DNA of 37,970 bases, from assembly GCA_016869045.1 (NCBI GenBank), contig VGFC01000017.1, positions 1-37,970 of the forward strand. Direction: 5' to 3'. This stretch comes from Armatimonadota bacterium (lineage in GTDB: Bacteria > Armatimonadota > Zipacnadia > Zipacnadales > VGFC01). Shown piece by piece: positions 1-37,970 of the stretch. The translations under genes and the position numbers were made by a program. The notes under the pieces are model-generated. The model saw nothing but the letters and a program-made list of their open reading frames with translations, made no database searches and was not told where the DNA came from. Position 1 is the first letter of the stretch, and the number at the start of each line of letters is the position of its first letter.

Positions 1-323
1 CAGCCGGCCAGCGCGCCCGGGATCGCGTCGGCCGTGATGAGCGTCAGCACTGGCCCCGTCAGGCCTGTGTCTCTCGGCAGAGCCTCCATGCCCTCGCAGG
101 CGGCGGCCTCTAGCAGCGCCGCCATCACGCGGACGCGTGAGGCGGCCAGCCACTCTTGCTTCTCGCAAGCGAGCAGGGCCGCCCGGAGGCTCTCGAAGTC
201 CCGCAACTCAGCAGCACAGGCCACGCACTCCGCGGCGTGCGCGAGGGCATCGCGGGCCTGCGCGTCGGGCAGCATGCGGTCGAGGAGGTCGTGCTTGGCG
301 GACGCGAACTCTGCGCAGTTCAT
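1..323 (-). CDS. Putative zinc-finger anti-sigma factor (partial, runs off left edge)
   Basis: Minus-strand reading from ATG at 323 gives MNCAEFASAKHDLLDRMLPDAQARDALAHAAECVACAAELRDFESLRAALL..., open to the window edge. The HxxxCxxC motif (HAAECVAC) fits zf-HC2 anti-sigma factors. Overlaps the sigma factor stop by 4 nt (ATGA). Not listed in the ORF track because it is truncated. Confidence 0.75.
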   Translation of the reverse strand, partial: MNCAEFASAKHDLLDRMLPDAQARDALAHAAECVACAAELRDFESLRAALLACEKQEWLAASRVRVMAALLEAAACEGMEALPRDTGLTGPVLTLITADAIPGALAG

Positions 324-895
324 CGTGGTCTCTCCTGCGTCGGCGACTCACAGCTCAGGTACGGCCTCAGGGCCTCGCGCAGCCTCTCGCGCGCTCGATG
401 GACGCGGACTCGCGCCGCGCCCTCGGTGACACCCGTGACCCCGGCGACCTCCGCGTAGGAGAGGCCCACCATGTCACGCAGGAGCACCGCCTCACGACTG
501 TCGGGCGGAAGCAGCGCCACAGCGACGACGATCTGCGCGTGGAGCTCGTGCCGAAGCGCCTCGGCCTCGGGCAGCGCACCGCTCTCCGCAAGGCGCTCCA
601 GGACCGTCTCCACCCTCTCCGCATCTGCGACGCTCCACGCCCCGTCACGAAGCGCATTGCGCGCACGGTTGGCGGCGATGGTGAACAGCCACCCGCGCGC
701 GGACTCGGGCCGCGCAGCCGCCCGGTGCTGGAACGCCGCGACGAACGTCTCCTGCAGGAGGTCCTCCGCAAGATCGGCGTCGCCCACCATCCGCCGCAGG
801 AAGCGCAGGAGCGCCGGGCCCAGGTCCTCCACCAGCGCCGCGAAGTCCCTCGCGGCGATCCCCCGGCTGGGCGCTGGGTGAAGAGGCCGGATCAC
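320..895 (-). CDS. RNA polymerase sigma-70 family (ECF) sigma factor
   Basis: 191 aa; region 2 (LLRFLRRMVGDADLAEDLLQETFVAAFQHRA...ARGWLFTIAANRARNALR) and region 4 (LPPDSREAVLLRDMVGLSYAEVAGVTGVTEGAARVRVHRARERLREAL) are typical of ECF sigma factors. GTG start. Confidence 0.93.
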   Translation of the reverse strand: MIRPLHPAPSRGIAARDFAALVEDLGPALLRFLRRMVGDADLAEDLLQETFVAAFQHRAAARPESARGWLFTIAANRARNALRDGAWSVADAERVETVLERLAESGALPEAEALRHELHAQIVVAVALLPPDSREAVLLRDMVGLSYAEVAGVTGVTEGAARVRVHRARERLREALRPYLSCESPTQERPR

Positions 896-1028
896 GGCAC
901 GGCTCTCCGTTCTTGGGATGGCCCGTCATTCAGTGAGGACACGCGATTCGCCTTGTCGTTACAGTCCGGCGAGGGAGGCTAGACCCGTGCAGGGCGGGAA
1001 CTCAGCAGGCGGAGGTGCTCGCGCATCG

Positions 1029-3266
1029 ATGCAGGACCGTGCGACGGTCTTGGAGACGATTGAGGGCATCATCGAGAGCATCGTGTACCACGGCGAGGAC
1101 ACGGGGTTCACGGTCTGCCGCATTTCGGTGCCCGGCATGGTGCAGATGGCCACGGCGGTCGGGCCGTTCACGGCCCCGGTGGTCGGGGAATCCGTCCGGC
1201 TGCACGGGGAGTGGACGAAGCACCCGAAGTTTGGGATGCAGTTCCGGTTCGAGCGGTACGAGACCCTACGGCCGGCGACGGTGGAGGCTATCGAGAAGTA
1301 CTTGGGCTCGGGGCTGATTCGGGGCATCGGGCCGGTCATGGCGAAGCGGCTCGTAAGGCACTTCCGGGAGCAGACGCTGGATGTGCTGGACGCCGAGCCC
1401 GACCGCGTGCGGGAGGTGCCCGGTATCGGACCGACGCGCTCCGCGAGGCTGGCGGCCTCCTGGCGGGAGCAGAAAGCCATCCAGAACGTGATGCTCTTCC
1501 TGCAGGGCCACGCCGTGAGCGCCGCGTATGCCGTGAGGGTGTACCGGCACTACGGAGACGCGGCGATCCGCCTCGTGGAGGAAGACCCCTACCGGCTGGC
1601 GCGGGACATCTGGGGGATCGGGTTCAAGACCGCCGACCGGATCGCGCGCTCGCTCGACATCGCCGCCGACTCGATGAAGCGCCTGTCGGCCGGGCTCGAG
1701 CACGTACTGCTGGAGGCCATGGATGACGGGCACACCTACCTGCCGCGCGAGGTCCTGATCGCGCGCGCGGCGGAGGTCCTGGAGGTGGGCACCGATGTTG
1801 TGGAGGCGGCCCTCGCGGAGTGCCTCGCGGCGGACGAAGGCGAGCGCCGGCTGGACGAGGAGACCGGTCCGGACGGCGTGGTGGGGGTCTTCACCCGGCG
1901 GCTGCACCGGATCGAGATGGACCTCGCGGCTCACGTCAAGCGGATCGTGGCCGCCCTGCCGGAGCGCGCGCCTGCCCGGGCGCACACGCTGGGGTGGCTC
2001 GAACGGACCGCTACACGGCGGGGGATCGAGCTGTCGGAGCAGCAGGTGCAGGCGGTCGTGGAGGCGCTGCGCCGCCCGATGCTGGTCATCACGGGAGGCC
2101 CGGGCACCGGGAAGACGACGATCACCCGCACGATTGTCGAGGCCGCCGAGGCCCTCAATCGGCGCCTGGCCCTCGCGAGCCCGACCGGGCGCGCCGCCAA
2201 GCGCCTGGCTGAGGTGACCGGGCGGCCTGCGACGACGATCCACCGCCTGCTGGTCGTGGATCCCCAGACCTTTCGCTTCAAGCACAACGAGGCCGAACCG
2301 CTGGAGATCGACTTCCTGATCGTGGACGAGGCCTCGATGCTCGAAGTGACGCTGGCACGGGACCTCCTGCGGGCGGTGCCGGACCACTGCCAGGTGGTCC
2401 TCGTCGGCGATGTGGACCAGCTTCCCGCGGTGGGCGCCGGGAACGTGCTCGGCGACATCATCCGCTCCGGCGCGGTTCCTGTCATCCGCCTGACCCAGGT
2501 CTTCCGGCAGGCGGCGCAGAGCATGATCGTTCAGAGCGCCCACCGAGTGAACCGCGGGGAGTTTCCCGTCGTCGTATCTGCGGACGAGTGGCGGAACCAC
2601 AACTGCGTCTTCATCGAGGAGGAGGACATCGAGGCGCTGGCCCAGCGGGTGGTACACGTGGTGACCGACGTCCTGCCGAGGCGCGGGTGCCGGCGGGAGG
2701 ACATCCAGGTGATTGCGCCCATCTACCGTGGTGCTGCGGGTGTCAGCCGCCTGAACGACCTCCTCCAGGAGCACCTTAACCCTCCGGCGCCGACAAAGGC
2801 GGAGATGCGTCGGGGCGGCCGGCTGATCCGGGTCGGTGATCGGGTGCTGCAGCTTGTCAACGACTACGACAAGAACGTCTTCAACGGAGACATGGGCGTC
2901 GTGTCGGGGATGGACACGGTTCAGCAACTGCTGAGAGTGGCCTTCCCCGAATCGCTCGTCCACTATGACTTCTCGGAAACGGACCGGCTTCAGCTTGCCT
3001 ATGCGCTGACGGTCCACAAGAGCCAGGGCTCGGAGTACGAGGTCGTGGTGCTGGTGTTGCACCGCTCACAGTACGTCATGCTTCAGCGCAACTTGCTTTA
3101 CACGGGGCTGACCCGCGCACGGAAACTACTGATCATCATGGGCGACCGAAAGGCCGTGTGGACAGCGGTGCGGAATGACAAGATGATGTTGCGCTGGTCG
3201 CGCCTGGCCGACCGCCTGGCGGGTCGCCTGTCCGATGGCGATCCGCAGCCGCGGTTGCCGTTGTGA
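1029..3266 (+). CDS. recD2: RecD2-like SF1B ATP-dependent DNA helicase
   Basis: ORF 918..3266; likely start is the internal ATG at 1029 (MQDRATVLETIEGIIESIVYHGEDTGFTVCRI). Tandem HhH-like region (IRGIGPVMAKRLV, VPGIGPTRSARL), Walker A VITGGPGTGKTTITRTIV, Walker B DFLIVDEASM, C-terminal LTVHKSQGSEYEVV. Confidence 0.92.
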   Translation: MQDRATVLETIEGIIESIVYHGEDTGFTVCRISVPGMVQMATAVGPFTAPVVGESVRLHGEWTKHPKFGMQFRFERYETLRPATVEAIEKYLGSGLIRGIGPVMAKRLVRHFREQTLDVLDAEPDRVREVPGIGPTRSARLAASWREQKAIQNVMLFLQGHAVSAAYAVRVYRHYGDAAIRLVEEDPYRLARDIWGIGFKTADRIARSLDIAADSMKRLSAGLEHVLLEAMDDGHTYLPREVLIARAAEVLEVGTDVVEAALAECLAADEGERRLDEETGPDGVVGVFTRRLHRIEMDLAAHVKRIVAALPERAPARAHTLGWLERTATRRGIELSEQQVQAVVEALRRPMLVITGGPGTGKTTITRTIVEAAEALNRRLALASPTGRAAKRLAEVTGRPATTIHRLLVVDPQTFRFKHNEAEPLEIDFLIVDEASMLEVTLARDLLRAVPDHCQVVLVGDVDQLPAVGAGNVLGDIIRSGAVPVIRLTQVFRQAAQSMIVQSAHRVNRGEFPVVVSADEWRNHNCVFIEEEDIEALAQRVVHVVTDVLPRRGCRREDIQVIAPIYRGAAGVSRLNDLLQEHLNPPAPTKAEMRRGGRLIRVGDRVLQLVNDYDKNVFNGDMGVVSGMDTVQQLLRVAFPESLVHYDFSETDRLQLAYALTVHKSQGSEYEVVVLVLHRSQYVMLQRNLLYTGLTRARKLLIIMGDRKAVWTAVRNDKMMLRWSRLADRLAGRLSDGDPQPRLPL

Positions 3267-3310
3267 CGCCCGGAACAGAACTCACGAGAGAGTCCCCAGA
3301 GTGTGCGACG

Positions 3311-3934
3311 ATGACGGAATCGGTACCCACAAACCGAAAGGCGATCATATGCGAGGATGAGGCGCTGACCTCCGCCCGGTTGGCGCAGCAGTTGGAGGAG
3401 TTGGGGTATGACGTGGTCGCGCGTGCGTCGGATGGCCTGGAGGCCGTGGAGGCTGCGCAGGCCCACCATCCGGAACTCATTCTGATGGACATCAAGATGC
3501 CGGGCATGGACGGGCTGGAGGCTGCGCGCCGGATTCGGGGCGAGCAGCCGGGGGCGGCCATCGTGGTCATCACGGCTCACGTCAACGACGGCTTTATTGA
3601 CCAGGCGGTGGAGGCCGGCGTCGAGGGGTACCTCGTCAAGCCCGTCAGCCCTGAACAGCTCCGGGTGGCGCTCTCCCTGGCTCTGAGCAACTCACGGCGC
3701 CGCCAGGAGGCACAGGACGAGGCAGAGGAGGCGCGCGCGCGACTCGCCGAACGCAGGACGATCGAGCGCGCCAAGGGGATCCTGATGGACACCCAGGGGC
3801 TGTCCGAGAACGACGCGTACCGCCGCCTCCGAAAGCGCAGCCAGGACGAACGCCGCCCGATGGCCGAACTCGCTGAGGAGGTCATCCGCGCGAACAGCCT
3901 ACCCGCCGAGGGCGAATCGCGCCCCACTCCCTGA
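3311..3934 (+). CDS. Response regulator with REC and C-terminal ANTAR (RNA-binding) domain
   Basis: REC: AIICEDEALTSARLAQQLEELGYDVVARASDGLEAVEAAQAHHPELILMDIKMPGMDGLEAARRI. ANTAR: RRTIERAKGILMDTQGLSENDAYRRLRKRSQDERRPMAELAEEVI. Start taken as ATG 3311 within ORF 3263..3934. Confidence 0.92.
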   Translation: MTESVPTNRKAIICEDEALTSARLAQQLEELGYDVVARASDGLEAVEAAQAHHPELILMDIKMPGMDGLEAARRIRGEQPGAAIVVITAHVNDGFIDQAVEAGVEGYLVKPVSPEQLRVALSLALSNSRRRQEAQDEAEEARARLAERRTIERAKGILMDTQGLSENDAYRRLRKRSQDERRPMAELAEEVIRANSLPAEGESRPTP

Positions 3935-3954
3935 GACCGCCTTGCTCTGCTGAC

Positions 3955-4974
3955 ATGTCCAGCGATCCCTCTCGTCCCGGCGTCGAGGCGTGGCGTGTCG
4001 GTCTGCTGACGCACGCCATCGATGCCGTGTCGCAACCCGTTCTCATCGGGCAGGCCGATGGCACGCTCGTCTACGCCAACCCGGCCATGGAGAGGCTCCT
4101 TGGGTCCGAGCCCGGCGGACTGGCGGGCGCCAACGCGTGGGAGTTGCTGGCTCTGCCGGAGGATCGCGAACGTGTCCGGGACGCGGTGGGCGAGCCCCTG
4201 GCGGACACGCACGTCCTCGTCCGGGTCGGGGTGAGGACCCGCTCGGGGGCGGTCGTCCCGGTCGAGCTGACCCTCACCGTCTTCCGGGATGAGGCGAGCG
4301 GCGCCGAACTGGGCATCGCCATCGCGCGCGACCTCAGGGAGCAGAACCGAGCGGAAGCGGAACGCGCGATGCGTGAGCGCCAGCTTGCGCTCATGCTCCG
4401 CGAGGCCCACCACCGCATCAAGAACACTCTGCAGGTCGCGTCGGACATCCTCGCGCTTCAGGGCTCCGCGAGCTCCCCCGAGGTCCGCGAGGCGCTCGGC
4501 GCGGCGGCCGGTCGCATTCGCGCGCTGGCCGCCGTCCACGGGGGAATTCGGGCCGACCAAGACGTCACGCGGGTGCAGGTCCAGCCGCTCATCTCGGCGG
4601 TCGTCCAGGACCTGCGGGACTCCGCCGCCTCGAGCCCATCGGTCAGCTTCGAGATCACCCTCGAGGAGCATCCCGTCCCGTCGCGCGCGGCGTCCGGCCT
4701 GGCCCTGATCGCGATTGAGCTGGTTGCCAACGCCCTCGAGCACGGCCGCCCTGAGACGGTCCGCATCAGGTTCCAAGTCGCCGACGCCGTCGCGGTCCTC
4801 GACGTGTGCGACGATGGCCGCGACGATCCGCCCTCCGTCGAGGCCCATATCCCGGGCTTCGGGCTCAGGCTTGTCCGCTTGCTCGCCGAGGAACAGCTAC
4901 GCGGGACGTTCTCTCTCGGCCGCAGCGAGAGCTGGACGGTAGCGCGCGTCTCGTTCCCCGTCCCCGCGGACTGA
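3955..4974 (+). CDS. PAS-domain sensor histidine kinase, HisKA_2 type
   Basis: N-terminal PAS-like segment (AIDAVSQPVLIGQADGTLVYANPAMERLLG), phospho-acceptor REAHHRIKNTLQVASDILALQ (HisKA_2), ATPase segment (IELVANALEHGRPETVRIRF...DDGRDDPP...GFGLRLVRLLAEEQL). Lies 20 nt downstream of the ANTAR regulator. Confidence 0.9.
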   Translation: MSSDPSRPGVEAWRVGLLTHAIDAVSQPVLIGQADGTLVYANPAMERLLGSEPGGLAGANAWELLALPEDRERVRDAVGEPLADTHVLVRVGVRTRSGAVVPVELTLTVFRDEASGAELGIAIARDLREQNRAEAERAMRERQLALMLREAHHRIKNTLQVASDILALQGSASSPEVREALGAAAGRIRALAAVHGGIRADQDVTRVQVQPLISAVVQDLRDSAASSPSVSFEITLEEHPVPSRAASGLALIAIELVANALEHGRPETVRIRFQVADAVAVLDVCDDGRDDPPSVEAHIPGFGLRLVRLLAEEQLRGTFSLGRSESWTVARVSFPVPAD

Positions 4975-4976
4975 GA

Positions 4977-5157
4977 GCGTGCATGAGAAGGGTGGCCGGG
5001 CGCCATGAATGGCGCCCCTACACGATTGGGCGCGATGAATCGCGCCCCTACATCACAAACGACCGTACATCGCCGTCATGTAGGGGCACGATTCATCGTG
5101 CCCCCGTGTAGGGGCGTGATTCATCACGCCCGATGCCGTGCTCCTCATACACCCTCT
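4977..5157. repeat. Palindromic repeat cassette, copy 1 (four hairpin units, two per orientation)
   Basis: Units at 4998-5021, 5028-5051 (GGGCnnnATGAATnnnGCCCCTAC) and 5080-5103, 5108-5131 (the reverse complement form GTAGGGGCnnnATTCATnnnGCCC). Edges set by alignment with copy 2. Confidence 0.9.
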
Positions 5158-5169
5158 GAGGGCGGGGCG

Positions 5170-6288
5170 TCACTGCAGACGCTTGCGGAAGCTGAAGGCC
5201 CCGGCGGCGATCAGCACCACCCCGAAGCACAGCAGGGCCGTCAGCTCTCGCCACAGGTCCTCAACCCCACTGCCCTTCAGCATGATCGAGCGGATCACGG
5301 TGAGGAAGTAGCGCAGGGGAATCGCGTAGGTCAGCGTCTGCATCCACTGCGGCATGTTATGGATCGGGTAGGCGAAGCCCGAGAGGATGATCGAGGGCAG
5401 CATCACGAAGAACATGGTCATCTGCGCCTGCTGTTGCGTCCCGGAGACCGTCGAGACCAGCAGACCGGTTCCCAGGCAGGTCAGCAGGAATAGCAGTAGC
5501 GCTGCGAAGAGCAACGGGAAGCTGCCCTGCATCGGCACTCGGAACCAGAACAGGATCACACCCATCACCAGGAGCATGTCGGCGGTCGCGACCAGGCCGT
5601 AGGGCACGAGCTTGCCCAGAATCAGCTCCCAGGCCCTCAGCGGCGTGACCATCACCTGCTCCAGTGTGCCGGCCTCCCGTTCCTTCACGATGGACAGCGA
5701 CGTGAGATTGCCCGTGATCACCAGCAGCACCAGCCCCAGCACCCCGGGCACCATGTAGTACACGCTCTCGAGCGTCGGGTTGTAGAGGACGCGCGTGCGC
5801 AGGTCTACCGTCGGCGCCCGGCCACCGAGCCCCACGGCCCGCAACTGCTGGGCCGCGGCGCGAGCCCCATGCTGCGTGACGAGAGCGTTGAGGTAACCCG
5901 CCCCGATTCCCGCGGAGTTCGCATCGCTCCCGTCGATCAGCAACTGAACGACCGCCTTCCCCTGGCGCAGGTCTCCGCTGAAACCGTAGGGGATGTGCAG
6001 AGCCAACTGCGCCTGCCCGCGATCCAGCAGCGGGATGAGGTCGGTGGAGCGGCCGGTCTGTAACGCGATGACGAAGTAGCCCGAGTTCCCCACTTCGGCA
6101 ACGAGACGCGCGGACTCGGCAGACCGGTCGTCGTCGCACACCGCAATCGGCAGGTCCTTCACATCCAGGTTCGCCGCGTAGCCAAGCAGCGTGAGCTGGA
6201 TGATCGGCGCCATGATCGCCATCACGACCATACGCCGGTCGCGCCGGAACTGACGGAACTCCTTCTTGATGAGGGCCGCGAGACGCAT
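5170..6288 (-). CDS. ABC-2 type transporter permease (YbhR/YbhS-like)
   Basis: 372 aa; MRLAALIKKEFRQFRRDRRMVVMAIMAPIIQLTLLGYAANLDVKDLPIAVCDDD..., C-terminal six-TM segment with NLTSLSIVKEREAGTLEQVMVTPLRAWELILGKLVPY and LSGFAYPIHNMPQWMQTLTYAIPLRYFL. Confidence 0.92.
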   Translation of the reverse strand: MRLAALIKKEFRQFRRDRRMVVMAIMAPIIQLTLLGYAANLDVKDLPIAVCDDDRSAESARLVAEVGNSGYFVIALQTGRSTDLIPLLDRGQAQLALHIPYGFSGDLRQGKAVVQLLIDGSDANSAGIGAGYLNALVTQHGARAAAQQLRAVGLGGRAPTVDLRTRVLYNPTLESVYYMVPGVLGLVLLVITGNLTSLSIVKEREAGTLEQVMVTPLRAWELILGKLVPYGLVATADMLLVMGVILFWFRVPMQGSFPLLFAALLLFLLTCLGTGLLVSTVSGTQQQAQMTMFFVMLPSIILSGFAYPIHNMPQWMQTLTYAIPLRYFLTVIRSIMLKGSGVEDLWRELTALLCFGVVLIAAGAFSFRKRLQ

Positions 6289-6301
6289 GGCCGCCCCTAT
6301 C

Positions 6302-6476
6302 GCGTGTATGAGATGGGTGACCGGGCGCCATCAATGGCGCCCCTACGCGATTGGGCGCGATGAATCGCGCCCCTACGCCAACCGTAGACTGCCGTCATGT
6401 AGGGGCACGATTCATCGTGCCCGAGTGTAGGGGCGTGATTCATCACGCCCAGTGCCGTACTTCCCGTACGCCCTCT
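6302..6476. repeat. Palindromic repeat cassette, copy 2 (four hairpin units, two per orientation)
   Basis: Units at 6323-6346, 6353-6376 and inverted units 6399-6422, 6427-6450; same order and stem variants as copy 1; edges GCGTGTATGAGATGGGTG...CCCTCT match copy 1. Confidence 0.9.
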
Positions 6477-7612
6477 TACAGCCGCTTGCGGAAGCGGACG
6501 ATGCACACGGCGAGCAGCACGATGGACATGGCCAGCAACACAAGCAGCGGCGGCCAGACGACCGCCAGGCCAACGCCCTTCAGGTAGATCGGCCGCGTGA
6601 TCCGCAGGAAATGCGTCGCGGGAATCAGCGCGGAGATGATCCGCAGGAGCAGCGGCATGTTGCGGATTGGGAAGATGAAGCCCGAGAGCATCATCGTCGG
6701 CAGCAGCGTGGAGATGATCGCGGCCATCATCGCGATCTGCTGACGCTGCGCGATCGTCGAGATGAACAGCCCGAAGCTCAGCGCGCACGCGAGGAACACC
6801 ACGCTGCAGGCGAGCAGCAGCTCCACGCTGCCGGTCACGTAGACCTTGAACACGAGCGCACCCGTGCAGATCGCGATTCCCACATCCACCAGCCCGATGA
6901 CCACATAGGGAAAGAGCTTGCCCAGCAGGATCTCCGCTGCCAGAACCGGAGATGCCGCGAGCGTCTCGAACGTGCCACGCTCCCGTTCGCGGACGACCGC
7001 CCCGGAGGTGAGCAGCGCCCCCAGGATGACCAGGATCACGACGATCAGACCGGGGACGATGAACTGGCGGCTCTCCATCGCCGGGTTGTACAGGACCTTG
7101 CGCGCTACCGTCAGCGGCGGGTTCGCCGTGCGCACGTTCAGTCCCAGCCGCGCGTGCGCGCTCGCCTGCAGCCGCGCCGCCTGCGCGTTGATGGCACCGG
7201 CCAAGTAGTTCCGGGCGGTCGAGGCGGTGTTCGCGTCACTCCCATCGAGCAGCACCTGCAAGGCCACCGACTTGCCGCCCGACAGGTCCGCGCTCATGTG
7301 CGGCGGGATCACCAGCAGGAACAGGCACTGCCCGTGCAACACGAGCTGCTCCCCCTCCGCCGGGCTCCCCACCGAGGCCACGAGACGGAAGAGCCCGGAG
7401 TGCACCAGGTGCTCGCGAAGGCCCCGGCTCGCCTGGGAGTTGTCCATGTCGCAGAGCGCGAACGGCAGGTCGGTCAGGTCGAAGTTGATGCCCGCTCCGT
7501 TGATGATCAGGAGCGCGAAGGGCAGCACCAACGCCACGACGAGGCTGCGCGGGTCGCGCTTGATGTGGATCCACTCCTTGCGCGCCATCGCCAGCAGTCG
7601 TCGCCCGCTCAC
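6476..7612 (-). CDS. ABC-2 type transporter permease (YbhS/YbhR-like)
   Basis: 378 aa; MARKEWIHIKRDPRSLVVALVLPFALLIINGAGINFDLTDLPFALCDMDNSQAS..., GAVVRERERGTFETLAASPVLAAEILLGKLFPY, LSGFIFPIRNMPLLLRIISALIPATHFL. Overlaps the ATPase gene by 4 nt. Confidence 0.92.
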   Translation of the reverse strand: MSGRRLLAMARKEWIHIKRDPRSLVVALVLPFALLIINGAGINFDLTDLPFALCDMDNSQASRGLREHLVHSGLFRLVASVGSPAEGEQLVLHGQCLFLLVIPPHMSADLSGGKSVALQVLLDGSDANTASTARNYLAGAINAQAARLQASAHARLGLNVRTANPPLTVARKVLYNPAMESRQFIVPGLIVVILVILGALLTSGAVVRERERGTFETLAASPVLAAEILLGKLFPYVVIGLVDVGIAICTGALVFKVYVTGSVELLLACSVVFLACALSFGLFISTIAQRQQIAMMAAIISTLLPTMMLSGFIFPIRNMPLLLRIISALIPATHFLRITRPIYLKGVGLAVVWPPLLVLLAMSIVLLAVCIVRFRKRL

Positions 7613-8550
7613 TCCCCCACCTCCCTCGATCCGCTCGCCAGCGCGAGGAAGGCGTGCTCGAGCGTCGGCGTAACGGGCTCGATCTCCCCCACCGTCACAC
7701 CCGCGCTCCTCAGCCGGTCAGCCAGCAGTCCGGCGGGATCGCCCACCCCATCGCCTACCGCGGCGTGCAGCGCCGTGCCGAAGAGGGACACTTCGAGCAC
7801 TTCCGGCAGCGCCCCCAGCACTTCGACGGCGCGCATCGGCGGCTCCGCGCGCACCTGGAGCAGCGTGCCGGGCACCATCGCCTTCAGCGCCGCCGGTGGG
7901 CCTTCCGCCACGCGACGCCCCTCGTGGATCAGCAGTAGCCGATTGCAGTGCTCGGCCTCGTCCATTACGTGCGTCGTGACCAGCGTCGTCACGCCCGCGT
8001 GCGCGAGGTCCCCGATCAGCTCGAAGAAGCTGCGTCGCGCACCAGGATCTACGCCGCTCGTCGGTTCATCGAGGAACAGGATCGGCGGCTGGTGGACCAG
8101 CGCGCACGCCAACGCCAAACGCTGGCGGACGCCCGTGGACAACTCCGCCGCCGGGCGATCGCGCTCCGCTGCCAGGTTCAGCCGCGTCAGGAGTGCATCG
8201 GAGCGCTCCTCGAAGCGCCGCCTGGTCACGCCGTACACGCCGCCGTAGAACTCGAGGTTCTCGCCTACCGTGAGGTCGGGGTACAGCGAGAACTGCTGCG
8301 ACATGTACCCGATCTGCTCGCGGACGCGCTCCGGTTGCCTGCTGACGCTCATGCCGCCCACCAGGGCGTCGCCCTCTGTGGGCAGCAACAGGCCGCACAG
8401 CATCCGGATCGTCGTGGACTTGCCTGACCCATTGGGCCCGAGGAAGCCGAAGATCTCGCCGCGGGGAATCCCGAACGAGAGGTGGTCCACCGCCGTGAAC
8501 GAGCCGAAGCGCTTCACCAGTCCGTTCGCAACGACCGCCGCCTCAGACAT
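7609..8550 (-). CDS. ABC transporter ATP-binding protein
   Basis: Likely start MSEAAVVANGLVKRFGSFTAVDHLSF at 8550 within ORF 7609..8589; Walker A FLGPNGSGKST, signature LSTGVRQRLALA, Walker B ILFLDEPTSGVDP. Confidence 0.93.
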   Translation of the reverse strand: MSEAAVVANGLVKRFGSFTAVDHLSFGIPRGEIFGFLGPNGSGKSTTIRMLCGLLLPTEGDALVGGMSVSRQPERVREQIGYMSQQFSLYPDLTVGENLEFYGGVYGVTRRRFEERSDALLTRLNLAAERDRPAAELSTGVRQRLALACALVHQPPILFLDEPTSGVDPGARRSFFELIGDLAHAGVTTLVTTHVMDEAEHCNRLLLIHEGRRVAEGPPAALKAMVPGTLLQVRAEPPMRAVEVLGALPEVLEVSLFGTALHAAVGDGVGDPAGLLADRLRSAGVTVGEIEPVTPTLEHAFLALASGSREVGE

Positions 8551-9499
8551 CGACACCACCTCCGCCGCCCACCACGGTTGTGAACACATCCTCCAGCCCC
8601 GGCATGATCGGCGCCACCGACGCGACCTCCACGCCCCCCTCTCGCAGCCTCGCCTCGATTCGCTCCGGCCCCACGTCGTCCCCCACCGAGACGTGCAGCC
8701 GGTCGCCGAAGGTCACGACCGACTGCACCCCGTCCGCCGCAAGCAGCAGCTCCTTGGCAGTCCGTTGCGGTGTGGCGTCTACCGCGAACAGCCGCCCCGG
8801 TACGCGCTCCTTCAGCGCCTCTGGCGAGGCACATGCGAGCACGCGCCCCTCGTGCAGCAGCGCGACGCGATCGCACCGCTCGGCCTCATCCATGTACGGC
8901 GTGCTCACGAGCACCGTCACGCCCTGTCGCGGTAGGTCATACAGCAGGCGCCAGAAGTCGCGCCGCGAAGCGGGATCGACCCCGGTCGTCGGCTCGTCCA
9001 GCAGCAACACCTCGGGGCGATGGATGAGCGTGCAGATGAGACCGAGCTTCTGTCTCATGCCGCCGCTCAGGTGATCGGCCCGGCGGTTGGTGAAGGGCGC
9101 GAGCCGTGTGATGCTCAGTAGCTCCGGCCGCCGCGCCTCGTAGTCCGCCCGCCGCACGCGGTACAGGTCCGCGCAGAAGCGCAGGTTCTCGTCGATGGTG
9201 AGGTCGCCCCACAGACCGAAGCGTTGCGCGAGGTAGCCCAGGTGCGGCTTCGCGGATTCGGGCGAGGCGACCACGTCACAGCCGGCCACCCGCGCCGAGC
9301 CTTCCTCGGGCGTCAACAGCCCGGAGAGAACGCGCATGAGCGTCGTCTTCCCCGCGCCATCGGGGCCGACGAGTCCGAACACGTCGCCCCGCGCCACCTG
9401 CAAGTCGACGCCGTTCAGCGCGAGGACCTCGCCGAAGCGCTTCACCAGGCCCGCGCCTTCGATTGCCCATTCAGCCGACGGTCCGAGGGAGGGGTCCAT
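8543..9499 (-). CDS. ABC transporter ATP-binding protein
   Basis: Walker A LVGPDGAGKTTLMR, signature LSGGMRQKLGLICTL, Walker B VLLLDEPTTGVDPASRRDFW. Confidence 0.93.
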   Translation of the reverse strand: MDPSLGPSAEWAIEGAGLVKRFGEVLALNGVDLQVARGDVFGLVGPDGAGKTTLMRVLSGLLTPEEGSARVAGCDVVASPESAKPHLGYLAQRFGLWGDLTIDENLRFCADLYRVRRADYEARRPELLSITRLAPFTNRRADHLSGGMRQKLGLICTLIHRPEVLLLDEPTTGVDPASRRDFWRLLYDLPRQGVTVLVSTPYMDEAERCDRVALLHEGRVLACASPEALKERVPGRLFAVDATPQRTAKELLLAADGVQSVVTFGDRLHVSVGDDVGPERIEARLREGGVEVASVAPIMPGLEDVFTTVVGGGGGVDV

Positions 9500-9511
9500 G
9501 GGTCCTGCGCT

Positions 9512-11152
9512 TCAGCGGGTCGGGGTCTTTACGTCGGCGGGCATTCCGGGCTTCAGCAGGCCATCGGCATCACCGAGGCCGACCTTGATCCAGTACACCT
9601 GCCTCATTCGCTGGTCAGGGGTCTGCACGTCCTTCGGGGTGAACTCGGCCTCCTTGGAGATGCGCGTCACGACCCCCTCGAAGACGCGACGCGGCACGGC
9701 CTCCGTTACCACCTGCAGGCGCTGCCCCTTCACGATACTGCCGAGCGTCCCAAACCCCACGTACGCGCGCAGCCAGAGGTTCCGCAGGTCCGACAGGACC
9801 ACGATGGCCGACCCTGGACCGGCCACCTCGCCGGCGTCCAGGATCAGCTCTGTCACCGTCCCGCTGGTCGGCGCCATGATGTCGCAGTACCCGCGCCTGA
9901 CCTCCACCGCCTTCAGCGCCGCCTGGGCCTCGGCCGCGCGCCCGCGTGCCACCTGAATGGCCTCCTGCGTGTGGCCCGCGAGGAGCAGCGACAACTCCGC
10001 CTGTGCCGCCTGCTCGACCGCCCGCGCGCGTTCGAGGGCCGTCTGCGCCGCGTCCTTCTGCGAGCGTGCAGCCAGCCGATCGTCGTATGCCGTCGTCGCG
10101 TTCGTCAGCCCGTCCTTCGCGCCGTCGGCCTCCGACTCCGCCGCGCGAACCGCCGCCTCCGCCAGCCGAACCCGCTCCTCCCGCGTGCCGGCCAGCATGA
10201 CGTCGAGCTTCGCCTTCGCCGCATCGCGCGCCCGCAGGGCCTCCTCGAGCGCGCTCCGGGCGCCGTCCCGAAGCTGAAGCGCCTGCGCCCGCGTCAGTCC
10301 GACTTGCTCCTCCGCATCCTTCACGCCTCGCCCCGCGCCGGCGAGCTTCGCGTCCGCGATGGACTGCTCGGTCTTCGCGCGGTCAAGGGCTTGCCCCGTC
10401 GCCGCGTCGGCCTTGGCAAGCTGATCCGCCCGCGAGGCCTCGGTCCGCGCCAGGCCCGCCGAGGCTTGCGCCACGGCCTCTTCGGTCGTCGCGGCGATCA
10501 GCGGCCCCTCGATCGCCGACTGCCGCGCGTAGATCTCCTCCGCGTTCTTCGCCGCGGTCTGCGCCCCCGCGACCCGCGCCTCCGCCTGGGCGAGCGCAGC
10601 CTTCAGCGTCTCGATCTCCTCCGGTGTAGCGCCACGTCGGGCCTCGTCGAGTTGTGCCTTCGCCTGTGCCACGCGGGCATCCGCCGCCCGGCTTCGGGCG
10701 CGCGCCTCGTCAACCGCCTGCTTCAGGTCCGTCCCCTTGCGCAGACCCACCAGTGCGAGGACGCTCTGCTCATCAGCCCCGTGACGCGCCGCGGCCGCCT
10801 CCGCCACATGGGCCCGAGCTGCCGCGATCTGCTCCGGCCGAGAGCCGCGCTCCAGGTCCCGCAACGCCGCCTCGGCCGCATCAACCGCCGCCTGCGCCCG
10901 CTGGCGTTCCGCGTCGATGTCCTCGTGCTCCAGACGCGCAATGACCTGCCCGGCCTTCGCCTCATCCCCCTCGCGCACGAGCACCTCCGCCAGCCGCCCA
11001 CCCATCTTCGGGCTGACGCGCACCTCATCGGCCTCAATGATCCCGCTGCCCAGGATGTCGCGCGCGCTCTCGCGGTGAGCGATCGAGCGGATCACGACCG
11101 CGCCGACGACAATCACCACCACGGCAACCAGCAGGGGCACGATCCGCTTCAT
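9512..11152 (-). CDS. HlyD/YbhG-like periplasmic adaptor (membrane fusion protein) with very long coiled-coil hairpin
   Basis: 546 aa; N-terminal TM (MKRIVPLLVAVVVIVVGAVVI), lipoyl half-motif VSPKMGGRLAEVLVREGDEAKAGQVIARLE, long Ala/Arg/Glu-rich coiled coil, returning lipoyl half CDIMAPTSGTVTELILDAGEVAGPGSAIVVL. Confidence 0.9.
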   Translation of the reverse strand: MKRIVPLLVAVVVIVVGAVVIRSIAHRESARDILGSGIIEADEVRVSPKMGGRLAEVLVREGDEAKAGQVIARLEHEDIDAERQRAQAAVDAAEAALRDLERGSRPEQIAAARAHVAEAAAARHGADEQSVLALVGLRKGTDLKQAVDEARARSRAADARVAQAKAQLDEARRGATPEEIETLKAALAQAEARVAGAQTAAKNAEEIYARQSAIEGPLIAATTEEAVAQASAGLARTEASRADQLAKADAATGQALDRAKTEQSIADAKLAGAGRGVKDAEEQVGLTRAQALQLRDGARSALEEALRARDAAKAKLDVMLAGTREERVRLAEAAVRAAESEADGAKDGLTNATTAYDDRLAARSQKDAAQTALERARAVEQAAQAELSLLLAGHTQEAIQVARGRAAEAQAALKAVEVRRGYCDIMAPTSGTVTELILDAGEVAGPGSAIVVLSDLRNLWLRAYVGFGTLGSIVKGQRLQVVTEAVPRRVFEGVVTRISKEAEFTPKDVQTPDQRMRQVYWIKVGLGDADGLLKPGMPADVKTPTR

Positions 11153-12498
11153 TGGCCCGTGACCTCCTGGGCGGGGATGAGCACGAGCGAGCGCAGCAGG
11201 CCGAGCGCCCGGGCGCGTGAGAACTTTGCGGCGTTCAGGGCGAACCCGGCCTGGGCGCGCTTCTCCCGAGCCTGCCTCAGCGCGCCCTGCGCCGCAGTGA
11301 GCTGCTGCCGCGTGATCGTACCTGCGCCGTACGCCGCTTGCGCCTGACCCGCCGCGTCCGTCGCCGCGCGCAGGGCCTCATCCGCCGCCGCGATGGCCTC
11401 CCCCGCATCCGCTAGGCGCCGAGCGGACTCGCTCACCTGCAGCGCGATGACGCTCTCCAGGTCGCTGCGCAGGCTCGCAATCTCCTCGACCGTCGCCTGC
11501 GCCTGCCGCTCCGCCGCGTGCGAGGCCGGGTGGTTCAGGATCGGCCACTCGAACCCCAACCCTACATACTCCGAATGCGCGGACATCATCGCCGTCGGCG
11601 TCTGCAGGGCCGCCCCCGCCACCGCGGCCACGCCCGGCTGCCGTTCCGCCCGCGCCTGCGCAATCGCCTTCCGCGCAGCCTCCTGCCGCGAGGCCAAGGC
11701 CGGCAACTCCGGCCGCACCGCGAGCGCAACCGCCTGCGCATCCGCCGGATTGGCCGGGCACTCGAAGTCCACCGCCGCCTCCGCCAGCGTCACCGGCTCC
11801 CCCAACGGCCGCGCCAGCAGTGCGTTGAGGGCCTGTTCAGCATCCGTCGCCGCGTTCCCCGCCGCCGCCACCATCTGCTCAGCGCGCCGCTGCGCCGCCT
11901 CGGCCTGGGTCACCTCGGCGCCCGTCGCCGCCTTCGCCTCATGCCGCGCGCGCGTCGTCCGCAGGTTCTCCTCTGCGGTCGTCAGCCCGGCCTGCGTCTC
12001 CGCCAGTGCGCTCTTGCTCGACAGCACGCGGAAGTACGCGAGCCCGACCTCATAGATGAGCTGCTCCGTGGCTTGCTGCAGGTCCGCCTCCGCCGCATCC
12101 ACCTGCGCCCGCGCCGCCCCCGTCGCCGCCTCAATCCGCCCTCCATCCCACAGCGGCCAGACCACGCCCAGGCTCACCGCCGCGGACACCGAGCGCGTGA
12201 TGTTGATGGTCCGCGGCGGCTCTATCGGGATCGTGATCTGTTGCGCCGGATTCTGCAGCCGCCCCGACCCGCTCAGCTTGAACGCTGGTTGCGCCGGCAC
12301 CCTGGCCAGCGACACCCGCGCCTGGGCCTGCTCGATCCTCGCCGTCGTCGCCGCCAGCTTCGGGTTGTGATCCACCGCCCACGCCACCGCCTCCGGCAAC
12401 GCCATCGGCGCAGGCTCCTGCCCTTGCACCAGACCCGGGGCCGCTGCTAACAACACGACCGCTGCTAGCTCCATCACTGGACGCCCCTCATCGCTCAC
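11149..12498 (-). CDS. TolC family outer membrane efflux protein
   Basis: 449 aa; signal-like N-terminus, PMALPEAVAWAVDHNPKLAATTARIEQAQARVSLARVPAQPAFKLSGSG..., long helical repeats. Overlaps the adaptor start by 4 nt. True start may be the internal Met (MELAAVV). Confidence 0.88.
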   Translation of the reverse strand: MSDEGRPVMELAAVVLLAAAPGLVQGQEPAPMALPEAVAWAVDHNPKLAATTARIEQAQARVSLARVPAQPAFKLSGSGRLQNPAQQITIPIEPPRTINITRSVSAAVSLGVVWPLWDGGRIEAATGAARAQVDAAEADLQQATEQLIYEVGLAYFRVLSSKSALAETQAGLTTAEENLRTTRARHEAKAATGAEVTQAEAAQRRAEQMVAAAGNAATDAEQALNALLARPLGEPVTLAEAAVDFECPANPADAQAVALAVRPELPALASRQEAARKAIAQARAERQPGVAAVAGAALQTPTAMMSAHSEYVGLGFEWPILNHPASHAAERQAQATVEEIASLRSDLESVIALQVSESARRLADAGEAIAAADEALRAATDAAGQAQAAYGAGTITRQQLTAAQGALRQAREKRAQAGFALNAAKFSRARALGLLRSLVLIPAQEVTGQ

Positions 12499-12546
12499 CT
12501 TGCCGTTCTTGGGACCGCCCGCAGCCGTAGCATTCCGCCGCCAGTC

Positions 12547-13980
12547 CTACACGACCATCGGCTCGATCCGGTGCATCTGACAGTAGGCGAGCAGATCGTC
12601 CTTGTGGTCGCCGTAGAAGAAGACCTGGTGGAAGCCGGGGAAGTCGCGCGGGTCGATCTCGGAGTCGAGCTTGACCTCGACATCGGTGCGGCAGCCGCCG
12701 CCGGGCGGGGTGTTGACGTTGCCGGCGACCTCGCCCGAGGCTATGATGAGTTTCTTCGTTCCGGAGAACTGCGCGATGGTGATTCGCTGGCCGATCCGCC
12801 AGAGCACCTGCGGGGCGGCGGCGGTGTCGGAGTGATGGCTGCGGATGATGTAGGGCGCAGGCGGTCGGTCGAACCCGTCGAGCTTCGACGCGGAGGTGCA
12901 GTGGAAACCGCAGAGGGTGTGGTGCACCGTCTCGGGCAGCGGGTCCTGGATGTAGCCGGGCTTGTCGAAGAGGTAGCGCACGAGGAGCATCGTGGTGACC
13001 GCATTCATGTCGGCCTCGCAGCCCGCGACGACCTCGCCCGAGTCGTTCAGCCCCATCCACGCGAGGCAGGGCGCGGGCGTGCGCTTGCTGCTCGCGAGGC
13101 CCAGGCAGTCCATCGTGATCGCGTCGGCGTCCTCGCGGCGCATGAGGCTGCGTGCGGCGAGGTAGTGCCGGCCCTGGTCGCAGAGGTCCTGCATCGAGGG
13201 CTCCACGCACTTCTGCGCTCGGCTCAGGAAGCCGTCGGCCAACTGCCGCACTTCCGCCGAGACGAGCACGCTGTCGAACTCCTTCGCGTAGTCCTCGCTC
13301 GGAACCACCCGCACGCGGCAGCCAAGGTCCGCGAGCTGACCGTCCTTGCGCTCCTTGCCCCTGACCACGAGGATGCGCGTGTTACGCAGCTGCGCGGCGG
13401 CGCGGATCATCCGCATCCCCTGGACCACGCCGCTGAACTCCAGCGAGGAGACCACGTACGCGCCCGGCTTCTTCGAGGGCGCGAGCACGTTCTGCGTGAA
13501 GGCGGTGCCGATGGGCGCGAAGATGACGCTTGGGATGCCCGTGTCGGCGAGGGCGTTGGCGGTCGGCCACGCGACGCCGTGGCGGTCCATCACGAGAAGC
13601 ACGACCCCGTCCGGCGGGTTGGCCTTGAGGCGCCCGATGAACGCGTCCTGGTCCTTCTGCTCGTAGATCGGGCTGGCGTTCATCACCAGCTGCACGCCGA
13701 GGTCCTGCGCGGCCTGGGTGAGCAGCCCACCGTAGCGTTTCATCTCCGCATCCACGGGGTACGAGCGCCCGGGGCAGGACATCCAGAAGTCGCCCTTGCG
13801 CCGCACGAAGGCCGCGCGGATCACCGCCGGAAGCGTGCGCCAGTCGTCGGAGGCCCGTGAGGGGACCTGCCGCGAGAGCAGTGCGCTGAGGCCCAGCGGG
13901 ATGGCCGGCAGTGTCCTCAGGAATGCGCGGCGGGTGGTTAGGCAGTCCTGGGGAAGACAGGAGCGGGAGCAAGTCTCCAT
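12547..13980 (-). CDS. Tat-signal protein with L-fucose/L-arabinose isomerase-like fold (putative exported sugar isomerase-like protein)
   Basis: Twin-arginine leader TTRRAFLRTLPAIPLGLSALLSRQVPSRA; C-terminal part APCLAWMGLNDSGEVVAGCEADMNAVTTMLLVRYLFDKPGYIQDP resembles fucose isomerase C-terminal motifs. Start ATG 13980 preceded by TAGGAGGTG. Confidence 0.6.
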   Translation of the reverse strand: METCSRSCLPQDCLTTRRAFLRTLPAIPLGLSALLSRQVPSRASDDWRTLPAVIRAAFVRRKGDFWMSCPGRSYPVDAEMKRYGGLLTQAAQDLGVQLVMNASPIYEQKDQDAFIGRLKANPPDGVVLLVMDRHGVAWPTANALADTGIPSVIFAPIGTAFTQNVLAPSKKPGAYVVSSLEFSGVVQGMRMIRAAAQLRNTRILVVRGKERKDGQLADLGCRVRVVPSEDYAKEFDSVLVSAEVRQLADGFLSRAQKCVEPSMQDLCDQGRHYLAARSLMRREDADAITMDCLGLASSKRTPAPCLAWMGLNDSGEVVAGCEADMNAVTTMLLVRYLFDKPGYIQDPLPETVHHTLCGFHCTSASKLDGFDRPPAPYIIRSHHSDTAAAPQVLWRIGQRITIAQFSGTKKLIIASGEVAGNVNTPPGGGCRTDVEVKLDSEIDPRDFPGFHQVFFYGDHKDDLLAYCQMHRIEPMVV

Positions 13981-14043
13981 CGGGGGCACCTCCTACGTGC
14001 TTAGCACTCGGAGGCGCCTGTTCGCCGTCGTCGTCCCTCCTCC

Positions 14044-15081
14044 CTACTCCCGTGCGGGTGGGTCTGAGGGCCGCTGCCACGTGGCTTGGCCGTCTCGCAT
14101 GACGAGGTTCCATCCCCTGTTATGCCAGGGCTCGCGGTCGCGGAGGAGCCATTCGTCATTCGGTATAGAGCTCAGCTTCCTCCCCGCCAGCTCCGCGTTC
14201 CACGCATAGCTGATGCCCGGCGACGGGAAGCGGTCCATCCGATACCACCCGCGCCAGTCCCAGTTCGCCGGGTCGGAGGGGCAGAAGAACAGACCGGCGT
14301 TCTTCACGTAGGGCCAGATTGCGCCCCTGCCGAGGGCCCCCTTGCTGCCTACCACATCCGCAGCGTCCGCCTCGATGGCTGCCAGCCTGCCGTAGTCCAC
14401 ACCCGGGAGGTCGTTGGCGGTGTCGCAGGCCGGCAGCTTGCCGTCCCAGTCCTCGGCGTACATGTTCAGTCCAAGACGGAGCTGCTTCAGGTTGCTCTGG
14501 CATGACGTTCGCCGACCGAATGCGCGCGTTTTCGCGAACAGCGGGGACCCTTCCGGCGACGCAAGGTACACGACCGCCGTGCTCAGAAGCGCGGCTGCTC
14601 CCGCCCGCCACGCCGCTGGGCGACGGCGTTGCGGCGGCCAACGCCACAACACCGAGGCCGCCAACGTCCCGCCCAAGCCACCCAGCATAGCCAAGGGAAT
14701 GGGCAGCAGTATCCACCGATAGGGTACCGGGCCCAGCGGCAGGACCGGCACACCGGGCCGGACGTGCCAGGGGGATCGCACCACGCCCGAGGCCAGGGCC
14801 ACAAACGCGCAGATACCGCATATCACGATCGCGATCAGCAGTGACCCGTTCGGTGCGACGCCACGTGAGAGACGACCGAAGAGCCTCAGCACACCGCCCA
14901 TTGCTGCCCCGCCGATGAGCCCCCATTGGAGCCCCCAGACCCCCAACGCCAGCACCAACGCCGGGAAGCCCACTCCAACACAGAGGAGTGCCACGACCAG
15001 ACAGAGTAGCGCGCCTGCTGCGCCGCACAGTAGCCACTGCCCGAACACGATGGCCCAGCGCGGCGTTCCCGCGCTCGCCAT
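14044..15081 (-). CDS. Multi-TM membrane protein with C-terminal prepilin-type H-X9-DG domain (paralog A)
   Basis: MASAGTPRWAIVFGQWLLCGAAGALLCLVVALL... then FGRRTSCQSNLKQLRLGLNMYAEDWDGKLP...GLFFCPSD...GISYAWNAELAGRKL...EWLLRDREPWHNRGWNLVMRDG (exact H-X9-DG). Strong SD (GGGAGGAGGTG) before ATG 15081. Confidence 0.75.
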   Translation of the reverse strand: MASAGTPRWAIVFGQWLLCGAAGALLCLVVALLCVGVGFPALVLALGVWGLQWGLIGGAAMGGVLRLFGRLSRGVAPNGSLLIAIVICGICAFVALASGVVRSPWHVRPGVPVLPLGPVPYRWILLPIPLAMLGGLGGTLAASVLWRWPPQRRRPAAWRAGAAALLSTAVVYLASPEGSPLFAKTRAFGRRTSCQSNLKQLRLGLNMYAEDWDGKLPACDTANDLPGVDYGRLAAIEADAADVVGSKGALGRGAIWPYVKNAGLFFCPSDPANWDWRGWYRMDRFPSPGISYAWNAELAGRKLSSIPNDEWLLRDREPWHNRGWNLVMRDGQATWQRPSDPPARE

Positions 15082-15140
15082 CTCGCTCACCTCCTCCCTG
15101 AAAGGCGCTGAGGTCCCAACCTGCTCGACGCCTCAGTGCT

Positions 15141-16160
15141 TTACGGCGCGCCCTCGCGTGCCGAGTGCCCGTTGGCGAAGACCACCACGCGTGTGCCGTT
15201 GTGCCACGGCTCTCGGTCCCGCAGCAACCACTCCTCCGACACTACGGGGATCGTCTTCAGCTTCCGTCCGGCGAGCGACGCGTGCCAGAGGTAGCTGACC
15301 CCGGGCTCGGGTTCGGCGCGCCAGATCAGCCGGCCACGCCAGTCCCTGCGCGTCATGTCGCTCGGGCAGAACCAGATCCCGTGGTTCTTCGAATAGGCGT
15401 CCATCGGTCCGCCGCCCAAGGACTTGAGGAGCGGGTCGTGGAGAGGGTCAACCGGGGCCTGACCATACTTCGCGCGGTCTACTCCGAGCAGCTCGAGGCT
15501 GGTTTGCCCGAGCGGCAAGCGGTCGTTGTAGTCCCGCGCGTACATGAGGAACGCGAGGCCCAGCGACTTCTGGTTGCTCATGCAGGAGGCCTCACGGGCG
15601 TGGTCGCGCGCAGGGCGGAGCAGGCCCCAGAAGACCAGGCACGCGACTGCCACCGGCACGAGGGCGCACAGGACAGCGTTGCGCGCCCCGGTGCGCCGGG
15701 GCCGTTTCGGCCAGCCCCAGAGGGCGGCTGCGGCGATCACGCCGCCGTATGCGCCAAACATCACCGCCGTCTGCTCTTCGAGGTAGTACGACATGCTCTG
15801 CAGGTCGTGCAGGACCGGCAACTCCTCCCAGAGGAGGGAGTGGCGAAGCAAGCGCGATAGGGTGAGTTCCAGCCACAGGTTGACGACAGTGGGAAGCGCG
15901 CACATGCATACCGCGGCGAGGATCAGCTCACCCGGACGGACACCGCGGGACACCCGCCCGAACAGCCAGAGGATGATCCCCAGCTCCAGGCCGCCGATGA
16001 GTCCCCACTCGAACCCGAGGACCGGCGCCCCCCACAATGCCGGCAGGTAGCCCGTGCCGTTGAACACCAGCGCGGCAACCAGACATACAGCGGCCCCGGC
16101 CAGCCCGCACAGCAGCCACTGGCCCAGACCCCTGATCCAGCGCGGCTGTCCAGCGGACAT
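15141..16160 (-). CDS. Multi-TM membrane protein with C-terminal prepilin-type H-X9-DG-like domain (paralog B)
   Basis: MSAGQPRWIRGLGQWLLCGLAGAAVCLVAALVFNGTGYLPALWGAPVLGFEWGLIGGLELGIILWLFGRVSRGV... REASCMSNQKSLGLAFLMYARDYNDRLP...IWFCPSD...EEWLLRDREPWHNGTRVVVFANG. ATG 16160 has SD GGAGGTGAG; the ORF-track start at 16685 is too long. Confidence 0.75.
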   Translation of the reverse strand: MSAGQPRWIRGLGQWLLCGLAGAAVCLVAALVFNGTGYLPALWGAPVLGFEWGLIGGLELGIILWLFGRVSRGVRPGELILAAVCMCALPTVVNLWLELTLSRLLRHSLLWEELPVLHDLQSMSYYLEEQTAVMFGAYGGVIAAAALWGWPKRPRRTGARNAVLCALVPVAVACLVFWGLLRPARDHAREASCMSNQKSLGLAFLMYARDYNDRLPLGQTSLELLGVDRAKYGQAPVDPLHDPLLKSLGGGPMDAYSKNHGIWFCPSDMTRRDWRGRLIWRAEPEPGVSYLWHASLAGRKLKTIPVVSEEWLLRDREPWHNGTRVVVFANGHSAREGAP

Positions 16161-16268
16161 GCTGCTCACCTCCATCACGTAGGACGCTCCTGCCGCCTTC
16201 GGGCCTCGGTCAAGGTACCACATCGTATCGTGTCGAATGCCTCGTCGATCCCTAAGGAGGACGTTCCC

Positions 16269-17165
16269 ATGCGTCACCTCTTCCTCGCCGCTGCGTGCCT
16301 GCCGATCGCGCACGCGCTCTATGCCCAGGAGGCCGTCACTCACCGCTTCATCTGCGCTGACAACGGGCTGAACAAGGTCTTTGTGGTCGGCCCGGATGGC
16401 AAGATCGAGTGGGACTTCGACGTGCCGGTCGGCCAGGACGTGTGGCGGCTGGCGAATGGCAACCACCTCGTCAGCCACCTCCGCGGCGCGTGGGAGATCA
16501 CGCCTGACAAGCAGATCGTCTGGCGCTACGATTCGCCCGAGGGCACCGAGGTGCACACCTGCCAGCCGCTGGCGGACGGGAACGTGATGGTGATTGAGTG
16601 CGGGACGAGCCGGATCGTCGAGGTGGACCGCGACGGGAAGATCGCAAAGGAGGTCCCGCTGAAGACCTCCACCACGAACGTGCACCTACAGTTCCGCAAC
16701 GGGCGCAAGCTCGCGAACGGCCACTACCTCGTCGCCTTCGTCGGCGAAAACCGGCTGGTGGAGGTCGATGGCGAGGGCAAGGAGGTCTGGAGCTACAACG
16801 CGCCGGGCAACTGCTTCGCCGGCGTCCGCCTACCCGACGGGAACACGGTCATCCCCTGCGGTGATGGGCACAAGCTCGTCGAGATCAACCCGCAGAACGA
16901 GATCGTCTGGCAGATCGACGAGAACGACCTGCCCGGCAACCCGCTGCGCTTCGTCGCGGGCGTCCAGCGCCTCCCGAACGGCAACACAGTCGTCTGCAAC
17001 TGGGGCGGGCATGGCTTCGTCGGCCAGCAACCGCTGATCTTCGAGGTCACGCGGGACAAGAAGGTGGTGTGGGAACTGAGGGACTACGAACGCTTCCGCA
17101 CCGTCTCGCACGTGATGCTACTCGACGTCGAGGGCGATCCGGCGCAGGGGGAGGTGCTGAGGTAG
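16269..17165 (+). CDS. Exported beta-propeller protein (PQQ/NHL-like repeats)
   Basis: MRHLFLAAACLPIAHALYAQ signal peptide; recurrent LANGNHLV / LADGNVMV / LANGHYLV / LPDGNTVI / LPNGNTVV with VEVDxxGKxVW strands. AAGGAGGA SD upstream of ATG 16269. Confidence 0.75.
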   Translation: MRHLFLAAACLPIAHALYAQEAVTHRFICADNGLNKVFVVGPDGKIEWDFDVPVGQDVWRLANGNHLVSHLRGAWEITPDKQIVWRYDSPEGTEVHTCQPLADGNVMVIECGTSRIVEVDRDGKIAKEVPLKTSTTNVHLQFRNGRKLANGHYLVAFVGENRLVEVDGEGKEVWSYNAPGNCFAGVRLPDGNTVIPCGDGHKLVEINPQNEIVWQIDENDLPGNPLRFVAGVQRLPNGNTVVCNWGGHGFVGQQPLIFEVTRDKKVVWELRDYERFRTVSHVMLLDVEGDPAQGEVLR

Positions 17166-17239
17166 GTCGAAATTAGGGACAGGCCCCAATTTCTGACAAG
17201 ACGTCCGTCAGAAATTGGGGCCTGTCCCTAATTTCGACC
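17165..17239. repeat. Perfect 33-bp inverted repeat with 9-nt loop
   Basis: Left arm 17165-17197 GGTCGAAATTAGGGACAGGCCCCAATTTCTGAC; loop AAGACGTCC; right arm 17207-17239 is its exact reverse complement. Confidence 0.97.
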
Positions 17240-18130
17240 CAAAAGCTCGTCGGCCCCCATCTCGCGCAGTTGCGCGACGACGGCCTCCGGCGTGTCTCCC
17301 GAGGTGCGGAGCAGCTTGTCGCCCTGCAGGTCCGATACCATCGCCCGGATACGCAACGTGCCGTCGTTGGCCTCCGCCAGCACCCCCATCGGGACCTGGC
17401 AGCTCCCGCCCAGTGCGGCGATGACGTGGCGCTCGGCCTCGGCGCAGATGCGCGAGTCCCGGCAATCGAGGCCCGCAAGAAGCTCGCGGGTTGCCCCGTC
17501 GTCGGCTCGCGCTTCGAGGCAGAGAATCCCCTGACCGGCGGCGGGCAGGCAGACGTCGGGATCGAGGTGCTCGGCGATCCACTCGGTGCGGCCGAGGCGG
17601 ATGAGGCCCGCGGCGGCGAGCACGACCGCGTCCGCCTGGCCGAGCCGCATCTTGCGGATGCGCGTGTCTACGTTGCCCCGAATCGGCGTGAACTGCAGGT
17701 CGGGGCGAGCGTGCCGTAGCTGCGCCGTGCGCCGGAGGCTGCTGGTGGCGATGACGGCACCGGGCGGAAGGTCAGCCAGCCGGCGGTCGTTCCGGCTGAC
17801 AAGCACGTCCCGGGGATCCTCACGCGGAGGGAACGCGGCGAGGATCAGGCCGGGCGGCTGCTCGGTCGGCACGTCTTTGAGGCTGTGGACTGCCAGGTCG
17901 ATCTCCCCGGCGAGGAGGGCGTTCTCGATCTCGGTGACGAATAGCCCCTTGCCCCCGACCTGGCTGAGGGCGCGGTCGAGGATCCGGTCACCCTTCGTCG
18001 TGATGGTGACGAACTCGACCGTCAGGCCGGGATGCAGGCGGCTCAGCTCCCCCGCGATCCAGCCGGATTGCGCGAGGGCGAGCGCGCTGCCACGAGTCCC
18101 GATGCGCAGGTGGGGGGCGTTCGCAGACAT
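17228..18130 (-). CDS. hemC: Porphobilinogen deaminase (hydroxymethylbilane synthase)
   Basis: MSANAPHLRIGTRGSALALAQSGWIAGELSRLHPGLTVEFVTITTKGDRILDRALSQVGGKGLFVTEIENALLAGEIDLAVHSLKDVPTEQPPGL...RGNVDTRIRK...LPAAGQGIL...ALGGSCQVPMG; start at 18130 within ORF 17228..18310. Confidence 0.97.
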   Translation of the reverse strand: MSANAPHLRIGTRGSALALAQSGWIAGELSRLHPGLTVEFVTITTKGDRILDRALSQVGGKGLFVTEIENALLAGEIDLAVHSLKDVPTEQPPGLILAAFPPREDPRDVLVSRNDRRLADLPPGAVIATSSLRRTAQLRHARPDLQFTPIRGNVDTRIRKMRLGQADAVVLAAAGLIRLGRTEWIAEHLDPDVCLPAAGQGILCLEARADDGATRELLAGLDCRDSRICAEAERHVIAALGGSCQVPMGVLAEANDGTLRIRAMVSDLQGDKLLRTSGDTPEAVVAQLREMGADELLGRN

Positions 18131-18258
18131 GTCCGAAGAGTTACAACGAGCGAGAGCCGGCGTGCGTTCCGCAGCGGAGTCACGAAGTACTGCGTGCCTG
18201 TAACCTGCCCGGCTCGGCGTGGCACCTATGCAAGCGACGGGATACCCAAGGGAGGGCC

Positions 18259-19806
18259 ATGACGATGCCTCGTGAGCCTCACGTACTCGGCCGCCGTGAG
18301 TTCCTGACACTGGTCGGCGCTGGGGCCGCCGCTTTGTCGGTACCCCGGCGCCTGCCGGCCCAGGCCGAGCCGGCCAGACGCCCCAACATCATCGTCATCC
18401 TCGCCGATGACCTTGGGTATGGCGGCGTGGGCGTCCAGGGCTGCACGGACATCCCGACGCCGAACATCGACTCGATCGCGCAGAATGGCGTGCGCCTGAC
18501 GAACGGGTACGTCTCCTGTCCGGTCTGCAGCCCGACGCGCGCGGGTCTGATGACCGGCCGGTATCAGCAGCGCTTCGGGCACGAGCACAACCCCGGCCCG
18601 CCGCAGTCCGCGGACACCAACTTCGGCCTGCTGGCTACCGAGACGATCCTGCCGGAGCACCTGAAGGCCCACGGCTATGCGACGGGGATGTTCGGCAAGT
18701 GGCACCTGGGCTACTCGGGCGACTCGGTGCCGACGAAGCGCGGCTTCGATGAGTTCTACGGGTTCCTCGCAGGCGCGCACCCCTACGTCCCGGGGCAAGT
18801 GGACCCGGCGAACCCGATCATGCGAGGCACGGAGCCCGTCGAGGCGCCCGAATACCTCACCGACGCCTTGGCCGCCGAGGCCTGCAGCTTCATCGAACGC
18901 CAGGCCGCGGGGCCGTTCTTCCTGTACCTGCCCTTCAACGCCGTGCACGCCCCCCTTCAGGCGACGGACAAGTACCTGGCGCGCTTCGCCGGCATCGCCG
19001 ACGAGAAGCGACGCACGCACGCCGCCATGCTCTCCGCGATGGACGACGCCGTCGGGGCGGTCATCGGCAAGCTGCGTGACCTCGGCCTGGAGGAGAACAC
19101 GCTCGTCTTCTTCATCAGCGACAACGGCGGCCCCACGCCGTCCACGACCTCCAGCAACCTGCCCCTGCGGGGCTACAAGGGGGAGACCTGGGACGGCGGC
19201 ATCCGCGTCCCGTTCATGGCCCAGTGGAAGGGTCGCCTGCCCGCCGGCAAGGTCTACGACCTCCCTGCGATCGCCCTCGACGTGCTCCCTACCGCCGTCA
19301 CGGCGGTGGGTGGCGCCATCGAGGCGGGCTGGAACCTCGACGGCGTCGATCTCGTACCCTACCTGTCGGGGGAGAAGACCGAGGCGCCGCACGAGGACCT
19401 CTACTGGCGCTTCGGTGAGCAGTGGGCCATCCGCAGGGGCGACTGGAAGCTGGTGCTGGCCCGGGGCCTGACGACGCCCGCGCTGTACAACCTCACCCAG
19501 GACATCAGCGAGACGACCGACCTTGCGGCTACTGAGGCGGCCAGGCTCGCCGAGCTTCAGCAGGCCTACGACGAGTGGAACGCACAGCTCATCCCGCCAC
19601 GCTGGACGCGGCAGACGGGAGGGGCGGCCGGCGGCGGTGGCGCGGGGGCGCAACGCCTCCGGCAACTCGACGCGGATGGTGACGGCAAGCTCTCCGCGCA
19701 GGAGCTGGGCCGCCCGCGCCTCTTCCGCCGTCTCGACACGAACGGCGACGGTTTCGTGACCGCAGACGAAGCCGGGAACGCCCTCAGAGGGCGACGGGCG
19801 CGGTAG
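18259..19806 (+). CDS. Tat-exported sulfatase (arylsulfatase family) with C-terminal EF-hand pair
   Basis: RREFLTLVGAGAAALSVP Tat leader; RRPNIIVILADDLGYGGVGVQG; sulfatase motif C-S-P-T-R in VSCPVCSPTRAGLMTGRYQQRFGHE; C-terminal DADGDGKLSAQE and DTNGDGFVTADE loops. Confidence 0.95.
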   Translation: MTMPREPHVLGRREFLTLVGAGAAALSVPRRLPAQAEPARRPNIIVILADDLGYGGVGVQGCTDIPTPNIDSIAQNGVRLTNGYVSCPVCSPTRAGLMTGRYQQRFGHEHNPGPPQSADTNFGLLATETILPEHLKAHGYATGMFGKWHLGYSGDSVPTKRGFDEFYGFLAGAHPYVPGQVDPANPIMRGTEPVEAPEYLTDALAAEACSFIERQAAGPFFLYLPFNAVHAPLQATDKYLARFAGIADEKRRTHAAMLSAMDDAVGAVIGKLRDLGLEENTLVFFISDNGGPTPSTTSSNLPLRGYKGETWDGGIRVPFMAQWKGRLPAGKVYDLPAIALDVLPTAVTAVGGAIEAGWNLDGVDLVPYLSGEKTEAPHEDLYWRFGEQWAIRRGDWKLVLARGLTTPALYNLTQDISETTDLAATEAARLAELQQAYDEWNAQLIPPRWTRQTGGAAGGGGAGAQRLRQLDADGDGKLSAQELGRPRLFRRLDTNGDGFVTADEAGNALRGRRAR

Positions 19807-19809
19807 CCG

Positions 19810-20235
19810 TCACTCCCCGACGATCTTCACGAGCACGCGCTTCGCTCGGCGGCCGTCGAACTCGCCGTAGAAGACCTGCTCCCACGGACCGAAGTCGAGT
19901 TTCCCCTTCGTGATCGCGATCACCACCTCGCGCCCCATGATCTGGCGCTTGTGGTGAGCATCGCCATTGTCCTCGCCAGTGCGGTTGTGGCGATAGCGGT
20001 CCGGCGAGGGGTCGAAGGGCGCGAGCTCCTCCAGCCAACGCTTGTAGTCCTCGTGCAGCCCCGGCTCGTCATCGTTGATGAAGACCGAGGCGGTGATGTG
20101 CATCGCGTTCACGAGGCACAGGCCCTCCTGAACCCCGCTCTCGGCCACCGCCTTCTCCACTTCCCGCGTGATGTTGACGAACCCCATCCTCTGCGGGATG
20201 TTGAGCGTGAGGTGCTGAGTCAGCGATTTCATCAA
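19810..20235 (-). CDS. YjbQ/UPF0047 family protein (secondary thiamine-phosphate synthase family)
   Basis: 141 aa; [54 protein letters not shown]...[48 protein letters not shown]. Confidence 0.93.
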
Positions 20236-20241
20236 TGCCTC

Positions 20242-21198
20242 CTACCGCAGGGCTTTCACGTACGTCCGACACTCGCGGACGAAGCGATAGCCGAGTTTCT
20301 TGTACAGCTCGACCGCGGGCTGGCGGGCATATTGCGTGACGATGCAGTTCGGTTCCACGGCGCGCCGCTTCAGGTAGTTGAGGCAGGCGACCATGACGGC
20401 CTCCCCGAGCCGCTTCCGGCGCTCCTCCTCGAGGACGCCGACCCATTCCACGAGCGCGCCGCTCGGGCGCTGCAGCTCCGGGTCGTGGAACCACACGATT
20501 GCGCCCGCCATGCCGACCTTCCGGCCGTCATGCTCGACGAAGAACCACCCGTTCGGCTCGAAGTTGGGCAGGCCGCCGAAGCGCCCCATGAACCACTCGG
20601 GGGTCGCGCTGCCGCGGAAGACCTGTCGATGCAACTCACACCACACAACCTCATCACCGGGCCGGAAGCTGACGATTCGATAGCCCGGAGGCAGGGGGGG
20701 CTCGCGCGGCGTCCACCGCCCGATGTCGATGATCCAGGTCGTGTTCATGTGGTCCGGCTCGCGGACCTCGAAGCCGCTGGCCTCGAACAGCCGACAGGCC
20801 GGCTCGTAGCGGCTGTCCACGAAGGGCCCGGTCTGCAGCCGCTCCACAGCCTGCCCGCGCGCCGACTCCTGGCACGCCCCCAGCAGCCTTCGCGCGCACC
20901 CTTTGCGCCTGTGCGCGGGGATGGTGGCGACGAAGTCGATCACCCCACGCGGCTCTCCGTCGGCCCGATGCCACGAGGCTGCCGACACCAGGCGCCCGCC
21001 ATCATACGCGAGCAGCGTCTCCGCCCCCTGAGCCTCGCCCGCCTCGAGGCCGGCCTCCGTGAACTCGGGGTAGTCCGGCCCCTCCACGCCGACCGGCGGC
21101 AGCGCGCATAGGTCGGCGTACGCCGCGTTGAGGAAGCGCCCCACCTCCGCCCGCATCGCGGGGGTGTATCGAACCGTCTCGCAGGCCTTCATGGGCAC
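20242..21198 (-). CDS. GNAT family N-acetyltransferase, apparently two GNAT domains in tandem
   Basis: First domain: VIDFVATIPAHRRKGCARRLLGACQESARG...ACRLFEASGFEV; second: GALVEWVGVLEEERRKRLGEAVMVACLNYLKRRAVEPNCIVTQYARQPAVELYKKLGYRFVRECRTY. Confidence 0.82.
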   Translation of the reverse strand: MPMKACETVRYTPAMRAEVGRFLNAAYADLCALPPVGVEGPDYPEFTEAGLEAGEAQGAETLLAYDGGRLVSAASWHRADGEPRGVIDFVATIPAHRRKGCARRLLGACQESARGQAVERLQTGPFVDSRYEPACRLFEASGFEVREPDHMNTTWIIDIGRWTPREPPLPPGYRIVSFRPGDEVVWCELHRQVFRGSATPEWFMGRFGGLPNFEPNGWFFVEHDGRKVGMAGAIVWFHDPELQRPSGALVEWVGVLEEERRKRLGEAVMVACLNYLKRRAVEPNCIVTQYARQPAVELYKKLGYRFVRECRTYVKALR

Positions 21199-21421
21199 TC
21201 CTCATCATGGAACGCCGGCGCCGAACGTCGGGCGTCGTTCGCCGTCGTCGGCCTCAATGCCTCCGAAGGCGTCAGGAGCGGTTCGCGCAGGAAGCCGACC
21301 ACGTGCGGTGCTCGTCGCGCTGCGGGGCCGCGCAAGTGGCCGCCTGGGAGCGCACGAGCGTCTCTGAGGGGGAACCCCACGCCAACGACGAACGTTGCAC
21401 GTCCCAGAACCCTCCAAGGTG

Positions 21422-21787
21422 GTGCCCTCGCTGAAGTCGCTCGCGTATGCAGCGATCCTGTGCGTCGCGATCGGTCACATGCACTGCGCGTGTCCAGGAC
21501 CCGCGGCCGCCCAGGCGGCTGTGCGCGTTGCGGACGACGCCGCTCGCTCCTGCCACTGTGACTGCCCCACCGACGAGCCGTGTCGCCCGGCCCAGTGGTG
21601 CCCCTGCCATGCCGCAGCCAGACCGTCGGCCCACCGCTTCGGAGCCCTTGCGGGCGCGGTGGCGTTAGTCGTCAGCTCCGAACGTCCCGGTCCGCCCGCC
21701 GTCTCCGCTCTCGCTACCCCCTCTCGTCACTTGCCCTCTTCCGTCTTGCCTCGGCCGCAGGCCCGCTGGCGCGCGCCCCCGGCGTAG
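21422..21787 (+). CDS. Small Cys-rich, possibly exported ORF preceding the metal efflux operon
   Basis: ORF 21395..21787; GTG at 21422 gives VPSLKSLAYAAILCVAIGHMHCACPGPAAAQAAVRVADDAARSCHCDCPTDEPCRPAQWCPCHAAARP... Hydrophobic N-terminus then Cys cluster. Coding status uncertain. Confidence 0.4.
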   Translation: MPSLKSLAYAAILCVAIGHMHCACPGPAAAQAAVRVADDAARSCHCDCPTDEPCRPAQWCPCHAAARPSAHRFGALAGAVALVVSSERPGPPAVSALATPSRHLPSSVLPRPQARWRAPPA

Positions 21788-21875
21788 CCCCGTCGCGCCG
21801 TCACCTCGTCCTGCGACTTGACCGCCCGCCCCGCGCGGCGCGGACCGTGCGACGTCTACCCCCGAGGAGCACGCC

Positions 21876-23099
21876 ATGTGTGGGGTCCTTGCCGGACTGA
21901 TTCTGACGTGGAGCGGCCCTGTCCGTGCCGAGACGGCGCTCGCGTTGACCGCCGAGGAGGCCGTCGCCCGAGCCCTCGACGCCAACGCGCGGCTTGGTGT
22001 GCAGGCGGCCGAACTGGCGGCCGCACAGGCCGAGGCCAAAGCGGCCGGCAAGCCTGAGCCACTGCGCCTGGCCCTGTCGCCCGCCTCGATCATCCAGGAG
22101 CTGGAAGCCGCCGTTTCCGCCGTTCTCGACCTCAGCGGACGGCGCAAGTGGGCCTCGCGCGCTGCCCGGCACGAGCTTGCCGCGGCGGTTGCGGGCAATG
22201 AGGAGTTCCGGCTCGAACTCGCCGCCGGCGCGCGAGCGACCTACTGGGAGCTGCGCCTGGCTCAGGAGCGGGTGGGGCTGGTCGGCGAGCAGGCGGTTCT
22301 GGCCCAGAGGACGCGCGATGCGGCGGCCCGACTCGTCGAAGCCGGGGTGGGCCGGCGAATCGACCTCGACCGCGCTGGGAATGACCTGGGAGAGGCGCAG
22401 CTCGCACAACAGGTTGCCGCGGCCGAGGTGCGTCAGGTGCAGTCGAGGCTGGCGCTGCTGCTCGTGCTGCCACCTGAGACGGAACTGACGGCCACGGACG
22501 CGATCCCAACTGAGGCGCCGAGGCCGGCGCCCGGACCGGAGCTGCAGGCACAGGCTTTGGCTTCGCGGCCGGCGATGGTGCGCGTCGATCGACTGGCCCG
22601 GGCGGCGCTGGCACGCATCGGGATTGCGGGAGCGGAGCGAAAGCCCGACCTGGAGTTGTCGCTTGCGCGGGAAGAAGGTGTGAACTTCGGTCGGGCGCTG
22701 CTGGACCTGCCGCTGATCGACTTCGGGACGATCAGGCACGGGAGGCGAGCCGCTCGGGCGCGCGCTGACGCGGCCCTGGCCGAGGTGAAGGTCGTCGAGG
22801 CCGACATCCGCCAGGAGGTGCAATCGGCGGCGGATGCGCTAGCCGCAGCCTCCGCACAGGAGGCGCGGCTGACGGCGGAGCTGATCCCGCAGCAGACCGA
22901 CATCGTCGCGCGACTGCAACGCGGCTACGAGGCGAGGTCGGTCAGTCTGCTGGACGTGCTGGAAGGCGAAGCGACACTGCAGGAGCTGCGACTGAAGTGG
23001 CTGGAGGCGGTCGGTGACCGCCTGGAGTCCCAGACGCGCCTGGAGCGGGCCATCGGCGCGGCTACGGAGGAGACTGAAGATGACGGCAATCGTGAGTAG
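21876..23099 (+). CDS. TolC family outer membrane efflux protein, CzcC/CusC-like
   Basis: 407 aa; ETALALTAEEAVARALDANARLGVQAAELAAAQAEAKAAGKPEPLRLALSPASIIQELEAAVSAVLDLSGRRKWASRAARHEL...; gene order C-B-A with the adaptor and RND pump. Confidence 0.88.
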   Translation: MCGVLAGLILTWSGPVRAETALALTAEEAVARALDANARLGVQAAELAAAQAEAKAAGKPEPLRLALSPASIIQELEAAVSAVLDLSGRRKWASRAARHELAAAVAGNEEFRLELAAGARATYWELRLAQERVGLVGEQAVLAQRTRDAAARLVEAGVGRRIDLDRAGNDLGEAQLAQQVAAAEVRQVQSRLALLLVLPPETELTATDAIPTEAPRPAPGPELQAQALASRPAMVRVDRLARAALARIGIAGAERKPDLELSLAREEGVNFGRALLDLPLIDFGTIRHGRRAARARADAALAEVKVVEADIRQEVQSAADALAAASAQEARLTAELIPQQTDIVARLQRGYEARSVSLLDVLEGEATLQELRLKWLEAVGDRLESQTRLERAIGAATEETEDDGNRE

Positions 23100-24993
23100 G
23101 CTGCGATCGTCCAGGCTGTCCGCATTGGCTTTGTGCGTGCTGGCCGGCGTGCTCGTCGGCGCGCTCGCCCTGACCGCGCTAGGCACCCGAGCACAGACCC
23201 CGGAGGAGCGCGTCGTCGAAGATGAGCACGCTCACGAAGCGAGCGAGGAGGGCATCATCGAACTGACCGAGGAGGCCCGGAAGCTCGCCGGGCTCCGCAG
23301 CGAGACCGTGCGCCATCGAACTCTCAACGAGTGGCTCAAGGCCCCGGGCGTGCTTCACGCCAACCCGGACGAGACGGCAACGGTGAGTCCGGCCGTCGGC
23401 GGCACGATCGAGCGGGTGCTGGTCACGGTGGGCGACCCCGTACAGCGCGGGCAGGCGGTCGCGGTGCTGCGCTGTGCAGAGCTGGCCTCCGCCCAGGCGG
23501 ACGTAGCCACCGCGGCAGCAGAACTGAAGGCGTCGGAGGAGGCCCTGGCGCGGAAGAAGGCCCTCGCGGCCGAGGGCGGGTTCGCGTCGGCTCCGTACGA
23601 GGAAGCGCGGCGCGCCCACGACGAGACGCGCGAGAACCTCCGCCTGGCGGAGGCCACCCTCACCCGCGTTCAGCGCCTGGCAGCCCTGGGCGCGCCCAAC
23701 CAACCGGCCGCGGAGGAGGCGGCCGAGGACCTGTCAGATGCCCGCGAGGCAGTGCGCACAGCCGAGGCCGAGCTCGGCGCGGCGAAGGAGGCGCTGACAA
23801 CGGCGCAACGGATCGCTCAGCGCCTAGCTAACGGCTCGGGGCGGCCAGCGGCCGAGGCGCGCGTGGCGCAGGCCCAGACTGCGCTGGACACCGCCCGCGC
23901 CAACACGGCGCGCTTGAGGGGTCTTCTGCCGGACGGCCTCGCCACCGAGCAGGAGGTCGCGGCCAGCAAGGCCGACGAGGCCGAGGCCCAGGCCGACCTC
24001 GAAGAGGCGCGCCAGGCCCTCCGTATCGTGGAGACGCCCTCCGACGAGGCGCATCTGAGCGTGAAGACGGCTGAGCGGGACCTGGCGAGCGCGCAGACGA
24101 AGCTCACCGAAGCGCAGTCCCGCCTCCGTGTCTGTCAGGCGCGCCACGCCCGTGAGGCGACTGTCGCCTCCGAGGCTCTCCCCGCGCAGCAGCAGGTCGC
24201 AGAGGCGGAGACTGGCGTCGCTGTCGCGCGCGCGGCCTTCGAGCAGGCGCGACTGGCCTGGGAACGCGAGCAGCGGCTGCACAAGGGCGACGTTCGCTCC
24301 CGCGAGGCGCTGGCGGACGGCGAGGCCGCGGTCGCGAGCGCGCGCGCCCGGCTGCGGGCCGCCGAGCGGCTCGTGGGTGTGCTCGGACAGGGCCGACAGG
24401 ACGGCAATGGACGGGTGACGCTCGTCGCGCCGGTGTCCGGCAAGGTCAGCGCCCGCGGGGCACGAGTCGGCGCGATGGCGGAGCCTGGGACGCCCATCCT
24501 GGAGATCATCGGCGCGCGCTCGATCTGGGTGGAGGCGGCCTTCTACGAGAAGGACCTGCCGCGCCTCGCGCCCGGCCAGGCGATGCAGGTCGAGTTGACG
24601 GCCCTCCCGGGCAAGTCTCTCGAAACCACCGTGTACGCGATCGACGCCGCGCTGGACGAGCACACGCGCAAGGCGAAGGTGCGTGGACTCCTGGACAACC
24701 CCGGCGGCAAGCTGCTGCCCGACATGCTCGTGAAAGTGCGCATCCGGGTCGGGACGCTCGGCAGTGCGCTGGCAGTGCCGACCGAGGCCGTGCAGGGCGA
24801 CGGCGACTGCCAGTTCGTGTTCGTGGAGGAGGAGCCCGGGCGCTACCGTCGGGTCGAGGTGCAAGTGGGAGAGCACGCCGACGGACTGGTGGAGATCCGG
24901 GAGGGCATCGAAGCGGGCGCCCGCGTGGTCACCAAGGGCGCCTTCCTGCTCAAGTCCGAGAGCAGCGAGATCTCGGACACCTGCGGTCACTGA
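23080..24993 (+). CDS. CzcB-like RND periplasmic adaptor with extended coiled coil
   Basis: Start ATG 23080 within ORF 23014..24993; MTAIVSRLRSSRLSALALCVLAGVLVGALALTALGTRA, EHAHEASEEGIIELTEEARKLAGLRSETV, lipoyl VSPAVGGTIERVLVTVGDPVQRGQAVAVLRC and VTLVAPVSGKVSARGARVGAMAEPGTPILEI. Confidence 0.9.
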   Translation: MTAIVSRLRSSRLSALALCVLAGVLVGALALTALGTRAQTPEERVVEDEHAHEASEEGIIELTEEARKLAGLRSETVRHRTLNEWLKAPGVLHANPDETATVSPAVGGTIERVLVTVGDPVQRGQAVAVLRCAELASAQADVATAAAELKASEEALARKKALAAEGGFASAPYEEARRAHDETRENLRLAEATLTRVQRLAALGAPNQPAAEEAAEDLSDAREAVRTAEAELGAAKEALTTAQRIAQRLANGSGRPAAEARVAQAQTALDTARANTARLRGLLPDGLATEQEVAASKADEAEAQADLEEARQALRIVETPSDEAHLSVKTAERDLASAQTKLTEAQSRLRVCQARHAREATVASEALPAQQQVAEAETGVAVARAAFEQARLAWEREQRLHKGDVRSREALADGEAAVASARARLRAAERLVGVLGQGRQDGNGRVTLVAPVSGKVSARGARVGAMAEPGTPILEIIGARSIWVEAAFYEKDLPRLAPGQAMQVELTALPGKSLETTVYAIDAALDEHTRKAKVRGLLDNPGGKLLPDMLVKVRIRVGTLGSALAVPTEAVQGDGDCQFVFVEEEPGRYRRVEVQVGEHADGLVEIREGIEAGARVVTKGAFLLKSESSEISDTCGH

Positions 24994-25008
24994 CGCGAGG
25001 GAGAGAGC

Positions 25009-28000
25009 ATGTTCGCACGAATCGCCGAGTTCAGCGTCCAGAACCGCGCAGTGGTCGTCCTCGTGTGGGTGATCGTCGCGGCTATCGGTCTGTACAGCTT
25101 CAGCGTATTGCCCATCGACGCCGTGCCAGACCTCACGCCCGTTCAGGTTCAGGTGAACACGGTCTCGCCAGGCTTGGGCCCGGCGGAGATCGAGCAGCTG
25201 ATCACCTTCCCCATCGAGACGGCGATGAGCGGCGTGCCGCGCGTTCGTGAGGTCTGGTCCATCTCAAAGACGGGCCTGTCGCAGGTCACGGTGGTGTTCC
25301 ACGACGACGTGGACATCTACTTCGCGAGGCAGCTCATCCTGGAGCGGCTGCAGCAGGCGCGCGAGGACATCCCCGAGGGCGTCGGGGAGCCCGAACTCGG
25401 GCCGATCAGCACGGGCCTGGGGCAGATCTACGAGTTCGTGGTCGAGGGGGAGGGGTACGCGCCGCGTGACCTCCGCGCCGAGCTACAGTGGAACATCAAG
25501 CCACAGCTCATGACCGTCCCGGGAGTCATCGAGGTCAACTCCTTCGGCGGGTTCGAGAAGCAGTACCAGGTGCTGGTCGATCCGCACAAGCTGCAGTCTT
25601 TCGGGATCACGCTCGGCGAAGTGTTCGAGGCCGTCCGGGCCAACAACGCGAACGCGGGTGGGGCGTTCATCGAGCACGGGTCGGAGCAGTACCTCATCCG
25701 CGGGGTCGGCCTCGCGCAGAGCATCGAGGACCTGCAGCGCATCTCCCTCCGGGCCGAGGACGGCTCGCCGGTGCAGCTTCACGAGGTGGCGCAGGTGGTC
25801 GTCGGCGACGCGCTGCGGCAGGGCGCGGTCACGATGAACGGCGACGGCGAGGTGGTTGCCGGGATGGTGATGATGCTCATCGGGGCCAACAGCCGGACGG
25901 TCGTGAAGGCCGTGAAGGACCGACTGGCGGAGATCGGCCCCACGCTCCCGAAGGGAATGCGGATTCGGCCCTACTACGACCGCACGGAGCTGGTGGACGC
26001 TACGCTCCACACGGTGCGGAAGAACCTGTTCGAGGGCGGTCTGTTCGTCATCGCGGTCCTGTTCCTGCTGCTCGGCAATCTCCGCAGCGCGCTCATCGTG
26101 GCCCTCGCGATCCCGCTCTCGATGCTCGTCGCGGCGACGGGCATGGTGAGGACCGGAGTGACCGGGAACCTGATGTCGCTCGGGGCCATCGACTTCGGTC
26201 TGATCGTGGATGGCGCGGTGGTGATGGCCGAGAATGTCTCCCGCCGTCTGGCGCACAAGCCGCCCGAGCAACCCGCACTGCCGCTCATCGTGGAGGCCGT
26301 GCGCGAGGTTAGCCGCCCGGTGGCCTTTGCGGTCGGCATCATCATCATCGTCTACCTGCCGATCCTCACTCTGGAGGGGATTGAGGGGCGGATGTTCCGA
26401 CCGATGGCGCTGACGGTGGTCTACGCCCTGGTCGGCTCGCTGCTCCTGGCGCTCACCCTCACCCCCGCTCTCTGCGCTCTTCTGCTCCGACGCGGCCTAC
26501 GCGAGCGGAACCTCGTGCCCTTCGAGCGCCTGGAGTCGGCATACGGGCGGACCCTTGACTGGGCGTTGCGCAAGAGGATGACCGTGATCGGCGTGGCCAT
26601 CGCGGCGTTCGCGGCTGCTGCGGTCATCTTCCCGAGGCTCGGGTCGGAGTTCGTGCCGAACCTCGATGAGGGTGCGGTCGCAGGGTCAGTGATCAAGCTG
26701 CCGAGCATCTCTCTCCCGGCCGCCGTAAGCATCCATGGGAAGCTGGAGACGGAGCTGAGGAGGATCCCGGAAGTGGTGGACGTCGTCTCCAAAGCGGGCA
26801 CTGCCGAGATCGCCGACGATCCCATGGGCCCAGAGGAGGCTGACGTCTTCATCGCGCTGAAGCCCCGGCGCGAGTGGCGCAAGGGGATGACGAAGGAGGG
26901 GCTCGTCGTCGAGATCAGCCGGGCCCTTGATGTCATGCCGGGCGTCAACTACTCGCTCTCCCAACCCATTCAGCTCCGGGTGAACTGCCTCGTCTCAGGT
27001 GTACGATCCGACCTGGCGGTGAAGGTCTTCGGTCCGGAGCTGGAGGTGCTCCGCGAGCAGGCGAACCATGTGGCCGAGGTGCTGGGGCAGGTTCCCGGCG
27101 CCAGCGAGGTGCAGGTGGAGCAAGTGGCCGGGCTGCCGGTGCTGGAGATCCGCGCACGGCGCGATGACCTGGCGCGCTATGGCGTCAATGTCGCGGATGT
27201 GCAGGAGATGGTCGAAACCGCCCTCGGCGGGAAGGCCGCGAGCGAGTTCATCGAGGGCCAGCGGCGTTGGGACATCGTCGTGCGGCTGCCGGAGCAGTAC
27301 CGGGACAGCCCGGAGGCGGTCAGCGATCTGCTCGTGACCGCTGGCGACGGCTCGGAGATCCCCCTGGCGCAACTCTGCGATATCGAGCTGGTGAACGGCC
27401 CGGCGCAGATCAGCCGCGAGCACAACCAACGGCGCGTGGTGGTGGAGTGCAACATCCGGGGGCGCGACATGGGCGGCTTCGTCGCGGCGGCGCAGGCCGC
27501 GGTCGCCCGCGAGATCAGCCTGCCAGCCGGATGCCACCTCGAGTGGGGCGGCCAGTTCGAGAACCTCGCGCGCGCCCGTCTGCGCCTCATGATCGTGGTG
27601 CCGATCGCCCTCACGCTCATCTTCGTGCTGCTCTACGCGACCTTCGGCCGCGTTCGTCCCGCGTTGCTGATCTACTGCAACGTGCCCTTTGCGGTGATCG
27701 GCGGCGTCTTCGCGCTGCTCGTGCGGGGCATGCCGTTCAGCATCTCGGCCGGCGTCGGCTTCATCGCATTGTGCGGGGTGGCCGTGCTCAACGGGGTCGT
27801 CATGGTGTCGTACATCAACCAGCTCCGCGACGAGGGCCGCACCCTCCTGGACGCCGTTGCGGAGGGCGCCCGCACGCGTCTGCGCCCCGTCCTGATGACG
27901 GCGCTGGTCGCCAGCCTCGGCTTCGTCCCGATGGCGCTGTCCCACGGCACGGGCGCCGAGGTGCAACGACCTCTGGCCACCGTCGTCATCGGCGGCCTGA

Positions 28001-28098
28001 TCACATCGACTTTTCTGACGCTCCTTGTCCTGCCGACGCTGTATGCGTGGCTTGAAGGGCGGACGGCGGGCGCGACCGGAGAGCCGAGCGGCGACTGA
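25009..28098 (+). CDS. CzcA-type heavy-metal efflux RND pump
   Basis: 1029 aa; VLPIDAVPDLTPVQVQVNTVSPGLGPAEIEQLITFPIETAMSGVPRVREVWSISKTGLSQVTVVF; TM4 signature IDFGLIVDGAVVMAENVSRRL; typical of the HME-RND family. Confidence 0.96.
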   Translation: MFARIAEFSVQNRAVVVLVWVIVAAIGLYSFSVLPIDAVPDLTPVQVQVNTVSPGLGPAEIEQLITFPIETAMSGVPRVREVWSISKTGLSQVTVVFHDDVDIYFARQLILERLQQAREDIPEGVGEPELGPISTGLGQIYEFVVEGEGYAPRDLRAELQWNIKPQLMTVPGVIEVNSFGGFEKQYQVLVDPHKLQSFGITLGEVFEAVRANNANAGGAFIEHGSEQYLIRGVGLAQSIEDLQRISLRAEDGSPVQLHEVAQVVVGDALRQGAVTMNGDGEVVAGMVMMLIGANSRTVVKAVKDRLAEIGPTLPKGMRIRPYYDRTELVDATLHTVRKNLFEGGLFVIAVLFLLLGNLRSALIVALAIPLSMLVAATGMVRTGVTGNLMSLGAIDFGLIVDGAVVMAENVSRRLAHKPPEQPALPLIVEAVREVSRPVAFAVGIIIIVYLPILTLEGIEGRMFRPMALTVVYALVGSLLLALTLTPALCALLLRRGLRERNLVPFERLESAYGRTLDWALRKRMTVIGVAIAAFAAAAVIFPRLGSEFVPNLDEGAVAGSVIKLPSISLPAAVSIHGKLETELRRIPEVVDVVSKAGTAEIADDPMGPEEADVFIALKPRREWRKGMTKEGLVVEISRALDVMPGVNYSLSQPIQLRVNCLVSGVRSDLAVKVFGPELEVLREQANHVAEVLGQVPGASEVQVEQVAGLPVLEIRARRDDLARYGVNVADVQEMVETALGGKAASEFIEGQRRWDIVVRLPEQYRDSPEAVSDLLVTAGDGSEIPLAQLCDIELVNGPAQISREHNQRRVVVECNIRGRDMGGFVAAAQAAVAREISLPAGCHLEWGGQFENLARARLRLMIVVPIALTLIFVLLYATFGRVRPALLIYCNVPFAVIGGVFALLVRGMPFSISAGVGFIALCGVAVLNGVVMVSYINQLRDEGRTLLDAVAEGARTRLRPVLMTALVASLGFVPMALSHGTGAEVQRPLATVVIGGLITSTFLTLLVLPTLYAWLEGRTAGATGEPSGD

Positions 28099-28151
28099 CC
28101 GCCGAAGGGGGGCAGGCTCTGCCGAGGGACTCAGGAGCGCCGTGTGCCGAC

Positions 28152-29207
28152 CTACGCAGGCGAGCCGCCGCACTGCGCCTGCCGCAGGAACTCCTGCACC
28201 TTGACCGGCTGACCCGTGCGACTGGACTCGATGGCGGAGAAGACGAGCGCCACGGACTGCAGGTTGTCCCACACGTTCGTCTCCATCGGGCCCTCGCCGT
28301 CCAGCCAGCGCACGAACTTCTCGATCAGCCACGTGTTCGCCCACTTCGGCTGCTGCAGGTGCTCGATCTCGCGGGGCTCCTGGTTGGGCCACTCGCGGCA
28401 CGTGATTCGCTGCGAGTCGAGGATCAGCGTGGCCTTCTCACACTCCGCGCGGATGTACTCCTGCCCCCAGCAATTGAGCCCAGCGGCGTTCGTCTTCGCG
28501 CCCTCGTAAGTCGCCCGCGTCCCGTTCCCCATGTGCATGATGACCAGGCCCTGGCTGTCCCCCGCGAACTCACCCCACGTCGGGTTCCAGGTCTGGGCGT
28601 AGATCGTGTCACACTGCCCGCCGGCCATGTCGGCGATCAGGTCCAGGTGGTGCACCGAGCCCTCGACCATCAGCGTGTCGGGAATCTCGTGGCGGAACTT
28701 GCCCCACGACCCAAAGCGTCGGCACTCGCACGTGAACCGGCAGACCAGGTAATCGAGCGCGCCGTACTTCCCGGACTGCACATGATGCCTGAGCGTAGTG
28801 ATGTCTTGCCGGAAGCGATGACTCATGGTCACGCCCATCTTCTTCCCGGCGGCCTTCACCTTGTCGGCGATGCGACACGAGGCCTCAAGCGTGTCCGCGA
28901 TCGGCTTCTCGCTGAGGATGTGCAAGCCATGCGCGAGCGCCGCATCGACGACCGCCTCGTGGTGCGCCGGCGGCACGACGATCGTGCAGAAGTCCGCCTC
29001 GTGCGCATCGAGGGCTGCCTGCAGGTCGGTGTAGCAGCGCTCCGGCGGCAGGCCCAGATGCTCGTGCGCGTTCTTCAGCGCGTCCGGGTTGATGTCCACT
29101 GCCGCGACGGGATGGATGAGTCCCTCCCGGATGTTCGGCGGCAGGAACGTCGCACACCACGCCGACCCAAACCCGCCGCACCCAACCTGGATCATCTTGT
29201 AGGCCAT
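28152..29207 (-). CDS. Gfo/Idh/MocA family oxidoreductase
   Basis: MAYKMIQVGCGGFGSAWCATFLP...HPVAAVDINPDALKNAHEHLGLPPERCYTDLQAALDAHEADFCTIVVPPAHHEAVVDAALAHGLHILSEKPIADTLEASCRIADKVKAAGKKMGVTMSHRF; start at 29207 within ORF 28152..29453. Confidence 0.94.
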   Translation of the reverse strand: MAYKMIQVGCGGFGSAWCATFLPPNIREGLIHPVAAVDINPDALKNAHEHLGLPPERCYTDLQAALDAHEADFCTIVVPPAHHEAVVDAALAHGLHILSEKPIADTLEASCRIADKVKAAGKKMGVTMSHRFRQDITTLRHHVQSGKYGALDYLVCRFTCECRRFGSWGKFRHEIPDTLMVEGSVHHLDLIADMAGGQCDTIYAQTWNPTWGEFAGDSQGLVIMHMGNGTRATYEGAKTNAAGLNCWGQEYIRAECEKATLILDSQRITCREWPNQEPREIEHLQQPKWANTWLIEKFVRWLDGEGPMETNVWDNLQSVALVFSAIESSRTGQPVKVQEFLRQAQCGGSPA

Positions 29208-29300
29208 CGCGAAGCCTCCTGTCGAAGCGTATGAGAGGTCCAGGCAGTTCGCCCGCCGGCCGTACCGCACCTTGGCGCGCGCCTGTGCCGGCCCGGCGCC

Positions 29301-29321
29301 CTCAACGCCGAACCCCGAACC
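29301..29321. repeat. Degenerate heptanucleotide repeat (CCGAACC)2 with a diverged CTCAACG unit
   Basis: CTCAACG-CCGAACC-CCGAACC at 29301-29321; inverse orientation of the 30094-30128 array. Confidence 0.6.
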
Positions 29322-29331
29322 TCTCTTCCGC

Positions 29332-30084
29332 CTAGCTGATCGTGCCCGACAGATACGCTTTGGTCCGCTCGTCGCGAGGATCGTTGAGGAGCTGCTCGGC
29401 GGGGCCGTGCTCGACGAGTTCGCCCATGTAGAAGAAGACGATGTAGTCCGCAAGGCGGCGCGCCTGCCGGAGGATGTGCGTGACGAGAACGATGGTGTAG
29501 TCCTGCTTCAGCTCCACGAAGCGCTTCTCGATGTGTTGGGCGGACGTGGGATCGAGGGAGGCGCAGGGCTCGTCACACAAGAGCACCTCCGGCTCAACGG
29601 CCAGCCCGCGCGCGAGGCACAGGCGCTGCTGCTGCCCCACCGACAGCCGCGCGGCCGGTGCGTGCAGGCGTTCCCGCACTTCGCCCCAGAGGCTGGAGAG
29701 CTTGAGATAGCGCTCGACGATGGCGTCCAGCTGGCGCTTGTTCCGCGTGCCGTGCAGGCGCGGGCCATAGGCGACATTATCGTAGATCGACATAGGCAGC
29801 GGCTGCGGCTTCTGGGAGAGCAGGCCCATCTTCTTCCGGAGTGAGATGACGTCGGCGTCCGGCGCCAGGATGTTCGCGCCGTCGATCAGGACCTCGCCCC
29901 GGACGCGCGCCCCATCGGTCATGTCGATCAGCCGGTTCATGCAGCGGAGGAACGTCGTCTTGCCGCAGCCCGACGGGCCGACGATCGCCGTGATCTGCCG
30001 ATCCGGGATGTCCATCGTCACATCCGACAGAATCGCGTGCCCGTCGTACGCCACCGTCAAGTCACGAACCGATATGTGCGGCAT
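29332..30084 (-). CDS. pstB: Phosphate ABC transporter ATP-binding protein
   Basis: 250 aa; AIVGPSGCGKTTFLRCMNRLIDMTDGARVRGEVLIDGANI...PMSIYDNVAYGPRLHG...RLSVGQQQRLCLARGLAVEPEVLLCDEPCASLDPTSAQHIEKRFVELKQDYTIVLVTH. Confidence 0.95.
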   Translation of the reverse strand: MPHISVRDLTVAYDGHAILSDVTMDIPDRQITAIVGPSGCGKTTFLRCMNRLIDMTDGARVRGEVLIDGANILAPDADVISLRKKMGLLSQKPQPLPMSIYDNVAYGPRLHGTRNKRQLDAIVERYLKLSSLWGEVRERLHAPAARLSVGQQQRLCLARGLAVEPEVLLCDEPCASLDPTSAQHIEKRFVELKQDYTIVLVTHILRQARRLADYIVFFYMGELVEHGPAEQLLNDPRDERTKAYLSGTIS

Positions 30085-30093
30085 GGGACACCT

Positions 30094-30128
30094 CGTTCCG
30101 GGTTCGGCGTTCGGGGTTCGGGGTTGCG
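30094..30128. repeat. Heptanucleotide tandem repeat, 5 imperfect units
   Basis: CGTTCCG-GGTTCGG-CGTTCGG-GGTTCGG-GGTTGCG in the pstA-pstB spacer. Confidence 0.85.
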
Positions 30129-30138
30129 AAGCCGGACC

Positions 30139-30990
30139 CTAGCGAAGAGAGTACTTGGATACACGTGAGCCGAGCAGTCTCGACAGGACGCTCACCACCA
30201 GCACGATCACAAGCAGGATGAACGCGCAGGCATGGGCGCGGCTCTGCACCTCAGGAAACGGCGTGCCGAGTTGAAAGAACACAGCCAGCGGCAACGACGC
30301 CACGGGATCGAGCAACGAGCGCGGCAGGTTGTCGGTGTAGCCGGCCGTGAAGAGCACTGACGCCGCATCGCCGATCCCGCGCCCAAACGCGAGCAGGATG
30401 GCCGTGAGGATCCCGGGCAGGGCCTGGCGCAAGACCACCTTGCGCATCGTCTCCCAGTGCGTGCCGCCCATGGCGTAGGAGGCTTCCTTCAGGGCCTGAG
30501 GCACCATGCGGACGGCCTCCTCCATGGCCCGCGCCATGATGGGCAACTCCACCAGGGCCAGCGCAATGATGCCGCCAAGCAGCGAGGCCCGCATCCCCAT
30601 GTACAGCAGCACCGTGAACCCGAACGCGCCGTACACGATCGAGGGCACGCCCCAGAGCAGGTCGAGGGACGTGCGCACGAACGAGGCGAGCCTCGACCGA
30701 CCCGCGTAGTCCCTCTGCAGGTAGAGGCAGACGGGAAACGCGAACACGCAGGCCAGCGCCGTCGCCCCGAAGGCCAGCGCCAACGACCCCACGATGGCAT
30801 TGAGGATGCCGCCGGACTTGCCCAGGTAGTAGCCGCCCTTGGGCACCTGGGTCAGCATCTCCCAGCTCAGCGATCTCGCCCCCTTGGCGGTGATGACCGC
30901 CACGATCAGCGCCAGGCCCGCGATGACCGCCCCCAGGCACAGGATCATCAGTGCCCGGAACACCTTCTCCTCCAGCAGGCGCCACTTCAC
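30139..30990 (-). CDS. pstA: Phosphate ABC transporter permease PstA
   Basis: 283 aa; AKGARSLSWEMLTQVPKGGYYLGKSGGILNAIVGSLALAFGATALACVFAFPVCLYLQRDYAG...DLLWGVPSIVYGAFGF...PIMARAMEEAVRMVPQALKEASYAMGGTHWETMRKVVLRQALPGILTAILLAFGRGIGDAA. Confidence 0.95.
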   Translation of the reverse strand: MKWRLLEEKVFRALMILCLGAVIAGLALIVAVITAKGARSLSWEMLTQVPKGGYYLGKSGGILNAIVGSLALAFGATALACVFAFPVCLYLQRDYAGRSRLASFVRTSLDLLWGVPSIVYGAFGFTVLLYMGMRASLLGGIIALALVELPIMARAMEEAVRMVPQALKEASYAMGGTHWETMRKVVLRQALPGILTAILLAFGRGIGDAASVLFTAGYTDNLPRSLLDPVASLPLAVFFQLGTPFPEVQSRAHACAFILLVIVLVVSVLSRLLGSRVSKYSLR

Positions 30991-31919
30991 TGTGCCGCCC
31001 TCCGCTTCGCGATGACCAATACCCCTTGCGCCAGCAGGTTGAAGGCCAGGACCGTGACCATCAGGATCAGCGCCGCGAGCAGCAGCGCGGAATCGTAGAG
31101 CGGGATCGACATCATCTCACCGTAGTTGTTGGCGATGAGGGCGGGCAGAGGGTAGGCGGGGTCGAACACGGACCTCGGGGCCATCGGCACGTTGCCCACC
31201 ACCATCAGCACCGCCATCGTCTCGCCGAAGGCGCGGGAGAACCCCAACACCACGGCCGCCACGAGCCCGGGGGCTGCGAACCGAGCGGAGACGTGTTTGA
31301 CGGTCTCCCAACGAGTCGCCCCCACCGCTAGCGAGGCCTCGCGCATGGCTACCGGCACACTGCGCAGGACCTCATCGGCGATGGAGATGATCAGGGGCGC
31401 CACCATCATCGCCAGCACGATCGCCCCGGTCAGCAGGCAGTAGCCTGTCGCATAGCCCTCACGCGGCGTAGCGCCCGGCAGAAAGCTGAGGTGCTTCGCA
31501 GCCCACGGCGCGATGTGGTCGCTCACCAGCGGCACCAGCAGCAGCACGCCGAAGAGCCCGTAGACCACCGATGGGATGCCTGCCAGCACGTCCAGCAGCG
31601 GCCGAACCACCGCGCGGGTCGCTGACCGCGCGTACTCCGCCAGGTAGATCGCCGAGAGCAGGCACACGGGGACCGCCATCGCCATCGCCAGCACCGTCAC
31701 CCACACGGTACCGACGATGAACGGGAGAAACCCGAACTGGTCCTGCATCGGGTGCCAACCCGAGCCGCCCAGCAGCGCGCCCAGCGGGTGGCGCCGCAGG
31801 ATCGGCAGCGAGCGGTGCACCAGCGCCCCGGCGACGATCGCCGTCAGGAGCATCACGACCACGCTGAGGCACAGGAACCACAGACTGGTGAGCCGTTCGG
31901 TCAGCAGACGTAGGCGCAT
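30987..31919 (-). CDS. pstC: Phosphate ABC transporter permease PstC
   Basis: 310 aa; PFIVGTVWVTVLAMAMAVPVCLLSAIYLAEYA...LLDVLAGIPSVVYGLFGVLLLVPLV...PLIISIADEVLRSVPVAMREASLAVGATRWETVKHVSARFAAPGLVAAVVLGFSRAFGETMAVLMVVGN. 4-nt overlap with pstA. Confidence 0.95.
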   Translation of the reverse strand: MRLRLLTERLTSLWFLCLSVVVMLLTAIVAGALVHRSLPILRRHPLGALLGGSGWHPMQDQFGFLPFIVGTVWVTVLAMAMAVPVCLLSAIYLAEYARSATRAVVRPLLDVLAGIPSVVYGLFGVLLLVPLVSDHIAPWAAKHLSFLPGATPREGYATGYCLLTGAIVLAMMVAPLIISIADEVLRSVPVAMREASLAVGATRWETVKHVSARFAAPGLVAAVVLGFSRAFGETMAVLMVVGNVPMAPRSVFDPAYPLPALIANNYGEMMSIPLYDSALLLAALILMVTVLAFNLLAQGVLVIAKRRAAQ

Positions 31920-31923
31920 CGGC

Positions 31924-32940
31924 TCATCCCAGCTTCTTGAGGGCCTCGGCGTCGTCGTCGTCGGTCAGCGGGATGTACCCGTTGGGGAGGCACTCCGCCT
32001 GCCCGTCGGTGAGAACCCACTTGATGAACTCCGCCGTGGCTCCCGTCGGAGCGCCTTTGCAGAGGAAGTTCAGTTTGCGGGACGGCGGAGACGGGTACTT
32101 GCCCGCCTGGATCGCCTTCGTGACTTCGTCGCGGTTCCCGTAGAAGCTCTCCTCGGGGTCGAGCTTCCCGTTGCCGTTCTTGTCGATCGGCAGGATGCGC
32201 AGGCCCGCCAGCGGCTGACCGGTCTTGGTGTCATAGGCGTAGTTCAGGTTGTTGAAGCCGATCGCGAGCGGATCCTTGATGACCGCCTCTGCTAGACCGG
32301 GGTCCCCATAGACGCCGGTACCCTTGAGGTCCTCCTGCTTCTTCTCCTTGTCCAGGAACTTCGCCCACGTCTCAGCCGCCCCGCACGCATCGGAACGGGT
32401 GTAGACGTGGATGGCGTCGCCGCCGGTCTTGCCGGCTACCTGGCCCCACTTGGTCGTCTCGCTCGTGATCCAGATGTCCGCCAGGGTCTCCGCCTTGACC
32501 CCCGTCTTCACCAGGTCGGCGATGGCCGGGTTCTTCTCGTTGATCGTGGGGAAGACGGCGTCGATGCACACCGGCACGAACCAGCCGCCCTTGTCGATCT
32601 CGTCCTGGTGGATCGAGCGGGATACCATGCCGATCTCCACCAGCCCGCCGAGCGCGTCCGCCGCGCCCTTGCCCGCGCCGCCGGCGGAGATGTCCATCTT
32701 CACGGCCGGGTTCGCTTGCTGGTACAACTCACCCCACTTCACCACCATCGGGTACAGCGCCCAAGCGCCTGAGATGCGGATGCTGCCGCTGAGTGTGGAT
32801 GTCGCAGGCGTCTTCTCCGCCTCGGACGTCGTCGGCACTGCCGGTGAGACAGGCGGTTGCGTCGTCTGCTTGGGAGGACAGCCCGTGATGACGATGCAGG
32901 TAACTACGGCGAGCAGCAGGACACCAACCAGCTTGCGCAT
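31924..32940 (-). CDS. pstS: Phosphate ABC transporter substrate-binding protein
   Basis: 338 aa; lipoprotein-type N-terminus MRKLVGVLLLAVVTCIVITGC; ISGAWALYPMVVKWGELYQQANPAVKMDISAGGAGKGAADALGGLVEIGMVSRSIHQDEI...; directly upstream of pstC. Confidence 0.94.
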   Translation of the reverse strand: MRKLVGVLLLAVVTCIVITGCPPKQTTQPPVSPAVPTTSEAEKTPATSTLSGSIRISGAWALYPMVVKWGELYQQANPAVKMDISAGGAGKGAADALGGLVEIGMVSRSIHQDEIDKGGWFVPVCIDAVFPTINEKNPAIADLVKTGVKAETLADIWITSETTKWGQVAGKTGGDAIHVYTRSDACGAAETWAKFLDKEKKQEDLKGTGVYGDPGLAEAVIKDPLAIGFNNLNYAYDTKTGQPLAGLRILPIDKNGNGKLDPEESFYGNRDEVTKAIQAGKYPSPPSRKLNFLCKGAPTGATAEFIKWVLTDGQAECLPNGYIPLTDDDDAEALKKLG

Positions 32941-32980
32941 GACGATTCCCTCCGGGGTCTTCCGAACTCAACGTGACCCC

Positions 32981-33010
32981 TTATAAGAGTGTTATAAGAC
33001 TATTATTGTT
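32981..33010 (-). promoter_or_regulatory. Candidate PHO-box-like direct repeat upstream of pstS
   Basis: TTATAAGA at 32981-32988 and again at 32992-32999 (exactly 11-bp period), with a weak third half (TTATTGTT, 33003-33010); 41 bp upstream of the pstS start. Confidence 0.5.
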
Positions 33011-33137
33011 CCGCCGGCTTGTCAAGTGGTGTCTCGCCCCGGTCGCATGGACAGAAGGGGGTGGCTCGCCAGGAGTTCGGAGCTTGCGCGCCGAATGACC
33101 GAGGTGGCGCCGCTTCAACGCTTCCGAGGTGCACGCC

Positions 33138-34322
33138 ATGCAGCTTCATGTCGCTACGCTTGAGGACGTTCGGAGCAAACGCGTTACCGACGTCTACTTC
33201 CGACGCGCGGTTGAGGTCCTGCGGGCCAAGGGCGTGGACCCGGTGGTGACGGCCGAGTTCCATTGCGGGAGCCTGCCCGGCGGCGCGGAGTTCGGCGTGT
33301 TCTGCGGCCTTGAGGAGATCATGCTGGTGTTGCAGGGGCTGCCCGTGGACGTGGAGGGTCTGGCCGAAGGCGGTGTCTTCTGCTGCGGTGAGCCGGTACT
33401 CACGATCACGGGCAACTACACGGTCTTCGGAGAGCTGGAGACTGCCGTGCTGGGCCTGATGTGCCAGTCCTCCGGGATCGCCACGAAGGCCGCGCGCTGC
33501 AAGCTGGCGGCGGGGGAGCGCTCGGTCATCAGCTTCGGCGCCCGGCGCATGCACCCGGCTCTCGCGCCCATGATCGAGCGGGCCGCATACATCGGGGGCT
33601 GCGACGGCTTCGCCGTGGTGAAGTCTGCCGACCTGATCGGCATCCCTCCGACCGGCACCATGCCCCATGCCCTCATCCTGATCGCCGGGGACCTCCCCAC
33701 CGCGCTCCGCTGGTTCGATGAGGTGATCGACGAGGGAGTCCCTCGCATCGCGCTCATCGACACCTTCACCGACGAGAAGCTCGGCGCGCTGGAGGCCGCC
33801 GAGACGCTGGGGCAGCGCCTCGACGCGGTCCGCCTGGACACGCCCGGCTCGCGGCGCGGCAACATGCTGGAGCTACTGCGCGAGGTGCGCTGGGAGCTGG
33901 ACCTGCGCGGCCACCGTGATGTGCGGCTGCTTGTGAGCGGGGGGCTGGATGAGTACGACATCCTCGAGCTGAACGCGGTCGCCGACGGTTACGGCGTCGG
34001 CACCGCCATCAGCAGCGCGCCCGTCGTGAACTTTGCGATGGACATCGTCGAGATCGAGGGCCGGCCGATTGCCAAGCGCGGGAAGCGCTCCGGGAGGAAG
34101 CAGCTCGTCGTCTGCCCGAGCTGCCGCGCGCGGACCGTGGTCCCCTACGCGCGAGCCGCCGAGCACGCGGGCTGCCGGTGCGGTGCGGAGACGTTGCTGA
34201 TGGTCCTGCCGCTGCTCAGGCAGGGGGAGCCGGCCGTGCCCGCGCCGTCCATCGAGCAGATCAGGGACCGCCGCGCCCAGCAGGTCGCAACGCTGACCAG
34301 CGGGCGCATCGAGCCGAGGTGA
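33138..34322 (+). CDS. pncB: Nicotinate phosphoribosyltransferase family, with C-terminal zinc-ribbon-like tail
   Basis: MQLHVATLEDVRSKRVTDVYFRRAVEVLRAKG...QSSGIATKAARCKLAAG...FGARRMHPALAPMIERAAYIGGCDGFAVVKSADLIGIPPTGTMPHALIL...IDTFTDEKLGALEAAE...VRLDTPGSRRGN...LLVSGGLDEYDI...YGVGTAISSAPVVNFAMDIVEIEG; adjacent to pncA. Confidence 0.88.
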   Translation: MQLHVATLEDVRSKRVTDVYFRRAVEVLRAKGVDPVVTAEFHCGSLPGGAEFGVFCGLEEIMLVLQGLPVDVEGLAEGGVFCCGEPVLTITGNYTVFGELETAVLGLMCQSSGIATKAARCKLAAGERSVISFGARRMHPALAPMIERAAYIGGCDGFAVVKSADLIGIPPTGTMPHALILIAGDLPTALRWFDEVIDEGVPRIALIDTFTDEKLGALEAAETLGQRLDAVRLDTPGSRRGNMLELLREVRWELDLRGHRDVRLLVSGGLDEYDILELNAVADGYGVGTAISSAPVVNFAMDIVEIEGRPIAKRGKRSGRKQLVVCPSCRARTVVPYARAAEHAGCRCGAETLLMVLPLLRQGEPAVPAPSIEQIRDRRAQQVATLTSGRIEPR

Positions 34323-34333
34323 GAGAGACTGCC

Positions 34334-34855
34334 ATGAAGACCGCCGTCATCGTCGTGGACATGCTACACGACTTCATCCGGCCGGATGGCGTCCTCTATT
34401 GCGGCCCGCAGAGCGAGGCGATCATTGAGCCCATCGCCCACCGCCTGGCTCAGGCGCACGCGCAGCGCGAGCCGGTCATCTACCTGTGTGATCGGCACCG
34501 CACGGATGATCCCGAGTTCGAGATGTTCCCGTCTCACGCGGTCGCGGGCACACCCGGGGCCGAGATCATCCCCGAACTCGCCCCACAGCCTGAGGACCGC
34601 GTCATCCCCAAACGCCGCTTCAGCGCCTTTATCGGCACGGAGCTGCTGCTCGCCCTCCACGAGTTGCATGTCGATGCGCTGGAGCTGACCGGCGTCTGCA
34701 CCAACATCTGCATCCAGTACACGGCCTGCAACGCCCGCGACCTGGGCTACCCGGTCACCGTCCACGCCTCCTGCGTCGCCACCTTCGACCTGGAGGCTCA
34801 CGAGTACGCGCTCAAGCAGATGGAGACGGTGCTGGGGGTTACCGTGGTGCGCTAG
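34334..34855 (+). CDS. pncA: Isochorismatase-like cysteine hydrolase, probable nicotinamidase
   Basis: Start ATG 34334 within ORF 34178..34855; TAVIVVDMLHDFIRPDG (Asp), VIPKRRFSAF (Lys), LTGVCTNICIQYTACNARDLGY (Cys); metal-site-like DRHRTDDPEFEMFPSHAVAGTPGAE. Confidence 0.88.
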   Translation: MKTAVIVVDMLHDFIRPDGVLYCGPQSEAIIEPIAHRLAQAHAQREPVIYLCDRHRTDDPEFEMFPSHAVAGTPGAEIIPELAPQPEDRVIPKRRFSAFIGTELLLALHELHVDALELTGVCTNICIQYTACNARDLGYPVTVHASCVATFDLEAHEYALKQMETVLGVTVVR

Positions 34856-37542
34856 CCTTCGCCGGTGCGCCGGAAGGGAGCCTCTGCCTGGCCGAGAATG
34901 GCCTCGGCGGCATCCTGCAACTCCACGCTCAGGCGATAGGCGCCCGGCTTCAGAGCCGACGGATCAAACACCACGCGGCAGTCATGCAGGTTGCCGGGAG
35001 CCATCAGCGTCAACGATCCTGCTGCGGCATCGGCCCCGATTTCGGCTTGCGCGCGAAACGGGACGGTCACCTGCGAGACGGGCGCCCCGCCCTCCGGGGC
35101 AACCATGACGCTCAGGTTCGCCGGCGCCAACTGCTTCGAGACCGTCACCGTCGCGACCGCCACGCGGTCCAGGCCGTCGTACTCAGCCTGGTCTAGCGCC
35201 ACGCGCACCGGCGTCGGAATCACCTCGCGCAGGCTCAGTTCGTCGATCCACACGGTGCCCGGGCCCTGTACCCATGCCGCGACGTACGTGGGCCGCACGG
35301 GGAACGCGACCTCGACGCGCTTCCAGATTCGCTGCCAACCGTCCGGGCCGTCCTCCCGGCCGGTGAGCACCGAACGCTCGGCCTCGGCGGGCAGCGCGAT
35401 CCGCAGCTCGGGCAGCGTGTTGCGGCCCTGCAGCTTCACCCACGCCGCGGTCTCGTAGACATGATCGCCCGCCAGGCCCAGGTTCAGCCCGCCCCCACCC
35501 CACTGCGGCCAGACGAGCACGGTGACCGCCTCATTCCCGGCATCGGCGGGCGAGTCGATCCTCACCGACTGTTGCCCCTCGTGGGCCACCGCCGGGTCCA
35601 GTTCGCCGACGCCCTTCCCGTTCCAGGCCTCGATGCGCCACGGCTTCGTCTCCGTCTCGAAGGTCGCCGTCGGGCACAGCTCCTCGCCGTAGACGACCTT
35701 CTCGGCGGCCGGCTGCGCCCACGGGAAGTCGAAGGGGGAACGCAGGGCCGCGTCGGCAGCCGGGGCCCCTCTCAAACTCAGCCCGACGATCCGCTCGGCG
35801 ATTCGCTCCCGCCACTTCCTCAGCGTGGACGGATGCGGCGGCGGCGTCCGGTCCCCAGACGCGATGGACTGGAACGTCCACGGTATCTGTGACATGATCT
35901 CGCCGAGGTATACTGGGGCGGACGCGCCCGCCCATTGCCGCAGGAGCTCGACGTACCGGTAGTCGTCTACTCCCTCGCGGGCCGCCTCCCACTGCAGGCT
36001 GGGCAGCGGACCGTCGGGCGCGTTGTAGATGTACCCCTCGTCCGGCTGTCGCAGGCCGTTGCCCTGGAGCGCCGACTCGCCGAAGCTGTACGCCCACTGC
36101 AGCACCTGCTGCGCGGCGGTCTTCCACCCGTAGAACCCGAAGAAGAACCGCGCCCCGGCCGGCGTGTCGCCCGCGCCGTTGTAGACCCCAAACGGCTTCC
36201 CGCGGTCCACCAATGCCTTCGCGATCTCCGGGGTGAAGCGGTTGGTGCTCAGGAAGTCCACCACCGGCGAGAGCTGTCCGATCTCATCGTGCCCCATCGC
36301 GATCCCGCCGCCGATGGTCGTCCACGTGGTCAGCTCGGGCTTCCGCTGCTTGATGAGCCCATAGTAGTAGACCGCTTCGTCAAGCAGCCCGTGCGCGCCG
36401 GCCTCGTCGAGCGCATACGCCCGCAGCGGCGGCCAGCCATCCTCGCCCGCGAGCTTCTCCACCACCTCGATGGCCCTGAAGAAGTCCGCCTCGATGGTCG
36501 GATCATGCGGCCAGAGGACGAACCAGTTCTTGCCCGGGTCCCAGTAGTACGCGATCTGATGGCCGACCTCGAAGGTCACCGGGAACCGCCACTGGCTGTA
36601 GGCCCCCTTGAACGCCGCCATCAGCCGCCGGGAGCGGGCGATGGTTGCGGCTATGTCGTCGTCGCCGAAGCGCCGGTCGCGCGACTCGACGAATGCGCCC
36701 GGCCCCGCCTCGACGCCGGTCATGCCGTGCTCGCGCAGGTCGATGAGCTGCTTCCTCAGCAGCCCATCGTCGTCCGGCGGCCGCGGGAAGCACATCGACA
36801 GCTCGATGGGCGCGGACGGGAGCGTGAAGGGCAGTACGCGCAGCTGTACGCGCAGCGCCGTGGGGGTCCCCTGCTCCGGGCTGACCGTCACCGTACCCGC
36901 GTACGTCCCGGCCGCCGCATCCCCCGGGGCCTGAATCGTGAGCCAAGCCTGTGCCGTCCTGCCGGCCGCTAGGTCGAACGTCGGGCGCTTCTCCAGCAGG
37001 AACGGCCGCAGCCGGTACGTCTTGGCGCCCCCGTTCACGGTCTCCCGCACGCAACGCACCACGCGCACGTCGATGTGATCGGCGGGGATGACGGCGTCGC
37101 CCGGCGCTGTCAGGCTACTGACCTTCACCTGCAGTCCGCGCAGGTTCGACAGCGCGTAGATGCCGAGGGAGAGTGGCTCATACTCCCCCCGCGCGCAGAA
37201 GGTCTTGAGTTCAGTGGTCCGCTCCGACGGCGCCGGTACGCAGTTCGGCGGGATCGGCGTGAACGGCTCACGCGCGAAGAGCACGTAGCCCTTCGCCTGC
37301 TCTTCCGCCGTCGGCATGAGCGCCGGCAAGGCCTCCGGTGGCGCCGCCGCTTCCGTCCAGCCCTCCGGCGGCGGCAGCTCCGGGCCTGCCGTACCCCACA
37401 CCCCGAACTGCTCCGGCGGCGCAGCCATGGCGCCGCACTGTAGGGCGGTCACCGCCACCAGCGCCGCCAGCGCGATCTGCCGCTGTAGCCGTGTGCCGTT
37501 CTTCTGACTTCTGAGTTCTGACTCCTGACTCCGGCGGTTCAC
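34852..37542 (-). CDS. DUF4091 / GH123-like glycoside hydrolase-family protein with C-terminal CBM-like domain
   Basis: Likely GTG start at 37542 (GTGA overlap with the M14 gene); IALAALVAVTALQCGAMAA leader; ALDEAGAHGLLDEAVYYYGLIKQRKPELTTWTTIGGG...VVDFLSTNRFTPEIAKALVDRGKPFGVYNG...SLQWEAAREGVDDYRYVELLRQW; C-terminal carbohydrate-binding-like segment. Confidence 0.75.
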   Translation of the reverse strand: MNRRSQESELRSQKNGTRLQRQIALAALVAVTALQCGAMAAPPEQFGVWGTAGPELPPPEGWTEAAAPPEALPALMPTAEEQAKGYVLFAREPFTPIPPNCVPAPSERTTELKTFCARGEYEPLSLGIYALSNLRGLQVKVSSLTAPGDAVIPADHIDVRVVRCVRETVNGGAKTYRLRPFLLEKRPTFDLAAGRTAQAWLTIQAPGDAAAGTYAGTVTVSPEQGTPTALRVQLRVLPFTLPSAPIELSMCFPRPPDDDGLLRKQLIDLREHGMTGVEAGPGAFVESRDRRFGDDDIAATIARSRRLMAAFKGAYSQWRFPVTFEVGHQIAYYWDPGKNWFVLWPHDPTIEADFFRAIEVVEKLAGEDGWPPLRAYALDEAGAHGLLDEAVYYYGLIKQRKPELTTWTTIGGGIAMGHDEIGQLSPVVDFLSTNRFTPEIAKALVDRGKPFGVYNGAGDTPAGARFFFGFYGWKTAAQQVLQWAYSFGESALQGNGLRQPDEGYIYNAPDGPLPSLQWEAAREGVDDYRYVELLRQWAGASAPVYLGEIMSQIPWTFQSIASGDRTPPPHPSTLRKWRERIAERIVGLSLRGAPAADAALRSPFDFPWAQPAAEKVVYGEELCPTATFETETKPWRIEAWNGKGVGELDPAVAHEGQQSVRIDSPADAGNEAVTVLVWPQWGGGGLNLGLAGDHVYETAAWVKLQGRNTLPELRIALPAEAERSVLTGREDGPDGWQRIWKRVEVAFPVRPTYVAAWVQGPGTVWIDELSLREVIPTPVRVALDQAEYDGLDRVAVATVTVSKQLAPANLSVMVAPEGGAPVSQVTVPFRAQAEIGADAAAGSLTLMAPGNLHDCRVVFDPSALKPGAYRLSVELQDAAEAILGQAEAPFRRTGEG
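37501..37532 (-). repeat. Heptanucleotide tandem repeat (GGAGTCA/GAAGTCA, about 4.5 units) inside the 5' coding region
   Basis: Minus strand GGAGTCA-GGAGTCA-GAACTCA-GAAGTCA-GAAG, translated RRSQESELRSQK ahead of the signal peptide. Confidence 0.85.
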
Positions 37543-37970
37543 CCCCCGAACACCTCCTGATTGGCCCTTGCATAGTGTCCCTCGATGCCCAACTCCAGGA
37601 ACACGCGAGTCGCGGTCAGGTAGTCGTCGATGATCTCCCAGTGCGTCGGAAGCGGCATGAAGGAGGGTCGCCCAAGGTAGCCCTGGCGCCCCTCGAAGGA
37701 GACCCACATGAGGCGGGCGTGCTTGTGGAAGAGCGAGGAGTTGAAGTGGAATGGCGGCGGTTCGGGCGGGTCGCCGTCGCCATGCAGGGCGCCGAGCGGC
37801 CGGCCCTTGACGCCGAAGAGGCGCTCTGCGCGCCGCTGCCATTCCCGCATGATCGGCCAGTACAGGGCCTCGTGGGAACGCGCCTGGAAGGCGAAGCTGT
37901 AGCCGCACGCGTGCAAGTCCAGCAGCGCGTCCAGCCCGAGGTCACGAACGAACTCGAACAGCCGCTGCAC
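37539..37970 (-). CDS. M14 zinc carboxypeptidase-like protein (C-terminal part, runs off right edge)
   Basis: ...LDALLDLHACGYSFAFQARSHEALYWPIMREWQRRAERLFGVKG...FHFNSSLFHKHARLMWVSFEGRQGYLGRPSFMPLPTHWEIIDDYLTATRVFLELG; LDLHACGY resembles M14 catalytic-core context. Confidence 0.55.
   Translation of the reverse strand: MQRLFEFVRDLGLDALLDLHACGYSFAFQARSHEALYWPIMREWQRRAERLFGVKGRPLGALHGDGDPPEPPPFHFNSSLFHKHARLMWVSFEGRQGYLGRPSFMPLPTHWEIIDDYLTATRVFLELGIEGHYARANQEVFGG

Follow-up and report, generated by a model that had tools for sequence, protein, structure and literature searches.

A tandem pair of predicted polytopic membrane proteins with DUF1559/H-X9-DG-type tails in an Armatimonadota genome

Introduction

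Two adjacent genes on an Armatimonadota contig raise the question of what a DUF1559/H-X9-DG-type tail does on a predicted polytopic membrane protein, in the place of a pilin-type leader. DUF1559 (SBP_bac_10; PF07596) proteins that bear a leader share with this pair the junction PVFarAReKARqtSCxSNlkQ, the CPSD motif, and H-X9-DG; they have an FTLIELL leader helix, whereas the pair has at that position a module of five transmembrane (TM) helices and no cleavage motif. Such leader-bearing proteins form large paralog families in Planctomycetes and Armatimonadetes, and in Planctomycetes DUF1559 ranks with the largest of these families. Passages of published reports give 74 DUF1559 genes in Rhodopirellula baltica (PMC2754498), 68 DUF1559 paralogs in Planctopirus limnophila, two of them essential (PMC10632474), and 79 PulG-type genes in Fimbriimonas ginsengisoli, only 65 of which have the N-terminal methylation motif (PMC4072686). 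The five-TM plus DUF1559 architecture is not described in these passages. We analyzed the window, a stretch of 37,970 bases that is contig 17 of a 7.87-Mb Armatimonadota draft genome, hereafter the host genome.

Results

Gene A (P0001; positions 14044..15081) and gene B (P0002; 15141..16160) both lie on the minus strand. The preliminary description had reported two adjacent open reading frames with common N- and C-terminal blocks; both frames were recovered, and the quoted blocks are present in their translations. Gene B starts at the ATG at 16160. The frame of gene A is open up to a GTG at 15090, and the ATG at 15081 is the more likely start since a Shine-Dalgarno sequence (AGGAGG) lies 8 nt upstream of it. 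The two proteins are 41% identical over 340 aligned columns (BLASTP; 204 bits, E 9e-68), and by this end-to-end similarity they are paralogs with the same architecture.

The membrane module occupies 14551..15081 in gene A and 15633..16160 in gene B, both on the minus strand. An AlphaFold2 model of the gene A protein, built with 96 aligned sequences, and hydropathy predict five TM helices, which the model places at residues 11-37, 42-74, 82-100, 130-148, and 154-177 (numbered from the GTG start). Model confidence in this part was moderate, with block means of 44-79. These five predicted helices, together with the missing prepilin motif, agree with the earlier view that a hydrophobic multi-TM module replaces the single prepilin helix and its cleavage site. 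No Pfam family matched the module above its cut-off. The number of TM helices was odd in the members that were modeled or read (five, or three by hydropathy in the member L054), and loops 2-3 and 4-5 of gene A are rich in basic residues (K and R) where a model with the N terminus inside puts the cytoplasm, while loop 1-2 is uncharged. Because of the odd count and the position of the basic loops, the tail was placed outside; the model is consistent with a cytoplasmic N terminus and an external tail. An exception is loop 3-4, which in gene A and the same-genus member L052 carries three basic residues despite its predicted outside position.

The tails cover 14047..14550 in gene A and 15144..15632 in gene B (both minus strand). 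In the full model, the gene A tail consists of one long helix (183-214) followed by four beta strands, mostly at pLDDT >90, and the tail folded alone reached a pLDDT of 88.8 and a pTM of 0.84. It carries SCxSN, CPSD, and HNRGWNLVMRDG. Foldseek comparison of the full model and of the tail alone with solved structures returned nothing with E <0.5 and did not show a pilin fold. In a comparison of sequence profiles with the PDB, the sole match was that of the pilin helix of canonical rows to type IV pilins, which is uninformative on the window tails.

PF07596 matched residues 189-234 of the gene A protein with 29.2 bits and residues 183-228 of the gene B protein with 27.8 bits (gathering cut-off, 23.3), each match covering some 46 residues where the tail begins. 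On these matches, both can be filed as DUF1559-domain proteins. Gene A also has a literal H-X9-DG motif (H323, D333-G334). The earlier assignment of the tails to DUF1559/H-X9-DG thus stands for PF07596 in both and for the motif in gene A, with two qualifications: gene B has H-X9-NG in place of H-X9-DG, and TIGR04294 gave no match at E<=10 for either protein. The two genes are missing from the 33 TIGR04294 (H-X9-DG) matches of the host genome.

We built a hidden Markov model from 31 pseudopilin-type sequences of the host genome, and it matched gene A with 67 bits and gene B with 52 bits. In gene B the match begins at ARDHAREASC, and in gene A at PLFAKTRAFGRRTSC, where the last TM helix ends. 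This profile aligns with both tails at their pilin-type junction, CPSD, and H-X9-[DN]G, the last of which falls on the canonical motif. Since the motif alone arises somewhere by chance in 1.7% (gene A) and 5.3% (gene B) of shuffled proteins, its weight comes from the profile alignment. The preliminary description had suggested that a polytopic domain was fused onto a pseudopilin-like one, and it was right, given where the profile match begins.

A prepilin motif search of both proteins found none and no cleavage site with its +5 glutamate. PF07963, the N-methylation motif, had no match at E<=10 in either window protein; it does match the canonical paralogs L002 and L006. As the motif is absent, the window tails are probably not processed by prepilin peptidase. 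Both a cleavage motif and a single N-terminal helix were looked for and neither was found, so the pair was not filed as pilins. In PulG/GspG-type pseudopilins and type IV pilins, the comparison is with solved structures: the N-terminal helix of the canonical paralogs matches solved pilins, whereas the window proteins lack this leader helix, and no solved structure matches their tail significantly by Foldseek.

Three further members of the family were identified, L052 in the same genus and L053 and L054 in the same order, giving five proteins in four of 291 Armatimonadota genomes. A contig search with one protein returned no relative; with the alignment it returned three, all in genomes already covered. 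The remaining matches among the 291 genomes were ordinary DUF1559 proteins, with L055, which has a single TM helix, intermediate. The same architecture, sought as the preliminary description had proposed, was present in three other assemblies. The five-TM form with a tail, although rare, is a genuine variant within a known domain family. Cys197, Cys270, Asp214, His323, and Gly334 are invariant across the five members. L054 has a BamE-like domain behind its tail; its locus in that genome (L082:5809-8362, genome G004) holds three non-pilin H-X9-DG genes in tandem, L054 followed by two more non-pilin tails.

There is practically no chance that a mis-joined gene or assembly artifact explains the architecture, since three more members from three independent assemblies have an identical join and the module is found solely with the tail (no membrane module without it among 101 genomes). 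PF07596 matching the tails and homologs that are single unbroken frames in four assemblies disposed of both objections raised at the outset, a tail that the domain models miss and a mis-joined membrane region.

Gene B and L052, probable orthologs, are 65% conserved in the tail versus 49% in the membrane module. In a tail tree, L052 grouped with gene B (support, 100), and L053 and L054 fell together with gene A (support, 85); most deeper forks were weakly supported. From these pairings, the duplication appears older than the spread of the order, with two paralog lines retained.

From retrieved stretches of the host genome, we collected about 70 open reading frames with an H-X9-DG-type tail. The pilin motif was present in 56 of them by a strict pattern and in a few more by eye, and nine have no pilin leader: the window pair, L013 (the same protein as L138), L010, L119, L021, and the tandem trio L130. 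Their scaffolds are of five kinds, namely, five-TM, DUF4190, single-TM (L021), signal-peptide, and anti-sigma. L010 is a zinc ribbon/DUF4190 protein; it and other DUF4190 (PF13828) plus DUF1559 proteins, with related matches in several relatives, resemble the window pair in having the tail behind a polytopic or two-TM anchor and in lacking a prepilin site, and differ from it in that the anchor is distinct from the window module by Pfam and in that L010 adds a zinc-ribbon-like region. The products of the trio on host contig 11 (L130:744-2751, minus strand) are small, have one or two TM helices and an H-X9-DG-type tail, and lack a prepilin site; the DUF4190-like member of the trio has matches in several relatives; tandem arrangement is common to the window, this trio, and the L054 locus. 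In L119 (L119:1091-2008, host contig 6), what appears to be a signal peptide is combined with an H-X9-DG tail that no membrane helix precedes, and the PF07596 score of 17.1 bits is under the cut-off.

The ninth protein is encoded by the second gene of a predicted sigma/anti-sigma pair (L138:1660-3872, host contig 295) and joins zf-HC2, a pilin-like helix, an H-X9-DG tail, and DUF4349. It has relatives in ten other genomes (L158-L167; the L165 locus is interrupted by Ns). In each of the 11 genomes, the reading frame immediately upstream is that of a sigma factor, mostly overlapping. Four of these upstream genes were tested against Pfam, and all showed sigma-70 regions 2 and 4; of six relatives tested, all carry DUF4349 and five carry zf-HC2 and DUF1559. 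A glutamate at pilin position +5 of the embedded helix, followed by FPxF...C.SN, occurs in 10 of 11, and PF07963 scores 20.0 bits inside L164 (cut-off, 21.2). By sequence, this form looks like a whole pseudopilin embedded in an anti-sigma factor, and these proteins are predicted to hold an ECF-type sigma factor. A literature search combining anti-sigma, prepilin, ECF, and Planctomycetes found no paper. Like the window pair, the form places this kind of tail on a non-pilin protein of the host genome; unlike the pair, it has a cytoplasmic zinc finger, an embedded pilin-like helix with a +5 glutamate, and an adjacent sigma-factor gene.

As judged from these domain arrangements, the H-X9-DG tail is a movable domain and the five-TM form one of several non-pilin scaffolds that carry it; the anti-sigma form makes the strongest case. 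Because the domain occurs on non-pilin anchors and anti-sigma factors, it would be separable from filament assembly.

Discussion

We regard it as an evenly balanced proposition that the pair are inner-membrane receptor or adaptor proteins that show an H-X9-DG/DUF1559 domain outside the cytoplasm and are not pilus subunits. The five-helix module, its N terminus cytoplasmic, would stand in for the prepilin leader and would keep the domain at all times on the external side of the membrane. As the prepilin cleavage site is absent, the window proteins would be neither processed nor polymerized. Their tails, as fixed receptors or adaptors, would bind a ligand or partner shared with the roughly 60 pseudopilin-type H-X9-DG proteins of the host, which the window proteins would then present or relay at the membrane. 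An outside location of the tail and a receptor or adaptor role, in binding or sensing, are what we infer as most likely from the PF07596 and pseudopilin-profile matches, the TM count, the better conservation of the tail than of the module, and the retention of both lines.

The fusion of relatives of the domain to zf-HC2, behind an ECF-type sigma gene, may lend further support by analogy. In anti-sigma factors, the part outside is normally the sensor. The analogy is indirect, since the tail tree separates the anti-sigma tails from those of the window pair. In a wider form of the proposal, which is tentative and somewhat doubtful, H-X9-DG would be a general extracytoplasmic recognition domain that, in Armatimonadota, has moved among pseudopilins, polytopic anchors, and anti-sigma factors, and the five-TM pair and the sigma/anti-sigma pair would read the same ligand or state of pilus assembly at the membrane. 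The window pair alone is moderately interesting, and the movability of the domain adds to that interest: the anti-sigma and other non-pilin forms offer a genetic handle on what the domain binds, through a sigma regulon and a soluble-tail ligand that could be measured.

It is unlikely that the pair are instead accessories of a type IV pilus or type II secretion system, in which a permanently anchored pseudopilin-like domain would prime, cap, or dock a pseudopilus. Pseudopilins with H-X9-DG are numerous in the host genome, which also has thirteen T2SSE ATPase matches above the cut-off and a candidate prepilin peptidase, but the PF00437 (T2SSE ATPase) and PF01478 (prepilin peptidase) matches are on other contigs, with none on the window contig. 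Linkage of the pair to type II/IV secretion genes, for which a search had been suggested, was accordingly not found there, and an operon with pilus genes was ruled out for this contig. A pilin cleavage motif including the +5 glutamate is missing from both proteins, and the family is confined to four of 291 genomes of the phylum, whereas DUF1559 tails are widespread.

A quite unlikely reading ties the pair to the neighboring exporter, whose substrate it would recognize. Genes B and A head nine minus-strand genes (5170-16160) running in one direction; the first spacings are 59, 63, and about 50-70 nt, after which the genes overlap or lie a short gap apart, with 187 nt in the last gap. No terminator-like site was found in 12300-16400. 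The run includes a binding-protein-like gene and, by Pfam, genes for a TolC-type outer membrane protein, an HlyD-type adaptor, two ABC ATPases, and two ABC-2 permeases. The gene next to the pair (12547..13980, minus strand), 63 nt past gene A, has a twin-arginine-like leader and is weakly like periplasmic binding proteins (Peripla_BP_6, 21.5 bits, under the 31.7 cut-off); its co-transcription with gene A is possible, going by the layout. The homologs in G012 and G004, however, have other neighbors, namely, a pectate-lyase-like and an electron-transfer-flavoprotein-like gene (by eye) in the former and more H-X9-DG genes and an HlyD-like protein in the latter. The contig of G001 is uninformative on this linkage because it ends just past the ortholog.

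It is very unlikely that the pair are by-products of domain shuffling among the many pseudopilins and that selection on them is weak. The patchy distribution, the large number of paralogs, and the altered motif residues in gene B (NG for DG) would fit such an origin; against it, the five members have intact frames and both paralog lines and the tail motifs have been kept.

Several features of the window surround the pair. A collinear ABC-2 type exporter cluster with the TolC-type and HlyD-type genes lies downstream on the minus strand (5170-12498). On the other side, a divergent beta-propeller-type gene, Mala_s_1-like, occupies 16269..17165 on the plus strand (PF22701, 117 bits). The same-genus ortholog has the identical neighbor (L083:975-1943, minus strand; PF22701, 118.9 bits), and the neighborhood is not kept beyond the genus. 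Farther along the plus strand, at 18259-19806, is a sulfatase gene whose product has a C-terminal EF-hand pair.
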